From NCBI RefSeq assembly GCF_018129965.1, contig NZ_JAFCKW010000002.1, positions 620,001-684,000 on the forward strand: a stretch of 64,000 nucleotides of DNA, given 5' to 3'. Each line of letters opens with the position of its first letter. Position 1 is the stretch's first letter. The DNA is from Bradyrhizobium diazoefficiens (lineage in GTDB: Bacteria; Pseudomonadota; Alphaproteobacteria; Rhizobiales; Xanthobacteraceae). The notes beneath the pieces were generated by a model. The model made no database searches. It had not been told where the DNA came from and saw only the letters and a list, made by a program, of their open reading frames with translations. Shown in pieces: positions 1 through 64,000 of this stretch. Both the position numbers and the translations under genes were made by a program.

Positions 1-330
1 TTCGATCTCACCTTCGGCCAGCAGCTCACGATCCTGGTCGTGGCGATGCTGACGTCGAAGGGCGCCTCGGGCATCACTGGCGCAGGCTTCATCACGCTGG
101 CGGCGACGCTCGCCGTGGTCGATCCGCGCCTGGTCCCGGGCATGGCGATCGTGCTCGGCATCGACAAGTTCATGAGCGAGTGCCGCGCGCTGACCAATCT
201 GTGCGGCAACGGCGTGGCATGCGTCATCGTCGCCTGGTGGGAGGGCGAACTCGACCGCGACAAGCTCAACGCCAGACTCGCGAGGCAGATCGATCCGACC
301 GACATGGAAACCGCGCTGACGACGGACTGA
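1..330 (+). CDS. dctA: C4-dicarboxylate transporter DctA, C-terminal part (cut by window start)
   Basis: Inner-membrane symporter of the dicarboxylate/amino acid:cation symporter (DAACS) family that takes up succinate, fumarate and malate. Only the last 109 codons are present; the 5' part lies outside the window. The visible part carries the family's conserved C-terminal segment: a Ser-Lys-Gly-Ala stretch followed by ITGAGF, then the GIDKFMSE motif of the transmembrane 8 region, and finally a soluble tail ending EtaLTTD. In rhizobia DctA is needed to feed succinate to nitrogen-fixing bacteroids and is usually controlled by DctBD, but no regulator is visible here. A strong terminator follows about 130 bp downstream. 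Confidence 0.9.
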
Positions 331-344
331 TCCTGTTCGATCTG

Positions 345-410
345 TCGTCCCGAGCGCAGCGAGCCGCCGTCCTTCGAGGGCGGCTTGCGCGGCCGCCTCA
401 GGGTGACGGG
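345..410. repeat. Intergenic palindromic repeat (rhizobial type)
   Basis: This non-coding stretch after dctA has self-complementary ends (CGTCCCGAG... and ...GGGTGACGG) around an internal GCCGCC/GGGCGGC inverted repeat. Its style matches dispersed intergenic palindromes I associate with Bradyrhizobium genomes. A related but different element lies at 52146–52257. Confidence 0.45.
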
Positions 411-457
411 AATGTCGGATATCTTTGCGACGCGATACGGCGTCTGGTCTCGAAGCC

Positions 458-495
458 AAAGGGCTGGTCGATATCCTCGACCAGCCCTTTTCTTT
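458..495 (+). terminator. Rho-independent terminator downstream of dctA
   Basis: There is a perfect 14-bp stem (458–471 pairing with 477–490, core GGGCTGGTCGA) with a 5-nt loop, followed by TCTTT. It lies 128 bp after the dctA stop codon and upstream of the TPR gene. Confidence 0.8.
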
Positions 496-603
496 GCGGC
501 TCCCGGCCGAGCGGATCAAAAGCAGCTCACAGGACGCGGACCGACGGATTTTGCCGCCTCGCGCGTTTAACCCGCATCTGACTTGGAACAGGCGGGCGGG
601 ATC

Positions 604-2688
604 GTGGGCAAGGCGACGGTTGATCGGATTGTGCTGCAGGCGGCGGAGCATTTCTCGGCGGGCCGGCCGGATGAGGCTGATGCGCTCTGCGCGGAGGTGC
701 TGAGGGCAGAGCCCGATCATTTGCCGGCGCTGCATCTGGCGGCCGTCGCGGCCTTCGTGACCGACCGCGCGGCCGACGGCGCGGCGCTGCTGGGCCGCGT
801 CTTCAACATCGACCCGGACCACGCGCCGGCCCTGATCACGCTCGGCGACGCGCTTGCGGTGAAAGGTGAGCGGGAAGGCGCGGTGGCGGCGTTCCAGCGG
901 GCGCTGGTCCGGCGCCCCGACGATGCGGGCCTGCACAACAAGCTCGGCGTGGCGTTCGGCGAGCTCTCCCGTTTCGGCGAGGCCGAGGCCGCCTATCGGC
1001 GTGCATTGGCGCTCGACGGGCATCTGACGCGGGCCTGCTTCAATCTTGCCCTCGTCCTTGCGGAGCAGGGGCGTTTGACCGAAGCGGAGGAGGCCTATCG
1101 CACGGTCATCGCGCGGGAGCCGGCCTATCGCGGCGCCTGGCTCAATCTCGGCAACCTCCTGATGGACCAGCGGCGGCTCGACGAGGCTGCGGCCGCTTAT
1201 CGTCACGCCCTCGAGACCGATCCCGATGATCCCCCGCTGCTCGGCAATCTCGCCGCTGCGCTCTATCGGCAAGGGTTGCTCGAAGACGCCATCGTCCAGT
1301 ACCGCCGCGCCGTCGCACGCGTGCCGGACAACGCTCCTATGCTGCGTCTGCTCGGACTGGTGCTGCATGAGGCCGGTCACCTGTCGGAAGCGGCCGAGAT
1401 CTACCGGCGGTCCTTCGCGCTCGATCCGGCGGATCATGTGATCGCAAGCAATCTCGGCGCCTGCCTGTCCGATCTCGGCTCGCTGGACGAGGCGATTGCC
1501 GCCTGCGAGCACGCGCTGCTGCTCAGGCCCGATCACGCGCCGGCCTGGACCAATCTCGGCATCATCTTCGAGAAGCAGGAGCGCGTTGCGGATGCCCTCG
1601 CGGCGCACCGCTGCGCTGTCGTGGCCGATCCCGCCTATGCCAAGGGCCACGCCAACCTCGCGGTCGCGCTGCGCAATGCCGGCGAGATCGACGAGGCGCT
1701 CGTCGTCTCGCATCGCGCCATCGCGCTCGATCCGGAGCAGCCGCTCGCCCAGTATAATCACGCGCACTTCCTGCTGATGAACGGCGATTTCGTGAACGGG
1801 TTCGAGGCCTACCGCTGGCGACGCAAATGCAAGACGCTCTCGGACGGCGATCCCTCGTTTACCGAGCCGGAATGGCAGGGTGAGCCGCTGAACGGCCGCA
1901 CATTGCTGCTGTTTGCCGAATACGGTCTCGGCGATGCCCTGCATTTCGTGCGCTATGTGCCGATGGCCGCGGCTTGCGGCGGCAGGATCGTGCTGCAGGT
2001 TCAGCCCGCGCTGGCGGCGCTGTTGCGGCAGCTCTCCGATGTCACCGTGATTGCGCGCGGCGAAGCGTTGCCGCCGTTCGATCTGCAACTGCCCCTGATG
2101 AGCCTGCCGCGCGTGTTCGGCACGACGCTCGACGACATCCCTGCCGATGTTCCTTATCTGCACGCCGATCCCGGAAAGCTGTCGCGCTGGCGCGCTGCAC
2201 TTGCCGATGTCGAGGCCCTCAAGGTCGGCGTGGTCTGGGCCGGCAATCCCAATCACAAGGGCGACCGGCAGCGCTCACTGTCTGCCGCCGCCGTGCTGCC
2301 GCGCCTCGTGATGCCGGGCGTACAGCTCTACAGCCTGCAAAAGGAGCCGCGGCCGGAGGATGGCGAGGTGCTGGCGGCGCTCGGCAGCGACATCATCGAC
2401 CTTGCGCCGGCGCTCGGCGATTTCTCCGACACCGCGGCGGCGGTGGCTGCGCTCGATCTCGTCATCGCCGTCGACACATCGGTTGCGCATCTGGCCGGCG
2501 CGCTCGGCCGTCCGGTCTGGATGCTGACGCCCTATGCGCTCGATTGGCGCTGGCTGCGCGAGCGCGAGGACAGTCCGTGGTATCCGACCATGCGGCTGTT
2601 CCGCCAGCGCAGGCCGCGCGTATGGGACGACCCGCTGCTGCGCCTGTCCGCAGCACTCGCGATGCTGGCCGCGACGACTGAACGCTAA
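604..2688 (+). CDS. TPR-repeat protein with C-terminal GT9/GT41-like glycosyltransferase domain
   Basis: About 694 residues. The N-terminal two thirds is a run of roughly eleven 34-residue tetratricopeptide repeats, with recurring patterns such as 'A..NLG..L...G..deA...yr.Al...P'. The last ~270 residues resemble the sugar-nucleotide-binding half of ADP-heptose:LPS heptosyltransferase-like proteins: 'FAEYGLGDALHFVRY', 'VGVVWAGNPNHKGD', and near the end 'VDTSVAHLAGALGRPVW'. Such TPR–glycosyltransferase proteins are common in rhizobia, and the substrate is not predictable. I chose the GTG at 604, preceded by GGCGGG; an in-frame TTG at 583 adds seven residues and has no clear ribosome site. The gene appears monocistronic, between the dctA terminator and a repeat/terminator element. 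Confidence 0.85.
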   Translation: MGKATVDRIVLQAAEHFSAGRPDEADALCAEVLRAEPDHLPALHLAAVAAFVTDRAADGAALLGRVFNIDPDHAPALITLGDALAVKGEREGAVAAFQRALVRRPDDAGLHNKLGVAFGELSRFGEAEAAYRRALALDGHLTRACFNLALVLAEQGRLTEAEEAYRTVIAREPAYRGAWLNLGNLLMDQRRLDEAAAAYRHALETDPDDPPLLGNLAAALYRQGLLEDAIVQYRRAVARVPDNAPMLRLLGLVLHEAGHLSEAAEIYRRSFALDPADHVIASNLGACLSDLGSLDEAIAACEHALLLRPDHAPAWTNLGIIFEKQERVADALAAHRCAVVADPAYAKGHANLAVALRNAGEIDEALVVSHRAIALDPEQPLAQYNHAHFLLMNGDFVNGFEAYRWRRKCKTLSDGDPSFTEPEWQGEPLNGRTLLLFAEYGLGDALHFVRYVPMAAACGGRIVLQVQPALAALLRQLSDVTVIARGEALPPFDLQLPLMSLPRVFGTTLDDIPADVPYLHADPGKLSRWRAALADVEALKVGVVWAGNPNHKGDRQRSLSAAAVLPRLVMPGVQLYSLQKEPRPEDGEVLAALGSDIIDLAPALGDFSDTAAAVAALDLVIAVDTSVAHLAGALGRPVWMLTPYALDWRWLREREDSPWYPTMRLFRQRRPRVWDDPLLRLSAALAMLAATTER

Positions 2689-2791
2689 AGCGTTTTCGAG
2701 CGAAGTGGATCCCGGTTCGCGTGAAGAAAACGCGTCAAAACAAGAATCTAGAGCTTCGGTTCTGATTCAATAATAACCGAAAAAGCTCTAG
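2689..2791. repeat. Rhizobiales intergenic repeat ending in a palindrome; possible bidirectional terminator
   Basis: The stretch starting AAAGCGTTTTCGAGCGAAG, directly after the TPR gene stop, matches the style of a dispersed Rhizobiales repeat. Its distal part (2748–2791) is an inverted repeat with arms CTAGAGCTT.GGTT and AACC...AAGCTCTAG. The hairpin lies between convergent genes and overlaps the last codon of the oxidoreductase on the minus strand, so it could end transcription from both sides. Confidence 0.55.
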
Positions 2792-4020
2792 AACCGCTCC
2801 GTCCGGTAAGGCGCCGGATCGATCGCCGGCGTTTCCCCGTTCATCATCTCCGCAAGCAGCCGTCCGGTCGCCGGGCCCAGCGTAAAACCCTGGTGGCCGT
2901 GGCCGAAATTCATCCAGAGGCCGGGATGGCGCGGGGAGGGGCCGAGCACCGGCAGCATGTCGGGCGTGCAGGGGCGAGTGCCGAACCAGGGATCCGGTTC
3001 GGCGCGCTTGCCGAGGTCGATCAGCTCGCGCGCTGAAGCTTCGGCGCTGGCGAGCTGCACCGGCGTTGCGAGTGCATCGGGGCTGGTCAGTTCCGCACCG
3101 GTGGTGATGCGGATGCCCTTGGCCATCGGACCCATCGCGTAGCCGTTGCTCTTGTCGACCATCGGCAGGTCGAGCGATGCGCCGCCGCTGTAATGCATGT
3201 GGTAGCCGCGCTTGCGCACCAGCGGGATGCGATAGCCGAATTGATGGAGCAGATCGGGCGACCACGGCCCGAGCGCTACGACGGCGCTCGCGGCATCGAT
3301 GCGGCTCTTGTCCGTCGCAACCGACCAGCCGGTAGCGGTCTGCCGCAGCGACTGCGCATCGCCAATCACGATGGTACCGCCCGAGCGCTCGAACAGTTCC
3401 GCATACGCCGTGACCAGTGCACCCGGATCGGACACGGTCCAGGTGTCGAGCCAGTGGATCGCGCCCGGCAGATCGTCGCGCAGGATCGGCTCGGCCCTGG
3501 CAAGCTCGCTGCCGGAGAGCACGCGAAACTTCACACCGAATTCGCGCTGGTCTTCTTCCGCATCCTTGATCGAGTGCTCCAGTGCGGCAGCGTCGCGATA
3601 CACAGCGCGGTAGCCCGCGCGCCGGATGAGATTGTCGGCATGGGCTTCGCGGATGAGTACGTCGTGCTCGCCCGTTGCATAGGCGATCAGGCGCGCCCAC
3701 GCCGCGATCGCGTCGCGATGCCGCTTCGGCGCCGAATGCCACCAGTAGCGAGCCAGGGGCTCGATATGGAGATGAAGCGACGACAGGCTGTAGCGCACGT
3801 CGTTGGTGCGGCCGGTTGCGATCTTGAGCAGCGTGGCGAGGTCGCGCGGCATCGGATAGGGCCGTACGGCTTCCGCCTGGATCATGCCGGCATTGCCGTA
3901 GCTGGTCTCGCGGCCCGGCTCCCTGCGATCGACCAGCGTGACCGACCAGCCGCGCCGTTGCAAATGAAGCGCGGTCGCAACGCCCACCATGCCGCCGCCG
4001 AGAACGATCGCGCTTTTCAT
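2788..4020 (-). CDS. FAD-dependent oxidoreductase, D-amino acid dehydrogenase (DadA) type
   Basis: 410 residues with a DAO-type FAD fold. The N-terminal Rossmann motif is 'IVLGGGMVGVATALHLQRRGWSVTLVDRR'-like (GGGMVG at residues 8–13), followed by ETSYGNAGMI, which is characteristic of DadA enzymes. The C-terminal flavin-binding signature reads GHGHQGFTLGPATG. DadA-type enzymes oxidatively deaminate D-amino acids to 2-oxo acids and pass electrons to the respiratory chain at the inner membrane. There is no alanine racemase (dadX) neighbour, so the substrate is inferred from family only. It is transcribed in the same direction as rne but separated from it by the rne terminator, so it probably has its own promoter. 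Confidence 0.8.
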   Translation of the reverse strand: MKSAIVLGGGMVGVATALHLQRRGWSVTLVDRREPGRETSYGNAGMIQAEAVRPYPMPRDLATLLKIATGRTNDVRYSLSSLHLHIEPLARYWWHSAPKRHRDAIAAWARLIAYATGEHDVLIREAHADNLIRRAGYRAVYRDAAALEHSIKDAEEDQREFGVKFRVLSGSELARAEPILRDDLPGAIHWLDTWTVSDPGALVTAYAELFERSGGTIVIGDAQSLRQTATGWSVATDKSRIDAASAVVALGPWSPDLLHQFGYRIPLVRKRGYHMHYSGGASLDLPMVDKSNGYAMGPMAKGIRITTGAELTSPDALATPVQLASAEASARELIDLGKRAEPDPWFGTRPCTPDMLPVLGPSPRHPGLWMNFGHGHQGFTLGPATGRLLAEMMNGETPAIDPAPYRTERF

Positions 4021-4041
4021 TCCAATGCCCTCGCCAAATCA

Positions 4042-4067
4042 AAACCGCCCGGCTTGGCCGGGCGGTT
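4042..4067 (-). terminator. Rho-independent terminator of rne
   Basis: A 12-bp stem, AAACCGCCCGGC pairing with GCCGGGCGGTTT, has a 2–3 nt loop. Read on the minus strand it is followed by TTTTGATTT. It lies just past the rne stop codon and ahead of the oxidoreductase gene. Confidence 0.8.
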
Positions 4068-4085
4068 TCGTCTGGATTGTCCGTT

Positions 4086-7000
4086 TTATTCGCCGCCGCC
4101 GAACCGGCGCGACCACCATCCGGCGCGACGCGGCGCGGCCGGTGTCTCGGTCGCCGCCTGCGGTGCGGGTTCGGGGGCGGGCGGAGCAACCGGCTCCGGC
4201 GCCGATGCGACCGGTGTTGCGGGCTCGCTCGCGCTGCTCGACAGGAAGCTCACCTTTTCCCGGACCGTTGAGCGACGCCGTGCGCCCTTGTCGTCGGCGG
4301 GCTCTTCCTCCGCAGCCGCGGGCTGCCGAGGCTGGGGCGCCTGAGGCTGGGCCGGCGCCTCAGCTTGCGGCTCGGCGCGTGGCTCGTGCCGCGCGACCTG
4401 CGGCTGAACGATGTCGATCTGTTCGGCATGCGCAATCGAGGGGGCAGACACACCGCTCGCCCCGTCGAAATCGGCAACCGCTTCGGAGACTTCCGGCGGT
4501 GCATTGCCGCCCAGTTCGTCAGCGATGGATCCGGCGAGACCTTCCTCGTTGCCACCGCGCCGACGGCGTCCGCCACGGCGACCGCGCCGGCGGCGACGGT
4601 CGCTGTTGCCCTGCTGCTCGCCGCGGGCTGCCTGCTCCTCGCCGTCCTCGCCGCCGTCCTGCTCGGACTCGGCGTCTTCCTCGCCTTCGCCGACCGCCAG
4701 GGCCGGTTCGGGAAGCGTGGCCGGGCTATCTTCGCGAAGCTCACCGTCGCGCTGGCCACGGCCGCGCCGGCGGCGGCGGCGCTTGCGGCGCTGGCCGTCC
4801 TGCTCGCTTGCGGCATCGCCGGCAACCGGCTCCTCGGTGAGGCCTTCGGTCTCTTCGGTCTCGACCTCGGATTCGGTCTCCGGATCGAATTCCTCGTCGT
4901 CATACGCTTCTTCAGCCAGAGGCGGGGGGCTCGCGGCCGCCTGCGCGACCAGCAGCGCCTTGGCGGCTTCCAGCGTGTGGACCTGCTCGCCGCGATCGAT
5001 CACATAGGCCTGCGGGCCGCTGACGCTCGGGTCGGCAATGACGGCCAGCGTCACCTTGAAGCCGTTTTCGAGGTCGCGCAGATGGCCGCGCTTGTGATTG
5101 AGCACGTAGAGCGCAACGTCGGTGCGGGTGCGGACCACCAGATTGTGGGTCGCTCCCTTCATCAGGATCTCTTCGAGGCCGCGCAGCAATTGCAGCGCCA
5201 CCGAGGACACCGAGCGGACATGGCCAGTGCCGCCGCAATGCGGGCAGGGATCGGTCGAGGATTCCAGCACGCTGGCGCGGATGCGCTGACGCGACATCTC
5301 CAGCAGGCCGAAATGCGAGATCCGGCCGACCTGGATGCGGGCGCGATCCTGCCGCAGGCAATCGGACAGCTTGCGCTCGACCGCGCGGTTGTTGCGCTTC
5401 TCGTCCATGTCGATGAAGTCGATGACGATCAGGCCGGCGAGGTCGCGCAGGCGAAGCTGGCGGGCGACCTCTTCGGACGCCTCCAGATTGGTCTTGAGCG
5501 CGGTGTCCTCGATGTGATGCTCGCGGGTCGATCGTCCGGAGTTGACGTCGATCGAAACCAGCGCCTCGGTCTGGTTGATCACGATGTAGCCGCCGGAGCG
5601 CAACTGCACCGTTGGCGAGAACATCGCGTCGAGCTGGCTCTCGACGCCCATGCGCGAGAACAGCGGCTGGCCGTCGCGATACTGCTTCACCGCGCTGACA
5701 TTGGCGGGCATCAGCATCTTCATGAAGTCGCGCGCTTCGCGGTAGCCGGCTTCGCCGGCGACCGAGATCTCGTCGATCTCCTTGTTGTAGAGGTCTCGCA
5801 GCGAGCGCTTGATCAGCGAGCCTTCCTCGTAGACGAGGGTCGGGGCCTGCGACTTCAGCGTCAGGTCGCGCACCGTCTCCCACATCCGGATCAGATATTC
5901 GAAGTCGCGCTTGATCTCGGGCTTGGTGCGGGCCGCGCCCGCGGTGCGCAGGATAATGCCCATGCCCTCGGGCACGTCGAGATCCTGCACCACTTCCTTC
6001 AGGCGGGAACGGTCCTGCGCGCTGGTGATCTTGCGGCTGATGCCGCCGCCGCGCGCGGTGTTCGGCATCAGGACAGCATAGCGGCCGGCGAGAGAGAGAT
6101 AGGTGGTGAGCGCCGCGCCCTTGTTGCCGCGCTCTTCCTTGACGACCTGCACCAGCATCACCTGGCGGCGCTTGATCACTTCCTGGATCTTGTACTGGCG
6201 GCGCGGGCGGAAGGTCCGCACCGGAACCTCCTCCAGCACGTCGTCACCACCGACGGATTCGACGACTTCCTCTTCGGCGTCCTCGTCATCCTCGTCCTCG
6301 TCGTCCTCCTCGTCGGAGTCGTGATGAGGGGCCTCGGTGCTCTCGCCGGCCCCGTACACGGCATCGGCGGGTTCAGCCGCAGCGGTCACCGCTTCGGCCA
6401 GAGCCTCGGCATGCGCTTCGGAGCCGGCAGCTTCGTGCGGTGCAGCCGCGGTCTCGGCCACGATGGCTGCGACGGGCGCGGGGATTTCGTCGGCATGATC
6501 GTGATCATGGCCGTGATGGGCGAGCTCAACGTCATGACCATGCGCGTCATGAGCGTGGGCGCGGTGGTGATCGTCATCGTCGGCATGATGATGGTCGTCG
6601 TGGCCGTGATCGTCGTGACCATGATCTTCGTGGCCATGATCATCGTGACCGTGATCGTCGTGATCATGGTCGCCGTGGTGATCGTGGCCCTCGTGCTCGC
6701 CGTGATGCTCAGCGTCGGCGTGAAGATGCTCGCCTTCGTGCGAAGCGCCCTCGGCGTGCGCCGGCAGCGCCTCGCCCTCGACCGGATGGGCCGCGGGATC
6801 GGCCCCTTCGACGATTTCGCTGCGGACGCGCTCGCCGTTACCGCGGCGGCGGGCGTTGCGGTGACGCGAGCGACGGCGGCCGTGGGAGCGGTTCTCGCTC
6901 TCTTCCTCGGCTTCACGATGGGCCTGTTCCTCGGCCTCGATCAGCGCCTGCCGGTCGGCGACCGGGATCTGGTAGTAGTCGGGATGGATTTCGCTGAAGG

Positions 7001-7208
7001 CGAGGAAGCCGTGGCGGTTGCCGCCATATTCGACGAAGGCGGCCTGGAGCGAGGGTTCGACCCGGGTGACCTTGGCGAGGTAGATATTCCCGCGCAGTTG
7101 CTTGCGTTGCGCGGTCTCGAAATCAAACTCTTCGACGCGATTGCCGCGGACCACGACGACCCGGGTCTCTTCCGGGTGGGTGGCATCGATCAACATCTTG
7201 TTGGGCAT
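4086..7208 (-). CDS. rne: Ribonuclease E/G with His/Asp-rich insert in the S1 domain
   Basis: 1040 residues. This endoribonuclease starts mRNA decay and processes rRNA and tRNA. The S1 RNA-binding domain begins around residue 37 (RGNIYLAKVTRVEPSLQAAF) and is completed only around residues 337–385, after a ~240-residue insertion. The catalytic DNase I-like domain shows SIDVNSG (Asp ~554) and IDFIDMDEK (Asp ~597/600), the metal ligands. The Zn-link CPHCGGTGH lies near residue 655. The C-terminal ~270 residues are acidic/Arg-rich low complexity (RRKRRRRRRGRG), typical of the degradosome scaffold, and end in a Trp-Trp/Arg motif. The insert contains a stretch (residues 151–240) with about 34 His among 90 residues, mostly in DHGHDDHGH units, plus an acidic run near residues 298–316. 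Confidence 0.95.
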   Translation of the reverse strand: MPNKMLIDATHPEETRVVVVRGNRVEEFDFETAQRKQLRGNIYLAKVTRVEPSLQAAFVEYGGNRHGFLAFSEIHPDYYQIPVADRQALIEAEEQAHREAEEESENRSHGRRRSRHRNARRRGNGERVRSEIVEGADPAAHPVEGEALPAHAEGASHEGEHLHADAEHHGEHEGHDHHGDHDHDDHGHDDHGHEDHGHDDHGHDDHHHADDDDHHRAHAHDAHGHDVELAHHGHDHDHADEIPAPVAAIVAETAAAPHEAAGSEAHAEALAEAVTAAAEPADAVYGAGESTEAPHHDSDEEDDEDEDDEDAEEEVVESVGGDDVLEEVPVRTFRPRRQYKIQEVIKRRQVMLVQVVKEERGNKGAALTTYLSLAGRYAVLMPNTARGGGISRKITSAQDRSRLKEVVQDLDVPEGMGIILRTAGAARTKPEIKRDFEYLIRMWETVRDLTLKSQAPTLVYEEGSLIKRSLRDLYNKEIDEISVAGEAGYREARDFMKMLMPANVSAVKQYRDGQPLFSRMGVESQLDAMFSPTVQLRSGGYIVINQTEALVSIDVNSGRSTREHHIEDTALKTNLEASEEVARQLRLRDLAGLIVIDFIDMDEKRNNRAVERKLSDCLRQDRARIQVGRISHFGLLEMSRQRIRASVLESSTDPCPHCGGTGHVRSVSSVALQLLRGLEEILMKGATHNLVVRTRTDVALYVLNHKRGHLRDLENGFKVTLAVIADPSVSGPQAYVIDRGEQVHTLEAAKALLVAQAAASPPPLAEEAYDDEEFDPETESEVETEETEGLTEEPVAGDAASEQDGQRRKRRRRRRGRGQRDGELREDSPATLPEPALAVGEGEEDAESEQDGGEDGEEQAARGEQQGNSDRRRRRGRRGGRRRRGGNEEGLAGSIADELGGNAPPEVSEAVADFDGASGVSAPSIAHAEQIDIVQPQVARHEPRAEPQAEAPAQPQAPQPRQPAAAEEEPADDKGARRRSTVREKVSFLSSSASEPATPVASAPEPVAPPAPEPAPQAATETPAAPRRAGWWSRRFGGGE

Positions 7209-7911
7209 GTCTTAACTCTTGGCGGCGGCGGGCGCGATTCACCGTGGGCGCAAGCAGCGCTGCCGGGTGACGCGACGGTCCACCTGATTCGGGGGTGAGG
7301 GGAAGGCCGAAACGCCGTCTCTCGCGCCTTGCCGAACCGGACCCTTCGGGACCGAAGCGGCGCGCGGGATTTTCACTCCGCAGCGTCGCGAATCGTCCTT
7401 CAGAATTGGTCGGCACAGTCTGGCGCATCAAGCGTCGGCCCGTATGAAACATTGGGCGGGGAGGCCGCCCTTCAATCAGTTGCTGCAGGCCAGGCATGGC
7501 GCGAGCGCGCTCGCCTTGGGATTACGAACCGCTCCCTTGGGATTAAGGGACCGGGTAACGGGTTACGCCGCTGTCAGAACAGTCCCGGAAACATTGAGGT
7601 ATCCGGGGACCGTCCGCCCGCCGGTACTTGCCCCGCTCCACCTCGCTGCCGCGCACCGCGCTGGTCTTTGAGAGGAACGGAAAACGCTGGAATTCCCAAA
7701 CCTTGAGAGTTCCGGCGCTGCACCGGGAGGCTGAATGCGACACAACCGGAAATATCGGCCGTCAGCACTCCGTACATACGTGGATTGGGCCATCCGTGCA
7801 AGGAGCGTCGCATGGCGGTCACAGTCAGGAAGTTTCGCACGGCGGTCATTAAGCATCGATTAACCCTGTGGTTCTATTGCCTTAAAAGGGCTGCTCGGAG
7901 GCACGGATTCG
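7209..7911. other. Long divergent intergenic region between rne and the amidase; structured
   Basis: About 700 bp without a convincing gene. It holds several short perfect palindromes: GCGAGCGCGCTCGC at 7501–7514, CCCTT/AAGGG near 7534–7549, and GTAAC-gg-GTTAC near 7555–7566. A direct repeat, CTTGGGATTA, occurs twice near 7515 and 7536. RNase E genes in other bacteria have long structured 5' leaders used for autoregulation; a similar leader here is inference. No tRNA or sRNA could be recognised by eye. Confidence 0.4.
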
Positions 7912-9204
7912 GTGGCGAGCCGCGCAAATCAAAGGTTTTTGCTGGGATGCGCGCTGCTCTGCGCCGCGGCCTTGCCATGTGCTGATTCCTCACGCCTGAA
8001 GGCGGCGGAAAGTCAGCAGCAACCCTCTGTTGCGGCAACGAGTTTTCCAATCGCTTCGGCCGCCCGGCTGGCCGGCGACGGCAAGCAGACCCGCTTCATC
8101 CTGGACATCGATCAGGCCGTCAGCTTCCGCGCCGTGACGCTCGCTGATCCCTATCGGGTGGTGGTCGATGTTCCCCAGATCAATTTTCAGCTGCCGGCCG
8201 GTGCCGGCGCCGCAGGGCGGGGGTTGGTCAAGGCGTTCCGCTACGGGCTGGTCATGCCCGGCGGCTCCCGAATCGTGTTCGATCTGACGGGACCGGCCAA
8301 GATCGCCACGTCGTACGTGCTGGAGGCGGCCAACGGCCAGCCGGCCCGGCTCGTGCTCGAGCTCGAGGAGGTCGATCGCGCCGCGTTTTTGCAATCCCTT
8401 CCGCCGGAAAGCCGCCCCGAACTGAGGCCCGCGATCGCCGACGCGCCGCCCGCGACCGTTGCCGCAGCCACGCCTGAGCCGGGCCAGCCGAAGGCCGATG
8501 GCCGCCCCATCGTGGTGATCGATCCCGGCCATGGCGGTATCGACAACGGTACCCAATCGAGCGGCGAGAGCGAGAAGAACATTGTGCTCGCCTTCGGCCT
8601 CGCGCTCCGCGACAAGCTGGACAAGGCCGGGAAATACCGCGTGGTCATGACGCGTGACGACGACACTTTCATTCCTCTCAATGACCGGACCAAAATCGCC
8701 CGGAACCTCAAGGCCGCGCTGTTCGTCTCGATTCACGCCGACGCCCTTCCGCGTGCGGAAGGCGATGCGCAGGGCGCCACGATCTACACGCTGTCCGACA
8801 AGGCCTCCGACGCCGAGGCCCAGCGACTGGCCGATGCGGAAAACCGCGCCGATGCGATCGCGGGCTTCAACCTCGCGGAGGAGCCGACCGACGTCGCCGA
8901 CATCCTCATCGACCTCACCCAGCGGGAAACACGCACCTTTTCAAACCGTTTCGCCCGCCTCTTGATGGGCGAAATGAAGTCGACCGTGCGCATGCACAAG
9001 AATCCCCTGAAGTCGGCCGGTTTCCGCGTGCTGAAGGCGCCAGACGTGCCCTCGGTGCTGGTCGAAATCGGCTATGTCTCCAACAAGGGCGACCTCGAGC
9101 ACCTGGTGTCCGATGGCTGGCGGTCCCGTGCCGTCGGTGCGATGGCGCAGGCCATCGACGGGTTCCTCGCCAAGCGCCTCGCCACGGCGGGATCGTCGAA
9201 CTGA
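7912..9204 (+). CDS. N-acetylmuramoyl-L-alanine amidase (AMIN + Amidase_3, AmiC type)
   Basis: 430 residues, starting at GTG with GGAG 11 nt upstream. It begins with a Sec-type signal (hydrophobic LLGCALLCAAALPC), then an AMIN domain (about residues 45–155) that targets septal peptidoglycan. The zinc-dependent Amidase_3 domain follows (about 200–425): ligands are the His of VIDPGHGG (residue ~207), the Glu of SGESEKN and the His of SIHAD, with the catalytic Glu in VLVEIGYVSN. It would cleave the amide bond between MurNAc and the stem peptide in the periplasm during daughter-cell separation. The gene is followed by PBP1A, an order that pairs wall hydrolysis with synthesis. The stop codon lies inside the first unit of the 23-bp tandem repeat. 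Confidence 0.93.
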   Translation: MASRANQRFLLGCALLCAAALPCADSSRLKAAESQQQPSVAATSFPIASAARLAGDGKQTRFILDIDQAVSFRAVTLADPYRVVVDVPQINFQLPAGAGAAGRGLVKAFRYGLVMPGGSRIVFDLTGPAKIATSYVLEAANGQPARLVLELEEVDRAAFLQSLPPESRPELRPAIADAPPATVAAATPEPGQPKADGRPIVVIDPGHGGIDNGTQSSGESEKNIVLAFGLALRDKLDKAGKYRVVMTRDDDTFIPLNDRTKIARNLKAALFVSIHADALPRAEGDAQGATIYTLSDKASDAEAQRLADAENRADAIAGFNLAEEPTDVADILIDLTQRETRTFSNRFARLLMGEMKSTVRMHKNPLKSAGFRVLKAPDVPSVLVEIGYVSNKGDLEHLVSDGWRSRAVGAMAQAIDGFLAKRLATAGSSN

Positions 9205-9303
9205 CGACCCCGGGATCGTCGAACTGACGACCCCGGGATCGTCGACTTGACGACCTTGGGATCGTCAACTTGACGACCCTGGGATCGTCAACTTGACGAC
9301 CTG
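9189..9303. repeat. Five tandem copies of a 23-bp palindromic unit
   Basis: Units start at 9189, 9212, 9235, 9258 and 9281, each exactly 23 bp and beginning GGGATCGTC; a degenerate sixth begins at 9304. Copies 4 and 5 contain a perfect palindrome, TCGTCAA-c-TTGACGA; copies 1–3 contain variants with TCGTCGA in place of the left arm. The first unit overlaps the last codons and stop of the amidase gene; the rest lie between it and mrcA. There are no spacers, so this is not a CRISPR. It could be an operator array, a protein-binding minisatellite or a processed RNA structure. Confidence 0.9.
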
Positions 9304-9557
9304 GGGGCGTCGAATTGAGCCAGCGATTTTAAGAAGGGTTTTTCCGTCCCGCCGCAAAAGCCCTAGTTTGGCCACAGCGGACGCTTTATAAAAACGACGC
9401 AGGGGGTTCCGGAATCGACGTGAATCCCGTTCGGCAAGCGTCTTTAAGTCCGGCATGGTTGGTATTGATGAGGCCGGTGAATTCGCGACGTGAGGTTGGT
9501 GCCTGTTTCGGTTCGGGTGCCAAAGGGCTGATCCAGAGTTTGAACGGATAATAGATA
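9304..9557. other. Upstream region of mrcA
   Basis: About 250 bp between the tandem repeats and PBP1A, with no gene seen. It is more AT-rich than its surroundings in two places (GATTTTAAGAAGGGTTTTTCC near 9325 and CTTTATAAAAACG near 9385), which could hold the mrcA promoter, but I could not fix a convincing -35/-10 pair. Confidence 0.3.
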
Positions 9558-12062
9558 ATGCGCTTGCTGGTGCGGTTCATGGGCTTCCTGTTCGCCGCGG
9601 GAACGGTGCTGTTCCTTGTCGGTGTCGGGGCCGTGGCAGGCCTGATCTGGCATTTCTCCAAGGACTTGCCGGACTACTCTCAGCTTCAGGATTACGAACC
9701 GCCGGTGATGACCCGCGTGCATGCGGTCGACGGCTCGCTGCTTGGCGAATACGCCAAGGAGCGCCGGCTCTATCTGCCGATCCAGGCGGTGCCGAAGCTC
9801 GTGATCAACGCCTTCCTCGCGGCCGAGGACAAGAATTTCTACGAGCATGGCGGCATCGACTACACCGGCATGGCGCGCGCCGGCGTGCTCTTCATCCAGA
9901 ACTACGGCTCGAACCGCCGTCCGCAGGGCGCCTCCACGATCACCCAGCAGGTTGCCAAGAACTTCCTGCTCACCAACGAGGTCTCCTTCGCCCGCAAGAT
10001 CAAGGAAGCCTTGCTGGCGATGCGGATCGAGAAGACCTATTCGAAGGACAAGATCCTCGAACTGTATCTCAACGAAATCTATCTCGGCCTCGGCGCCTAC
10101 GGCATCGCGGCTGCTTCGCTGGTCTATTTCGACAAGTCGGTGAACGAGCTGACGGTCGCGGAGGCGTCCTATCTGGCCGCGCTGCCGAAGATGCCCGCCA
10201 CGCTGCATCCGGTCCGCAACCGCGACCGCGCCATCGAGCGCCGCAACTACGTGATCGACCGTCTGCTGGAGAACGGCTGGATCAAGCAGGCCGACGCCGA
10301 CAAGGCCCGCAAGGAGCCGCTGGCCGTCACCAACCGCTCCAACGGCGCCCACACCTTCGCCGGCGAATATTTCGCCGAGGAAGTCCGCCGCGACATCTTC
10401 GAGCGCTACGGTGAGAAGAAGCTTTACGAGGGCGGCCTGTCCGTCCGCACCACGCTCGATCCGAAGATCCAGGTCATGGCGCGCAAGGCCATGGTCGCCG
10501 GTCTCGTGAATTACGACGAGCAGCAGGGCTATCGCGGCGCCATGAGCAAGCTCGATACGTCGGGCGACTGGGGCGTCAAGCTCGCCGAGATCAAATCGCT
10601 CTCCGACATCTCGCCGTGGCGCATGGCGGTGGTGCTGGAGACCAGCGACCAGTCGGCGCGGATCGGCTTCCAGCCGAGCCGTGAGCTCGGCGGCGCCATC
10701 AGCAAGCAACGCGAGACGGGTCTCATCACGCTCGACGGCGTGAAATGGGCGAGGGCGGCCTCGGGCCCCGCGAAGGGCAGGACGGCAACTGCGGTGTCGC
10801 AGGTGCTCCAGCCCGGCGACGTCATCTATGCCGATCCGCTCTACAGCAAGGAGGGACAGCCGGTCGAAGGCCAGTACCGCCTGCGCCAGATTCCGGAAGT
10901 GTCGGGCGCGATGGTGGCGATGGACCCGTGGACCGGCCGCGTGCTCGCGATGGTCGGCGGCTTCTCGTTCGACCAGAGCCAGTTCAACCGCGCCACGCAG
11001 GCCTACCGGCAGCCGGGTTCGTCGTTCAAGCCGATCGTCTATTCGGCCGCGCTCGACAATGGCTATACGCCCTCGACCGTCGTGCTCGACGCGCCGATCG
11101 AAATCGACCAGGGCCAGGGCGCCGGCGTGTGGCGGCCCGAGAACTTCTCCTCGGGCAAGTTCCAGGGGCCGGTGACCTTGCGCAACGCGCTGCGCCAGTC
11201 GCTCAACACCGTGACGGTGCGGCTCGCGCAGGACATCGGCATGCCGCTGATCGGAGAATATGCCCGCCGTTTCGGCGTCTATGACGAACTGCCGAACTAT
11301 CTGTCCTACGCACTCGGCGCCGGCGAGACGACGGCGATGCGCATGGTCACGGCCTATTCGATGCTCGCCAATGGCGGGCGCCGGGTGAAGCCGACGCTGA
11401 TCGACCGTATCCAGGACCGCTACGGCCACACCATCTTCAAGCACGACCAGCGCGAATGCCGCGGTTGCGACGCGCCGGGCGGCTGGAAGAATCAGGCCGA
11501 GCCGCAGCTGATCGACCGCCGCGAGCAGGTGCTGGATTCCATGACCGCCTATCAGATCACCGAGCTGATGGAAGGCGTCGTGCAGGCCGGAACCGCGACC
11601 GTCGTGAAGGAGGTCGGCAAGCCGATCGCCGGCAAGACCGGTACCACCAACGAGGCCAAGGACGCCTGGTTCGTCGGCTTCTCGCCCGACGTCGCCGTCG
11701 CCATCTACATGGGCTACGACAAGCCGCGCCCGCTCGGCAAGGGCAACGCCGCGACCGGCGGCCATCTGGCCGCGCCCATCGCGCGCGACTTCCTCAAGCT
11801 TGCGCTCGCCGACAAACCCGCGGTCCCGTTCAAGGTGCCGGCCGGCATCAAGCTGGTGCGCGTCGTCGCCAAGACCGGCATGCGCGCCGGCCCCGGCGAG
11901 ACCGGCGGAACCATCCTCGAAGCGTTCAAGCCGGGCACGGCGCCGCCGGACAACTACTCTGTCATCGGCGTTGCCGATGCCGACGGCCGCATGCCGGCGT
12001 CGCAGCAGCAGCAGCCGGATTCCGGCTTCTTCATGCGGCCGGGCACTGGCGGTCTCTACTAG
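9558..12062 (+). CDS. mrcA: Penicillin-binding protein 1A (bifunctional transglycosylase/transpeptidase)
   Basis: 834 residues, a class A PBP that polymerises and cross-links peptidoglycan. One N-terminal membrane anchor spans residues ~9–31. The GT51 transglycosylase domain (about 60–230) has the catalytic-Glu motif AAEDKNFYEHGG (Glu ~90), then RPQGASTITQQVAKN and the RKIKEALLAMRIE region. The transpeptidase domain has the SxxK nucleophile in QPGSSFKP (Ser ~488), SLN in RQSLNTV, and KTGTTNE (Lys ~693). Length and domain order fit alphaproteobacterial PBP1A, including the OB-like insert between the two domains. It follows the amidase gene in the same direction. Confidence 0.96.
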   Translation: MRLLVRFMGFLFAAGTVLFLVGVGAVAGLIWHFSKDLPDYSQLQDYEPPVMTRVHAVDGSLLGEYAKERRLYLPIQAVPKLVINAFLAAEDKNFYEHGGIDYTGMARAGVLFIQNYGSNRRPQGASTITQQVAKNFLLTNEVSFARKIKEALLAMRIEKTYSKDKILELYLNEIYLGLGAYGIAAASLVYFDKSVNELTVAEASYLAALPKMPATLHPVRNRDRAIERRNYVIDRLLENGWIKQADADKARKEPLAVTNRSNGAHTFAGEYFAEEVRRDIFERYGEKKLYEGGLSVRTTLDPKIQVMARKAMVAGLVNYDEQQGYRGAMSKLDTSGDWGVKLAEIKSLSDISPWRMAVVLETSDQSARIGFQPSRELGGAISKQRETGLITLDGVKWARAASGPAKGRTATAVSQVLQPGDVIYADPLYSKEGQPVEGQYRLRQIPEVSGAMVAMDPWTGRVLAMVGGFSFDQSQFNRATQAYRQPGSSFKPIVYSAALDNGYTPSTVVLDAPIEIDQGQGAGVWRPENFSSGKFQGPVTLRNALRQSLNTVTVRLAQDIGMPLIGEYARRFGVYDELPNYLSYALGAGETTAMRMVTAYSMLANGGRRVKPTLIDRIQDRYGHTIFKHDQRECRGCDAPGGWKNQAEPQLIDRREQVLDSMTAYQITELMEGVVQAGTATVVKEVGKPIAGKTGTTNEAKDAWFVGFSPDVAVAIYMGYDKPRPLGKGNAATGGHLAAPIARDFLKLALADKPAVPFKVPAGIKLVRVVAKTGMRAGPGETGGTILEAFKPGTAPPDNYSVIGVADADGRMPASQQQQPDSGFFMRPGTGGLY

Positions 12063-12170
12063 CGTATAAGACTGACGATCGCGGCCGCGGCGGTTGCGCT
12101 TTGCGGCCGCCGCCGCTACATCCCGCAGCTGAATTGACGCGGCACCAGATCCGAGAGACCAGAGAACATC

Positions 12171-13302
12171 ATGCGCGCCGAAATCGAACGGTTGGTAGAA
12201 GAGATCAAGCAGTCAGTCGGGCTGCTGAGGAGGCATCTTTGACGTCGAGAAATCGACGGCGCGCCTCGCTGAGCTGAACAAGCTCGCAGAAGATCCCAAC
12301 CTCTGGAACGATCCCCAGAAAGCCCAGAAACTGATGCAGGAGCGAACCTCGCTCGAGGATTCGCTGTCCGGCATCGGCAAGGTCGAGCAGGAGCTCGAAG
12401 ACGACATCGGCATGATCGAGCTCGGCGAGGCCGAGGGCGATGCCGGCGTCGTGGCCGAAGCTGAAGCTGCGCTGAAGACCCTCAAGAAGGACGTCGCACG
12501 GCGCGAGCTCGAGGCGCTGCTGTCGGGCGAGGCGGATCGATTTGACTCCTATCTCGAAGTCCATGCGGGTGCCGGCGGCACCGAGAGCCAGGACTGGGCG
12601 CAGATGCTGCTGCGCATGTACACGCGCTGGGCCGAGACCCACGGCTTCAAGGTCGAGGTGCTCGAAGAGTCCGACGGCGAAGAGGCCGGCATCAAGTCGG
12701 CGACCATCCAGGTCTCCGGCCACAACGCCTATGGCTGGCTGAAGACCGAGGCGGGCGTTCACCGCCTGGTGCGGATCTCGCCGTTCGATTCCAACGCACG
12801 CCGGCACACCTCGTTCTCCTCGGTCGCCGTGTTCCCGGTCATCGACGACAGCATTAAGATCGACATCAAGGAAGCCGACGTCCGCGTCGACACCATGCGT
12901 TCGGGCGGCGCCGGCGGCCAGCACGTCAACAAGACCGAATCCGCGGTGCGCCTGACTCATATCCCGACCGGCGTTGCCGTGGTTTGCCAGGCCGGCCGCT
13001 CCCAGCACAAGAACCGGGCGCAGGCCTGGGACATGCTGCGCGCGCGCCTCTATGAAATCGAGCTGAAGAAGCGCGAGGAGAAGGCGGCCGCCGACCAGGC
13101 CGCCAAGACCGATATCGGCTGGGGCCACCAGATCCGCTCCTACGTATTGCAGCCCTACCAGATGGTGAAGGATCTGCGCACGGGCGTGCAGACCTCCGAC
13201 ACATCTGGCGTGCTCGGCGGCGATCTCGACGACTTCATGGCCGCGACATTGGCGCAGCGCGCCTTCGGAACTCCCGGTGCCGACATCGAGGATGTCGACT
13301 GA
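12171..13302 (+). CDS. prfB: Peptide chain release factor 2, expressed by programmed +1 frameshift
   Basis: RF2 recognises UGA and UAA stops and releases the peptide. The ATG at 12171 opens a 23-codon frame ([20 protein letters not shown]...) that ends in CTT TGA C at 12237–12243. Shifting +1 there continues as [16 protein letters not shown] into the long frame that ends at 13302, giving about 376 residues, the usual RF2 length. The stop-recognition tripeptide SPF ([16 protein letters not shown]) and the catalytic GGQ ([17 protein letters not shown]) are both present; SPF distinguishes RF2 from RF1. The next gene starts at the TGATG overlap, so the two are translationally coupled. Confidence 0.96.
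12228..12243 (+). promoter_or_regulatory. prfB: prfB programmed +1 frameshift signal
   Basis: AGGAGG (12228–12233), CAT, then CTT TGA C (12237–12243) reproduces the known autoregulatory element: an internal Shine–Dalgarno three bases upstream of a slippery CUU before an in-frame UGA. Low RF2 lets the ribosome pause at UGA and slip forward, restoring RF2 synthesis. Base 12240 is skipped. Confidence 0.95.
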
Positions 13303-14183
13303 TGCAGCGCGTTGCCTTCATCGGATTGGGGCGGATGGGCCATGGCATGGCCGGCCGCTATCTCGATGCCGGCTTCACGGTGACACTGTGGAATCGCAGC
13401 AAGGCAAAGGCGGAAGACCTGATCGCGCGCGGCGCGCATTGGGCGACCTCGCCCGAGGATGCTGCGATCGATGCCGATGCGGTCGTCACCATGGTCGCCG
13501 ACGACGAGGCTTCGCGCGCGGTCTGGCTCGGGCCCAAGGGCGCCGCCAAGACGGCAAAGGCCGGCACCATCGCGATTGAATGCTCCACCGTCTCCTATGA
13601 CCATGCCCGCGAGATGGGGCGCGAACTCAACGCGCGCAGTCTGATCTATCTCGATTGTCCCGTGACGGGTTTGCCGGATGCGGCCGCCAGCGGGAGGCTC
13701 ACGCTGCTGGTCGGCGCCCATGCCGCCGACCTCGATCGCGCGCGGCCGTTCCTTGCACCGATCGGTTCGACCATCCACCATTTCGGCGCCGTCGGCACCG
13801 GCACGGTCTACAAGCTCATCAACAATCTGATGGGCGCGATCCAGATCGCCGGCCTCGCCGAAGGTCTTGCGATCGCCGAGCAGGCCGGGCTCGACATGAA
13901 CCTGGTGCTGGAGTCGATTCTGTCAGGCGTGGCCGCCAGCCCGCAGGTGCAGCGCCATTCGAAGCGCATGGTCGCCCGTGATTTCGCCGGCGCCTCGTTC
14001 ACGACGGCGTTGCGGCACAAGGATGCCGCCTATGCCGTCAAGCTCGCCGAGAGCTTGCTGGCCGACAAGCCGCTGGTCGCGCGCGCCGCGGTCGAGTCCT
14101 ATGCGCAGGCGAAGGCGGAGATGCCGGATGCCGACGAAGGCCGGATGATCGAGCTGGTGTCGCGGCCGAAGACGCCTTCCTAG
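13302..14183 (+). CDS. NAD(P)-dependent beta-hydroxyacid dehydrogenase (3-hydroxyisobutyrate dehydrogenase family)
   Basis: 293 residues. The N-terminal Rossmann fold starts with VAFIGLGRMGHGMAGRYLDAGF (GxGxMGxGMA). The substrate-binding signature DCPVTGLPDAAASGRL follows near residue 120, and the catalytic Lys motif GTVYKLINNLMGA near residue 170. The family oxidises 3-hydroxyisobutyrate, tartronate semialdehyde, 6-phosphogluconate-like or related beta-hydroxyacids, or reduces succinic semialdehyde; the exact substrate is not decided by sequence. The start overlaps the prfB stop (TGATG), an arrangement that couples its translation to prfB. Confidence 0.85.
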   Translation: MQRVAFIGLGRMGHGMAGRYLDAGFTVTLWNRSKAKAEDLIARGAHWATSPEDAAIDADAVVTMVADDEASRAVWLGPKGAAKTAKAGTIAIECSTVSYDHAREMGRELNARSLIYLDCPVTGLPDAAASGRLTLLVGAHAADLDRARPFLAPIGSTIHHFGAVGTGTVYKLINNLMGAIQIAGLAEGLAIAEQAGLDMNLVLESILSGVAASPQVQRHSKRMVARDFAGASFTTALRHKDAAYAVKLAESLLADKPLVARAAVESYAQAKAEMPDADEGRMIELVSRPKTPS

Positions 14184-14197
14184 CTGGTTATACTGAC

Positions 14198-15073
14198 ATG
14201 GGGCAGCCTCGATCGGAACGCGGTCTCGGCATTGCCCTGGTGGCCGCCGCAGCGATCGCCTGGAGCACGGCGCCGTTCTTCACGCGACTTTTGCCGTTCG
14301 ATCCCTGGATTATTCTGTTCTGGCGCGGCCTGTTCGGCGGCAGCCTGATCACGGTGATTCTCGTCATGATGCAGGGCCGTGCCGCCCTGCGGCAATTGGT
14401 GGTGCCGGGACGGGGCGGATTGCTCGTCGCATCCTTGTCCGCGATCGGCATGATCTCCTTCATTCCCGCGCTGCAGATGACCAAGGTGATGAATGTCGCC
14501 GTGCTGATCGCCACCCAGCCGTTCGTTGCCGCGGCACTGGCGTGGCTATGGCTCGGTGAAGCCGCGACAAGGCGCACGCTGATCGCGAGCCTGGTTGCTT
14601 TCGCCGGCGTCGTGATCACGGTCGGCGGCGTCGAGGCCGCCGGCGATATCAGCGGCGTGGCGCTGAGCTGCCTCATGGTGCTTGCGATATCGGCCATGAC
14701 GGTCGTCGTTCGACGTCACAGGGAGACGTCGATGGTGGCGGCGGCGGCGCTGTCGAATTTCCTGGCCAGTCTCGTCAGCCTGCCCTTTGCCCAGGACATC
14801 GCCCATGTCGGCAGCAGCAGCCTTGCGATCCTGGCGATGTTCGGCTGCCTCCAGGTCGCGCTCGGCCTGACCTTCTACATGCTCGGTTCGCGCTTGCTGC
14901 CCTCGGGGCAGGCCTCCCTGATCGCGACGCTGGAAACGCCGCTGATGGCGTTTTGGATCTGGGTTGCGTTCCGCGAGTTGCCGGCCGTTCATGCTCTGAT
15001 TGGCGGCGCTCTGGTGATTGGGGCCGTGATCGCCGATATTGCCGGTGATGCGCGGTCGCGCGAACGGTCCTGA
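14198..15073 (+). CDS. DMT-superfamily (EamA) transporter
   Basis: 291 residues with about ten transmembrane segments arranged as two five-helix EamA repeats. The second half begins around residue 150 (ISGVALSCLMVLAISAMTVVVRR). The family exports small metabolites such as amino acids across the inner membrane; the substrate is unknown. It lies 14 bp after the dehydrogenase gene and is probably co-transcribed with prfB and that gene. Confidence 0.85.
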   Translation: MGQPRSERGLGIALVAAAAIAWSTAPFFTRLLPFDPWIILFWRGLFGGSLITVILVMMQGRAALRQLVVPGRGGLLVASLSAIGMISFIPALQMTKVMNVAVLIATQPFVAAALAWLWLGEAATRRTLIASLVAFAGVVITVGGVEAAGDISGVALSCLMVLAISAMTVVVRRHRETSMVAAAALSNFLASLVSLPFAQDIAHVGSSSLAILAMFGCLQVALGLTFYMLGSRLLPSGQASLIATLETPLMAFWIWVAFRELPAVHALIGGALVIGAVIADIAGDARSRERS

Positions 15074-15162
15074 AGGATGACGCAAGAGTCATATCGGAAA
15101 TCGGGTGGCAATTTTCCCAGCCGCGTCCTAGGCAGGGGTTCGTGCCGCTGAAATGAAACACC

Positions 15163-16074
15163 ATGCCCTCCAATGACAACCGGATCGACGCGCGAGGCTG
15201 GTCGCTGCTCGCCGTGCTCTCGGTGCTGTGGGGCGGGTCGTTCTTCTTCAACGGCGCGGCCTTGCGGGAATTGCCGCCGCTGACGCTCGTGTTGCTGCGC
15301 GTCGCGCTCGGCGCCGCCATTCTGCTGCCGATCATGCGCATGCAGGGGATCGCGTTTCCGAGGGGGCTGGCCGGCTGGACACCGTTCGTCACGATCGGGC
15401 TGCTCAACAATGTCATCCCGTTCTCGCTGATCGTGATCGGCCAGACCTTCATCCCGAGCGGACTGGCATCAATCCTGAATGCGACCACGCCACTGTTCAC
15501 GGTCATGGTGATGGCTGCGGCAGGCGAGGAAGCCTTGCAGATGCGGCGCGTCGCCGGCGTGGCGGTTGGTCTTCTTGGCGTGGTCATCCTGCGCGGATGG
15601 GGTATCGAGACGAGGCCGGGGCAGGGGTTCGGCGTGCTGCTCTGCCTTGGCGGCGCGCTGAGCTACGGCTTTGCGGCGCTCGCAGCGCGGCGGCTGCTGA
15701 AGGACGCCGCGCCGCTCGGCACGGCGACGTTACAACTGATTGCGTCGACGGTCATGATGGCGGTTGTCGCCGGCGCGATCGAGCAGCCCTGGCGCCTGCC
15801 GAACCCGGGCCTCACGACCTGGCTCGCGGTGCTCGGCCTCGCCGGCCTGTCGACGGCGCTGGCCTACATCGTCTTCTTTCAGATCATACGGCGCTCCGGC
15901 GCGAGCAGCGTCATGCTGGTGACGCTGCTCATTCCCGTCACCGCGATCCTGCTGGGATGGCTGGTGCTGGGCGAACCCATCTCCATGCGAGAAATCGCGG
16001 GCGCACTCGTCATCGGCAGCGCACTGCTCGTGATCGACGGGCGCATCCTGTATCTGTTGCGCCGCACTGCGTAG
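15163..16074 (+). CDS. DMT-superfamily (EamA) transporter
   Basis: 303 residues, ten predicted transmembrane helices and two EamA repeats. Family hallmarks are VLWGGSFFFNGAALRELPPL near the start and the helix-10 region ILLGWLVLGEPISMREIAGALVIGSAL. It has the same family and orientation as the preceding gene but is clearly divergent from it, so it is not a recent duplicate. The exported substrate cannot be predicted. Confidence 0.87.
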   Translation: MPSNDNRIDARGWSLLAVLSVLWGGSFFFNGAALRELPPLTLVLLRVALGAAILLPIMRMQGIAFPRGLAGWTPFVTIGLLNNVIPFSLIVIGQTFIPSGLASILNATTPLFTVMVMAAAGEEALQMRRVAGVAVGLLGVVILRGWGIETRPGQGFGVLLCLGGALSYGFAALAARRLLKDAAPLGTATLQLIASTVMMAVVAGAIEQPWRLPNPGLTTWLAVLGLAGLSTALAYIVFFQIIRRSGASSVMLVTLLIPVTAILLGWLVLGEPISMREIAGALVIGSALLVIDGRILYLLRRTA

Positions 16075-16182
16075 GTTCCCGGTCCGCGTTTCACGGAACG
16101 GAACATCACGGCGCTTGCCAGCGGCGCGCCGCCTTGCGACACTCTCCTCAAAACAAGACGACAAAATAAAGGGGAGAGAACG

Positions 16183-17418
16183 ATGCCGGGTCGTCGCCGA
16201 AGCCTTGCTGCCCTCGCCATGCTTGCTGCCGGTTTGCTCGTCGCGACACCAGCCCCGGCGCAGAAGATATACGACCTCGGGGCCTCCGACACCGAAATCA
16301 AGATCGGCAACATCATGCCCTATAGCGGGCCGGCCTCCTCTTATGGCGTGATCGGCAAGACCGAGGCCGCCTTCTTCAGGATGATCAACGACCAGGGCGG
16401 CATCAACGGGCGCAAGATCAACTTCATCAGCTATGACGACGCCTATTCGCCGCCGAAGGCGATCGAGCAGGCGCGCAAGCTGGTCGAGAGCGACGAGGTG
16501 CTGTTGATCTTCCAGTCGCTCGGCACGCCCTCGAACTCCGCGATCATGAAATACATGAACGCCAAGAAGGTGCCGCAGCTGTTCGTCGCCTCCGGCGGCA
16601 CCAAGTTCGGCGATCCCAAGAATTTCCCGTGGACGATGGGTTTCCAGCCGAACTACCAGAGCGAGGGGCGCATCTACGCGAAATACATTCGTGACAAGTT
16701 TCCAGACAGCAAGATCGCGGTGCTTTGGCAGAATGACGACGCCGGCAAGGACCAGTTCAAGGGCCTGAAGGACGGCCTCGGCGACAAGGTCAACATGATC
16801 ATTGCCGACAAATCCTACGAGGTCAGCGATCCCTCGATCGACTCGCAGATCGTCGCCCTGCACGATTCCGGCGCGGACATCTTCTTCTCGTGGGCCGCGC
16901 CAAAGGGGTCGGCGCAGGCGATCCGGAAGGTCGGCGAACTCGGCTGGAAGCCGAAGTTCTTCCTCGCCAACACCGCCACGTCCATCGCGTCGGTGCTGAA
17001 ACCTGCCGGGCTCGACTATGCCAGGGACATCATCTCGACCGCCTATCTGAAGGACCCGACCGATCCGACCTGGGACAGGGACCCGGCCGTGGTGAAGTGG
17101 CGCGAGTTCATGGACAAATATTACCCCGACGGCGACAAGACCAATGCCAATAACCTCTATGGCTATGTGCAGGCCGAGGCGATGGCGCAGGTGCTGAAGC
17201 AGTGCGGCGACAACCTCACGCGTGAAAACGCGATGAAGCAGGCCACCAGCCTGAAGGATTTTCATACCGATCTGATGCTGCCCGGCATCATGGTCAACAC
17301 CTCACCCGATGATTACTTCCCGATCGAGCAGATGCAGTTGATGCGCTTCAACGGGCAGGCCTGGGAGCTGTTCGGCGACGTCATCACCGGCGAGGTCGGC
17401 CACGAGCGCAGCCAGTAG
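16183..17418 (+). CDS. ABC transporter substrate-binding protein, branched-chain amino acid (LivK) type
   Basis: 411 residues. It has a Sec signal peptide (RRRSLAALAMLAAGLLVATPAPAQ, cleavage after AQ) and a periplasmic-binding fold of the Peripla_BP_6 group: EIKIGNIMPYSGPASSYG, INDQGGINGRKINFISYDD and SGGTKFGDPKNFPW. A good ribosome site (GGGGAGAG) precedes the ATG. No LivHMGF permease or ATPase gene adjoins it, so this is an orphan receptor that probably works with a transporter elsewhere. Related rhizobial proteins bind aromatic acids, amides or amino acids. Its stop codon directly abuts the stop codon of the convergent ligase gene. Confidence 0.88.
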   Translation: MPGRRRSLAALAMLAAGLLVATPAPAQKIYDLGASDTEIKIGNIMPYSGPASSYGVIGKTEAAFFRMINDQGGINGRKINFISYDDAYSPPKAIEQARKLVESDEVLLIFQSLGTPSNSAIMKYMNAKKVPQLFVASGGTKFGDPKNFPWTMGFQPNYQSEGRIYAKYIRDKFPDSKIAVLWQNDDAGKDQFKGLKDGLGDKVNMIIADKSYEVSDPSIDSQIVALHDSGADIFFSWAAPKGSAQAIRKVGELGWKPKFFLANTATSIASVLKPAGLDYARDIISTAYLKDPTDPTWDRDPAVVKWREFMDKYYPDGDKTNANNLYGYVQAEAMAQVLKQCGDNLTRENAMKQATSLKDFHTDLMLPGIMVNTSPDDYFPIEQMQLMRFNGQAWELFGDVITGEVGHERSQ

Positions 17419-18699
17419 TCAGGGCTGGCTGCCGTTTTTCGCCTTCAAGACCATGCCGCCGGCGACGCCCACGCCGAGCAGATACATCCAGCCCTCGTGG
17501 AAATCGAACAGATGCGAGTTCAGCAGCGAACTCGCCATGTTCTGAACGACGGTGACGAGGCCGATCCATGCGGCAAGACCTTCACCTGTGAACAGGCGAA
17601 GATGGGCGATCCACATCGCGTAGAGAAGGACGACGCCGAGCAGTCCCCATTGCATGGCGACGTTGAGGGTCTGGTTGTGCGGATTGCTGACGATCTCGGC
17701 ATCGAGGCGGCTGCCGCTGGTGGCGGCGCGCTCGAACTGCCGCCTGATCGAGCCGGTGCCATGGCCGATCAGGGGCGCCTCGGTAAAGGCGTGAAGCGCC
17801 TTGCGCCAATAGGTCAGCCGCTGCGCGGTCGAGGCGCGGCTGATGTCCTCATGGCCATGGCGGTATTCGACCGCGATGTCGGTGATGCGCTGGCGCAGAT
17901 AAGACGACGTCGTCCAGGCCAGCGCGCTCACGATGACGGCGCCCGCGAGCAGGATGAGTGCCCCGCGCGGTTTGAGAGATTTCCAGGCGAATAGCGCGAG
18001 CAGCAAGGGGATACACACCAGCGCGGTGCGGGCCGAGGCGACGAACACCATGTTGGTCGCGAACAGCACGATCAACGCCAGGCAGAGGGATGCCATCGCT
18101 ATACGTCCGCTGCGCCAGAAGGTCAGCGCGGGCAGCGCGAGCGCGAAGGCGCAAAGCGTGAATTCCTGGCTCTGGTCGATGTAGTTCTTGACGGGAACAC
18201 CCGCCGACGCCGTCGCGGTGATCTTCCAGGCGGGATCGAGCAGCACGATCCAGGAATAGACGGCGAGCAGCGCGCAGGAGCCGAGAAAGGCGAGACAAAC
18301 CCACAAGCCGCGCTCCGAGCGGCTGAAATGGTGGAGCAGCGCCGGGATCAGCACGAGCTTGGCGACCGGCTTGACCGCATGCAACCGGTCCGCCCAAAGT
18401 CCGTCGGACCAGAGCGTGCCGGCGAGGGCGAGCAGAAGGAAGCCAAAGGGAAGCGCGAATGCGGGCCGGGCGAGCTGTCGCCCATAGTCGCGCCAATCGA
18501 TCGTCGGCGTCACGGCGAGCAGCCAGAGGCCGACCAGGATCGACGGCGCCGTGGTCGACCAGGGCAGCGATGCCGCGGTCAGGGCGGCGAGACCATCGAC
18601 CACCCGGATCAGCAGGGGTGACTTGCCCGAGGCCGGCCATCGGGCGCGTCCGCGCTGAGCGTCCGCAGGGCTGGGCCATGTCGCGGAGTCGACGCTCAT
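17419..18699 (-). CDS. O-antigen ligase / polymerase-like membrane protein (Wzy_C family)
   Basis: 426 residues with about ten or more transmembrane segments and a large periplasmic loop between them. That loop carries the Wzy_C/RfaL-type region with RLTYWRKALHAFTEAPLIGHGTGS (conserved Gly-His-Gly) and the downstream His of VSNPHNQTLNVAMQWGLLG. Such proteins transfer finished glycan to lipid A-core or polymerise O-units in the periplasm. It is the last gene of the polysaccharide export operon; its ATG overlaps the preceding glycosyltransferase stop by four bases (ATGA). This fits attachment or modification of the glycan exported by the upstream ABC transporter. Confidence 0.85.
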   Translation of the reverse strand: MSVDSATWPSPADAQRGRARWPASGKSPLLIRVVDGLAALTAASLPWSTTAPSILVGLWLLAVTPTIDWRDYGRQLARPAFALPFGFLLLALAGTLWSDGLWADRLHAVKPVAKLVLIPALLHHFSRSERGLWVCLAFLGSCALLAVYSWIVLLDPAWKITATASAGVPVKNYIDQSQEFTLCAFALALPALTFWRSGRIAMASLCLALIVLFATNMVFVASARTALVCIPLLLALFAWKSLKPRGALILLAGAVIVSALAWTTSSYLRQRITDIAVEYRHGHEDISRASTAQRLTYWRKALHAFTEAPLIGHGTGSIRRQFERAATSGSRLDAEIVSNPHNQTLNVAMQWGLLGVVLLYAMWIAHLRLFTGEGLAAWIGLVTVVQNMASSLLNSHLFDFHEGWMYLLGVGVAGGMVLKAKNGSQP

Positions 18700-20090
18700 C
18701 CGTACGACGCCAGTTGCGTGGCGGCGAGACCCTCCGTGGGCAGCTCATGTCCGAGGAAATCGCGGGCCTGGGTCTGGTAGCCGAAGCGCGCGGCGAGTTC
18801 GCCACGTCGTGACCTGATCCTGTCGCGCCACTCCTCCTGCCGTGCCAGCACGCGGGTGATCGACGCCGCGATCGAGTCGGTCGAGAACGGGTCGAAATAG
18901 TCGGCAAGCTCGCCTGCGACCTCGCGGAACACCGCGATGTCGGAGCACAGCACCGGCGTGTTCGCGGCCAGCGCCTCGATGATCGGCACGCCAAAGCCCT
19001 CGGCGAAGCTCGGCATGATCAGCCCGTGCGCGTCGGCGATCAGGGTGGCCTTCTCGTGTTCGTCGACATAGCCGGCGAAACGCACGTTCGGGGGCAGATT
19101 GCCCATCCGGGCGATCTTGCCGGCATAGCCGATCACGACGAGATCGGCCTGCGGCACGCTGCGGAAGGCGCGGACGATGGTGGCGACGTTCTTGCGTGGC
19201 TCGTTCGAGACGATGACGACGAAGCTCGGCCGCCCCGGACGCCCCGACGGGGCTGGCAGGTGCAGGACATCCGGGGCGTCGAACCGGGTGCGGGGATAGA
19301 CGACCCGCGCCGGCAGGTGCGAAAATTGCGGCAGCAAGTTCCGGAACCGCATCATGGTATAGTTCGAGACGAAGGCGAGCTCGTCGGCCTGCCGCAGGCT
19401 GGTGAGCAGTCGCGACAGGAACAGGCGCGTGGCGACGTCGCTGAGCTTGACGTCGGTGAGCGGCAGCAGATCGTGGACCACGCAGATCACCTTGGCCCCC
19501 GGTTTGCGCCGGATCACCACCCGGGTCGGCGTGTCCACCACGATGACGTCGTAGTCGCGCGCATCGACCCGGGGCGGCGGTAGCAGGAAGAAGGCAGACG
19601 AGTCCTGGTAGCTGTAGATGCCTGCCTCGAGCTGGAAGTCGTGGAATAATTCGAGGTGGCGCAAATCCGGCGGTATGTATTCGATCGCCGAGGTGCCGTT
19701 CTTGAGTCGCCGCGCATCCAGTCCGCGCAGCCGGAGTGCGCGCAGCAGGCAGAGGAGATAGTCCGACGAGAGCATCATGGCGGCCTTGTGGTGGACCCAG
19801 CCAAGGGTGCGCCGCAGGCCGTTGCGCGCCAGCGGCTCTCTCATGTTGATCTCGTCCAGGAACCGGTAGAGGGCCAGCAGCTCGATGTTGCGCGCCTCCG
19901 TCGGGAACAACCTGGTGCGCCGCTCGCGCCCGCGCAATTTGCGATAGCGCCGCGAGGTCTCGACCAGCAGCGTCAGCGCGTGGCCCTCGGCGGCGAGCGA
20001 ACGCATCAATTCGCGCGTGACGTGGAAGATGCCGCGCTTGTGGTTGGGCTGGCCCAGCGCCTCGGAGACGAGAAGGATGGCCTGTTTCAT
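18696..20090 (-). CDS. Glycosyltransferase family 1/4 (GT-B fold)
   Basis: About 464 residues. The C-terminal Glycos_transf_1 domain shows FVVIVSNEPRKNVATIVRAF and the nucleotide-sugar EX7E motif in PSFAEGFGVPIIEALAANTPVL. The N-terminal half is a poorly conserved acceptor domain. I start at the ATG at 20090, which overlaps the stop of the Wzt gene as ATGA; an upstream in-frame extension has no support. Retaining transferases of this family add sugars to lipid-linked glycans on the cytoplasmic face. Its position between the ABC ATPase and the ligase places it in the same glycan pathway; donor and acceptor are unknown. Confidence 0.87.
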   Translation of the reverse strand: MKQAILLVSEALGQPNHKRGIFHVTRELMRSLAAEGHALTLLVETSRRYRKLRGRERRTRLFPTEARNIELLALYRFLDEINMREPLARNGLRRTLGWVHHKAAMMLSSDYLLCLLRALRLRGLDARRLKNGTSAIEYIPPDLRHLELFHDFQLEAGIYSYQDSSAFFLLPPPRVDARDYDVIVVDTPTRVVIRRKPGAKVICVVHDLLPLTDVKLSDVATRLFLSRLLTSLRQADELAFVSNYTMMRFRNLLPQFSHLPARVVYPRTRFDAPDVLHLPAPSGRPGRPSFVVIVSNEPRKNVATIVRAFRSVPQADLVVIGYAGKIARMGNLPPNVRFAGYVDEHEKATLIADAHGLIMPSFAEGFGVPIIEALAANTPVLCSDIAVFREVAGELADYFDPFSTDSIAASITRVLARQEEWRDRIRSRRGELAARFGYQTQARDFLGHELPTEGLAATQLASYG

Positions 20091-20827
20091 GCGCGTTTCT
20101 CGCGAAGCTCGAGGGCATGCGTCGCCGGCGGCTCGACCGCGACGGTCGAGGCGATGCGGCCGCGGTCGAGGTTGATGATCGTGGAGCAGGTGCGCCGCAG
20201 CAGCGGCCGGTCGTGCGAGGCGATGATCACGATCGCCGCCTGCGAGACGAGGTTTTGGAGCCGCATCTCGGCCTTCTCGGCAAAATGTTCGTCGACGACG
20301 CTGAGCCATTCGTCGAGCAGCAGGATGTCGGCCGGAAATGCGGTCGCGGTAGCGAACAGCACGCGCATCAGCATCCCCGAGGAGAACATCCGCAACGGCA
20401 GCCGCTGCATCCGGGTCTCGAGCTCTGTAAAGGCCCAGATCTCGTCGATCACGCTGCGGGTCGGCTTACGGCCGCCGATCCGCAGCAGCAGCGCGATGTT
20501 GTCTTGCGCCACGAAATCGAGGTTGACGCCGGCGTTCAGGCCGAGCAGGGGCACGATGTTGCCGTGGACCGCAACGCGGCCGCCGCTCGGCGGGTATACG
20601 CCGGCGATCAGGCGCAGCAGGGTCGACTTGCCGGAGCCGTTGGGGCCGGCAAGTCCGATACGCGCGCCGGGTTCGGCTTCGATCGTGATATTGTCGATGG
20701 CACGGATTGTGCGCATCTGGCCTGGCTCGCGGATGAGGCGGCCGAGCAGCCGCCGCTTCAGCGAGAAGTCGTAGGCGCCGTAGAGCGGATAATCGAGGCA
20801 GACGTTATGGAGCCTGATCGAGACCAT
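20087..20827 (-). CDS. Polysaccharide ABC transporter ATPase (Wzt type, short form)
   Basis: 246 residues. Walker A GPNGSGKST lies near residue 60, the signature-region variant MFSSGMLMRV replaces LSGGQ, Walker B is ILLLDEW, and the switch His lies in ASHDRPLL. The N-terminus has the LYGAYDFSLKRRLLG segment typical of teichoic acid/O-antigen exporter ATPases (TagH, Wzt, KpsT). It ends shortly after the core and so lacks the C-terminal carbohydrate-binding domain of O9a-type Wzt; chain-length recognition would have to come from elsewhere. It lies 2 bp after the permease fusion gene and overlaps the next glycosyltransferase. Confidence 0.93.
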   Translation of the reverse strand: MVSIRLHNVCLDYPLYGAYDFSLKRRLLGRLIREPGQMRTIRAIDNITIEAEPGARIGLAGPNGSGKSTLLRLIAGVYPPSGGRVAVHGNIVPLLGLNAGVNLDFVAQDNIALLLRIGGRKPTRSVIDEIWAFTELETRMQRLPLRMFSSGMLMRVLFATATAFPADILLLDEWLSVVDEHFAEKAEMRLQNLVSQAAIVIIASHDRPLLRRTCSTIINLDRGRIASTVAVEPPATHALELREKRA

Positions 20828-20829
20828 GG

Positions 20830-22782
20830 TCAGATCCAGAATGCGGCTTTGCGCAGTTGAACCAGCGTCAGCACGCTCGCAAGGATCAGCAGCGCGAGCG
20901 TGACGAGGACATAGACGAGGCTCGCAGGGTCGACATGACCACCCGCAAGCGGCTCGCGCCACACTGCGAACAGATGCGTGAGCGGATTGAGCCGCAGTAC
21001 GATCGCGCGCTGGTTGATCATGTCGGACGACCAGATCACGGGCGAGGCAAGGAAGGCGAGCATCAGCGTCGATTCGATGATCGGCTTGAGGTCGTGATAG
21101 CGCGTTGCGAGCGCGCCGAGGACGAGGCTCAGGGCGAAAGTGCAGGCCACGAACAGCAGCAGGCCCGGCAGCGCAGCCAGTGCGTACGAGACATCGTGGG
21201 GTGACAGGACGAGCCACAGCACCAGCGGCACGCAGGCGTTATGCAGCGCGAACAGCCCCTGGCGGAACGTGCATTGCAGCAGGAAGACGACCGGCGGCAG
21301 TGCCCGGTCGCGGATCAGGCTCGCCGAATTCTGCAGCGCCGTGGTCGCATCCAGCACGACGCCGTTGAGGAAGGTCCAGGCCGTCATCGACAGCGCCAGC
21401 ATCGGCAGGCGCGACAGCATGCCGGTGTTCGACATCTGGCCGATCACCGAGCCCAGCACTGCAACCACGATCGCCATCTGCAGCGACATCCAGAACGGTC
21501 CGAGCAGTGAGCGCACGTAGCGGTGCCGCATGTCGGACCACGCCAGCGCGGCCGCAATCCGGACGCTTTCCATCCACTCCGTCGGCCGCGGCCGCTCGGT
21601 ATCAGATGCCGGCGCGGGGCTGGGCGCGGCGACGGCGTTGCGGTAGACGGTTTCCATGCCCTCCCTGAAGGCCGCGGCGGAATAGCGGGTGAGGGCGCGG
21701 GTGCGGGCTGCGACGCCCATGCGACGGCGGCGCTCGGGGTCGCGGATCAGGGTGTCGATGGCATATCCGAGCATCTCCGGATCGCCGGGCGGCACGGTGA
21801 TGGCTTCCATGCCGTGGCGGGCGACGCGCGGCACGGCCGTATCGAGCGCCGTGTTCACGACGGGGCGACCGGCGGCCATGGCTTCGAGCTGGACGAGGCC
21901 GAAGGTCTCGGCGTTGGTTACCGAAGGAATCACGAAGACGTCGCACAGGCACATCAGCTTGACGCGTTCGCTGTCGCTGACCGAGCCGAGCAGGCGGACG
22001 CGGTCAGTCAGGCCAAGCTCGCGGATCAACTGCTCCAGACGCGGCCGCTCATTGCCCTCACCAATGATCCAGACCTCGAACGCGCGACTGGCTGCGGCGC
22101 GTATCAGGACGTCAAACCCCTTGTAGGGCACGAGCCGGCCGCAGGCGAGGACGAGCCGGCCGCGGTCGTTGACGTGGTGCGGCTCGAGCTTCGGCCAGTC
22201 GTATCCGGAGCTGTCGATGCCGAACGGCACGACGTGACATTTGTGGTCGAATTCGCGCAGCAGCGGCGTGGTCTCGACCAGCACGTGGTCCGAGACGATG
22301 ATCGCTTTGGCGCGGCGCAGCGTTCGCCGCATCAGGGGCTGGACGAACCAGCGCAGGCCGGCATGGGTGACGATGTCGGCGTGCCAGTGCACCACCAGCG
22401 GTCTGCTGCCGCCGAATCCCAGAGCGAAGACGAGGTCGGCGAGCGGGAAGGGGGCATGGAGTGCAAGCAGATCGTGCTTGGCGATTCTGCGCCACAGCCG
22501 CCACGGATAGGTCGGAGCGGTCGGAAGCGAGAACAGATTGCCGAACGAGCGGACGCGCTCGACCGGCACGTCGTTGACGACGAGTTCGCGCGGCCCGGCC
22601 GATTGCGAGCAGACCAGCACGGCGGAGGCGAAGGCGTCCTTCAGGCTGGCGCAGATGTCGCGGATCACCGTCAGCGTGCCGCCGAACAGGTCGGGATAAT
22701 AGATCTTGAAGATGTGCAGCACCGACGGGCGGTGCGCTGTTTCGTGCAAGGGGGCCTGCAAGTCTTCCTGGGTGTGGTGCAT
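20830..22782 (-). CDS. Fusion of GT4 glycosyltransferase and ABC-2 polysaccharide permease (Wzm)
   Basis: 650 residues. Residues 1–385 form a GT-B glycosyltransferase: an N-terminal Gly-rich loop (YYPDLFGGTLTVIRD), then LACGRLVPYKGFDVLIRA and the EX7E motif in NAETFGLVQLEAMAAGRPVV. A Pro/Ala linker (386–402) leads to an ABC-2 permease domain (403–650) with the amphipathic DMRHRYVRSLLGPFW entry helix, six membrane segments and the conserved NPLTHLFAVWREPL region. The sugar transferase and exporter channel would therefore be one polypeptide at the inner membrane. The partner ATPase follows 2 bp downstream. An internal ATG at 21573 preceded by GGAG could also yield free permease. Confidence 0.92.
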   Translation of the reverse strand: MHHTQEDLQAPLHETAHRPSVLHIFKIYYPDLFGGTLTVIRDICASLKDAFASAVLVCSQSAGPRELVVNDVPVERVRSFGNLFSLPTAPTYPWRLWRRIAKHDLLALHAPFPLADLVFALGFGGSRPLVVHWHADIVTHAGLRWFVQPLMRRTLRRAKAIIVSDHVLVETTPLLREFDHKCHVVPFGIDSSGYDWPKLEPHHVNDRGRLVLACGRLVPYKGFDVLIRAAASRAFEVWIIGEGNERPRLEQLIRELGLTDRVRLLGSVSDSERVKLMCLCDVFVIPSVTNAETFGLVQLEAMAAGRPVVNTALDTAVPRVARHGMEAITVPPGDPEMLGYAIDTLIRDPERRRRMGVAARTRALTRYSAAAFREGMETVYRNAVAAPSPAPASDTERPRPTEWMESVRIAAALAWSDMRHRYVRSLLGPFWMSLQMAIVVAVLGSVIGQMSNTGMLSRLPMLALSMTAWTFLNGVVLDATTALQNSASLIRDRALPPVVFLLQCTFRQGLFALHNACVPLVLWLVLSPHDVSYALAALPGLLLFVACTFALSLVLGALATRYHDLKPIIESTLMLAFLASPVIWSSDMINQRAIVLRLNPLTHLFAVWREPLAGGHVDPASLVYVLVTLALLILASVLTLVQLRKAAFWI

Positions 22783-22789
22783 GACGGGG

Positions 22790-22951
22790 TCAGCCTGCGA
22801 TCAGCGCTGCGACGAACGGTGCGGCCAGCACCGAGATGAAGATCACGCCGCGCAGCAGCGCGGGCAGGATGGGTTCGATTGCGCCGTGCCACCGGCCGGG
22901 ATCAGGAACGGCACGCAGCGCACTGGAATTGCGGACCAAGCGGTCAGCCAT
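22790..22951 (-). CDS. Small membrane protein, 53 aa, first gene of the polysaccharide export operon
   Basis: A short frame of 53 codons, starting MADRLVRNSSAL and ending with one hydrophobic segment (residues ~27–52, PILPALLRGVIFISVLAAPFV...). I do not recognise the family. Support: it lies between the predicted leftward promoter (-10 at 22993–22998) and the fusion gene, it ends only 7 nt before the fusion start codon, and its composition fits a single-pass inner-membrane peptide. No strong ribosome site is visible. It could be a small subunit or regulator of the exporter, or merely a translated leader for the operon. Confidence 0.5.
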   Translation of the reverse strand: MADRLVRNSSALRAVPDPGRWHGAIEPILPALLRGVIFISVLAAPFVAALIAG

Positions 22952-22992
22952 GGGTGTTGTGTCCCTTCACGTCGCGCCCCTCAGTGAGGTCC

Positions 22993-23021
22993 GGTATATG
23001 TGGGAAAATTTACCACGTCAA
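22993..23021 (-). promoter_or_regulatory. Predicted leftward promoter with 17-bp palindromic operator in its spacer
   Basis: On the minus strand TTGACG (23016–23021) and TATACC (22993–22998) are 17 bp apart. The spacer is filled by the palindrome GTGGGAAAATTTACCAC (23000–23016), which would let a repressor occlude the promoter of the polysaccharide export operon. This is inferred by pattern only. Confidence 0.5.
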
Positions 23022-23037
23022 TTGCGAAGTGAGAAAT

Positions 23038-23072
23038 GTGGGATTGTGTCCCACGTGTGGCGCAGGTACAAT
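23038..23072 (+). promoter_or_regulatory. Predicted rightward promoter with 17-bp palindromic operator; possibly leaderless
   Basis: The palindrome GTGGGATTGTGTCCCAC (23038–23054) overlaps a -35 candidate TTGTGT (23044–23049); TACAAT (23067–23072) is 17 bp further. The DUF6502 ATG is at 23079, about where transcription would begin, so the mRNA may be leaderless. Both palindromes fit GTGGGA-N5-TNCCAC. Confidence 0.5.
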
Positions 23073-23078
23073 TCAGAC

Positions 23079-23969
23079 ATGAATGCCAAGTCCGGGTCCA
23101 AGGTGGTCGACAAGCCGGCGGCTCCGCAGCCGAATTCGGCCGAGAAGCTGCACGCGCCGCTGGCGCGGCTGCTGCGCCCGCTCGTGCGGCTCTGCATCCG
23201 CAGCGGCATGACATTTCCGGCGCTGGCGCAACTGCTTCGCGAGCTCTTCGTCAACGTCGCCGAGCACGATTTCGCTCTGGACGGCAAGGAGCAGACCGAC
23301 AGCCGCGTCAGCCTGCTCACCGGCATCCATCGCAAGGAAGTCGCGCGGCTGCGCGGCGCGGGGACGCCGGTGCACGAGACCCCGGCGGCGGTGTCGCTGA
23401 CGAGCGCGGTGATCGCGCGCTGGCTCGCCGCGCCGGAGTTCACCGATGCAAGGGGCGAGCCGCTGGCGCTGCCCCGCACCGCCGAGGGCGATGCGCCGTC
23501 GTTCGAGCAACTGGTCGCCTCCGTCACCAAGGACGTGCGTCCGCGCGCGGTGCTCGACGAATGGGTCGACCGCAAGCTCGTCACCATCAACGCTGCCGAC
23601 GAGATCGAGCTGGTTGAGGCCGCCTTCGTTCCCAGCGGCGAAGACGACAGCAAATGGCATTATCTCGGCCGGAATCTGCACGACCATATCGCGGCGGCCG
23701 AACGCAACGTCTCGGGCGCGGCCCCGCGTTTTCTCGAACGCGCGGTGCACTACAACAACATCTCGCCGAAGCTTGCGCGCCGCCTCGAAGCGCGCTCGCG
23801 CGAACTGGCGATGGACGCGCTGAAGACGGCCAACCGCGAAGCCCACCGTGCGCTCGGCAGGGACAAGGGCGGTGACGCCCGCTGGAATTTCGGCATCTAC
23901 ATCTACAGCGAAGATGCCGACGAAGAGGGCGAGGCCAGGGAGGGCGGCAAAGAAGGTGGCTCCTCATGA
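23079..23969 (+). CDS. DUF6502 family protein
   Basis: 296 residues of a conserved proteobacterial family of unknown function. The N-terminal part (about 15–100) is helical, with LARLLRPLVRLCIRSGMTFPALAQLLRELFV followed by a helix-turn-helix-like stretch, SRVSLLTGIHRKEVARLR, which hints at DNA binding. The C-terminal part has HYNNISPKLARRLEARSREL. A later in-frame ATG region upstream was rejected because it would read through the predicted promoter. The gene overlaps the next by ATGA, so the two are co-translated. Autoregulation through the two palindromes just upstream is my inference. Confidence 0.8.
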   Translation: MNAKSGSKVVDKPAAPQPNSAEKLHAPLARLLRPLVRLCIRSGMTFPALAQLLRELFVNVAEHDFALDGKEQTDSRVSLLTGIHRKEVARLRGAGTPVHETPAAVSLTSAVIARWLAAPEFTDARGEPLALPRTAEGDAPSFEQLVASVTKDVRPRAVLDEWVDRKLVTINAADEIELVEAAFVPSGEDDSKWHYLGRNLHDHIAAAERNVSGAAPRFLERAVHYNNISPKLARRLEARSRELAMDALKTANREAHRALGRDKGGDARWNFGIYIYSEDADEEGEAREGGKEGGSS

Positions 23970-25159
23970 GCCGGCCGCCGCTGATCTCGCGCCGTCTGCT
24001 GCTGACGGGGCTCTGGCTCGCCGGCACCGCCATGGCGCGGGCGCAGGTCGGACGCGGCACCGATCAGGGCATCGGTGGCACCGGGCTCACGCGCGGTGAC
24101 GATCACGGCATCGGCGGCACCGGCATCGTCGGCGTGATCCAACGCTTCGGCAGCATCTACGTCAACGGCGAACGCATCACCTATGCCAGCGATGTCCCGG
24201 TCCGGATCGATGGCCAGGCGGCGAGCCCCAAGGCCCTGCGCATCGGCCAGCTCGCGCGCGTCGTCGCAACCCGCCAGGCCGACGGCACGCTGGTCACGCG
24301 CAACATCGCGATCGCGAGCGAGGTCGCAGGTCCGATCGAATCCGCAAAGGGCAACGAGCTGATCGTGCTCGGCCAGAAGATCGTCGCAACCGGCAAGGAC
24401 AGCAAGCTCAGAGCCGGCACGCAGGTTGCGGTCTACGGTCTGCGCCGCGCCGACGGCGTGATCGTCGCAACTCTCATCGAGCCACGACGCGAGACGACCG
24501 AGCGTGTCACCGGTCTCGTCGAGCGCGGGCCCGACGGTTTGCGGATCGGCGGACTGAGGCTGAGCGGTGTCGATCCCTTGCTGGTCGGTCAGCGCGTCCA
24601 GATCGAAGGCAGCGCGAGCCAGGGCGCAATGCAGGCCGCGCGCACGCGGATCGACGATTTTTCGGATCTCGTCGGTGCAAGCCGCCTGTCGATCGAGGCG
24701 TATGTGCAGCGGGCGGGATCGAACCTGCAACTCGGCTCGGGGATCGTCGCTCGCGATGGCTCTCGGTTCGGCCCGGCTGCCGGCGAAGCGCGCATGGTGG
24801 TGAACGGCGCGTTCGACCGCTCACGCGGATTCGAGGTGGATTCGGCTCGGGCCATCGGGCAGGGGCCGGGCACATCTGCGGCCGGCGCTGGCAGTCCGGA
24901 CCGGTCGCCCGGAGGCTCGATCCTGCATCCCAATCGCGGCACGCCCAATTTGGGTGGTGGTCAGCCAGGTGCGCCGGGCGGGCCTGTGCCTGGATCCAGC
25001 CCCGGCGCCAGTCCCGGCTCGGTGCCGCCGGGCTCAGGCAGCGCGTCGCCAGGCCCTGCTGGTCCTGGCGCGCCCGGCTCAGGCCCGATGGGCCCCGGTG
25101 GCGGCATGGGCGGTGGCTTCGGAGGGCCCGGCGGCGGGATGGGCGGTGGCCGGCGCTGA
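23966..25159 (+). CDS. Exported DUF5666 domain protein with Gly/Pro-rich C-terminus
   Basis: 397 residues. It has an Arg-Arg-led signal peptide (RRLLLTGLWLAGTAMARAQ), then a Gly-rich GIGGTGL/GIGGTGI pair, then three or so DUF5666 beta-barrel repeats (about 50–290: 'GVIQRFGSIYVNGERITY', 'GPIESAKGNELIVLGQKI', 'TGLVERGPDGLRIGGLRL'). The last ~110 residues are low-complexity Gly/Pro/Ser ending in GGGMGGGFGGPGGGMGGG. The function is unknown; the location is probably the periplasm or cell surface. The four-base overlap with the DUF6502 gene implies a functional pair. A terminator hairpin follows directly. Confidence 0.83.
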   Translation: MSRPPLISRRLLLTGLWLAGTAMARAQVGRGTDQGIGGTGLTRGDDHGIGGTGIVGVIQRFGSIYVNGERITYASDVPVRIDGQAASPKALRIGQLARVVATRQADGTLVTRNIAIASEVAGPIESAKGNELIVLGQKIVATGKDSKLRAGTQVAVYGLRRADGVIVATLIEPRRETTERVTGLVERGPDGLRIGGLRLSGVDPLLVGQRVQIEGSASQGAMQAARTRIDDFSDLVGASRLSIEAYVQRAGSNLQLGSGIVARDGSRFGPAAGEARMVVNGAFDRSRGFEVDSARAIGQGPGTSAAGAGSPDRSPGGSILHPNRGTPNLGGGQPGAPGGPVPGSSPGASPGSVPPGSGSASPGPAGPGAPGSGPMGPGGGMGGGFGGPGGGMGGGRR

Positions 25160-25164
25160 CCAGA

Positions 25165-25193
25165 ACTGAGGCGCACGCGGAGCGCGCCTCAGT
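25165..25193. terminator. Hairpin between convergent DUF5666 and catalase genes
   Basis: A perfect 10-bp stem ACTGAGGCGC/GCGCCTCAGT has a 9-nt loop and lies in the 43-bp gap between two convergent genes. There is little U-tract on either side, so it may act as a bidirectional but weak terminator. Confidence 0.6.
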
Positions 25194-25202
25194 CTTGCGC
25201 GC

Positions 25203-27326
25203 TCAAGACATCTTGACGTGAGGCTCGCGCTCCCAGACTCGCAATTTCCCGAGGCCGTCGACGAACGATTTGGCCTCTTTCGCGCTTGCGATAGGGATGC
25301 ATCCGTCGTCGAAATCTTCAGAGGCGACGCCTGCTTTCTCGAACAGCGGGAGCGCCGCTTCGACATAGCCGATGAATTTGCAATGCGCGAACGCGTCGGC
25401 AAGGAAATCGCGTGCCGAGGACTCCAGCAGCAAATCGTTCATGGCATCAGCCGCGGGCATGAGCACGACTGCGTCGTAGAGAACGGACGGCCCGCCGTCG
25501 ATCATCTGGTCGGCCTCGATCCAACTCCCGTCGCTGGCCTTGGCGCCGGTGACCTTCGGCGCGATGATCTCGAAGGTCGCTCCGGACTTGTCGAGAGCGG
25601 CCTTGATGGCTTTGAGGATGTTGGCGTCCGAACCGTCGGAGACGAGGATACCGAGCTTTCGCCCCTCGAAACGCTCCGGGCCATTTCCGACGATGCTCAG
25701 GGCCGGGGAGGGATCGAGATCCTGACGCGTGGGCATGGCTGCGTCGGCAGGCTTCGGCATCTTCTGCAGGCCGAGCTTGTTTGCGACTTCGCTGGCCAGC
25801 GTCTCATCGATATTGAGCAGATGCGAGACGACACGTTCCCGGATCACCGGAATTTTCACCTTGCTGAGCTCGAACGTCAGGGCTGCGGCAATGTGCGACT
25901 GCTCTGCCGGGGTCTGGCTGATGAAGAACTGACGGGCCTGGCTGTAATGATCTGCAAAGCTTTCAGCGCGCAGACGGCGCTTTGCGCCCTGTTCCACCTC
26001 GGCGAACGGCGTGAAGCCGCGCTGCGGCGACTCTCTTGGTCCCTCGCCGAACGAGTTCGGCTGGTAATTGACGCGTCCGACCGGGTTGCGCATCGCCATG
26101 TGTCCGTCCTGCTGGAAATGGGCGAAGGGGCATTTGGGCGCATTGATCGGGATGTGGGTGAAATTGGGGCTACCCAGCCGCTTCAGCTGCGTGTCGAGGT
26201 AAGAGAAATTACGCCCCTGCAGCAGGGGATCGTTGGAGAAGTCGATTCCCGGCGGAACGTTCTGGGTCATGAAGGCGACCTGCTCGGTTTCCGCAAAGAA
26301 ATTGTCGGGCATCCGATCGAGCACCAGCCGTCCGACCGGAACGGGCGGCAGAACTTCTTCCGGGATCAGCTTGGTCGGATCGAGCACGTCGAAATCGAAG
26401 GAATCGGCGAAGTCCTGATCGAACAGCTGGAGCTGCAGCTCCCATTCCGGGAAATTTCCGGTCTTGATCGCCGTCCAGAGATCGCGCCGGTGGAAGTCGG
26501 GATCGGCACCGTTGATCTTGACGGCTTCGTTCCACACCACCGACTGCAGTCCGAGTGTCGGCTTCCAGTGGAATTTGACGAAGGTGGATTCGTTCCTGGC
26601 ATTGACGAGGCGGAACGTGTGGACGCCGAACCCTTCCATGAAGCGAAACGAGCGCGGGAGGGCGCGGTCGGACATCACCCACATGACCATGTGCATGCTC
26701 TCGGGGGTGAGGCTGATGAAGTCCCAGAAATTGTCATGCGCCGATTGCGCCTGCGGGAACGCGCTGTCCGGCTCCTCCTTGACCGCATGGATCAGGTCGG
26801 GAAACTTGATGGCGTCCTGAATGAAGAAGACCGGCATGTTGTTGCCGACGATGTCCCAATTGCCTTCCTGCGTGTAGAGCTTGACCGCAAAGCCGCGCAC
26901 ATCCCGGGCGAGATCGACCGAGCCCTTGCTTCCGGCCACGGTGGAAAATCGCACGAAGGCCGGCGTCTTTTCGCCGGCGCGCTGAAACAGGTCGGCCTTG
27001 GTGTATTTCGTGAGCGATTTATAGGTCTCGAAGAACCCATGCGCCGCGTAACCGCGCGCATGCACGACGCGCTCGGGGATGCGTTCGTGGTCGAAGTGGA
27101 AGATCTTCTCGCGAAAATGGAAATCCTCGAGCAGCGTCGGCCCGCGGGGCCCGACCTTCAGCGAGTTCTGGTCATCCGACACCGGGCCGCCCTGGGCCGT
27201 CGTCAGGACAGGTGTTTTGCCCGTGGCGGTTTGATGAAGTTCGCCGCCTTCACCTCGCATGAGCTTCTGATCGTGGATCGTTGCCGTTCCCGCAGATACG
27301 GGGGTCGATTTCGTCTTTTTAGCCAT
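25203..27326 (-). CDS. katE: Large-subunit catalase (clade II, HPII/KatE type)
   Basis: 707 residues, the size of large-subunit catalases. It converts hydrogen peroxide to water and oxygen in the cytoplasm. The distal His lies in [13 protein letters not shown], the distal Asn in [11 protein letters not shown], and the haem-ligand Tyr in [12 protein letters not shown]. After the catalase core (to about residue 500) comes the C-terminal flavodoxin/GATase1-like domain (about 555–700: [22 protein letters not shown]) that defines this clade. It is downstream of the RND operon on the same strand but 150 bp away, with a palindrome in between, so it is probably separately transcribed. Confidence 0.96.
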
Positions 27327-27407
27327 GTGAGGATCTCCGGGGCCGGGGAGTCCTTCAATCCGGCTGCGCAGGTTCCGTTCCTCGCGAATGGTCTCCGCCG
27401 CTGGCGC

Positions 27408-27429
27408 GGCTCCCCGAATTCGGGGAGCC
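27408..27429 (-). terminator. Perfect 22-bp palindrome after the RND operon
   Basis: GGCTCCCCGAA is followed immediately by its reverse complement. It lies 49 bp past the stop codon of the RND permease and upstream of katE. It lacks a U-tract, so it may be a weak terminator or a protein-binding site. Confidence 0.4.
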
Positions 27430-27477
27430 GACGATCAGCATGATGCGGGCTGCGGCTGCGACGTCGCTTTGATCGGC

Positions 27478-30400
27478 TCAGTGGGCTGCCTGCGGCTTGC
27501 CCTGTGGTCCGAGGCTGGCTTCATCGGGCTTCTCCGCGTCGTCGGCCGTCGCCTTCGCCGAATGGTCGGCCGCCAGCACAATGTAGAAAGCGGGCACCAC
27601 GAAGAGGGTGAACAGCGTCCCAATCGAGAGGCCCGAGGCGATCACCAGCCCCATGTTGAAGCGGGAGGCGGCCCCCGCGCCGGTCGCGGTGATCAGCGGC
27701 ATCACGCCGATCACCATCGCAGCCGTCGTCATCAGGATCGGACGCAGCCGGATCGCGGTCGCCTCAATGACGGCGTCGCGCTTGGAGCGGCCGGCATGCT
27801 GCAGCTCGTTGGCAAATTCGACGATGAGAATGCCGTGCTTGCTGATCAGACCCATCAGCGTGACGAGGCCCACTTCGGTGTAGATATTGAGGCTCGCACC
27901 CTTGACGCCCATCATGATGAAGATCAGGGCGCCTGCGATCGACATCGGCACCGAGACCAGAATGATCAGGGGATCCCGAAAGCTCTCGAACTGCGCCGAA
28001 AGCGCCAGGAAGATGATGATCAGGGCGAAGCCGAACGTCGTGGCGAAGCCGGACGATTCCTGGATGAATTGCCGCGACTGCCCGCCATAGTCGATACTGT
28101 AGCCCTTGGGCAGCGTCCGGTCCGCGATCTCCCTCAGCGTGGCAAGCGCTTCGCCGGTGATCACGCCGGGCATCGCCACGCCGGAGATGGTGGCGGCATT
28201 GACCTGCTGAAAATGGTTCAGCGATTGCGGAACCGTCGATGTCTTCAACGAGGCCACCGTCGACAGGGGAACGGACGTGCCGTCCGAGGTCTTGATGTAG
28301 TAATCAAGCACCTGATCGGCGTTCAGTCGCTGGCGCTGCTCGACCTGGGGGATGACCTTGTAGGAGCGGCCATCCAGGCCGAAATAGTTGACGTAACCGC
28401 CGCCGAGCATGGAGCCGAGCGCACCGCCGACATCGCTGAGCTTGAGGCCGAGCTGGGCGGTCTTTTCCCGGTCGATGATGACCGAGGTTTGCGGCTGGTC
28501 GACCTTCAGGTCGTTGTCGAGGAAGATGAACTTGCCGCTCTTCAAGGCCTCGGCCGTGAATGCCTTGGCGATGCCGTCGAGCCGGTCGAATGGATCCGTT
28601 GTCTGGATCACGAACTGGATCGGCAGGCCGCTTGCACCGGGTAGCGGCGGCAGCTGGAACGCCACGATCTTGGCGCCCGCGACCCCCGACATCTCCTGCT
28701 GAAGCACCGGCTGGAGCTGCGCCGCCGTCTTGTCGCGCTTGTCCCAGGGTTTGAGCACCCAGCCGGCGATCGAGCTGCCGACCAGGTCGAGCTGAAATAC
28801 GCCGGCAGTTTCCGCATGGGCTGCAATGCGCCGGTAGACCTCGGCGGAGTACAGGAGCTTCTGCTGCAGCGTCGCATTCGGCGCGAGCGTCGACTGCATC
28901 AGGATCGCGCCCTGGTCTTCTTCCGGCGCCAGTTCGTTCTTGGAGTTGCTGTAGAGCCAGTAGATGCTGCTGAGGACGAGGGCGGCGAACACCACGGTGA
29001 CGGGGATCGTCCTCAGGCTGCTGTCGAGCATCCGTCGGTACAGGTGCTGCAAGGACTCCATCCGCGCATCGATGAACCCGACGATGCGGTCGTCCAGCGT
29101 CGGCTTGCCGGTGTTCGGCGGCTTCAGGATGAAGGCGCAGCACATCGGCGTCAGAGTCAGCGCGATGATGGCCGATACCGCCACGGCACCGGCGAGCGTG
29201 AAGGCGAATTCGGTGAACAGCGCACCGGTCAGGCCGCCCTGGAAGCCGATCGGCACATAGACCGCGATCAGCACCACGGTCATGGCCAGGATCGGACTGG
29301 CGAGCTCCCGCGCCGCCAGCAGCGCAGCCTGCAACGGCGTCTTGCCCTCGGCCAGATGCCGATTGACGTTCTCGACGACGATGATGGCGTCGTCGACCAC
29401 AAGACCGATCGCGAGCACCAGCGCCAGCAGGGTCAAAAGGTTGATCGAGAACCCCAGCGCCAGCAGCAGGGTGAACGTGCCGACCAGCGACAGCGGGATG
29501 GCGATCACGGGAATCAGCACCGAACGCCACGATCCCAGGAACAGAAACACCACCACGGTGACGATCAGGAGCGCTTCGACGAGTGTATGGATCACTTCCT
29601 CGATCGAGCTGTTCACGAAGTCGGTGGAGTCGTAGATGATCTCCGAATTGAGACCGTCCGGCTGCTGCGCCTTGATGTCGGGATAGACCGCACGGACGCC
29701 CTTGATGACGTCGAGGAGGTTGGCGTTTGGCGCGACCTGGATTCCGATATAGACCGCACGCTTGCCGTTGAATCCGACCGACGAATCGTAATCCTCGGAG
29801 CCGAGCGTGACGTTCGCCACGTCCGACAGCTTGACGTTGGAAGCGCCGGCCTGCTTGACGACCAGGTCGCGAAACTCCTGGAGCGACTTCAGGTTGGTCG
29901 CGGCGGTCAGGTTGACCTGGACCATCTGGCCCTTGGTGGTGCCGAGTCCCGCGATGTAGTCGTTGCTGGACAGCGCGGTCGAGACGTCGGATGCGGTCAG
30001 GCCATAGGCCGCGAGCTTGATCGGATCGAGCCAGGCGCGCAGCGCAAAGGTCTTGTTGCCGAGCAGCTCGGCGGTCTGCACACCCGTCACGGCCTGAAGC
30101 TTGGGCTGCACCACGCGGATCAGATAGTCGGTGATCTGGTTCGGCGCCAGCACGTCGCTGCTGAAGCCGAGATACATGGCGTCGATGGTCTGGCCGACTT
30201 TGACCGTCAGCACCGGCTGCTGGACGCCGCTCGGAAGCTGGTTGAGGACCGAGTTCACCTTGGTGTTGATCTCGGTCAGCGCCTTGCCGGAATCGAAATT
30301 CAGCCGCAGGTTGACGGTGATGGTCGAGGTGCCCGACTGGCTGGTCGAGGTCATGTAGTCGATGCCGTTGGCCTGGGCGATGGCATTTTCCAGCGGCGTG

Positions 30401-30591
30401 GTGATGAAGCCGGCGACGATCGCCGAATCCGCGCCGTAATACGTCGTCGTCACGGTGACGATCGCGTTCTGGGTTCGCGGATATTGCAGGATCGGCAGCG
30501 AGGTCATCGACCTCAGACCCAGCACCAGGATCATCAGGCTGACGACCATCGCGAGGACGGGCCGGCGAATGAAGATGTCGGTAAAGGACAC
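27478..30591 (-). CDS. RND multidrug efflux permease (AcrB/MexB family, HAE1)
   Basis: 1037 residues, full length for the family. It is the inner-membrane proton/drug antiporter of a tripartite pump. It starts with the family signature MSFTDIFIRRPVLAMVVSLMI. The proton-relay pair is in transmembrane 4 (LVVDDAIIVVENVNRHL), followed by the 'EELASPILAMTVVLIAVYVPIGF'-type segment. The periplasmic docking and porter loops and the repeated second half (ALSAQFESFRDPLIILVSVPMSIAGAL) are present. Its gene begins 12 bp after the adaptor stop. The substrate range is unknown. Confidence 0.95.
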   Translation of the reverse strand: MSFTDIFIRRPVLAMVVSLMILVLGLRSMTSLPILQYPRTQNAIVTVTTTYYGADSAIVAGFITTPLENAIAQANGIDYMTSTSQSGTSTITVNLRLNFDSGKALTEINTKVNSVLNQLPSGVQQPVLTVKVGQTIDAMYLGFSSDVLAPNQITDYLIRVVQPKLQAVTGVQTAELLGNKTFALRAWLDPIKLAAYGLTASDVSTALSSNDYIAGLGTTKGQMVQVNLTAATNLKSLQEFRDLVVKQAGASNVKLSDVANVTLGSEDYDSSVGFNGKRAVYIGIQVAPNANLLDVIKGVRAVYPDIKAQQPDGLNSEIIYDSTDFVNSSIEEVIHTLVEALLIVTVVVFLFLGSWRSVLIPVIAIPLSLVGTFTLLLALGFSINLLTLLALVLAIGLVVDDAIIVVENVNRHLAEGKTPLQAALLAARELASPILAMTVVLIAVYVPIGFQGGLTGALFTEFAFTLAGAVAVSAIIALTLTPMCCAFILKPPNTGKPTLDDRIVGFIDARMESLQHLYRRMLDSSLRTIPVTVVFAALVLSSIYWLYSNSKNELAPEEDQGAILMQSTLAPNATLQQKLLYSAEVYRRIAAHAETAGVFQLDLVGSSIAGWVLKPWDKRDKTAAQLQPVLQQEMSGVAGAKIVAFQLPPLPGASGLPIQFVIQTTDPFDRLDGIAKAFTAEALKSGKFIFLDNDLKVDQPQTSVIIDREKTAQLGLKLSDVGGALGSMLGGGYVNYFGLDGRSYKVIPQVEQRQRLNADQVLDYYIKTSDGTSVPLSTVASLKTSTVPQSLNHFQQVNAATISGVAMPGVITGEALATLREIADRTLPKGYSIDYGGQSRQFIQESSGFATTFGFALIIIFLALSAQFESFRDPLIILVSVPMSIAGALIFIMMGVKGASLNIYTEVGLVTLMGLISKHGILIVEFANELQHAGRSKRDAVIEATAIRLRPILMTTAAMVIGVMPLITATGAGAASRFNMGLVIASGLSIGTLFTLFVVPAFYIVLAADHSAKATADDAEKPDEASLGPQGKPQAAH

Positions 30592-30603
30592 GCTGTTTGA
30601 TCC

Positions 30604-31728
30604 TTACTGATCGATCGGCTTGGGATTGGGATCGTTCGCCAGGGGAATCGAGTTGTCCACCTTGAGCAGGGTGCCGTTGCGCAGCTTGATCTGGCCGGCG
30701 GTGACGACGGCTGAGCCGGCATCGAGACCGGAGAGCACGGCGACCTGGTCGCCGCGAGTGGGGCCGGTCTTGACGAAGGTCTGGCGTGCCACCAGGCCCT
30801 GCTTGCCCGGCGCGTCGCTCTTGACCGCGAGGAACACCGATTCTCCATAGGTGTTGTAGACGATCGCGGTCTGAGGCAGCGTGAGGTAGCTCGTCGGCTG
30901 GCCGACGCGGACGTCTATCCTGGCGAACATGCCGGGTAGCAGCTTGTGATCCGGATTGTCGAACAGCGCGCGGACCTGGACGTTGCGGCTGGTTGAATCG
31001 ACCTTGGAGTTGAAGGCTTGCACCACGCCCTTGAAGCTGCGGTCCGCAAACGCATCGACGCGGGCCACGACCTCTTGCCCGACCTTGACCTGGTCGATTG
31101 CCTGTTGCGGCAGCGTGAAGTCGACGAAGAGGCGATCGAGCGCCTGGAGCGTGACGATGGTGGTTCCGGCGGTCAGATACTGGCCGACATCGACCTGACG
31201 CACGCCGAGGCGTCCGGCGAACGGCGCCCGCAAAGTCTTCTGATCCACCAGCGCCTTCTGCTGGGCGACGAGAGCGAGTGCGTTGCGCTCGTTGACGGCA
31301 TCGCTGTCCACCGTTGCCTGGCTGACCGCATTGATCTTGAGCTGACCCTCATCGCGTCGCAGCGTGATTCCGTAGCCGTCCGCGGTGGCCTGGAGCGACT
31401 GCAGCTTGGCGACGTCGTCCTCCTTGCGCAGATCGAGCAAGACGTCGCCGGCGGCGACATCCTTGCCGGATTCGAAGTGAATGCCGGCCACGATTCCGGC
31501 CTGCTGCAGCGAAAGATCGGCACCGTTCACGGCGCGAAACGTGCCGATCACGGTCAAGGTCGATTGCCAGTCGCTGGGTTGCGCGGTGGTGGTCGACACC
31601 GTTTGCGGCGGATCGGCGAGCGAGGCCATGACCTGACTGATCATGCCGGCGCGGAAATTGACGAACCAGGCGAGGGCGGCAAACACCACCCCGACCGCAC
31701 ACAGCATGATGATCATGCGCTTGAACAT
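30604..31728 (-). CDS. RND efflux periplasmic adaptor (membrane fusion protein, AcrA/MexE type)
   Basis: 374 residues. An N-terminal anchor (MIIMLCAVGVVFAALAWFV) is followed by a lipoyl/hairpin region (LSLQQAGIVAGIHFESGKDVAAGDVLLDL; KTLRAPFAGRLGVRQVDVGQYL) and beta-barrel and membrane-proximal domains (FVDFTLPQQAIDQVKVGQEV; LLPGMFARIDVRVG). It bridges the inner-membrane permease and the outer-membrane channel. It is the middle gene of a three-gene operon (channel, adaptor, permease) on the minus strand. Confidence 0.94.
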   Translation of the reverse strand: MFKRMIIMLCAVGVVFAALAWFVNFRAGMISQVMASLADPPQTVSTTTAQPSDWQSTLTVIGTFRAVNGADLSLQQAGIVAGIHFESGKDVAAGDVLLDLRKEDDVAKLQSLQATADGYGITLRRDEGQLKINAVSQATVDSDAVNERNALALVAQQKALVDQKTLRAPFAGRLGVRQVDVGQYLTAGTTIVTLQALDRLFVDFTLPQQAIDQVKVGQEVVARVDAFADRSFKGVVQAFNSKVDSTSRNVQVRALFDNPDHKLLPGMFARIDVRVGQPTSYLTLPQTAIVYNTYGESVFLAVKSDAPGKQGLVARQTFVKTGPTRGDQVAVLSGLDAGSAVVTAGQIKLRNGTLLKVDNSIPLANDPNPKPIDQ

Positions 31729-31745
31729 GGCGTCTAGCTTTCGCG

Positions 31746-33305
31746 TTAGTTGGATGGCGGAGCCGGCTGCGGGGGCAGGGCTCCTGCGGGTACGAAGATC
31801 GCGGCAATGCCCGCGGGCCTTACCTCGGCGTCCGGAGTTTCATCGATGCGATTCCACCAGCCGCCACCCAGAGCCTGATACAGCGCAACGGTGTCGGCAT
31901 AGCGGGAGGCCTGCGCCTTCACGCGGTTGATCCGCGCCGTCAGCAGCGTCTGTTCGGCATTGATGACGGAGATGAATGTGGTTGAACCCGCCTTGAATTG
32001 GGCCTGGGACATCTTGAGGCTTTCGGCCGCGGTCTTTTCCGCCTCGACCTGCGCCTTCAACAGGTCGGCATCCGATTGAATCGCATGGAGCGCGTCGGCG
32101 ACGTTCTGGAACGCGGTGATCACGGTCGAACGATATTTCGCGCCGGATTGCTCCAACGCTGCGACCTTGGATTCCTTGGTGTGGAACAGGTTTCCGGCGT
32201 CGAAGATCGGCCCGGTCACGCTGGCGGCCGCGCTCCACGCGGCGGATTGCGGTCCGTATAAACTCGATAGCGCGAGTGCCGAGCTGCCACCCGAGGCGGA
32301 CAGTGTGACGTTGGGCAGCATGTTGGCGGTGGCCACGCCGACATTGGCGCTGGCCTGATGCACCTGGCTTTCGGCGGCCTGGATGTCCGGGCGCTGGCGC
32401 ACCAGCAAGGAAGGCACCGTAACCGGCAGGTCGCGCGGCAGGCGCAGGTTCGACAGCGGCACCGCCTCGCCCTTGTCCTGGCTCGGCAGACGACCAAGAT
32501 AGGCCATCAGCTGGTTGCGGTTCTGCGCGCGCGATTTTTGCAGTGGCGGCAGCGTCGCGACCGTCTGCGCGAGCTGGGCCTTCTGGGTCAGGACGTCGGC
32601 ATTGGAGACGGCGCCGAGGGCGAACTGCTGCTCGAGCAACGCCACCAACTGGCGCTGGCCCTCGATCTGCTCCTCGGTGACGCGAATCTGATCGGCATAG
32701 GAGGCGTCACTGATCGCCGTCGTCACCACATTGGCCGTCAAGGTCAGGTAGGTCGCCTCGAGTTGGAAGCGCTGATAGTCGGCATTGGCAAGATCGGCCT
32801 CGATCCCGCGTGCCTTGCCGCCGAAGATGTCGGGTGTGAAAGAAATCGGAACGGACGTCTTGTAGAGGGTGAACAAGGACGAGGGGCCGGTCTGCCCCGA
32901 TTCCGCCAGGGGTGTCTGGCTGCGGGTGACGCTGTCGCTTCCGGTGACGGACGGCATCAACGCGCCGATGTCGGCCGCGGCAACTTCGCGTGCCTGGCGC
33001 AGCGCAGCCTGCGCTGCGGTGATGTCGGGATGGTTCTCGATCGCCTCTCGGACGAAGGCTTCGATCCTCCGCGAGCCGAACACCTTCCACCAGATGCCCG
33101 GCACATCCGCGCCATGGACGAATCGCTGTGCCGTACCGCCGGGCCCGTCTGCCGCAGCGGCCGAGGACAAGCGGCCCGCGGTATAGCCGCTCACGGGGGG
33201 AGCTTCCGCAGGTACGAAGTTCGGGCCGACTGCGCATCCCCCAAGGGCAAGGGCGTGTGCGAGGGGTATCAGCGCACCCTTCTTCAACCTGGCGTAAAGA
33301 GTCAT
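31746..33305 (-). CDS. Outer-membrane efflux lipoprotein (NodT/OprM family)
   Basis: 519 residues. The lipoprotein signal has a lipobox ending LALGGC, followed by AVGPNFVPAEAP, the standard NodT/OprM start. Two outer-membrane-efflux (OEP) repeats follow, with ITAAQAALRQAREVAAADIGALMPSV in the first and LLVRQRPDIQAAESQVHQASANVGVATANMLP in the second. It forms the trimeric exit duct of the RND pump. As first gene of the operon, it faces the TetR regulator gene across a 207-bp region holding operator-like palindromes. Confidence 0.94.
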   Translation of the reverse strand: MTLYARLKKGALIPLAHALALGGCAVGPNFVPAEAPPVSGYTAGRLSSAAAADGPGGTAQRFVHGADVPGIWWKVFGSRRIEAFVREAIENHPDITAAQAALRQAREVAAADIGALMPSVTGSDSVTRSQTPLAESGQTGPSSLFTLYKTSVPISFTPDIFGGKARGIEADLANADYQRFQLEATYLTLTANVVTTAISDASYADQIRVTEEQIEGQRQLVALLEQQFALGAVSNADVLTQKAQLAQTVATLPPLQKSRAQNRNQLMAYLGRLPSQDKGEAVPLSNLRLPRDLPVTVPSLLVRQRPDIQAAESQVHQASANVGVATANMLPNVTLSASGGSSALALSSLYGPQSAAWSAAASVTGPIFDAGNLFHTKESKVAALEQSGAKYRSTVITAFQNVADALHAIQSDADLLKAQVEAEKTAAESLKMSQAQFKAGSTTFISVINAEQTLLTARINRVKAQASRYADTVALYQALGGGWWNRIDETPDAEVRPAGIAAIFVPAGALPPQPAPPSN

Positions 33306-33325
33306 CGTTGCTCGCTTGGAACTGG

Positions 33326-33382
33326 ACTGTTTAGTACTTGACTGGGGCTAGGTGCGTTGTCAACAGTACTGTACTGTTCAGT
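33326..33382. promoter_or_regulatory. Operator-like sites in the RND/TetR divergent region
   Basis: A 17-bp perfect palindrome, AACAGTAC-t-GTACTGTT, lies at 33362–33378. The decamer ACTGTTYAGT (itself ACTG/CAGT palindromic) occurs at 33326–33335 and 33373–33382. On the minus strand a -35 TTGACA (33358–33363) and a weak -10 CAAGTA (33335–33340), 17 bp apart, lie between the copies. This layout fits repression of the efflux operon by the adjacent TetR protein; it is inferred. Confidence 0.6.
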
Positions 33383-33512
33383 TTTGCGTTACCCAAGGGA
33401 AAGAGGTTCCTTGCCGCCGAATCCCATACTTTGTTTTTTGGGGGTGATAACAATCCGGAAAGTTGCGGGTTTGCACAGGCGAAGCGTTTCGTGAGCCAAA
33501 GGAGAGCCGTCC

Positions 33513-34151
33513 TTGATTGAAACCACCGAGCACCGCGCCCACGAAAAGGAGGTGGCGCATGCTGGCCGCAAGGTTGACATCGTCACCCGTGCGGCCTGGG
33601 ATCTGTTCCTGGACCAGGGGTTTTCTGCGACCAGCATGGACGCCATCGCGAAAGTCGCCGGCGTGTCCAAGGCGACGCTCTATGCCTATTTTCCGAGTAA
33701 GGAGGCCCTGTTTGCATCCTTGATCGTCGCGGAGTGTGAGAGCCTGCAGGACGACTTGCCTGTGCCGAAACTGTCGGCCGGACTGTCCGAGGCGCTGCGG
33801 GAGTTCGCCAAGCAATACCTCACCAGCTTCATCCATCGAAAGGACGTCGCTTTCGTCCGCATCATCGCCAATGAGAGCGGCCGGTTTCCAGTGCTCGCCC
33901 GGCTGTTCTATGAAAGCGGACCCGAGGCCACGACCCGGCGGCTTGCCGTATTCCTCGACCAAGCGCGGGCCAAAAAGCTGTTGGAATTCGACGATCCGGT
34001 GGAGGCCGCCAGGCAGTTCCTGTCTCTGGTTCGCGGCGAACTGCCGCTGCGGATCGTTCTGGGCCTCAGCGATATCACCGAGCAGGCGATCGAACAGGAA
34101 ATCGAGGCTGGCCTGAAATTCTTCCTGAAGGCATGCCAACCCCAGGCCTGA
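33513..34151 (+). CDS. TetR/AcrR family transcriptional regulator of the RND pump
   Basis: 212 residues. The N-terminal TetR helix-turn-helix reads FSATSMDAIAKVAGVSKATLYAYF followed by SKEALF (about residues 39–70); the C-terminal ligand-binding domain resembles the TetR_C_AcrR-like type (FVRIIANESGRFPVLARLFYESG). The start is TTG at 33513, supported by AAAGGAGAG about 9 nt upstream. Divergent orientation to the efflux operon and palindromes between them indicate local repression relieved by a pump substrate, as for AcrR/TtgR-type regulators. The ligand is unknown. Confidence 0.92.
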   Translation: MIETTEHRAHEKEVAHAGRKVDIVTRAAWDLFLDQGFSATSMDAIAKVAGVSKATLYAYFPSKEALFASLIVAECESLQDDLPVPKLSAGLSEALREFAKQYLTSFIHRKDVAFVRIIANESGRFPVLARLFYESGPEATTRRLAVFLDQARAKKLLEFDDPVEAARQFLSLVRGELPLRIVLGLSDITEQAIEQEIEAGLKFFLKACQPQA

Positions 34152-34177
34152 GGGCTCTCGAACGCTGGGGCCCTGAT

Positions 34178-35551
34178 CTATCCCGCGCTGAGGCGCACGC
34201 CGGCACGCAGGAATTTCTGCGGGTCGACTGCCTCGCCGTCGATGCGGGTTTCGTAGTGCAAATGGGGGCCGGTGGAGCGGCCGGTCGATCCGACCAGCCC
34301 GATGACCTGGCCGAGCTTCACGATCTCGCCAACCTTGACGTTGATCTCGGAGAGATGGCCGTAGCGGGTCGACAGCCCATTGCCGTGATCCACTTCGACC
34401 ATGCGGCCATAGCCGCCTGACCAGCCGGCCGAGACGACCTTGCCGTTGGCGGTGACGCGCGCGGGATCGCCGGTCGCACCGCGGAAGTCGAGCCCGGTGT
34501 GCATGGCCGGGCGGCCGAGAAATGGATCGCTGCGCACCCCGAAGCCCGAGGTGAATTCGACCTCGCCGATCACGGGCTTGCGATAGGGCACCTGCGCCAG
34601 CGTGCGGTTGAGGCGATCCATCTCGGCGCGCGCGGTGTTGATGCGAAACAGCTGCCTCTCGAACGGACCGGCATTGGCGGTCAGCTTGACCGGGACGAAC
34701 GGCCCACCCATGGCCGCGCGCGGCACGGCGGCTTCGAGGCTGGCGAGATTGAGGCCGAGGTCGCTGACGACGCCGCGCATTCGGCGCATGCGTGAATCCA
34801 TGCTTTCCTCGACGGCGCTGAGCGCTGCGATCTGGCGGCGCTCGACCTGGTCAAGCGAAGACGTCAACCGGACCAGGACGTTGTCGAATCCCTGGTTCTT
34901 GGCGAACTGGTTGGTCGGCGGCGCGATGACGGACGGTGCACGCGATTCGAGCCGTGCCTCGCGATCGGGCGGCGCCACAAAGATCACGGTGTCGCTGATC
35001 GGCGACGGCTTCGGCGTGCCCTGCATTGCAGTGCCCTGGGTCGAATCGCCGCGCTGCGGGGCCGCGCGCGGTATCGACCCGGTCACGTCGGGCATGGCGC
35101 CAAGCGCCGTCGCCCGGGATTCCAGCGCCGTCTGGCGCTTCATGATCTGCTCGAGCTTCTGGTCGAACTGCTCCTGGTCGAGCAACTGGCGGCTGGTGGT
35201 GCGGTCGACCTTGGCGCGCAGTTCGGTGATGCGGTCCTCATAGGCGTATTGCATCTCGGCCTGGCGGGCGATCAGCCGGGTCAGGACATCGTCACGGAAC
35301 GCGAAATAGGTGGCGGTCGCTGCCGACCAGAGCCCGAGCAGCACCACCGTGCCGACCACGATCCAGAACACGACAGGTCCGAGGCGGACCTGCTTGCCGT
35401 GATGCACGATAGTGTAGGCGTCGTCGGGCGCGGGAAGGGGAACCGCGGCCGCAACCGCGGCCGCCGAACGCCGTTGATAGGCGCGTCCATGGTCGTGAGG
35501 GTGATGTTGGGGGTACTGCGAGAAGTGGGCAGAACTTTTCGACATCGGCAC
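34178..35551 (-). CDS. M23 family metallopeptidase with N-terminal membrane anchor and coiled coil
   Basis: 457 residues. A cytoplasmic His/Pro-rich N-terminus precedes one transmembrane segment (about 58–85, VVFWIVVGTVVLLGLWSAATATYF). Coiled-coil regions follow, and the C-terminal LytM domain (about 330–450) has the zinc ligands HTGLDFRG and HLHYE. It would act on periplasmic peptidoglycan as an endopeptidase or as an activator of amidases. An alternative start two codons downstream (MSKSSAHF) is equally plausible. The gene is convergent with tetR, with 26 bp between the stops. Confidence 0.9.
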   Translation of the reverse strand: MPMSKSSAHFSQYPQHHPHDHGRAYQRRSAAAVAAAVPLPAPDDAYTIVHHGKQVRLGPVVFWIVVGTVVLLGLWSAATATYFAFRDDVLTRLIARQAEMQYAYEDRITELRAKVDRTTSRQLLDQEQFDQKLEQIMKRQTALESRATALGAMPDVTGSIPRAAPQRGDSTQGTAMQGTPKPSPISDTVIFVAPPDREARLESRAPSVIAPPTNQFAKNQGFDNVLVRLTSSLDQVERRQIAALSAVEESMDSRMRRMRGVVSDLGLNLASLEAAVPRAAMGGPFVPVKLTANAGPFERQLFRINTARAEMDRLNRTLAQVPYRKPVIGEVEFTSGFGVRSDPFLGRPAMHTGLDFRGATGDPARVTANGKVVSAGWSGGYGRMVEVDHGNGLSTRYGHLSEINVKVGEIVKLGQVIGLVGSTGRSTGPHLHYETRIDGEAVDPQKFLRAGVRLSAG

Positions 35552-35656
35552 TCCGGCGCCGGTCGGAATGGTTCCTTACGGCTCAATTGCCGCGGCAATC
35601 TGGGCTGGTCATGGTTAATTTTCCGGAAACGGGAGTACTCGAATCTGACGGGCTGG

Positions 35657-36358
35657 TTAAAGACTTCTTGCGGCTTCCAGCACCTCATCGGCGTGGCCGT
35701 CGACTTTGACACTGCGCCAGACCCTCGCGACCTTGCCGTCGGTCCCGATCAGCACCGTGGTCCGAAGAATCCCAAGGAAGCTCTTGCCGTACATGGATTT
35801 TTCGCCCCAGGCGCCATACGCTTCCAGCATCTCGTGCTTCTCATCCGAAATGAGAGGAATGGCGAGCTTGTGCTTGTCGCGGAACTTCTCCTGGGCCTTT
35901 AACGGATCGGCCGAGATGCCGAGCACGGCGGTTCCGGCCGCCTTGAAGGCGCCGGCCAGCCGGGTGAAGTCGATGGCTTCCCGGGTGCAGCCGGGCGTGT
36001 CGGCGCGGGGATAGAAGAAAAGGACGAGCTTCTGGCCGGCATAATCGGCCTGAGTGACCAATTCGCCGCCGTCGCGGGGCAGGCGAAAGGGGGGTGCTTT
36101 CTGGCCCTCGGCCAGGACCGACGTCTTCGTGGCTTTGGCCTTCTCCGGCGACGCCGCCGGTTTGGCGGGATTTAACTGTTTCGATGCGGCCTGGTGTGAT
36201 CCTGATTTTGCCGCGCTTCCGGTTGATTTGCGCGCCGGTGTCCGCTGTGTTTTCGCAGGCTTCGCTTGAGTCGTTGCCCACTTCGCCGGGGCCTTCTTTT
36301 TAGCTGTCGGACCGCCGGAGGGCGCTTTGGACGATTTCGTTCGGGATTTCTTGGACAT
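35657..36358 (-). CDS. Peroxiredoxin (BCP/PrxQ type) with basic N-terminal tail
   Basis: 233 residues from the ATG at 36358, which has AAAGGAAG upstream. The C-terminal ~150 residues form an AhpC/TSA thioredoxin-fold domain: LPRDGGELVTQADYAGQKLVLFFYP, then the peroxidatic Cys in ADTPGCTREAIDF. The resolving Cys found five residues later in E. coli Bcp is replaced by Ile, and I see no other Cys in the domain, so it may work as a 1-Cys enzyme. The first ~80 residues are Lys/Ala/Pro/Ser-rich, like histone H1-type or other nucleic acid-binding tails. It probably reduces peroxides. Confidence 0.88.
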   Translation of the reverse strand: MSKKSRTKSSKAPSGGPTAKKKAPAKWATTQAKPAKTQRTPARKSTGSAAKSGSHQAASKQLNPAKPAASPEKAKATKTSVLAEGQKAPPFRLPRDGGELVTQADYAGQKLVLFFYPRADTPGCTREAIDFTRLAGAFKAAGTAVLGISADPLKAQEKFRDKHKLAIPLISDEKHEMLEAYGAWGEKSMYGKSFLGILRTTVLIGTDGKVARVWRSVKVDGHADEVLEAARSL

Positions 36359-36649
36359 ACGCCTTCCTTTCGTCGCTTTCGGCGGGTCAACCAGCGCGGT
36401 ATTGCAGCTCTCGTCCGGCGTGCCGGAATCGTGCCCTTGGCTGGGCAAGTTTGACGGCGCCGGAGTATGGTTACAAGGAATTCCACGCACCACCCCACTG
36501 CTCGTTGAACGCGCTTCCGGGGCGAAATGACGAACAGCAGGAATAGACCAGGTAAGGCGGCAATGCCGGGGCGGGGAGCTTCGATCCCTGTCGACGGCTG
36601 CGGTCCCGGCGGCGCCCTATCCCAAGATGGGCGCCTGTATCGAGAGGCA

Positions 36650-39600
36650 ATGGCAAGGAACACGTCGCCCCAGGATTACAATCGGGATTTCGATCGGCGC
36701 GGCGGCCAGCAGGAGCCGCAGGAATGGGACGACGCCGACTGGGATCCGGATCAGGAAGCGGCGGCGCGCCGACGGGCGCGCCGGCTCTTGTCGCGTTCCA
36801 GCTCGAGCTTCGATCGCCTTGGTGACGGCTTTGGCTGGTTGCGCCGCTGGCTGGGCGGAGGTCGCTGGCTGAAGCGGATGGCGATCGTGGTTGCGGCTCT
36901 GGCCGTCATCTTCGTCGGCTGTTTCGGCGCGTTATGGTGGCGGCTTGGTGCGGGGCCGATCAATCTCGACATCGCGACGCCCTGGCTCGCGGCTGCCATC
37001 GAGGACAATATCGGCCACGGCAACACGGTCGAGGTCGGGGGCACCCAGATCGAGCGCGCCGGGCGGGTTCGCATTGCCGTTCGCATCCGCGACATCATCG
37101 TGCGCGACCGCGACCACGCCGTCGTCGCCAGCGCGCCGAAGGCCGAGGTGAAGCTGTCGGGTGCGGGTCTGCTGATGGGCCACCTGCGCGCCGAAAGCCT
37201 CAACCTGGTCGATGCCGAACTCGCGATCCGGATCGCGCCTGACGGCACCGTCACCGTCTCAGCCGGCGACACCGCAAAACCGCTCGCAACCGGCGTGGCG
37301 TCGAAGAAGGACGCGGGCCTGCCGCCGACATTCCCGCGCAATGGCGTTCCGCCGGCTGTCGGAACGGCGGCTGCGGGCCAGGATCCATCCCAGGCCGCAT
37401 CGCAAAGCGCCCCGCAGGCCACGGCCCAGAGCGGAATCCTCCAGGGGCTCGACTGGCTCGACAGTCTGAGCATGACCGGCCTCGACGGACAGAACCTCAA
37501 CGAGATCGGTCTGAAGAACGGCAATCTGATCGTCGACGATCAGCAGCGCGGCAGCAAATGGTCGTTCGAGAACATCACGCTCAGCCTGCGCCGGCCGAGC
37601 CACGGCGGCGTCACGCTCAGCCTCGGCGAGGAGGGCGCGCGTCCATGGTCGCTGCGGGCCACGATCAGCCCCGCCGAGAACGGCGTGCGCTCGGTCGACA
37701 TCCGCGCAGACAAGGTGTCGACCGCCAACATCCTGCTGGCGTTGCGGGTGAAGGATCTCACCTACACCGCCGACCTGCCGATGACGGGGGAGCTGAAGGG
37801 CGAACTCGGTCGCGACGGCGTGCCGACCTTCTTCCGTGGCAAGGTCGCCATCGGCGCGGGCAACATCATCGATACCGACACGCCCGACTATCCGATGGCG
37901 ATCGACTCCGCGGAGATCAACGTCGAGTGGGACGCCAATCGGCGGGTGCTGGTTGCGCCGTTCAAGATCCTGTCGGGCGCGAACCGTGTGACGCTGCTGG
38001 CCCATCTCGAGCCGCCCAACGGCACCGTCAACGACTGGCAACTCGGTTTCAGCGGCGGCTCGATCCTGCTCGGCGGGATCGACAATGAACCGCCGCTGGT
38101 CTTCAACCGTATTGCGATCGGCTTCCGCTTCGACACCGACCACAAGCGCATGCTGCTGACGCAGGCCGATATCAGCAATGGCGAGATCGGCGTCGCCGGC
38201 ACGGGGGCCATCGACTATTCGGGCGAGCCGCGGCTGACCCTGGGATTCGCGGGAACGCCGATGTCGGCCTCCGCGCTCAAGCGGATGTGGCCGACGCTGG
38301 TCGTTCCCGAATTGCGCGAATGGGTGATCGAGCGGATCGAGCGCGGCACGCTCCAGCGCATCGAGATCGGCGTTAATTCACCGACCAGGAACCTGCCGCG
38401 CAAGGGCCCGCCCATTCCCGACGACGGCCTGTCGGTCAACATCGTCGCGAGCGGCGTCGCGGTCCGTCCGGTCGACGGCATGCCTGTCGTGCATGATGCC
38501 GATCTGAAGGCGCGCGTGACCGGGCGCACCGCGACCGTGAATATCGCCCAGGGCATTGCCGACACGCCGGCGGGCCGCAAGGTCACGATCTCCGACTTCG
38601 TCTTCGAAGTGCCCGACATGGCACCCAAACCGTCGCCGTCGCGGACGAGGTTTCGTGTCGACGGCCCCGTGGCCGCCGCCGCCGAAATGCTCGCCAGCGA
38701 CAGGCTGAGCGATCTGTCGTCGACCGTCGTCGATCCCAACACCAGTAAGGGGACGTTCACGGCGAGCATCCAGCTCGGCCTGCCGGTCAAGGGCGAACTG
38801 ACCAAGGCCGACACCACTTACGCCGTCACCGCCGACCTCAACGGCTTCTCGGCGGACAAGCTGGTGATGAACCAGAAGCTGGAGGCCAACAACCTCAAGA
38901 TCATCGCCAGCAACCAGGGTTATCAGGTCAAGGGCGACGTCAAGATCAACGGCCAGGCCGCGTCGCTGGATTATCGCAAGCCCGCCGAAGGCGACGCTGA
39001 CGTCAAATTGCAGGCCACGCTGGACGATGCGAGCCGCGCGCGTCTCGGCTTCGATCTCAGTCCCGCCGTCAGCGGATCGGTGCCGATCAAGCTGTCGGGC
39101 AAGATCGCCGGCGGGCCGGACCAGACGACCAAGCTCGGCATCGAAGCGGACCTGACCGCGGTCAAGCTCGACAATATTCTGCCGGGCTGGGTCAAGCTGC
39201 CGGGCAAATCCAGCAAGGCGACGTTCAAGGTGGTGCCGACGGCGCAGTCGACGCGTCTGGAGGACATCGTCATCGAAGGCGGCGGCGCCTCGATCAAGGG
39301 CTCGCTCGAGGTCGATCCGAACGGCGATCTGATCAATGCGAACTTCCCGATCTACTCGCCGTCCGACGGTGACAAGACGTCACTGAAGGTGGAGCGTGGC
39401 CAGGACGGCGTGGTTCGCGGCACGATGCGCGGCGACGTGTTCGACGGCCGCGGTTTCCTGAAGTCGGCGATCTCAGGCAACGCCAAGGACGATGCCAAGA
39501 GCAAGATGAAGAACGTCGATTTCGACATCGACGTGAAGCTCGGTGCCGTCGCGGGCTTCAACGGCGAGGCGATGCGCAGCGTCGATGCCAAGATGTCGCG

Positions 39601-40372
39601 GCGAAACGGCGCGATCAAGGCGTTCACCCTCAGCGGCAAGATCGGTCGCGACACGCCCGTCGCGGCAGATCTGCGCGGCGGCCGGGCGCAAGGCAACCGC
39701 GAGGTGATCTACCTCCAGACCAACGATGCCGGCGCGCTGCTGCGCTTCACCGACACCTACACCAAGGCCGTCGGAGGCCAGATGGTGGTCGCGATGGAGC
39801 CGCCGACGTCGGAGCCGAACACGTCGCGCGAGGGTCTCATCAACGTGCGCGACTTCACGGTGAAGGGCGAAGCGCAGCTCGAACGCGTCGCTGCCGGCGC
39901 GCCCAATGGCACCGGGAGCGGCGTCTCCTTCAGCGCGCTCCGCGCCGAGTTCACCCGGCAGAACGGCGCGCTCACCGTTCGCGACGGCGTTGTGAAGGGG
40001 CCGATGATCGGCGCCACCATCGAGGGCTCGATCGACTATCCCGGCAACCAGGTCTGCATGAGCGGCACCTTCGTGCCGATGTATGGCGTCAACAACATCT
40101 TCGGCCAGATCCCGCTGTTCGGCATCTTCCTCGGCGGCGGCAACAACGAGGGACTGATCGGCGTGACCTACGAGGTGGTCGGCACGCCGGCCGCGCCCGT
40201 CATGCGCGTCAACCCGATCTCGGCGATGGCGCCCGGCCTGTTCCGCAAGATCTTCGAGTTCAACACCGGCAAGCAGAACTCGCCGTTCGAGGAATTCCCC
40301 TCGCAATCGAGCGATGGCTCGACCGGATCGACGAGCAAGCTCTCGAACGGCTGCAGTCTCGCGCGGCGGTAG
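36650..40372 (+). CDS. AsmA/YhdP-like membrane protein (DUF3971 + AsmA C-terminal region)
   Basis: About 1240 residues from ATG 36650, which has GAGAGG upstream. An upstream in-frame ATG at 36527 adds 41 residues that look non-coding. The N-terminus is a charged cytoplasmic segment, then one transmembrane helix (AIVVAALAVIFVGCFGALWW), then a very long periplasmic part with the repeated beta-rich pattern of AsmA-like proteins; PVMRVNPISAMAPGLFRKIFEF near the end matches the AsmA_2 C-terminal region. YhdP, TamB and AsmA relatives form bridge-like structures for phospholipid transport between the membranes; that role here is by homology only. Confidence 0.85.
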   Translation: MARNTSPQDYNRDFDRRGGQQEPQEWDDADWDPDQEAAARRRARRLLSRSSSSFDRLGDGFGWLRRWLGGGRWLKRMAIVVAALAVIFVGCFGALWWRLGAGPINLDIATPWLAAAIEDNIGHGNTVEVGGTQIERAGRVRIAVRIRDIIVRDRDHAVVASAPKAEVKLSGAGLLMGHLRAESLNLVDAELAIRIAPDGTVTVSAGDTAKPLATGVASKKDAGLPPTFPRNGVPPAVGTAAAGQDPSQAASQSAPQATAQSGILQGLDWLDSLSMTGLDGQNLNEIGLKNGNLIVDDQQRGSKWSFENITLSLRRPSHGGVTLSLGEEGARPWSLRATISPAENGVRSVDIRADKVSTANILLALRVKDLTYTADLPMTGELKGELGRDGVPTFFRGKVAIGAGNIIDTDTPDYPMAIDSAEINVEWDANRRVLVAPFKILSGANRVTLLAHLEPPNGTVNDWQLGFSGGSILLGGIDNEPPLVFNRIAIGFRFDTDHKRMLLTQADISNGEIGVAGTGAIDYSGEPRLTLGFAGTPMSASALKRMWPTLVVPELREWVIERIERGTLQRIEIGVNSPTRNLPRKGPPIPDDGLSVNIVASGVAVRPVDGMPVVHDADLKARVTGRTATVNIAQGIADTPAGRKVTISDFVFEVPDMAPKPSPSRTRFRVDGPVAAAAEMLASDRLSDLSSTVVDPNTSKGTFTASIQLGLPVKGELTKADTTYAVTADLNGFSADKLVMNQKLEANNLKIIASNQGYQVKGDVKINGQAASLDYRKPAEGDADVKLQATLDDASRARLGFDLSPAVSGSVPIKLSGKIAGGPDQTTKLGIEADLTAVKLDNILPGWVKLPGKSSKATFKVVPTAQSTRLEDIVIEGGGASIKGSLEVDPNGDLINANFPIYSPSDGDKTSLKVERGQDGVVRGTMRGDVFDGRGFLKSAISGNAKDDAKSKMKNVDFDIDVKLGAVAGFNGEAMRSVDAKMSRRNGAIKAFTLSGKIGRDTPVAADLRGGRAQGNREVIYLQTNDAGALLRFTDTYTKAVGGQMVVAMEPPTSEPNTSREGLINVRDFTVKGEAQLERVAAGAPNGTGSGVSFSALRAEFTRQNGALTVRDGVVKGPMIGATIEGSIDYPGNQVCMSGTFVPMYGVNNIFGQIPLFGIFLGGGNNEGLIGVTYEVVGTPAAPVMRVNPISAMAPGLFRKIFEFNTGKQNSPFEEFPSQSSDGSTGSTSKLSNGCSLARR

Positions 40373-40379
40373 CGGCGGG

Positions 40380-40500
40380 CGGTTTGTCCACAAGCGTCGT
40401 CATGCCCTGGCTTGTCCAGGGCATCGACGTTCTTCGGACCACGTGGTTAGACGTGATTGGCCGGGACAAGCCCGGCCAAGACGGCCTCAGAATTGCTGCG
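40380..40500. repeat. Intergenic palindromic repeats between convergent genes
   Basis: Two hairpins occur: ATGCCCTGG-cttgt-CCAGGGCAT (about 40400–40422) and TGGCCGGG-acaag-CCCGGCCA (about 40460–40480), separated by GACGTTCTTCGGACCACGTGG. They resemble a dispersed Bradyrhizobium element usually seen as 'TGGCCGGG…CCCGGCCA'. They probably also serve as a bidirectional terminator for the AsmA-like and chemoreceptor genes. Confidence 0.5.
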
Positions 40501-40527
40501 CAACTCTCCGGAAGCAGATGGGTAGCC

Positions 40528-42222
40528 TTACGCCGCGCGCACGCCGGCCAGGAAGGTGCTGACTTCGCCGGACAGCTGCTCGGCCTGCTTTGAGAGGTTC
40601 GAGGCGGCCGCGAGCACCATGCCGGCGGCATTGCCGGTCTCGTTCGCCGCCGCGCTGACGCCGCCGATGTTGGTGGTAACTTCCTTGGTCGCCTCCGCCG
40701 TCTGGGAGACGCTGCGGGCGATCTCGGCGGTGGCGGCGCCTTGCTCTTCGATGGCCGCGCCGATCGAGGTGGCGATGCGGCTGACTTCCTCGATGGTGGC
40801 GGTGATGCCGCCGATCGCGTCCACGGCCTCCTTGGTCGCGCCCTGGATCTGGGCGATCTTGTCGCCGATCTCGCGGGTGGCTTCCGCGGTCTGGCTCGCC
40901 AGCGACTTCACCTCGGAGGCGACGACGGCGAAGCCGCGGCCGGCTTCGCCGGCACGGGCGGCCTCGATAGTGGCGTTGAGGGCCAGCAGGTTGGTTTGTG
41001 CCGCGATGCTGGAGATCAGCTCGGCGACGTGCTCGATCTGCTGGGCGCCGTCCGACAATGCGCGGACGATGGTATCGGTGCGGCGGGCGCTGTCGACGGC
41101 CCGGCCGGTGACCTCGGCGGACTGAGCGACCTGGCGGCTGATCTCGGTGATGGAGGAGGACAGCTCTTCGGCGGCCGCGGCAACCGTCTGGACACGCTGG
41201 CTGGCCTCGGTGGCGGCCGAACCGACCACGGCAGCGCGGCGGTTGGTGCCTTCGGCCGTGGACGACATCGACTTGGCGGTGGTCTCGAGTTCGCCGGAGC
41301 CCGAGGCCATCAGGCCGACGAGCTGGCCGACGGAGGCATCGAAACGGTTGGCCAGCGATATCAGGGCGTCGCGCTTCTCCTGCTCGCTGCGGGTCTTGGT
41401 GGCGACCTGCTCGGCCTCGAGCATGCGCGCGGTCAGAGCGGTCTGCCGGAGCACTTCGAGCGTCTCGGCCATGCGGCCGATCTCGTCGCCGCGGTCGGTC
41501 TCTTCGACCGGCTTGTCGATGGCGCCCTCGGCGATCTCCTGCATGCGGGTCTTCTGCCGATCGAGCGCGCTCAGCACGTCACGGGCGATCAGCCAGGACA
41601 GCGTGGCCATCAGCAGCATCAGGCCGACGCCGATCGCGGCGAGCTCGAACGTGATCGAACGCAATTCGGCGTCGATGTCGTCGACATAGAGGCCGTAGCT
41701 GATCGTCGCGTTCCAGGGCGCGAATTTGCGCGCGAACACGGTCTTGCGGACGGGCTCGGTCTGGCCGGGGCGGGGGTAAAGGTAGGACGTCACGCCGCCT
41801 TGCGCGGACTGGTCGCCGGCCTTGATGATCGCGTCGGCGATGACGACGCCGTTGGAATCAGTGGCGCCGGTGATCTTGCCTTCGAGCTTCGGGTTCGCGC
41901 CGTTCACGATGATGGATGTGTCGGCGTTGTAGACGACCGGGTAGCCCTGGCCGGCGTTGAAGCTCATCGTCCGGCTGCGCAAATGGAATTGGGTCTTGGC
42001 CTCGGCCTGGGTCAGCTTGCCGGCGGCGACGTCGTCCTGCACCGACTGCGCCAGGCTGTAGAGCATATCGACCGCGGTCTTCATCAGCTGGACCCGGTCC
42101 TCCATCATGCGGCTCTTGCTGAGGAAGCCCGATACCGCGATGATCGCCGCGACGGTGAGAGCCGCAAGGCAGACCATGCTGGCAAGCTTGGTGCGGATCT
42201 TCAGATGACTCAGCAGCTTCAT
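40528..42222 (-). CDS. Methyl-accepting chemotaxis protein with periplasmic Cache domain
   Basis: 564 residues. Transmembrane 1 lies at about 12–32, followed by a periplasmic single-Cache-type sensor (about 35–185: [42 protein letters not shown]), transmembrane 2 (about 190–212), HAMP ([22 protein letters not shown]...) and a long cytoplasmic signalling coiled coil. The signalling tip is [35 protein letters not shown]-like, the conserved CheA/CheW contact. It would sense a small, possibly carboxylate, ligand and direct flagellar chemotaxis. No che genes lie nearby, so it is an orphan receptor. Confidence 0.95.
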
Positions 42223-42440
42223 CGTAGCCTCTAGAACATGGTTGTTATTGCTCGCAGCGGTAGCATGAAGTTCTTACCAATCATGAACGTAGGCATGCGG
42301 CGACCTGCCGCGCGCGCGACCGTTCGCAGCCCTGTGCGCAAATGTGCAAACGAACCGGCATGTATCGGCGTACGCCGGCACCGATGCAGGCGCGGATCAA
42401 TCGTGGCTGTTGGTGGTCATCGAGCCTTGCCGGAGCGGCG

Positions 42441-42527
42441 ATGAACCGATTCGCTCACCGTCTCGTCATGTCCGGGCTGCTTGTTGCGGCCCTCGTCCTG
42501 ATCTGGAACGTGCTGGGCTCGCGCTAG
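42441..42527 (+). CDS. Possible small single-pass membrane protein, 28 aa
   Basis: MNRFAHRLVMSGLLVAALVL followed by IWNVLGSR: two basic flanks around one hydrophobic helix. GGAG lies 6–9 nt before the ATG, and a hairpin follows five bases after the stop. It lies in an otherwise empty 380-bp gap upstream of the chemoreceptor start. I do not recognise it; it is supported only by composition, ribosome site and the downstream hairpin. Confidence 0.4.
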   Translation: MNRFAHRLVMSGLLVAALVLIWNVLGSR

Positions 42528-42531
42528 ACGA

Positions 42532-42551
42532 CACCGGCCAGGTGGCCGGTG
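42532..42551. terminator. Hairpin between the 28-aa frame and doxX-like gene
   Basis: CACCGGCC-aggt-GGCCGGTG: an 8-bp perfect stem with a 4-nt loop and no U-tract. It is placed between convergent frames. Confidence 0.45.
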
Positions 42552-42605
42552 CCATCCATTGTTCGTACGTGAGTTGCGCGCGCGTCAGCACCGCGCAAGG
42601 CGTCG

Positions 42606-43010
42606 CTAGTCCTTGCCCATCGCCGCATCGGCGCCGACCGAACCGCCGCCGGCTGCCGAAAGGTAGAGGCAGGCGAAGCAGAAAAGGATCGCCGCGGTGC
42701 CGCCGTTCAACAACGGCAGGAACACCGGCGTTTCGCCCTTGAGCATGTGGCCCATGAAGTAGGCGAAAGCCATCTCGCCCGACAGGATGAAAGCCGCAAG
42801 GCGCGTGAAGAGGCCGATCATCAGGAGCGCGCCGAGCACAAGTTCGAGCGTGCCGGCCGCGTAGATCAGCGGGGGGATGTTCGCGAAGTAGGGAAGAACC
42901 GGAAACTTGAACAGCTTGGCAACGCCGTACTGGAACAGCAGCAGGCCGGTGATGAAGCGAAACAGGCTCAAGAGAACCGGTTGAAAGCGAACGAGATAGG
43001 GAAAGTTCAT
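42606..43010 (-). CDS. DoxX family membrane protein
   Basis: 134 residues from ATG 43010, preceded by GGAGGG. It has four transmembrane helices, with the DoxX pattern LLSLFRFITGLLLFQYGVAKLF in helix 1 and GTLELVLGALLMIGLFTRLAAFILSGEMAFAYF across helices 2–3. DoxX proteins are inner-membrane proteins linked to quinone or redox-stress functions in some bacteria, but their role here is unknown. It is monocistronic. Confidence 0.88.
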   Translation of the reverse strand: MNFPYLVRFQPVLLSLFRFITGLLLFQYGVAKLFKFPVLPYFANIPPLIYAAGTLELVLGALLMIGLFTRLAAFILSGEMAFAYFMGHMLKGETPVFLPLLNGGTAAILFCFACLYLSAAGGGSVGADAAMGKD

Positions 43011-43230
43011 TGGTTTATGCCCTCCATCCAATGGTGGTCCTTGGACCGCATTCAGTTGCAACCTTCAAGCCGCCCAAGGTCACTTCGCGCTGACATTTTC
43101 GTCATGTCGAATGAAACACCTCAGGCGTGAGTTTCAGCCAGGTGCCAACCGGATTTTTTGTGCGTGCGCGCCTCGTATCCGTCCGTAATTGTCCGGTGAC
43201 AGGGATGCGCGCAGGTTACCTCGAGGAGAC

Positions 43231-44490
43231 CTAGCGCCGCAGAGCGGGCACGACGAGGAACGGGATCATGCCGAGCACGACGCTCGCGAGTGCGAAGACG
43301 AGCAGCGCGTTGTAGCCATGGGTCGCGTCATGGATCAGGCCGCCGCTCCAGGAGCCGAACGCCGAGCCCAGGCCGCTGCCGATCGAGATGGTCCCGAAGA
43401 TGGTGCCGACACGCTTGCCCCTGAAGATCTTCATGGCGGTCGCCGTGATCAGCGGTCCACGCGAGCCCATCATGCTGCCGAAGCAGACGACGAAGCCTGT
43501 GAGCAGGATGATGTTCGGGCAGTACTGCAACAGCCAGAGCAGGACGATGCCGATGATCGAGATCGCGTAGCTGAGAAGTACCGACGGCCGGCGTCCGATC
43601 AGGCCGTCGAGCGCCGAGACCCCGAGCATGCCGAACACCAGCACGACTCCCGAAAAGCCCCAAGCGGTTGCGGCCTGGAGCGGCGGGAAGCCGGCATCGA
43701 TCAGATAGGCCACGATTTGCGCGGCGATCGCATACATGCCGACGGCAGTGAAGAAGAAGGTCGAGAACAGCGCCCAGAAGGCGTGGTGACGCATCGCGCT
43801 CGCCAGCGTCCAGCCGTGGTCGACGAAATCCGGATCGGTCTTCTTGGCGACATGCGGCGAGCCCGATGCGAACCGCCGCCACGGCAGCAGCATCAGCGGC
43901 ACCAGCAGGCCGAGCGCGGCGAAGCCGAACAGCTGGTAGGTCTCGCGCCAGCCGAGACGATCGATCAGGAGCTGCGAGGCCGGCAGCAGCGCCAGGACGC
44001 CGCCGCCCATCGCCGAATACACCACCGCCATCGCGGTCGGCAGCCTCTCGCCGAACCAGCGGCCGAGCAGGATCGAGTTCGGCACGTTGCCGATGAAGGC
44101 GACCCCGACGCCGACGCATAATCCGATCGAGAGCTGGAATTGCCAGAGCGCCTGCGCGTGGGCCGCGATCAGGAAGGCCGACCCCAGCAGCAGCAGGCCG
44201 AGCGCGTAGACGATGCGCGGACCGGAATGATCGAACAGGCGTCCGACGAACGGCGCGGTCAGTCCGCTGATCAGCCAGGTCAGTGAATAGATCGAGACGA
44301 CCTGCGCGCGGTCCCAGCCGAAGTTCTCCGAGATCGGCTTGAGGAAGACGGTGAAGCTTTCGCTGAGGCCGCGTCCGAGCACGGCCAGCGTGAAGCACAG
44401 CGCGAGCACGACGAGCGCGGTGCGCACCGCGCCTTGCTGCATCGCAGCTTCGTTCTCCCGGCTCGTTTCCCTTGGCGTGTTCTGATCCAT
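43231..44490 (-). CDS. Major facilitator superfamily transporter
   Basis: 419 residues with twelve predicted transmembrane helices. Helix 1 begins around residue 24 (ALVVLALCFTLAVLGRGLSESFTVFLKPI). The loop 2–3 motif GRLFDHSGPRIVYALG is the MFS motif A variant, and the related loop 8–9 is DGLIGRRPSVLLSY. The halves resemble the monocarboxylate/oxalate–formate antiporter branch (single-MFS 'FGWDRAQVVSIYSLTWLISG'). The substrate is not predictable. The gene lies downstream of tyrS on the same strand, with 56 bp between. Confidence 0.88.
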   Translation of the reverse strand: MDQNTPRETSRENEAAMQQGAVRTALVVLALCFTLAVLGRGLSESFTVFLKPISENFGWDRAQVVSIYSLTWLISGLTAPFVGRLFDHSGPRIVYALGLLLLGSAFLIAAHAQALWQFQLSIGLCVGVGVAFIGNVPNSILLGRWFGERLPTAMAVVYSAMGGGVLALLPASQLLIDRLGWRETYQLFGFAALGLLVPLMLLPWRRFASGSPHVAKKTDPDFVDHGWTLASAMRHHAFWALFSTFFFTAVGMYAIAAQIVAYLIDAGFPPLQAATAWGFSGVVLVFGMLGVSALDGLIGRRPSVLLSYAISIIGIVLLWLLQYCPNIILLTGFVVCFGSMMGSRGPLITATAMKIFRGKRVGTIFGTISIGSGLGSAFGSWSGGLIHDATHGYNALLVFALASVVLGMIPFLVVPALRR

Positions 44491-44546
44491 TGACGGTCAG
44501 GGAGCGCGCTTCCGTGCGCCCTGACAAGCATCAAAAGCTCATACGC

Positions 44547-45800
44547 CTATGCAGGCTTGAGCAGGACGTGCTTCTTCTTGCCGAGCGACAGCTTGGTCAC
44601 GCCTTCCGGCGTCAGGCTGGCCGCAGACAGCGTCATTTTCTCGTCGGTGACTGATACGTCGTTGACGCGCAGGCCGCCGCCCTTGATCTGGCGCCGCGCC
44701 TCGCCGTTGGAGGCGACGAGGCCCGCCTTGACGAAGGCGTTCAGCACGCCGATGCCGGCGTCGAGCTCGCCGCGCGGAATTTCCACGGTCGGCAGGCTCT
44801 CGGCGAGTGCGCCTTCCTCGAAGGTGCGCCGTGCGGTTTCGGCCGCTTCGTTTGCTGCGTCGCGGCCGTGCAGCAGCGCAGTCGCTTCGGTGGCGAGCAC
44901 CTTCTTGGCCTCGTTGATCTCGGAACCACCGAGCGCCTCGAGCTTGCCGATCTCGCTCATCGGCAGCGTCGTGAACAGCTTGAGGAACCTGCCGACGTCG
45001 GCGTCCTCTGTGTTGCGCCAATACTGCCAGAAATCGTAAGGGCTGAACTGGTCGGCGTTGAGCCACACCGCGCCCTGCGCGGTCTTGCCCATCTTGGCGC
45101 CGGATGCCGTGGTCAGCAGCGGTGTCGTCAGCGCGAACAGCTGGTGGGTACCCATGCGGCGGCCGAGATCGACGCCCATGATGATGTTGCCCCACTGGTC
45201 CGAGCCGCCCATCTGCAAATGGCAGCCGGTGCGCTTGGCCAGTTCGACGAAATCATAGGCCTGGCAGACCATGTAGTTGAACTCGATGAAGCTCATCTCC
45301 TGTTCGCGCTCGAGGCGCAGACGCACGGAGTCCATGGTCAGCATGCGGTTGACCGAGAAGTGCCGGCCGACGTCGCGCAACATCTCGATCCAGTTGAGCC
45401 TGGTCAGCCACTCGGCATTGTCGAGCATGATTGCGTCGCTCTTGCCATCGCCGTAGGTCAGCACCTTTGCAAACACGCCGCGGATCGAGGCCTTGTTGGC
45501 CTCGATCTCGGCGACGGTGCGCATCGCGCGCGTCTCGTCCTTGCCGGAGGGATCGCCCACCATGGTGGTGCCGCCGCCCATCAGCGTGATCGGCTTGTTG
45601 CCGGACTGCTGCAGCCAGTGCAGCATCATCATGGTCAAATAGTTGCCGATGTGCAGCGAGCGTGCGGTGCAATCGTAGCCGACATAGGCGATCGCCTCGC
45701 CCTTGGCGGCGAGCGCGTCCAGCCCCTCGAAATCGGAGCACTGGTGGATGAATCCACGTTCCCTGAGGGTATTGAGGAAATCCGATTTAAATGCAGTCAT
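44547..45800 (-). CDS. tyrS: Tyrosyl-tRNA synthetase
   Basis: 417 residues, a class I aminoacyl-tRNA synthetase that charges tRNA-Tyr. The HIGH-like motif is [11 protein letters not shown] near residue 50, the tyrosine-binding region [12 protein letters not shown] lies near residue 122 onward, and the KMSKS-like motif is [14 protein letters not shown] near residue 230. A C-terminal S4 RNA-binding domain ([23 protein letters not shown]) completes the bacterial TyrRS layout. It is divergent from anmK, a conserved arrangement in many alphaproteobacteria. Confidence 0.97.
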
Positions 45801-45906
45801 CTGTCGGCGGACCTGATCATTCTTATTTTACGATCATTGCCGCAAGTTACGGAACCGGCGCGAGTAGGCTGCCGCAAAAATGCGCGTTGTGGCATTATAA
45901 GATGTG

Positions 45907-45921
45907 CTTGTTTGATACAAG
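45907..45921. promoter_or_regulatory. Palindrome in the tyrS–anmK divergent region
   Basis: CTTGT-ttgat-ACAAG, 36 bp upstream of the anmK start, lies just downstream of an AT-rich stretch (GCATTATAAGATG). It could be an operator for anmK or a transcript hairpin; no regulator is suggested by the neighbours. Confidence 0.3.
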
Positions 45922-45957
45922 TCGGGCGTCGGGGCAGGGGCGTCGGGGCCACTTGAG

Positions 45958-47061
45958 ATGATGTTGACGGCACTCGGTTTGATGAGCGGTACCTCGCTGG
46001 ACGGGGTGGACGTCGCGCTGATCGAAACCGACGGGAAGCAAGTGAAGGCGTTCGGACCATCCGGCTACCGGCCCTACAGCCCGGCGGAGCGCAATCTGCT
46101 GCGCCAGGCGCTGACCGAGGCCGTGCACCTGCCGCAACGCGATGCCCGGCCGGGCATTCTGGCCGAGGCCGAACGCGCGGTGACGCAGGCACATGCCGAG
46201 GCGGTCGCTGCTTTCATCGCCCAGCATCACATCCGGCCGGAGGAGATCGACATCGTCGGCTTCCACGGCCAGACCGTGCTGCATCGTCCCGAGCGCCGGC
46301 TGACGGTGCAGATCGGCGATGCCGCCATGCTGGCGAGAGCCATCCATATTCCCGTGATGCACGATTTTCGCGCCGCCGACGTCGCGGCCGGCGGCCAGGG
46401 CGCGCCGTTCGTGCCGGTCTACCATCGCGCGCTCGCCAATGCGCTGGAACGCGAGGGACCGATCGTCGTGATCAATATCGGCGGCGTCTCCAACATCACC
46501 TATATCGACGGCAACGACACGCTGATCGCCTGCGACACCGGGCCCGGCAACGCGCTGCTCGATGATTTCATGTACCGCACCATGAACCTGGCGTTCGACG
46601 CGGAGGGCAGGTTCGCAGCGCAGGGCAAGGCCGATGAGGCCTGGATCGCACGCGCGCTGGAGTTGCCGTTCTTCGCGGCGCCGCCGCCGAAATCGCTCGA
46701 CCGCAACGACTTTGCCGCGCTGAAGCTCGGCGACGTGGCGCCTGCCGATGGCGCCGCGACTCTCACCGCCTTCACCGCCGCCGCCATCGCGCGCATCATT
46801 CCGCTGCTGCCGCGGAGGCCGCGCAGCTGGATCGTCTGCGGCGGCGGTGCCCGCAACCTCACCATGCTCAGGATGCTGCGCGAGCGGGTGGGCTCGGCCA
46901 CCGTCGAGGCCGCCGAGACGCTTGGCTGGGCCTCCGACGCCATCGAAGCCCAGGCCTTCGGCTTCCTGGCCGCGCGCGGCCTGAAAGGCCTGCCGCTGTC
47001 CTATCCCGCCACCACGGGCGTGCCGATGCCGATGACGGGCGGGGTGATCGCGCGGCCGTGA
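45958..47061 (+). CDS. anmK: Anhydro-N-acetylmuramic acid kinase
   Basis: 367 residues. It phosphorylates 1,6-anhydroMurNAc released in peptidoglycan turnover to MurNAc-6-phosphate, feeding cell-wall recycling in the cytoplasm. Family motifs are GLMSGTSLDGVDVALIETDG at the start, VVINIGGVSNITYI, ACDTGPGNALLDDF with the catalytic Asp region, and VCGGGARNLTML (ATP-binding). The length is normal. It is transcribed divergently from tyrS; its start is the second of two adjacent ATGs in ATGATG. Confidence 0.96.
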   Translation: MMLTALGLMSGTSLDGVDVALIETDGKQVKAFGPSGYRPYSPAERNLLRQALTEAVHLPQRDARPGILAEAERAVTQAHAEAVAAFIAQHHIRPEEIDIVGFHGQTVLHRPERRLTVQIGDAAMLARAIHIPVMHDFRAADVAAGGQGAPFVPVYHRALANALEREGPIVVINIGGVSNITYIDGNDTLIACDTGPGNALLDDFMYRTMNLAFDAEGRFAAQGKADEAWIARALELPFFAAPPPKSLDRNDFAALKLGDVAPADGAATLTAFTAAAIARIIPLLPRRPRSWIVCGGGARNLTMLRMLRERVGSATVEAAETLGWASDAIEAQAFGFLAARGLKGLPLSYPATTGVPMPMTGGVIARP

Positions 47062-47094
47062 GCGTGGTGGACGATTAACGCAAATGCATTGATC

Positions 47095-47137
47095 TTGACG
47101 GGTTCATGCAATTGCATTTATATGGATGCAATTGCAT
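47095..47137 (+). promoter_or_regulatory. GST promoter carrying two copies of a 12-bp palindromic operator
   Basis: -35 TTGACG (47095–47100) and -10 TTATAT (47118–47123) are 17 bp apart. The 12-bp palindrome ATGCAATTGCAT fills the spacer (47106–47117), and a second identical copy (47126–47137) covers the expected transcription start, centre-to-centre 20 bp. A related half-site, AAATGCATT, lies at 47082–47090. A dimeric repressor, for example of the MarR group, is the natural candidate, but none is encoded next door. Confidence 0.65.
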
Positions 47138-47157
47138 CGACAGCCGGGATCATTGTC

Positions 47158-47835
47158 ATGACCGCTCCCCTGAGACTGATCAGCCACAAGCTTTGCCCCT
47201 ATGTGCAGCGTGCTGTCATCGCGCTCAAAGAGAAGGGCGTGCCGTTTGAGCGCGTCGATATCGATCTTGCCGACAAGCCTGACTGGTTTCTGAAATTGTC
47301 GCCGCTCGGCAAGGTGCCGGTGCTGGTGGTGACGACCGACAAGGGCGAGGTCGCGTTGTTCGAGAGCAACGTGATCTGCGAGTACATCGAGGAGACGCAA
47401 AGCGGCGCGAAGCTGCATCCGGCCGATGCGCTGACGCGTGCCGAACACCGCGCCTGGATGGAGTTCGGCTCGGCGATCCTCGGCGACCTCTGGGGGCTGG
47501 AGACCACGACGGATCCGGCGACCTTCGAAAGCAAGCGCCAGGCGCTTGTCGCGAAATTCGCGAGGGTCGAGACCGCGCTCGGCGCAGGCCCGTTCTTCGC
47601 TGGAGATGCATTCAGCCTGGTCGATGCGGTGTTCGCGCCGATCTTCCGCTATTTCGATCTGTTCGACGACCTGACCGAGCATGGCATCTTCAGGGATGTG
47701 CCGAAGGTCCGCGCATGGCGGGAAAAGCTGGCGAAGCGTCCGAGCGTCCGCTCGGCGGTCGACGCGAATTATCCGGAGTTGCTCCGCGGCTTCCTCGTGC
47801 GGCACGACGCGCACCTGCTCAAGCTTGCCGCCTGA
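47158..47835 (+). CDS. Glutathione S-transferase (omega/Cys-type)
   Basis: 225 residues from the ATG at 47158. An upstream in-frame ATG at 47089 would start inside the predicted promoter and is rejected. The thioredoxin-fold N-domain has HKLCPYVQRAVIALKEKG with a catalytic Cys (CPYV) as in omega/dehydroascorbate-reductase-type GSTs, then LSPLGKVPVLVV and the gamma-glutamyl-binding ESNVICEYIEE. The helical C-domain follows (GPFFAGDAFSLVDAVFAPIFRYF). It probably catalyses thiol transfer or deglutathionylation. Its promoter contains two identical palindromes, suggesting inducible expression. Confidence 0.9.
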   Translation: MTAPLRLISHKLCPYVQRAVIALKEKGVPFERVDIDLADKPDWFLKLSPLGKVPVLVVTTDKGEVALFESNVICEYIEETQSGAKLHPADALTRAEHRAWMEFGSAILGDLWGLETTTDPATFESKRQALVAKFARVETALGAGPFFAGDAFSLVDAVFAPIFRYFDLFDDLTEHGIFRDVPKVRAWREKLAKRPSVRSAVDANYPELLRGFLVRHDAHLLKLAA

Positions 47836-48392
47836 CCTTGACGCAGACGGGCCCGTCCGCCGCCGCGCCGAAGTTCGGTTAGATCTCTGCGGCCATCCTG
47901 GCCAGCGTTGCAATGGTATTCATGGTTGCGCGCGGTGCCGGTCTTGGCAGCGGGTATGACGAGCTTCGACGTTCCCATGCCGTCGCCATAATGCACGTAG
48001 ATCTCGCGGCCGCCGAGACGGACTTCCTCGTTGTTCTGGCCGCGAATGGCGGCAAGCGAGTCCGCTGGCGGAGCCTTGTCGAGGATGATCGCGACGGTTC
48101 GGTTCGGCGCGGCCTTCGGAAAGGGATTGTCGGCCAGGATTTGCGCCATCTCGGAGGCGCTACGCACGAGCACGCCGACCGGCGCGCCGGCGTAGGCGTG
48201 CAGGCGCTTTTCGAGGGCAGTCTTGATCGCAGATTCCGACTTGCGGCTCGTGAAGACGACGTTGCCGCTCGCGATATAGGTGCGCACGGCGGCGAAGCCG
48301 AGCTCCTCGCACATCGCCTTGAGCTCGCTCATCGGCAACTTGCCGGTGCCGCCGACATTGACGGCACGCAGCAAGGCGACGAAGGAGCCCAT
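47769..48392 (-). CDS. DUF1697 family protein with C-terminal frameshift
   Basis: As sequenced the frame encodes 207 residues. It matches DUF1697 from MGSFVALLRAVNVGGTGKLPMSELKAMCEELGF through SKLVIPAAKTGTARN near residue 155, then turns into an Arg-rich unrelated tail that overlaps the convergent GST gene by 67 bp. Dropping one C of the CC pair at 47924–47925 restores the expected ending MNTIATLARMAAEI and a stop at 47879–47881, giving ~170 residues with no overlap. So this is a single-base insertion, natural or a sequencing error. The function of the family is unknown. Confidence 0.85.
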   Translation of the reverse strand: MGSFVALLRAVNVGGTGKLPMSELKAMCEELGFAAVRTYIASGNVVFTSRKSESAIKTALEKRLHAYAGAPVGVLVRSASEMAQILADNPFPKAAPNRTVAIILDKAPPADSLAAIRGQNNEEVRLGGREIYVHYGDGMGTSKLVIPAAKTGTARNHEYHCNAGQDGRRDLTELRRGGGRARLRQGQAASLSRCASCRTRKPRSNSG

Positions 48393-48399
48393 CGAGGCC

Positions 48400-49047
48400 T
48401 CAGCGCACGTTGGCCAGGCGCATGTCGAGGTAGGCCGTGATGGTTTCCATCAGCGGCTCGAGCTTGGCGTCGAAGAAATGGTTGGCGCCGGGGATGATCT
48501 GCTGATCGATCACGATGCCCTTCTGCGTCTTCAGCTTCTCGACCAGCGTATTGACGTCCTTAGGCGGCACCACCGCGTCCTTCTCGCCATGCACGATCAG
48601 CCCGGAGGACGGGCAGGGCGCCAGGAACGAGAAGTCGTAGAGATTGGCCGGCGGCGCGATCGAGATGAAGCCCTCGACCTCGGGGCGGCGCATCAGGAGC
48701 TGCATGCCGATCCAGGCGCCGAACGAGAAGCCGGCGACCCAGCAGGCGCGCGCCTCGGGATTGATGGTCTGCGCCCAGTCGAGCGCCGCCGCCGCATCCG
48801 ACAATTCGCCGGTGCCGTGGTCGAACGAGCCCTGGCTGCGGCCGACGCCGCGGAAATTGAAACGCAGCACCGAGAAGCCGCGATGCGCGAAGGCGTAGTA
48901 GCACTGGTACACGATCTGATGGTTCATCGTACCGTGGAACTGCGGATGCGGATGCAGGATCATCGCGATCGGCGCGTTCTTCTGCTTGGCCGGGTGATAA
49001 CGGCCTTCGAGACGGCCGGCAGGGCCGGTGAAAATAACTTCGGGCAT
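48400..49047 (-). CDS. Alpha/beta hydrolase (dienelactone hydrolase/OsmC-less YhaP-like small hydrolase)
   Basis: 215 residues from ATG 49047. It has an alpha/beta hydrolase fold with the nucleophile Ser in VAGFSFGAWIG, the Asp in VHGEKDAVVPP and the His in PGANHFFD. The N-terminal stretch AMILHPHPQFHGTMNHQIVY is typical of a conserved small-hydrolase family common in alphaproteobacteria. The substrate is unknown; esterase or peptidase-like activity is possible. It precedes the DUF1697 gene by 7 bp on the same strand, so the two form a small operon. Confidence 0.85.
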   Translation of the reverse strand: MPEVIFTGPAGRLEGRYHPAKQKNAPIAMILHPHPQFHGTMNHQIVYQCYYAFAHRGFSVLRFNFRGVGRSQGSFDHGTGELSDAAAALDWAQTINPEARACWVAGFSFGAWIGMQLLMRRPEVEGFISIAPPANLYDFSFLAPCPSSGLIVHGEKDAVVPPKDVNTLVEKLKTQKGIVIDQQIIPGANHFFDAKLEPLMETITAYLDMRLANVR

Positions 49048-49390
49048 CGGTGATCTCTTGATTGATTTGCTGGAAGACGGTCCTGGGCAATCAACCGATT
49101 GTGGCCTCATCGACAGCGATGCCGACGAAAGCGCGAATGGAAAGGTGGGGCGGCGCCCTCGGATGAGGCGCGAGCGGCGCGGTGAACTAACGCGGGCGTT
49201 CTAACATGAGGCGTGGGTCAAAAAGCAAGCATCTTGAACATCCCCCAATGGGCTCAAGATGTTAGCGTGTCACCGGCATGTCATGGCGCGCCGCAGGCCG
49301 GAATCTCGGTTGCCAAGTGCCCGGCCGCAGCCCATGTCGGGCAGCGAATGGACTCACCAGCTTCCGTCGTCAGGGTAATATAATACTGTC
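49048..49390. other. Intergenic region upstream of the SUF operon
   Basis: 343 bp between the divergent hydrolase and cysteine desulfurase genes. It contains a stem, CATCTTGA (49230–49237) pairing with TCAAGATG (49254–49261) across a 16-nt loop, and TATAAT at 49379–49384 only 6 nt before the desulfurase ATG. I found no further gene. Confidence 0.4.
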
Positions 49391-50530
49391 ATGCCGCGCC
49401 GCGTCTACCTCGACTGGAATGCGACCACTCCGCTTCGCGCAGAGGCGCGCGATGCGATGCTCGCTGCTTACGCGCTGATCGGTAATCCATCCTCGGTCCA
49501 CGCCGAGGGGCGGGAGGCACGACGGCTGGTCGAGGACGCCCGCGCCGCGCTTGCCGCGGCAGTGGGGGCGTTGCCGCGGAACGTGGTCTTCACCTCGGCC
49601 GGAACAGAGGCCAATGCGCTGGCGCTGTCGCCTGGCTTGCGGGGACCGTCCGGCGGTCCCGTCGAGCGGCTGCTGGCCTCGGCGGTCGAGCATGCCTCGG
49701 TGCTGGCAGGCGGCCGGTTCCCGCCCGACAGGATCGGCCTGATCCGGGTCACACGCTCCGGCGTGATCGACCTTGACCATCTCGAAACGCTGCTTGGCGA
49801 GGGTCCGCGGGCGCTGGTCTCGATCATGGCGGCCAACAACGAGACCGGTGCGATCCAGCCGGTCGCGGAGGCCGCCCGCATCGTGCACGAGGCTGGAGGC
49901 CTCCTGCATGTCGATGCGATCCAGGCACTAGGGAAAATTCCCTTCAATATGAACGCAGTCGGAGCGGACCTTGCGACCGTTTCTGCGCACAAGATCGGCG
50001 GTCCCAAGGGGGTTGGCGCGCTCCTGGTAGCCGAGGGAATCGCCGGGCTGGAGCCAGTGCTGCGGGGCGGCGGACAGGAAAAGAACCGGCGCGCGGGCAC
50101 CGAGAACGTCGCTGGGATCGCTGGCTTTGGGGCGGCCGTAGAGGCAGTCTTTCAGGCTCTGCCAGAGGATGCGCAGCGCATGGCAACCCTCAGGACTCGT
50201 TTGGAGAATGGCCTTCGCGCGGTCGCCGGCGCGACCGTCTTCTCAGATGATGCGACGAGGTTGCCAAATACCGTTCTGTTCACCGCGCCTGGCCTCAAGG
50301 CCGAAACCGCCGTGATCGGCTTCGATCTCGAAGGGATCGCGGTATCCTCGGGCTCGGCCTGCTCCTCCGGCAAGGTCCAGCCGTCCCATGTGCTGTCGGC
50401 GATGGGGTACGATGCCACCGTGGCCCAGGGAGCGGTGCGCCTCAGTCTGGGCTGGTCCACGGAACCCGATGACATCAACAGGGCGTTAGAGGCTTGGCGA
50501 AAGCTTGGTAATGCCCTACTTAGAGCCTAA
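49391..50530 (+). CDS. Cysteine desulfurase (NifS/IscS class)
   Basis: 379 residues, a fold-type I PLP enzyme that takes sulfur from cysteine for Fe–S clusters. The N-terminus is VYLDWNATTPLRAEARDAM, the PLP Lys lies in VSAHKIGGPKG, and the persulfide Cys in SSGSACSSGKVQPSHVL on a long active-site loop, the IscS/NifS type rather than SufS. It is the first gene of the SUF cluster and is followed 113 bp later by sufB. There is no Shine–Dalgarno before the ATG, but TATAAT ends 6 nt upstream, suggesting a leaderless transcript. Confidence 0.93.
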   Translation: MPRRVYLDWNATTPLRAEARDAMLAAYALIGNPSSVHAEGREARRLVEDARAALAAAVGALPRNVVFTSAGTEANALALSPGLRGPSGGPVERLLASAVEHASVLAGGRFPPDRIGLIRVTRSGVIDLDHLETLLGEGPRALVSIMAANNETGAIQPVAEAARIVHEAGGLLHVDAIQALGKIPFNMNAVGADLATVSAHKIGGPKGVGALLVAEGIAGLEPVLRGGGQEKNRRAGTENVAGIAGFGAAVEAVFQALPEDAQRMATLRTRLENGLRAVAGATVFSDDATRLPNTVLFTAPGLKAETAVIGFDLEGIAVSSGSACSSGKVQPSHVLSAMGYDATVAQGAVRLSLGWSTEPDDINRALEAWRKLGNALLRA

Positions 50531-50543
50531 GCGACGAAACACA

Positions 50544-50560
50544 GCTTGAACGGTTCTAAG
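50544..50560. promoter_or_regulatory. ICE-like (Irr) motif upstream of sufB
   Basis: GCTTGAA-cgg-TTCTAAG resembles the rhizobial iron control element TTTAGAA-N3-TTCTAAA: the right half matches 6 of 7 and the left half is weaker. It lies 84 bp before the sufB start. Irr controls suf genes in rhizobia, so the placement makes sense, but the match is imperfect. Confidence 0.35.
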
Positions 50561-50643
50561 CGCGTGCTTTCTGCCGAAAAACATCGTAATACTCGTCCGA
50601 GTTTGATCCACCGCGGTCCTTGAAACCGCGAGCGGAGGATAGA

Positions 50644-52140
50644 ATGCCAGCCGTGCAAGAGACGGTCGATCGCGTGAAGCGCATCGACGTCGACCAGTAT
50701 CGTTATGGGTTTGAGACCCTGATCGAGTCCGACAAGGCCCCCAAGGGACTGTCGGAACAGACCGTCAAGTTCATCTCTGAGAAGAAGAACGAGCCCGCCT
50801 GGATGCTGCAATGGCGGCTCGAGGCCTATCGGCGCTGGCTGACCATGACGGAGCCCACCTGGGCGCGCGTCGACTATCCCAAGATAGACTTCCAGGATCT
50901 CTATTATTATTCGGCGCCGAAGCCGAAGAAGACGATCAGCTCGCTCGACGAGATCGATCCGGAGATCCTGAAGACCTACGAGAAGCTCGGCATCCCCTTG
51001 CGGGAAGTCGCCATGCTCGAAGGCGTCGAGCCGAAGCCCGGCGAGGACGACCCGAACCGCCGCAAGATCGCGGTCGACGCGGTGTTCGACTCGGTCTCGG
51101 TCGCCACGACCTTCAAGGCGGAGCTGAAAAAGGCCGGCGTGATCTTCATGCCGATCTCGGAAGCCATCCGCGAGCATCCCGAACTGGTGCAGAAATATCT
51201 GGGATCGGTGGTTCCGACCTCGGACAATTACTATGCGACGCTGAACTCGGCGGTGTTCTCCGACGGCTCGTTCGTCTACGTGCCGCCGGGCGTGCGCTGC
51301 CCGATGGAGCTGTCGACCTATTTCCGCATCAACGAGCGCAACACCGGCCAGTTCGAGCGCACGCTGATCATTGCGGACAAGGGCTCCTACGTCTCCTATC
51401 TCGAAGGCTGCACCGCGCCGCAGCGCGACGAGAACCAGTTGCATGCCGCCGTGGTCGAACTCGTCGCCCATGACGACGCCGAGATCAAATATTCGACGGT
51501 GCAGAACTGGTATCCGGGCAATTCGGAAGGCAAGGGCGGCATCTACAATTTCGTCACCAAGCGTGGCGACTGCCGCGGCAACAATTCCAAGATCTCCTGG
51601 ACCCAGGTCGAGACCGGTTCGGCCATCACCTGGAAATATCCGAGCTGCATCCTGCGCGGCGACAATTCGCGCGGCGAGTTCTACTCGATCGCGATCTCGA
51701 ACGGCTATCAGCAGGTCGATAGCGGCACCAAGATGATCCATCTCGGCAAGAACACCACGAGCCGGATCATCTCCAAGGGCATCGCCGCCGGCAAATCGCA
51801 GAACACCTATCGCGGCCTCGTCACCGCGCATCGGAAAGCCACCGGCGCGCGCAACTTCACGGCCTGCGATTCGCTGCTGATCGGCGACAAATGCGGCGCG
51901 CACACCGTGCCGTACATCGAGGCCAAGAACTCGTCTGCAACGTTCGAACACGAGGCGACGACCTCGAAGATCTCCGAGGACGTGCTGTTCTACTGCATCC
52001 AGCGTGGCCTCAGCCAGGAAGAGGCTGTCGGCCTCGTCGTCAACGGCTTCGTCAAGGATGTGCTGCAGCAACTGCCGATGGAATTCGCGGTGGAAGCGCA
52101 GAAGTTGATTTCGATCTCGCTCGAAGGGTCGGTCGGCTAG
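50644..52140 (+). CDS. sufB: Fe–S cluster assembly scaffold SufB
   Basis: 498 residues from the ATG at 50644, with GGAGG 7–11 nt upstream; an in-frame ATG eight codons earlier is less likely. It is a SufBCD scaffold subunit on which Fe–S clusters are built. Conserved features are [59 protein letters not shown] and the C-terminal [19 protein letters not shown]. The C-terminal beta-helix core (SUFBD) carries a conserved Cys in [10 protein letters not shown]. It is followed by sufC after an intergenic palindromic repeat. Confidence 0.97.
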
Positions 52141-52145
52141 CTCCG

Positions 52146-52257
52146 GCCTCATCCTGAGAAGGCCGCGCAAGCGGCCGTCTCGAAGATGGTACCGGAAAGA
52201 TTGTTGGCCTCAATCCTTCGAGACGCGCCTTTGGCGCTCCTCAGGATGAGGGGATAG
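52146..52257. repeat. Intergenic palindromic repeat between sufB and sufC
   Basis: The element runs from GCCTCATCCTGAG to CTCCTCAGGATGAGG, so its ends are reverse complements. Inside are GGCCGCGCAAGCGGCC and the second motif CCTTCGAGACGCGCCTTTGGCGCTCC. This CTCATCCTGAG…GTCTCGAAG layout is a dispersed repeat in Bradyrhizobium-like genomes. It sits inside an operon, so the transcript will contain a large hairpin that could adjust the sufB/sufCDS ratio. Confidence 0.65.
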
Positions 52258-52270
52258 GTGGAAAAAAACG

Positions 52271-53023
52271 ATGGCTTTGCTTGAAGTGAAAGACCTGCAG
52301 GTTCGTGTCGAGGAGCGTGAGATCCTCCACGGGCTGAATCTGACCGTGAACGAGGGCGAGATCCACGCCATCATGGGGCCGAACGGCTCCGGCAAATCGA
52401 CGCTCTCCCACGTCATCGCAGGCAAGCCCGGCTATGAAGTCACCGGCGGCCAAATCCTGTTCAGGGGCGAGGACCTCCTGGAGATGTCGCCGGACATGCG
52501 CGCGGCCAAGGGCGTGTTCCTGGCGTTCCAATATCCGGTCGAGATCCCAGGCGTCGCCACCATGACGTTCCTGCGTACCGCGCTGAACGCGCAGCGCAAG
52601 GCGCGCGGCGAGAGCGAATATTCGACACCGGACTTCCTGAAGAAGGTCCGCGAGGTCTCGAAGTCGCTGAACATCCCGCAGGACATGCTCAAGCGCGGCG
52701 TCAATGTCGGCTTCTCCGGCGGCGAGAAGAAGCGCAACGAGGTGCTGCAGATGGCGCTGTTCGAGCCGAGCCTGTGCATTCTCGACGAAATGGATTCCGG
52801 CCTCGACATCGACGCGCTCCGGGTCGCGGCCGACGGCGTCAACGCGCTGCATTCGCCCAAGCGCGCGATGGTCGTCATCACCCATTATCAGCGGCTGCTG
52901 AACTACATCGTGCCCGACATCGTCCACGTGATGTCGAAGGGCCGTGTCGTGAAGAGCGGCGGCAAGGAACTGGCGCTCGAGCTGGAAGCGACCGGCTACG
53001 CCCAGTTCGAGGACGCCGCGTAA
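52271..53023 (+). CDS. sufC: Fe–S cluster assembly ATPase SufC
   Basis: 250 residues. This ABC-type ATPase powers the SufBCD scaffold. Walker A is GPNGSGKSTLSHV, the signature FSGGEKKRNEVLQM, Walker B ILDEMDSGLDIDALR and the H-loop VVITHYQRLL; all are typical of SufC rather than of transporter ATPases. Eleven bases separate it from sufD. The ribosome site is weak, and GTGGAAAAAAACG precedes the ATG directly after the intergenic repeat. Confidence 0.97.
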   Translation: MALLEVKDLQVRVEEREILHGLNLTVNEGEIHAIMGPNGSGKSTLSHVIAGKPGYEVTGGQILFRGEDLLEMSPDMRAAKGVFLAFQYPVEIPGVATMTFLRTALNAQRKARGESEYSTPDFLKKVREVSKSLNIPQDMLKRGVNVGFSGGEKKRNEVLQMALFEPSLCILDEMDSGLDIDALRVAADGVNALHSPKRAMVVITHYQRLLNYIVPDIVHVMSKGRVVKSGGKELALELEATGYAQFEDAA

Positions 53024-53034
53024 GGAATTTTGCG

Positions 53035-54357
53035 ATGAACGTTGCTGTGGCAAAGACCGGAAAGGCCCGCGCGCTGAGCGATCTCTTCGCCAGCGCCGAA
53101 GGCCGGCTGCCGGGTTCGCCTGATGTGATCGCGGTGCGCCGCGAGGCGTTCGAGGCCTATGAGCGTCTCGGACTGCCGCATCGCCGGATCGAGGAATGGA
53201 AATACACCGATCTGCGCGCGCTGGTCGGCGAGGTTCTGCCGCTTGCGGCGACGCCCGATGCGGCTGCGCTGAAGCGCGCTGCGGACGCGGTGAAGGCCCA
53301 GGCGATCGATGGCGCCCGCAAGCTGGTGCTGGTCGACGGCGTGTTTGCCGCTGATCTGTCCGATGCCGCTTCGCTCGGCTCCGAAGCCACCATCACGACA
53401 TTGCGCGAGATGCTGGGCAACGCAGCCAATCCGGCCGCCGGTGACCTGCTGCGGACCATCACGACCGATGCGGTGATCTCGCTGAACGCGGCGATGGCGA
53501 CCGACGGCATCGTGCTCTCGATCGCCGAGGGCGTCGAGTTGTCGGCGCCCGTCCAGATCATCCATGTCGCGACCGCGGCGTCCGCCTCGGCGTTCACCCG
53601 CTCGCATGTGAAGGTCGGCAGCCGCGCCCGCGCCACCATCATCGAGACCTTTGTCGCGGCAGGGCAGGCGGGCGCCTACCAGGTCAACGACGCCGTCGTT
53701 CTCTGGGTCGGCAACGAGGCCGACGTCGCCCATATCCGCCTGATGGACGATGCGGCTGACGCCGTGAACATCAGCTCGCAGTTCGTCACGATCGGTGCGA
53801 ACACGAAGCTGAACGTCTTCAGCATGACCAGCGGCGCTGCTGTCAGCCGCCTCCAGGGCTGGATCACGCTGGCGGGCGAGGGCAGCGAGCTCTCGGTCAA
53901 CGGTGTCAACCTGCTGAAGGATGCCGAGCACGGTGACACCACGCTGGTGGTCGACCATGCGGTGCCGAACTGCACCAGCCGTGAAATCTTCCGCGCCGTG
54001 CTGGACGATCGCGCCCATTCGGTGTTTCAGGGCCGCATCATCGTTCGTCCCGACGCGCAGAAGACGGACGGCAAGATGATGACCCGTGCGCTGCTGCTCT
54101 CGGACGAAGCCGAGGCCGACAACAAGCCCGAGCTGGAAATCTTCGCGGACGACGTCTCCTGCGGTCACGGCGCCACCGCCGGCGCACTGGATGACAGCCT
54201 GCTGTTCTATCTGAAGGCGCGCGGCCTGCCCGAAAAGCAGGCCCAGGCGCTGCTGATCCAGGCCTTCGTCGGTGAAGCCATCGAGCAGATCGCCGATGAC
54301 GGCTTGCGCGAGCACGTGATCGGCATCGCCGAGCGCTGGCTGGAGCGACGTCAATGA
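53035..54357 (+). CDS. sufD: Fe–S cluster assembly protein SufD
   Basis: 440 residues from ATG 53035 (MNVAVAKTGKARALSDLF). It has an SUFBD beta-helix core in the C-terminal half, with LNVFSMTSGAAVSRLQGWITLAGEGSELSVNGV, the conserved HAVPNCTSREIFRAVL and VFQGRIIVRPDAQKTDGKMMTRALLLSDEAEADNKPELEIF split over the core, and CGHGATAGALDDSLLFYLKARGL. It partners SufB and SufC and helps iron entry. Its stop overlaps the sufS start (ATGA). Confidence 0.96.
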   Translation: MNVAVAKTGKARALSDLFASAEGRLPGSPDVIAVRREAFEAYERLGLPHRRIEEWKYTDLRALVGEVLPLAATPDAAALKRAADAVKAQAIDGARKLVLVDGVFAADLSDAASLGSEATITTLREMLGNAANPAAGDLLRTITTDAVISLNAAMATDGIVLSIAEGVELSAPVQIIHVATAASASAFTRSHVKVGSRARATIIETFVAAGQAGAYQVNDAVVLWVGNEADVAHIRLMDDAADAVNISSQFVTIGANTKLNVFSMTSGAAVSRLQGWITLAGEGSELSVNGVNLLKDAEHGDTTLVVDHAVPNCTSREIFRAVLDDRAHSVFQGRIIVRPDAQKTDGKMMTRALLLSDEAEADNKPELEIFADDVSCGHGATAGALDDSLLFYLKARGLPEKQAQALLIQAFVGEAIEQIADDGLREHVIGIAERWLERRQ

Positions 54358-55601
54358 GCACCCATCCCGCAGTCAAGAACGGCTCTTACGACGTCGCGCG
54401 CGTGCGCCAGGATTTTCCGGCGCTTAGCCTGCAGGTCTACGGCAAGCCGCTGGTGTATCTGGACAACGCCGCCTCGGCGCAGAAGCCGAGCGCCGTGCTC
54501 GAACGCATGACGCAGGCCTATACCAGCGAATACGCCAACGTGCATCGCGGCCTGCATTACCTCGCCAATGCCGCGACGGAAGCCTATGAGGGCGGCCGCA
54601 CCAAGGTCGCGCAGTTCATCAACGCGCCGCGCACCGAGGAAGTGATCTTCACCCGCAACGCGACCGAAGCGATCAACCTGGTCGCCGCGTCCTGGGGCGG
54701 GCCGAACATCAAGGAGGGCGACGAGATCGTCCTCTCGATCATGGAGCATCACTCCAACATCGTTCCCTGGCATTTCCTCAGGGAGCGCCAGGGCGCCGTG
54801 ATCAAATGGGCCCCCGTCGATGACGAGGGCAATTTCCTCATCGACGAGTTCGAGAAGCTGCTGACGTCGAAGACCAGGCTGGTCGCGATCACGCAGATGT
54901 CGAACGCGCTCGGCACAATCGTCCCGGTCAAGGACGTCGTGAAGATCGCCCATGCCCGCGGCATTCCCGTGCTGGTCGACGGCAGCCAGGGCGCCGTCCA
55001 TCTGCCCGTGGACGTCCAGGACATCGGCTGTGACTTCTACGTCTTCACCGGCCACAAGGTCTACGGTCCGACCGGCATCGGCGTGCTCTGGGCCAAATAC
55101 GACCACCTCGTCGCGATGCGCCCGTTCAACGGCGGCGGCGAGATGATCCGCGAGGTCTCGCAAGGTGTCGTCACCTACGGCGATCCTCCGCACAAATTCG
55201 AGGCGGGTACGCCGCCGATCGTCGAAGCTGTCGGCCTCGGCGCAGCCATCGACTACGTCAATTCGATCGGCAAGGAGCGGATCGCCGCCCATGAGCACGA
55301 TCTGCTCACCTACGCCCAGGATCGCTTACGCGAGATCAACTCGTTGCGGATCATCGGCACCGCACGAGGCAAGGGCCCCGTGATTTCCTTCGAGCTCAAG
55401 GGCGCGCATGCCCATGACGTCGCCACCGTGATCGACCGCCAAGGCATCGCGGTGCGCGCGGGCACCCATTGCGTGATGCCGCTTTTAGAGCGGTTCAACG
55501 TGACCGCCACATGCCGCGCCTCGTTCGGCATGTATAATACGCGAGAAGAAGTCGATCATCTGGCACGGGCGCTGTTGAAGGCGCGGGATATGTTCGCATG
55601 A
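54354..55601 (+). CDS. sufS: Cysteine desulfurase SufS
   Basis: 415 residues, the group II (SufS/CsdA) enzyme of the SUF pathway. The N-terminus includes PLVYLDNAASAQKPSAVLERM, the PLP Lys lies in VFTGHKVYGPTGIGVL, and the catalytic Cys in VRAGTHCVMPLLERF on a short loop. The conserved HHSNIVPW is present. It overlaps sufD upstream and the next gene downstream by four bases each, so sufD, sufS and sufT-like are tightly coupled. The operon therefore encodes two desulfurases of different classes. Confidence 0.97.
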   Translation: MSTHPAVKNGSYDVARVRQDFPALSLQVYGKPLVYLDNAASAQKPSAVLERMTQAYTSEYANVHRGLHYLANAATEAYEGGRTKVAQFINAPRTEEVIFTRNATEAINLVAASWGGPNIKEGDEIVLSIMEHHSNIVPWHFLRERQGAVIKWAPVDDEGNFLIDEFEKLLTSKTRLVAITQMSNALGTIVPVKDVVKIAHARGIPVLVDGSQGAVHLPVDVQDIGCDFYVFTGHKVYGPTGIGVLWAKYDHLVAMRPFNGGGEMIREVSQGVVTYGDPPHKFEAGTPPIVEAVGLGAAIDYVNSIGKERIAAHEHDLLTYAQDRLREINSLRIIGTARGKGPVISFELKGAHAHDVATVIDRQGIAVRAGTHCVMPLLERFNVTATCRASFGMYNTREEVDHLARALLKARDMFA

Positions 55602-55969
55602 GTGACACGGCCGACATCAAAGCCAATCCGATGGAGACCCGGTCGGCGCTGCCGCCGGAGGAGACCGAGCGTCTCACCACCGAGATCATCGCCGGTCTCA
55701 AGACCGTGTTCGATCCGGAAATCCCGGCCGACATCTATGAGCTGGGCCTGATCTACAAGGTCGAGATCAAGGACGACCGCTCCGTCGACGTCCAGATGAC
55801 GCTGACGACGCCGAACTGCCCGGCCGCCGGCGAACTGCCGACCATGGTCGAGAACGCGGTCGCCAGCGTTCCCGGCGTCGGCGTGGTCGACGTCAAGGTG
55901 GTCTGGGAGCCGGCCTGGACGCCCGAACGCATGAGCGACGAGGCCCGCCTCGTGCTCAACATGTGGTGA
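55598..55969 (+). CDS. SUF-associated MIP18/DUF59 protein (SufT type)
   Basis: 123 residues. DUF59 core: TEIIAGLKTVFDPEIPADIYELGLIYKVEI, then TLTTPNCPAAGELPTMVENAV with the conserved Cys, and VVDVKVVWEPAWTPERMSDEARLVLNMW. These proteins help Fe–S maturation or delivery to client proteins. The gene starts within the last codon of sufS (ATGA overlap). The function is by family and context. Confidence 0.93.
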   Translation: MSDTADIKANPMETRSALPPEETERLTTEIIAGLKTVFDPEIPADIYELGLIYKVEIKDDRSVDVQMTLTTPNCPAAGELPTMVENAVASVPGVGVVDVKVVWEPAWTPERMSDEARLVLNMW

Positions 55970-56033
55970 CGCGTAGGCTTGCTTTGAATCTCCCTGGCAT
56001 TGAATTCACGCCGCAACGGACCACATCATCGAC

Positions 56034-56444
56034 ATGACCCAGATATCGTCAGGCTCGACACCGGCATCCCCTCCCAAACCGCGGCGGCCCCGCCCGCAGG
56101 TGATGCGGCTGACCGATGCCGCCGCCCAGCGGATCAGCGAACTGACGAGCCGCGCCGACTCCGAGATCGTGGGCCTGCGCGTCGGCGTGAAGAACGGCGG
56201 CTGCGCCGGCCAGTCCTACACGGTCGAATACGCCCATGACGTCCGCCCGACCGACGAGGTTGTCGAGGACAAGGGCGTCAAGATCCTGGTCGACCCGAAG
56301 GCCGTGCTGTTCCTGCTCGGCACCGAGATGGACTACAAGGCCGACAAGATGCAGGCCCAGTTCGTCTTCAACAACCCCAACCAGGTCTCCGCCTGCGGTT
56401 GCGGCGAGTCGGTCGAGCTGCGTCCGGCCAAGATCGACGGGTAA
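56034..56444 (+). CDS. sufA: A-type Fe–S carrier (SufA/IscA family)
   Basis: 136 residues. HesB/IscA fold with three conserved cysteines: GGCAGQSYTVEY and the C-terminal ACGCGESVEL. It is a cluster carrier that passes Fe–S from the SufBCD scaffold to apoproteins. The N-terminal ~20 residues are Pro/Ser-rich. It is the last obvious SUF gene, 64 bp after the DUF59 gene. Confidence 0.94.
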   Translation: MTQISSGSTPASPPKPRRPRPQVMRLTDAAAQRISELTSRADSEIVGLRVGVKNGGCAGQSYTVEYAHDVRPTDEVVEDKGVKILVDPKAVLFLLGTEMDYKADKMQAQFVFNNPNQVSACGCGESVELRPAKIDG

Positions 56445-56525
56445 TTTTTTCCGGTCATTGCCTCGCTTCGCCCGCAATGGCGAGGATGCTATGAGGGGTC
56501 GCTTGCTCGCGCAGGGAATCCTCCA

Positions 56526-56954
56526 ATGGACCGCGACTTCCTGACCGACCTGTTCGCCGATTTCGGCCCTGTCACCATCCGCAAGATGTTCTCCGGCTAC
56601 GGCATTTCGGCCGACGGCATCAACTTCGCGCTGGCCCTGCGCGCCGGCCTGTTCTTCCGCGCCGACGCGGTGACTATCCCGGACTTTGAGGCCGAAGGCT
56701 CGAGGCCGTTTCAATATTCGACCCGGGCCAAGACCGTGACGGTCAACTCCTACTGGGAGTTGCCGGCGCGGCTGTTCGACGATTCCGAGGATCTCGTCAG
56801 ATGGGCGAGCGCCGCGCTCGCCGCCGCCCAGCGTGCCAAGGTCAAGAAGCCGAAGGCGAAGAAGGCCGCGAAGAAAATGGTGGGTAAACCCGCAAAGAAA
56901 CGAGTAGCCAACAAGTCGATCCGCAAGGTGGACAAAGCGACTCGTCCGCCGTAG
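56526..56954 (+). CDS. TfoX/Sxy N-terminal domain protein with Lys-rich tail
   Basis: 142 residues. A single TfoX_N domain (about 1–95): FADFGPVTIRKMFSGYGISADGINFALAL and KTVTVNSYWELPARLFDD. The rest (about 100–142) is Lys/Ala-rich (KVKKPKAKKAAKKMVGK), suggesting nucleic acid binding. In gammaproteobacteria TfoX regulates competence; the short alphaproteobacterial proteins have no proven role. It is convergent with fabA across a hairpin. Confidence 0.87.
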   Translation: MDRDFLTDLFADFGPVTIRKMFSGYGISADGINFALALRAGLFFRADAVTIPDFEAEGSRPFQYSTRAKTVTVNSYWELPARLFDDSEDLVRWASAALAAAQRAKVKKPKAKKAAKKMVGKPAKKRVANKSIRKVDKATRPP

Positions 56955-56978
56955 CTCTATTAGAGCGAAGGCGGAAGC

Positions 56979-57014
56979 GTGCCCACCGTTCAAAATGCAA
57001 GATGGTGGGCACGG
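56979..57014. terminator. Hairpin between convergent tfoX-like and fabA genes
   Basis: CGTGCCCACC (56979–56988) pairs with GGTGGGCACG (57005–57014) over a 16-nt loop. The sequence resembles a dispersed Bradyrhizobium GTGGGCAC repeat and probably acts as a shared terminator. Confidence 0.55.
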
Positions 57015-57044
57015 CGTTGCGCGCCTTTGCGCACCTACGGCGCT

Positions 57045-57575
57045 TCACTCCACGGCCTTCGTCAGGCCGACCCGCATGTCCTTGGCCGTGAAGATGCAGA
57101 CGCCGTCCGCGAGCACGCGGCCGTCGCCAATTCCGAGCACCAGCTTGCCGCGCCTGACCATGCGCATGGCGACCTCGTAGCGCACGCATCCTGTGTCCGG
57201 CGTGATGAATCCCGTGGCGTCCACCTCGCCGACGCCGATGGCGCGGCCCTTGCCGGGTGAGCCCGACCAGCCGAGCCAGTAGCCGATCATCTGCCACATC
57301 GCATCGAGGCCAAGGCTTCCCGGCATGATCGGATCACCGCGAAAGTGGCAATCGAAGAACCAATGTCCCGGTACGATGTCGAGTTCGCCGGTGATGTGGC
57401 CCTTGCCGAATTCGCCGCCGTCCAGGCTGATCTCGGTGATGCGGTCCATCATCAGCATGGGCGGTGCTGGCAATTGCGCATTGCCCGGGCCGAAATAGCC
57501 GCCTTCGCTCGATCTCAGCAGTTCGTCCCTGCTGTAGGACGATTGCGGCGTGTGAAAGTCATGAGGGTTGGGCAC
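57045..57575 (-). CDS. fabA: 3-hydroxydecanoyl-ACP dehydratase/isomerase
   Basis: 176 residues. It dehydrates 3-hydroxyacyl-ACP and isomerises trans-2- to cis-3-decenoyl-ACP, the entry to unsaturated fatty acids. The catalytic His lies in VPGHWFFDCHF and the Asp in GSLGLDAMWQMIGYWLGW, followed by GKGRAIGVGEVDATG, all canonical. No fabB ketosynthase follows it on this strand; downstream lies the convergent tfoX-like gene, so here fabA is monocistronic, unlike the fabAB pairs of many proteobacteria. Confidence 0.96.
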   Translation of the reverse strand: MPNPHDFHTPQSSYSRDELLRSSEGGYFGPGNAQLPAPPMLMMDRITEISLDGGEFGKGHITGELDIVPGHWFFDCHFRGDPIMPGSLGLDAMWQMIGYWLGWSGSPGKGRAIGVGEVDATGFITPDTGCVRYEVAMRMVRRGKLVLGIGDGRVLADGVCIFTAKDMRVGLTKAVE

Positions 57576-57660
57576 GACGACAGGTCCTCTGATGCGCGAT
57601 GAGGCGGCCAGGAAAATGTCGTCGGTGAGTTTTGATTGTCAAGCGTGCGCCGCTTCGGCC

Positions 57661-58728
57661 TCACGCCACCCGGCTCTGGGTCTCGATGGCGAATTCCGGA
57701 TCGGCTTCGCAGATCACGCGGTTGCGGCCGTTGCGCTTGGCGGCGTAGAGGCAGGCATCCGCGCGCTCGATCAGTGCGTCGGTGTCGTCACCCTGCTTGA
57801 GCATGGCGACTCCGACCGAGATGGTGACACGGCCGAGGATCTCGCCGGTGGACTTCTTCTTCAATTCCTTCGCCATAACGGCGCGGCGGATGTGGTCGGC
57901 CACCGTCAGGGCCTGGCGCAGCGCGGTGTTGGGCAGCACCACGGCGAACTCTTCGCCGCCATAGCGCGCGGTGATGTCCTGGCCCTTGATGGTCTGCTTC
58001 AGGGACAGGCCGACGAGCCGCAGCACCTGGTCGCCGGTGAGATGGCCGTAGGAATCGTTGAACGACTTGAAGTGATCGATGTCGAACAGCAGCAGCGACA
58101 ACGGATCGCCCGAGGCCAATGCGCTCTGCACGGACGTGTTGATCATGCGATCGAAATATTTGCGGTTGCCGAGCCCCGTGAGCGGATCGGTCAGGCTCTC
58201 GGCACGGATCGCCTCGAGACTGTGCTGGAGATTGCTGATCTCGTTCTTCGACAGTGTCAGCCGGTCTTCGAGCGCCTTGTTGGTCTCGCGCATTTCGGTG
58301 GTCGAACGCAACAGGGCCTCGACGATCGAGGTGATCTGGTCGCGGTTCCTGGCCGAGGAAAGCTTTTCGGTCGCGCCCGACAGGCTGGCATCGTAGGAGC
58401 CGGTCATCCCGAGCGCTTCGCTCAGGACTTTCATCACGTCGTCGATCTCGCCGATAACGCGCGCGCCGACCTTGTCGATTCGGTCGGTGGTCTTGATGTG
58501 TGAAAGATACGTGTCGTAGATCTGATCGAGATCGGATTCGGTCAGCTTGCCCTGGCGCGCCAGCGTCTCGTTGATGATCTTGTTGAGCGGCGCGTTGTAG
58601 CCGGTCGCGTAGACGTACCAGATCTCGTAGTTGCGGGGAATTGCAGTCTGCCTAAGCGACCGGATCTGACCGAGCGCCACTTCGGCAAACGCCATCGTGC
58701 GTTCGTGTTCGTCGAGCACCTTGACCAC
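57661..58728 (-). CDS. Diguanylate cyclase (GGDEF domain)
   Basis: 355 residues. The N-terminal ~180 residues are helical without transmembrane segments (cytoplasmic, with coiled-coil stretch NKALEDRLTLSKNEISNLQHSLEAIR), followed by a GGDEF domain starting DPLTGLGNRKYFDRMI with the active-site GGEEF in ITARYGGEEFAVVLPNT. It would make the second messenger c-di-GMP. The inhibitory I-site, normally RxxD five residues upstream, reads KGQD, so feedback inhibition may be lost. The N-terminal region is a family-specific sensor of unknown signal. Confidence 0.95.
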   Translation of the reverse strand: MVKVLDEHERTMAFAEVALGQIRSLRQTAIPRNYEIWYVYATGYNAPLNKIINETLARQGKLTESDLDQIYDTYLSHIKTTDRIDKVGARVIGEIDDVMKVLSEALGMTGSYDASLSGATEKLSSARNRDQITSIVEALLRSTTEMRETNKALEDRLTLSKNEISNLQHSLEAIRAESLTDPLTGLGNRKYFDRMINTSVQSALASGDPLSLLLFDIDHFKSFNDSYGHLTGDQVLRLVGLSLKQTIKGQDITARYGGEEFAVVLPNTALRQALTVADHIRRAVMAKELKKKSTGEILGRVTISVGVAMLKQGDDTDALIERADACLYAAKRNGRNRVICEADPEFAIETQSRVA

Positions 58729-58899
58729 AGAACATACCCCAAGGCGAGCGGTGCGCGGCCGGTCGCTACAATGCTTAAATAAATTATGTCCGAAGGGTAA
58801 TTGCTGATTGTGAACGCTCAGTAAATATACGGTCTTTCGCGCATCAGATAAAGTGTCGCGGTGATGCTGTTCAACCGCGACTCCCGTTGCATGTCGGTT

Positions 58900-60402
58900 T
58901 CAGGCGCCGGCGGGCGAGCGCACCGGGCGGAGCAAAAACGCCGGGAGATGCGAATGATCGCCGGGCTCGCTGTCCGCGTCGCGCTGGCGGCGCGGCTCGG
59001 GACGGCCGATCGACGGCACATGTGCCGTATTGGCCTGCGGGCGCGTGCCGTGACGCGATTCGGATGACGGCCTGGCTTCACGCGGAGGCCTTGCTTCGCG
59101 GGCTGGCCTCGCCTCGGGGGCGGGACGTGCTTCCGCCGAAGGCCGAGCCTCGGCGCGCGGCTCGTGGCTGCGCTCGCGGCCGCCCCGCTGCGGCTTGCCG
59201 CGTCCGCCGCGCGAACGTTCGCGGCCACGCTGCTCGCGCGGACGCTCGCCCTGTTCGGCGCCATCGGTGCTGACTTCGTAATCGCCCTCGGCGCGCGGAA
59301 TGGTCTGGCCGATCAGCTTCTCGATCGCCACCATCGACTTCTGGTCGAGCGGCGTCACGAGCGAGATCGCTGTGCCGGTGCGGCCGGCGCGGCCGGTACG
59401 GCCGACGCGGTGGACGTAATCGTCGGGATGGTGCGGAACGTCGAAATTGAAGACGTGGCTGACCTCGGGGATGTCGAGGCCGCGGGCGGCGACGTCGGAG
59501 GCGACCAGCAGCGGCAGCTCGCCCTTGCGGAACTGCTCCAGCGCCGCCGTGCGGGCCGACTGGTCCATGTCGCCGTGCAAGGCGCCGACACTGAAGCCGT
59601 GCTTCTGCAGCGATTTGTGAACGATCGCGACCTCGCGCTTGCGATTGCAGAAGATGATCGCGTTCTGCAGATCCTTGGCCTCGCGCAGCAGGCGCCGCAG
59701 CAATTCGCGCTTCTCATGCGACTCGCGCCCGGCCGGGACCTGACACTGCGTGACGGTCACGGCGGTGGTGGCGGGCTTGGACACTTCCACCTTCTGCGGA
59801 TTGTGCAGGAAGGTCTCGGTGATGCGCCGGATCTCCGGCGGCATGGTCGCGGTGAAGAACAGGGTCTGCCGCGTGAAGGGGACGAGCTTGCAGACGCGCT
59901 CGATGTCGGGAATGAAGCCCATGTCCAGCATGCGGTCGGCTTCGTCGATGACGAGAAGCTCGACGCCGGTGAGCAGCAGACCGCCGCGCTCGGTATGGTC
60001 GAGCAGGCGGCCGGGCGTTGCGATCAGGACGTCGACGCCACGCGTCAGCTTGGCATCCTGGTCGCCGAACGAGACGCCGCCGATCAGGAGGGCGACGTTG
60101 AGTTTCTGGCCGGCCCCGTAGCGGTCGAAGTTTTCCTTCACCTGCGCCGCGAGCTCGCGGGTCGGCTCCAGGATCAGCGTGCGCGGCATGCGCGCCCGGG
60201 CACGACCCTTTTCGAGGATGGTCAGCATCGGCAGCACGAAGGCCGCGGTCTTGCCGGTGCCGGTCTGGGCGATGCCGAGGACGTCCTTGCGTGCGAGGAC
60301 GTGGGGAATCGCCTGTTCCTGAATGGGGGTAGGGGTGGTGTAACCGGTGGCCGCCACGGCGGCGAGGACTTTTTCGGATAGTCCGAGATTTGAAAAGGAC
60401 AT
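58900..60402 (-). CDS. DEAD-box RNA helicase (RhlE type)
   Basis: 500 residues. Q motif TTPTPIQEQAIP; Walker A AQTGTGKT; PTRELAAQ; ATPGRLLDH; DEAD as VIDEADRMLDMGF; SAT as FFTATMP; C-terminal helicase motifs VASDVAARGLDIPEVSHVFNFD and HRVGRTGRAGRTG. After residue ~390 comes an Arg/Gly-rich tail with repeated EARP hexapeptides. RhlE-like helicases remodel RNA in ribosome assembly, decay or cold adaptation, and can work with RNase E, also encoded in this window. Confidence 0.95.
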   Translation of the reverse strand: MSFSNLGLSEKVLAAVAATGYTTPTPIQEQAIPHVLARKDVLGIAQTGTGKTAAFVLPMLTILEKGRARARMPRTLILEPTRELAAQVKENFDRYGAGQKLNVALLIGGVSFGDQDAKLTRGVDVLIATPGRLLDHTERGGLLLTGVELLVIDEADRMLDMGFIPDIERVCKLVPFTRQTLFFTATMPPEIRRITETFLHNPQKVEVSKPATTAVTVTQCQVPAGRESHEKRELLRRLLREAKDLQNAIIFCNRKREVAIVHKSLQKHGFSVGALHGDMDQSARTAALEQFRKGELPLLVASDVAARGLDIPEVSHVFNFDVPHHPDDYVHRVGRTGRAGRTGTAISLVTPLDQKSMVAIEKLIGQTIPRAEGDYEVSTDGAEQGERPREQRGRERSRGGRGKPQRGGRERSHEPRAEARPSAEARPAPEARPAREARPPREARPSSESRHGTRPQANTAHVPSIGRPEPRRQRDADSEPGDHSHLPAFLLRPVRSPAGA

Positions 60403-60848
60403 TGAGCCTCTGGTCGAAACCGCCGTTCGGAATCGAGGGTAATAAGGCTGTCGCGTTCCACCCCGAAACGGCGCGCTCTCAAAGAAGCTGGGGGTGCTGA
60501 CTCACGCGAACCAAGCGCAAGGCTCAGGAATCGGTCTTCGATCTGAGCCGCGTCGCCACGGAACATAGGCGGGAATCGGCCAAAGTCAATGGAGCGGGCG
60601 CGGGAAGACCCTAAAAAACCTGAGCTTTTTGCCCAAATACCGGGCCTGCCGGAGATTCTGCGCTGGAAAGGACCCCGGCGCCGGTCATCCGGCAGGCTTG
60701 GGGGGAAAGGGGCCGGCCTCGCGCGGAATTGTTCCGCCTGCGCACTTCGCCTCGGAGTTGAGGTTGGCTAAACTCACAGCCATTGCCGAGGCGGTGTCGG
60801 CATCCCGGATCGTCCGGTGGGATCGTTTGGAGACGGGGGGAGACGCTC
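60403..60848. other. Divergent intergenic region between helicase and lipase genes
   Basis: 446 bp. I see no gene or clear operator. An AAAAAACCTGAGCTTTTT hairpin-like stretch occurs near 60612–60630. The helicase side may hold a long 5' leader; this is unproven. Confidence 0.3.
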
Positions 60849-62720
60849 ATGTGGCCGATCAAGTACCTTCGGACTCCGCTCCTTGTCGCGGCCATGCTGT
60901 TGCACGGGCACGGTGCAGGAGCGGACTCCGCCAGCCTTCGCCTCCCCGCGGGGAGCGATATCCGGGCGGCCATCGAGCAACTGCCGCCCGCGCAAAAATC
61001 GGTGATGGAAGCGGCCGCGGCCGAGACCTTTCCACTGTTCATCCTCGTCCCGGGGATCATGGGCTCGCGTCTGACCAAGACGCTGCCGAACGGCAAGACC
61101 GCCGTGATCTGGGGGCGGACGGATGGCGTCTTTTCGAAGCCGGACAAGCTGCTTCTGTACGATGAGGCGGATCAGGTCACCGCCGAGCCATTGGAGGATT
61201 ACTACGTCTTCAACCAGGCGTTCGACGTCTACGGAAGAGCCGTTGCCAAGCTCTCGTTCCTGGATCTGTCCGCGGGCAACAGCGTCCGCAAGTTCGGCTA
61301 CGACTGGCGCCAGCCGAATGCCCTTAGCGCGAAGAAGTTTGCTGCCTGGATGTGCGACAACAAGGCCGAGTTCGCAACGCGGCCCCTGGTCCTGATCGCA
61401 CACAGCATGGGCGGACTGGTCGTCAAGTCGTGGCTGAAGGATATCTATGACTCGTCGGGGTGCGCGCCGGGCGATATCTTCGCCAATTGGGCGAAGATCA
61501 AGCGCATCGTCTTCGTGGGAACGCCGCACTATGGAGCGCCGAAGGCCATCACCGCGTTCGCCGACAATTATTCACTGTTCGTCGATCGCGACGACACGAC
61601 GCTGAATGCGGTGCTGGGCTTCGCCGATTCCGCGACCTTCTCGAAGTCGCTGAACGCCTTCGGCGCCACGTTCCCGAGTGCTTATGAGCTGCTGCCGATC
61701 GTCAACACGAACAAGTGCTTCGCCGATCCCAAATGGCCGTCGCAGGTCTTCGTCAAGTCGATCAATGGCGGCGTGTCCTCGCAAATCGACCTGTTCGACC
61801 CCGGCACGTGGAAACTGCTTCGCTGGCCCAAGGCGATTGATCCGTCGATCGATCGAACAGCGTTCGTGGACAAGCAATTGCCGAAGCTGCTCAGTTCAGC
61901 CCGCGATTTTGCCTGCGGCATCAGCCATTACCGCCCCGAGCAGAAATTCGACGTGGTCTGGCTTTCGGGGATGCGCCGCAAGACCATTTGCGAGGTGACG
62001 ATCAATCAGCCGACGACCCTGAACGAGCCGGCGACGATCGACACGAAAATGTGTGACGACGGCGACGGGACCGTACCGAAATGGATCGCGTCGGAACGCA
62101 TGTACTCCACGGCGAATACGTCGCGATCGACCGGCGAGGGACACCTGCATCTGGTCGGGTCGGACGAGTTCATGGACTATCTCGACGATTACCGCGACGA
62201 GTTGCATCGCGAGATGCAGCGGAAATTCGCCGCCAAGACCGGAAACAATGTCGACGGTCTCGTCACGCTCTACGCGTCCCTGCATGCCGCCGTACCATCG
62301 GTTGGGGGCGACCCCAGCGATGTCACGGTCAGAACGACGCAAGGCGTGCTTGCGGCGCTGAACGTCCAACCGGACGACCTCCTCGCGACGGCCATGACCG
62401 ACAAGGATCCGCTGGCGCGCGTCAGCGCGTACCGCCTGTTCGCCGACGTTGCCGAGAAGGGCGACCAGCGTCGGGCCTGGGCCTTCAACAATTCGGCGCA
62501 CATCTATCTCAATCGAAACGACTCCGTATCCGCATTCAGTTTCGGCAAGCGTGCGCTGGCGGCCGGCGCGGCAAGCAATGCGGGGACCATTTTGATGCGG
62601 AAATCCGGATCGATCTCGGCTTACGCCGCCGAGCAGCTTGGCGAACTGGATTCCGCCAAGTCGCTTCGGGATCTCTCGGCCGGAAAAGTCGACTACTTCA
62701 CGATCCAGGGGAAGATCTAG
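60849..62720 (+). CDS. Exported lecithin:cholesterol acyltransferase-like lipase
   Basis: 623 residues from the ATG at 60849, with GGGGGAGA upstream. Signal peptide: TPLLVAAMLLHGHGAGADS. LCAT-type alpha/beta hydrolase: FPLFILVPGIMGSRLTK (oxyanion region), RKFGYDWRQPN, nucleophile in LIAHSMGGLVVKSW, VGTPHYGAPKAI, Asp in CDDGDGTVP and a likely His in GEGHLHLVGSDEF. A further ~170 residues after the hydrolase domain look helical (TPR-like, ALAAGAASNAGTILMRK). It probably acts on phospholipids or other acyl esters in the periplasm or outside the cell. No cognate partner gene is adjacent. Confidence 0.87.
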   Translation: MWPIKYLRTPLLVAAMLLHGHGAGADSASLRLPAGSDIRAAIEQLPPAQKSVMEAAAAETFPLFILVPGIMGSRLTKTLPNGKTAVIWGRTDGVFSKPDKLLLYDEADQVTAEPLEDYYVFNQAFDVYGRAVAKLSFLDLSAGNSVRKFGYDWRQPNALSAKKFAAWMCDNKAEFATRPLVLIAHSMGGLVVKSWLKDIYDSSGCAPGDIFANWAKIKRIVFVGTPHYGAPKAITAFADNYSLFVDRDDTTLNAVLGFADSATFSKSLNAFGATFPSAYELLPIVNTNKCFADPKWPSQVFVKSINGGVSSQIDLFDPGTWKLLRWPKAIDPSIDRTAFVDKQLPKLLSSARDFACGISHYRPEQKFDVVWLSGMRRKTICEVTINQPTTLNEPATIDTKMCDDGDGTVPKWIASERMYSTANTSRSTGEGHLHLVGSDEFMDYLDDYRDELHREMQRKFAAKTGNNVDGLVTLYASLHAAVPSVGGDPSDVTVRTTQGVLAALNVQPDDLLATAMTDKDPLARVSAYRLFADVAEKGDQRRAWAFNNSAHIYLNRNDSVSAFSFGKRALAAGAASNAGTILMRKSGSISAYAAEQLGELDSAKSLRDLSAGKVDYFTIQGKI

Positions 62721-62753
62721 CCGCGCGCTGCCCGGCGATGAAATCGTCCTGGG

Positions 62754-63746
62754 TCAACGCTCCGCAACAGCCCTGGCGCGGAAATCGCCTGGGGCCATGC
62801 CGTAGGCCGCGTTGAAGACGCGGTAGTAGGTCGCAAGGCTGTCAAAGCCGCAGGAGGTCGCGATCTCCGCGATCAGCCGGTCCGGCGCCTCGCGCAGCAG
62901 GCGGCGGCTCTGCTTCAGGCGTTCGTCGGTCACGGTCTGCGAGAAGCTTTTGGCCGCACTTTCGAACAGAATATGCAGGTGGCGCACGGAGACGCCGAGC
63001 AGGTCGGCCACCATCGCCGGTGCCAGATCGGGGTCCAGGAGGTGCTGCGCGATCAGGCGCCTGGCATGCGCGAAGCGTGCGGTCCGCAGCGCCGCCTGTC
63101 CGCGCCGGCTGCCGGGCCGCACGATGCCACGCTCGATCAGCGCCAGATGGCCTAGCGCTTGAACCAGGCTTTCCTGGACCGGAGAGGTGGTGCCGTTTTC
63201 CGCCGCGGCGGCCTCGGCGAGGTCGGCGAAGCAGGCGCCGAGCAGCGGCGCCAGGCCGGGATCGTCGAACCGCCGCGGCACGAGCTCGCGGATGCGCTGG
63301 TCCTGTGTCGCAAGGCCGCTCACGGGTATTTTCAGAATCCGCAGGTGGAAGCCGCCTACGCCGAGCGGCGCGGTGCGATAGGGCTGGTCGGTATGGCTGG
63401 TGGCGAAGCTGCCATGGGCGATCGCGAAGTCGCTGGCGCGCATGCCGCCGAACCAGCCGCCGCTGCCGAGCTGCTGGTAGACGCAGATGCTGTCGCCGGG
63501 CGCGTCAGCGATGTCGGCGGGGCTCCGCTCGACCGTATAATACGAGGCCTTCAGCTCGACGAGGGCGCCGCGGCCGATCTGGCGCAAGGACAATTCGCCA
63601 TGGAAGTCGTCGCGCCGTTCGCGCGCGAGCTCTGCGGTGACGCCGAATAGACCTTTGGAGCGGACCTCGCGCCAATAGTCGAAGCGATGATGCGGTTCGA
63701 CGTCGTCGGTACACCAGCGATACAAGCCAGCCCTCGCTTCCGGCAT
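62754..63746 (-). CDS. AraC family transcriptional regulator
   Basis: 330 residues from the ATG at 63746; a TTG 22 codons upstream is possible but less likely. The N-terminal AraC_binding_2-type sensor starts LYRWCTDDVEPHHRFDYWREV and the C-terminal double HTH includes MVADLLGVSVRHLHILFES and IAEIATSCGFDSLATYYRVFNAAYGMAPGDFRAR. The effector is unknown. It is divergent from the exported-protein gene that starts at 63947, which is its likely target. Confidence 0.9.
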   Translation of the reverse strand: MPEARAGLYRWCTDDVEPHHRFDYWREVRSKGLFGVTAELARERRDDFHGELSLRQIGRGALVELKASYYTVERSPADIADAPGDSICVYQQLGSGGWFGGMRASDFAIAHGSFATSHTDQPYRTAPLGVGGFHLRILKIPVSGLATQDQRIRELVPRRFDDPGLAPLLGACFADLAEAAAAENGTTSPVQESLVQALGHLALIERGIVRPGSRRGQAALRTARFAHARRLIAQHLLDPDLAPAMVADLLGVSVRHLHILFESAAKSFSQTVTDERLKQSRRLLREAPDRLIAEIATSCGFDSLATYYRVFNAAYGMAPGDFRARAVAER

Positions 63747-63946
63747 TCGCCCAAGAAAAAGCAGATTCCGGACGAATCTTCCATAGGCGAGTTCGTGGAG
63801 CGGCAGGGCCAAGCCCGTTCAAGACCGTTCCAGCCTGTTGAACCGTCGATGAAGCTGGACCGACTATCACAACGACGGCGGAGGGTTCCAAAGAACCGCC
63901 TGCCGGGGGAACCGGCCTGGCGCCGTTCTGTTGCGGGATTTATGCG

Positions 63947-64000
63947 ATGACGCGTCGGCTTTTCAGAATTCTGGTGGCCCTCGGGATGGCGGCGAGCCTT
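63947..64000 (+). CDS. Start of an exported protein (cut by window end)
   Basis: Eighteen codons are visible: MTRRLFRILVALGMAASL, a positively charged start and hydrophobic core typical of a signal peptide. The frame runs off the window. It lies 200 bp from, and divergent to, the AraC gene. Product unknown. Confidence 0.5.
   Translation, partial: MTRRLFRILVALGMAASL

Follow-up and report, generated by a model that had tools for sequence, protein, structure and literature searches.

A conserved fusion of a GT4 glycosyltransferase to a Wzm-type ABC exporter permease in Bradyrhizobium

A GT4 glycosyltransferase (GT) and a Wzm/KpsM-type ABC-2 permease are encoded as one protein in Bradyrhizobium diazoefficiens, and it is close to certain that this fusion is real and conserved. 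The gene lies in a 64,000-nucleotide stretch of DNA, the whole of which is here called the window. We found no description of such a GT4-Wzm fusion in the available parts of the open-licence PMC literature, and we regard it as a conserved, apparently undescribed domain architecture within a known kind of exporter. How ABC exporters of the CBM-less kind (those whose Wzt ATPase lacks a carbohydrate-binding domain) time the uptake of a chain is an open question, and models rest on stoichiometry and on transferase-exporter contacts that are difficult to demonstrate. Nitrogen-fixing bacteria that are genetically tractable and bear a natural covalent fusion make this question of coupling directly testable.

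Results

Domain architecture of the fusion protein

A preliminary description of the locus had proposed that a single 650-codon frame joins a complete GT4 glycosyltransferase, with its EX7E motif, to a complete ABC-2 permease, and the frame, the Pfam domains and the predicted folds agree with this (Table 1). Three Pfam domains score above their cut-offs: Glyco_trans_4_4 at residues 34-188, Glycos_transf_1 at 202-361 and ABC2_membrane (PF01061) at 412-607, the last with 41.1 bits against a cut-off of 26.9. The EX7E motif corresponds to E292...E300 (codons beginning at 21909 and 21885) and is invariant in 58/58 aligned rows, comprising 57 fused sequences and the GT of Bradyrhizobium sp. 139. Besides E292 and E300, residues K221, H132 and H134 are unchanged in all 58 rows, and R216 is kept in 57, including every fused sequence (57/57), the exception being the GT of Bradyrhizobium sp. 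139. These six residues presumably have the catalytic roles of their counterparts in the GT4 family.

Table 1 Features of the fusion gene and its neighbourhood (positions in the window)
Feature	Position	Strand	Remarks
GT4::Wzm fusion protein	20830..22782	-	650 aa, ATG start, plus stop, uninterrupted frame
GT4 glycosyltransferase half, residues 18-385	21628..22731	-	Pfam, AlphaFold2, VIA-align
Linker, residues 386-402	21577..21627	-	without predicted secondary structure
Wzm/KpsM-type ABC-2 permease half, residues 403-650	20833..21576	-	Pfam, profile search, VIA-align
Internal ATG (Met404), proposed second start	21571..21573	-	1/57 sequences
53-aa small membrane protein, first operon gene	22790..22951	-	stop 7 nt before fusion start
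Wzt ATPase, 246 aa, without Wzt_C	20087..20827	-	ATG 2 nt after fusion stop
Second GT4-like glycosyltransferase	18696..20090	-	ATG overlaps Wzt stop (ATGA)
Wzy_C (O-antigen ligase/polymerase-like) membrane protein	17419..18699	-	ATG overlaps second-GT stop (ATGA-type)
DUF6502 gene, divergent	23079..23969	+	Pfam
DUF5666 protein gene, adjoins DUF6502	23966..25159	+	Pfam

The whole protein was modelled with AlphaFold2 from 79 aligned proteins of the window and the loci, with 45 of the 57 fused rows among them. The model has a mean pLDDT of 85.9 and a pTM of 0.61, a value at which the placement of the GT relative to the permease is not fixed. Helices end at residue 385 and resume at 403, with pLDDT below 50 at 392-401, and the linker between the halves is predicted to be disordered; its earlier characterisation as Pro/Ala-rich holds across the 57 sequences (Ala 25.6%, Pro 12.8%). 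When aligned with VIA-align, the GT half superposes on 6kih_A with Z 39.9 (362 aligned residues, rmsd 2.5), and several other solved GT-B enzymes are nearly as close; the predicted GT-B fold together with EX7E places this half in GT4. As structure searches with the whole model returned the GT half alone, the permease was folded and searched separately (mean pLDDT 82.6, pTM 0.82). Its best match was 9qfx_A, the Wzm of Mycobacterium abscessus (VIA-align Z 26.7, 248 aligned, rmsd 2.4; profile search E 2.2e-82), followed by Aquifex Wzm (Z 22.9), TarG (Z 21.7) and KpsM (Z 21.7). Each half is predicted to fold as a complete domain. By domain, predicted fold and adjoining Wzt, this half is a Wzm/KpsM polysaccharide ABC-2 permease, with a putative function in export. 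The permease departs from its usual form as a separate protein, since 57 distinct sequences join it to GT4, and what had been called an unusual fusion is borne out as a genuine and unusual architecture.

Conservation and distribution of the fusion

Both halves were found at about 70% identity or more at 70 loci (some genomes contributing twice), and at all 70 they lie in one frame; the aligned set of 57 consists of 56 distinct fused sequences and that of the window. How widespread the fusion is, a question left by the preliminary description, was answered from genome samples. A full-length, stop-free fusion is present in 46/146 Bradyrhizobium genomes, including the source genome and many single-contig assemblies, in a sample drawn evenly from a larger group; the remaining genomes, about two thirds of the sample, lack the fusion and at E 1e-30 matched in part or not at all. 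The family sample of 198 genomes added one carrier outside Bradyrhizobium, in a sister genus (1/3 genomes). Given 70/70 loci in one frame and full-length stop-free copies in 46/146 genomes of the genus, chance is excluded. Public contig records contain both halves at 25/26 loci and the GT half only at one (L061); 24 of these 26 records are titled Bradyrhizobium, one is a Bradyrhizobiaceae MAG and one is titled Frankia. This last record (Frankia sp. RB7, L048) holds a Bradyrhizobium-type operon, falls within Bradyrhizobium on the GT tree and is probably mislabelled.

Wzm profile searches combined with a GT profile turned up no second fusion among sampled genomes of the order, the class or the phylum. 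The Wzm profile matched 53/347 genomes of the order (E 1e-20), 51/337 of the class (E 1e-15) and 49/349 of the phylum (E 1e-15), in overlapping samples and with at most seven candidates scored per genome. Thirteen loci outside the genus were examined, six of them listed with frames of at least 560 aa (G450, G999:C4, G754, G963, G960 and G760) and seven with shorter ones. None of these 13 Wzm-bearing frames matched the GT profile, as against 57/57 fused rows, part of which had built the profile. Their long upstream parts were considered as fused GTs and rejected; we take them for frames that GC-rich DNA leaves open by chance. One of them (G963) was a 609-aa frame in the search listing and is 263 aa in the fetched DNA. 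Among plasmids, 75 records gave a match and none covered 80% of the query in one place.

Across eight fused pairs, dN/dS is 0.12-0.22 in the GT half and 0.08-0.39 in the Wzm half; the linker (columns 384-401) gives 0.38-1.18 in the seven pairs where it was computable. Purifying selection acts on both halves, and the linker is nearly free to change. The linker span (window residues 382-409) occurs in eight different lengths of 25 to 34 residues among the 57 sequences, all in frame. Because the linker evolves nearly freely, the exact geometry of the tether is not under selection.

Origin and loss of the fusion

Free GT relatives lie directly before wzm and wzt at many loci of the same family, with 4-nt overlaps at three (L090, L094 and L097). 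These operons (L088, L090, L092, L094, L101 and others) have the same three parts as the window in the same order, with GTs 39-45% and Wzm proteins 22-30% identical to it over the aligned part. They differ from the window in keeping the genes separate, and the 11 free Wzm proteins that were aligned have a longer N-terminus, which is absent from the fusion. As gene-fusion evidence, the fusion suggests that the free GT and Wzm proteins, whose genes are neighbours throughout the family, act jointly.

A GT tree of 58 rows (35 of the 57 fused, 22 free and that of Bradyrhizobium sp. 139) was built by a quick method with midpoint rooting and long branches flagged; two relatives, L113 and L114 (34% and 31%), were left out. 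On it, the 35 fused rows cluster together with the GT of Bradyrhizobium sp. 139 in a single group, and the 22 free rows fall outside this group. The simplest reading of the tree is a single fusion event, with the fused form as the apparent derived state. One genome (G237) has a fused and a free copy.

The locus has also been lost. In Bradyrhizobium sp. 139 (L061 and L083; L083 7852-9069 and following), the GT remains and all that follows it, from the linker through the end of LivK, is missing, and this strain thus lacks wzm, wzt and the downstream operon genes. Its GT, at 62% identity, sits on a branch of 0.89 (median 0.13) and has R216 replaced by Pro. Against six fused relatives, dN/dS is 0.28-0.32 with dS raised too (0.79-0.94), values that come from one genome, and age or exchange may contribute to the divergence. 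Two fusion-less genomes (G037 and G041) have kept DUF6502 close to remnants of the Wzy_C gene, and in G037 a short segment resembles, by eye, a GT start as well; the genes of the operon seem to decay together. The remnants beside DUF6502 lie at L147 10374-10546 and L148 6359-6712, and the DUF6502 gene of G041 is split over two frames.

The surrounding operon

On the minus strand, the gene order is 53-aa protein, fusion, Wzt, second GT and Wzy_C protein (Table 1). The 53-aa protein was found in 43/57 rows by reading upstream of the fusion, and tblastn adds three more of these 57. It has a conserved C-terminal hydrophobic stretch and in-frame length changes, and is partial or undetected in more distant carriers. 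DUF6502 lies upstream of the fusion at 40/40 fused loci with long flanks, and of 17 chosen Bradyrhizobium genomes lacking the fusion, 15 have no match to it at E 1e-20; it is a possible regulator or partner of the operon. Genes of the window's other flank (LivK, EamA or the dehydrogenase farther out) are on the far side at 37/40 loci, the exceptions being L054, L103 and L115. These shared flanks on both sides place the operon at one ancestral site. O-antigen clusters of Bradyrhizobium are strain-specific according to the accessible part of PMC4070871, and since the site of this operon is fixed, we do not call its product an O-antigen.

No sugar-nucleotide or initiating genes were found within the operon. 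GDP-mannose dehydratase-type genes are near three of the free-gene loci (L092, L101 and L084), unlike in the window operon, and the source genome has a gmd gene outside the operon, which is not proof of a donor. Together these make a GDP-deoxyhexose donor a lead, no more.

The Wzy_C protein scores 68.4 bits for its domain (cut-off 31.7) and matches TfpM weakly (19 bits against a cut-off of 600). The studied Bradyrhizobium waaL/rfaL (bll5926 and orthologues) lies downstream of rfaD in the portion of PMC4581169 available, and the available portion of PMC4743980 also puts waaL by rfaD. That protein and the one in the window share the Wzy_C domain and a length of about 426 aa, but differ in gene location. 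In the source genome, rfaD (C52:87253) and a Wzy_C gene, the canonical waaL candidate, are together on contig C52, about 2 kb apart, whereas the window operon is on C12; we rejected the identification of 17419-18699 as the studied waaL on this ground. The source genome has eight Wzy_C matches (contigs C52, C12, C1, C34, C23, C45 and C51), one of them by rfaD.

The Wzt ATPase

Wzt was said to begin 2 bp after the fusion and to have no carbohydrate-binding domain, and both statements stood: the gap is 2 nt, and the 246-aa protein has ABC_tran (Pfam) and no match to Wzt_C at E 0.001. O-antigen Wzt proteins that read a cap bear a C-terminal carbohydrate-binding domain (PMC9445017, in the part available). 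Judged by the sequence of its Wzt, the exporter of the window appears to be of the CBM-less type. The source genome has one Wzt_C match elsewhere (C12, near 282526), so both exporter types seem to be present. The nearest solved ATPase, like the nearest solved permease, comes from the Wzm-Wzt of M. abscessus, where the two are partners.

We considered, and rejected, that the fusion stands in for the missing Wzt domain, a tie between the two that the preliminary description had suggested. Ten Wzt proteins were tested out of 17 loci that have a free GT relative and a Wzt match, and nine of the ten also have no carbohydrate-binding domain. The fusion is therefore not required for a CBM-less Wzt, as such proteins occur with free transferases as well.

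Discussion

We lean, with modest confidence, towards a tethered transferase on a CBM-less exporter that couples synthesis to export at a fixed transferase-to-exporter stoichiometry; the coupling of chain synthesis to export is itself a reasoned guess. One protein would carry a soluble GT4 on a flexible tether of about 17 residues leading into the cytosolic N-terminus of the Wzm permease. Two copies of the fusion with two CBM-less Wzt subunits would make an exporter bearing two transferases at its cytosolic face, each within an estimated 60 angstroms or so of the permease N-terminus if the tether were fully stretched. The fusion would thereby fix the ratio of transporter to synthesis complex and, as the lipid-linked glycan grows, keep it at the channel entrance. 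The second transferase may share in synthesis, and the Wzy_C protein may ligate or polymerise the glycan in the periplasm. The earlier proposal of a role for the fused transferase in chain completion is not supported, as no feature seen here marks this GT as a terminator. Tentatively, and with a good deal less confidence than in the tethered arrangement, one could go further to a processive synthase-like ABC exporter, in which the tethered GT extends the chain at the channel mouth, extension feeds or gates translocation, and both polymerisation and export of a surface glycan fall to one complex that recognises no cap.

The fusion could instead be a neutral accident, in which overlapping GT and wzm genes were joined by an indel, the halves work as they do when separate and the tether has no role. 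It suits this account that GT and wzm often occur as free adjacent genes, some of them overlapping, that the linker changes nearly freely, and that a CBM-less Wzt is found without the fusion. Set against it, the frame is kept in 57/57 distinct sequences despite the changes in linker length, and of the 70 loci where each half reaches about 70% identity none is split, and we find it doubtful.

Similarly, we think it unlikely that the fused and the second GT make a short lipid-linked oligosaccharide that is exported and then polymerised, or transferred to protein or lipid A, by the Wzy_C protein in the periplasm. The presence of only two transferases in the operon with Wzy_C adjoining would fit, as would the weak TfpM match and the canonical waaL candidate near rfaD elsewhere in the genome. 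However, Wzm-Wzt exporters move polymers in the available parts of PMC10951656 and PMC9445017, and Wzy_C alone does not separate a ligase from a polymerase.

Separate GT and permease products in the cell, arising by internal initiation or by cleavage of the linker, are very improbable. The preliminary description had noted an ATG at 21573 with GGAG three bases upstream that might give free permease, and the predicted disorder of the linker would suit cleavage. The ATG exists, as Met404, but is present in only 1/57 sequences, which leaves the proposed free permease without support, and we rejected the internal start as a conserved feature. Over the linker columns of the 57 rows there are 39 start-like codons. 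A Shine-Dalgarno-like motif precedes three of them by 4-10 nt, in three rows and at other, differing positions; the GGAG of the window, at 3 nt, is outside this set. A sequencing or assembly artefact, in favour of which nothing was found, is refuted by the recurrence of the same full-length frame across loci and in 46/146 genomes, many of them single-contig, as well as in named public records.

Comparison with known systems

The tethered arrangement that we favour can be set beside exporters whose parts are separate. In the Klebsiella pneumoniae O2a O-antigen system, which like the window has a CBM-less ABC exporter, the cap is not read, the ratio of transporter to synthesis complex sets chain length and extension is coupled to export (PMC11231755, in the part available). 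The same part of that paper mentions no covalent transferase-exporter link, and its transferases and product are those of a different pathway. Aquifex WzmWzt, Staphylococcus TarGH and KpsMT share the permease fold predicted for the window, without a transferase domain.

The mycobacterial galactan exporter Wzm-Wzt (PDB 9qfx, M. abscessus) is the closest solved system by sequence for both permease and ATPase, and the closest by predicted fold for the permease. The NCBIfam galactan models score 138.4 and 168.8 bits in the window, far below their equivalog cut-offs of 380 and 400, and we do not file it as a galactan exporter for that reason. In the accessible portion of PMC10951656, co-location with Wzm did not explain the site of galactan synthesis in mycobacteria, and a contact of GlfT2 with Wzm-Wzt is proposed to set galactan chain size. 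The mycobacterial transferases GlfT1 and GlfT2 are separate proteins, unlike the transferase of the window, which is joined to its permease in a single chain.
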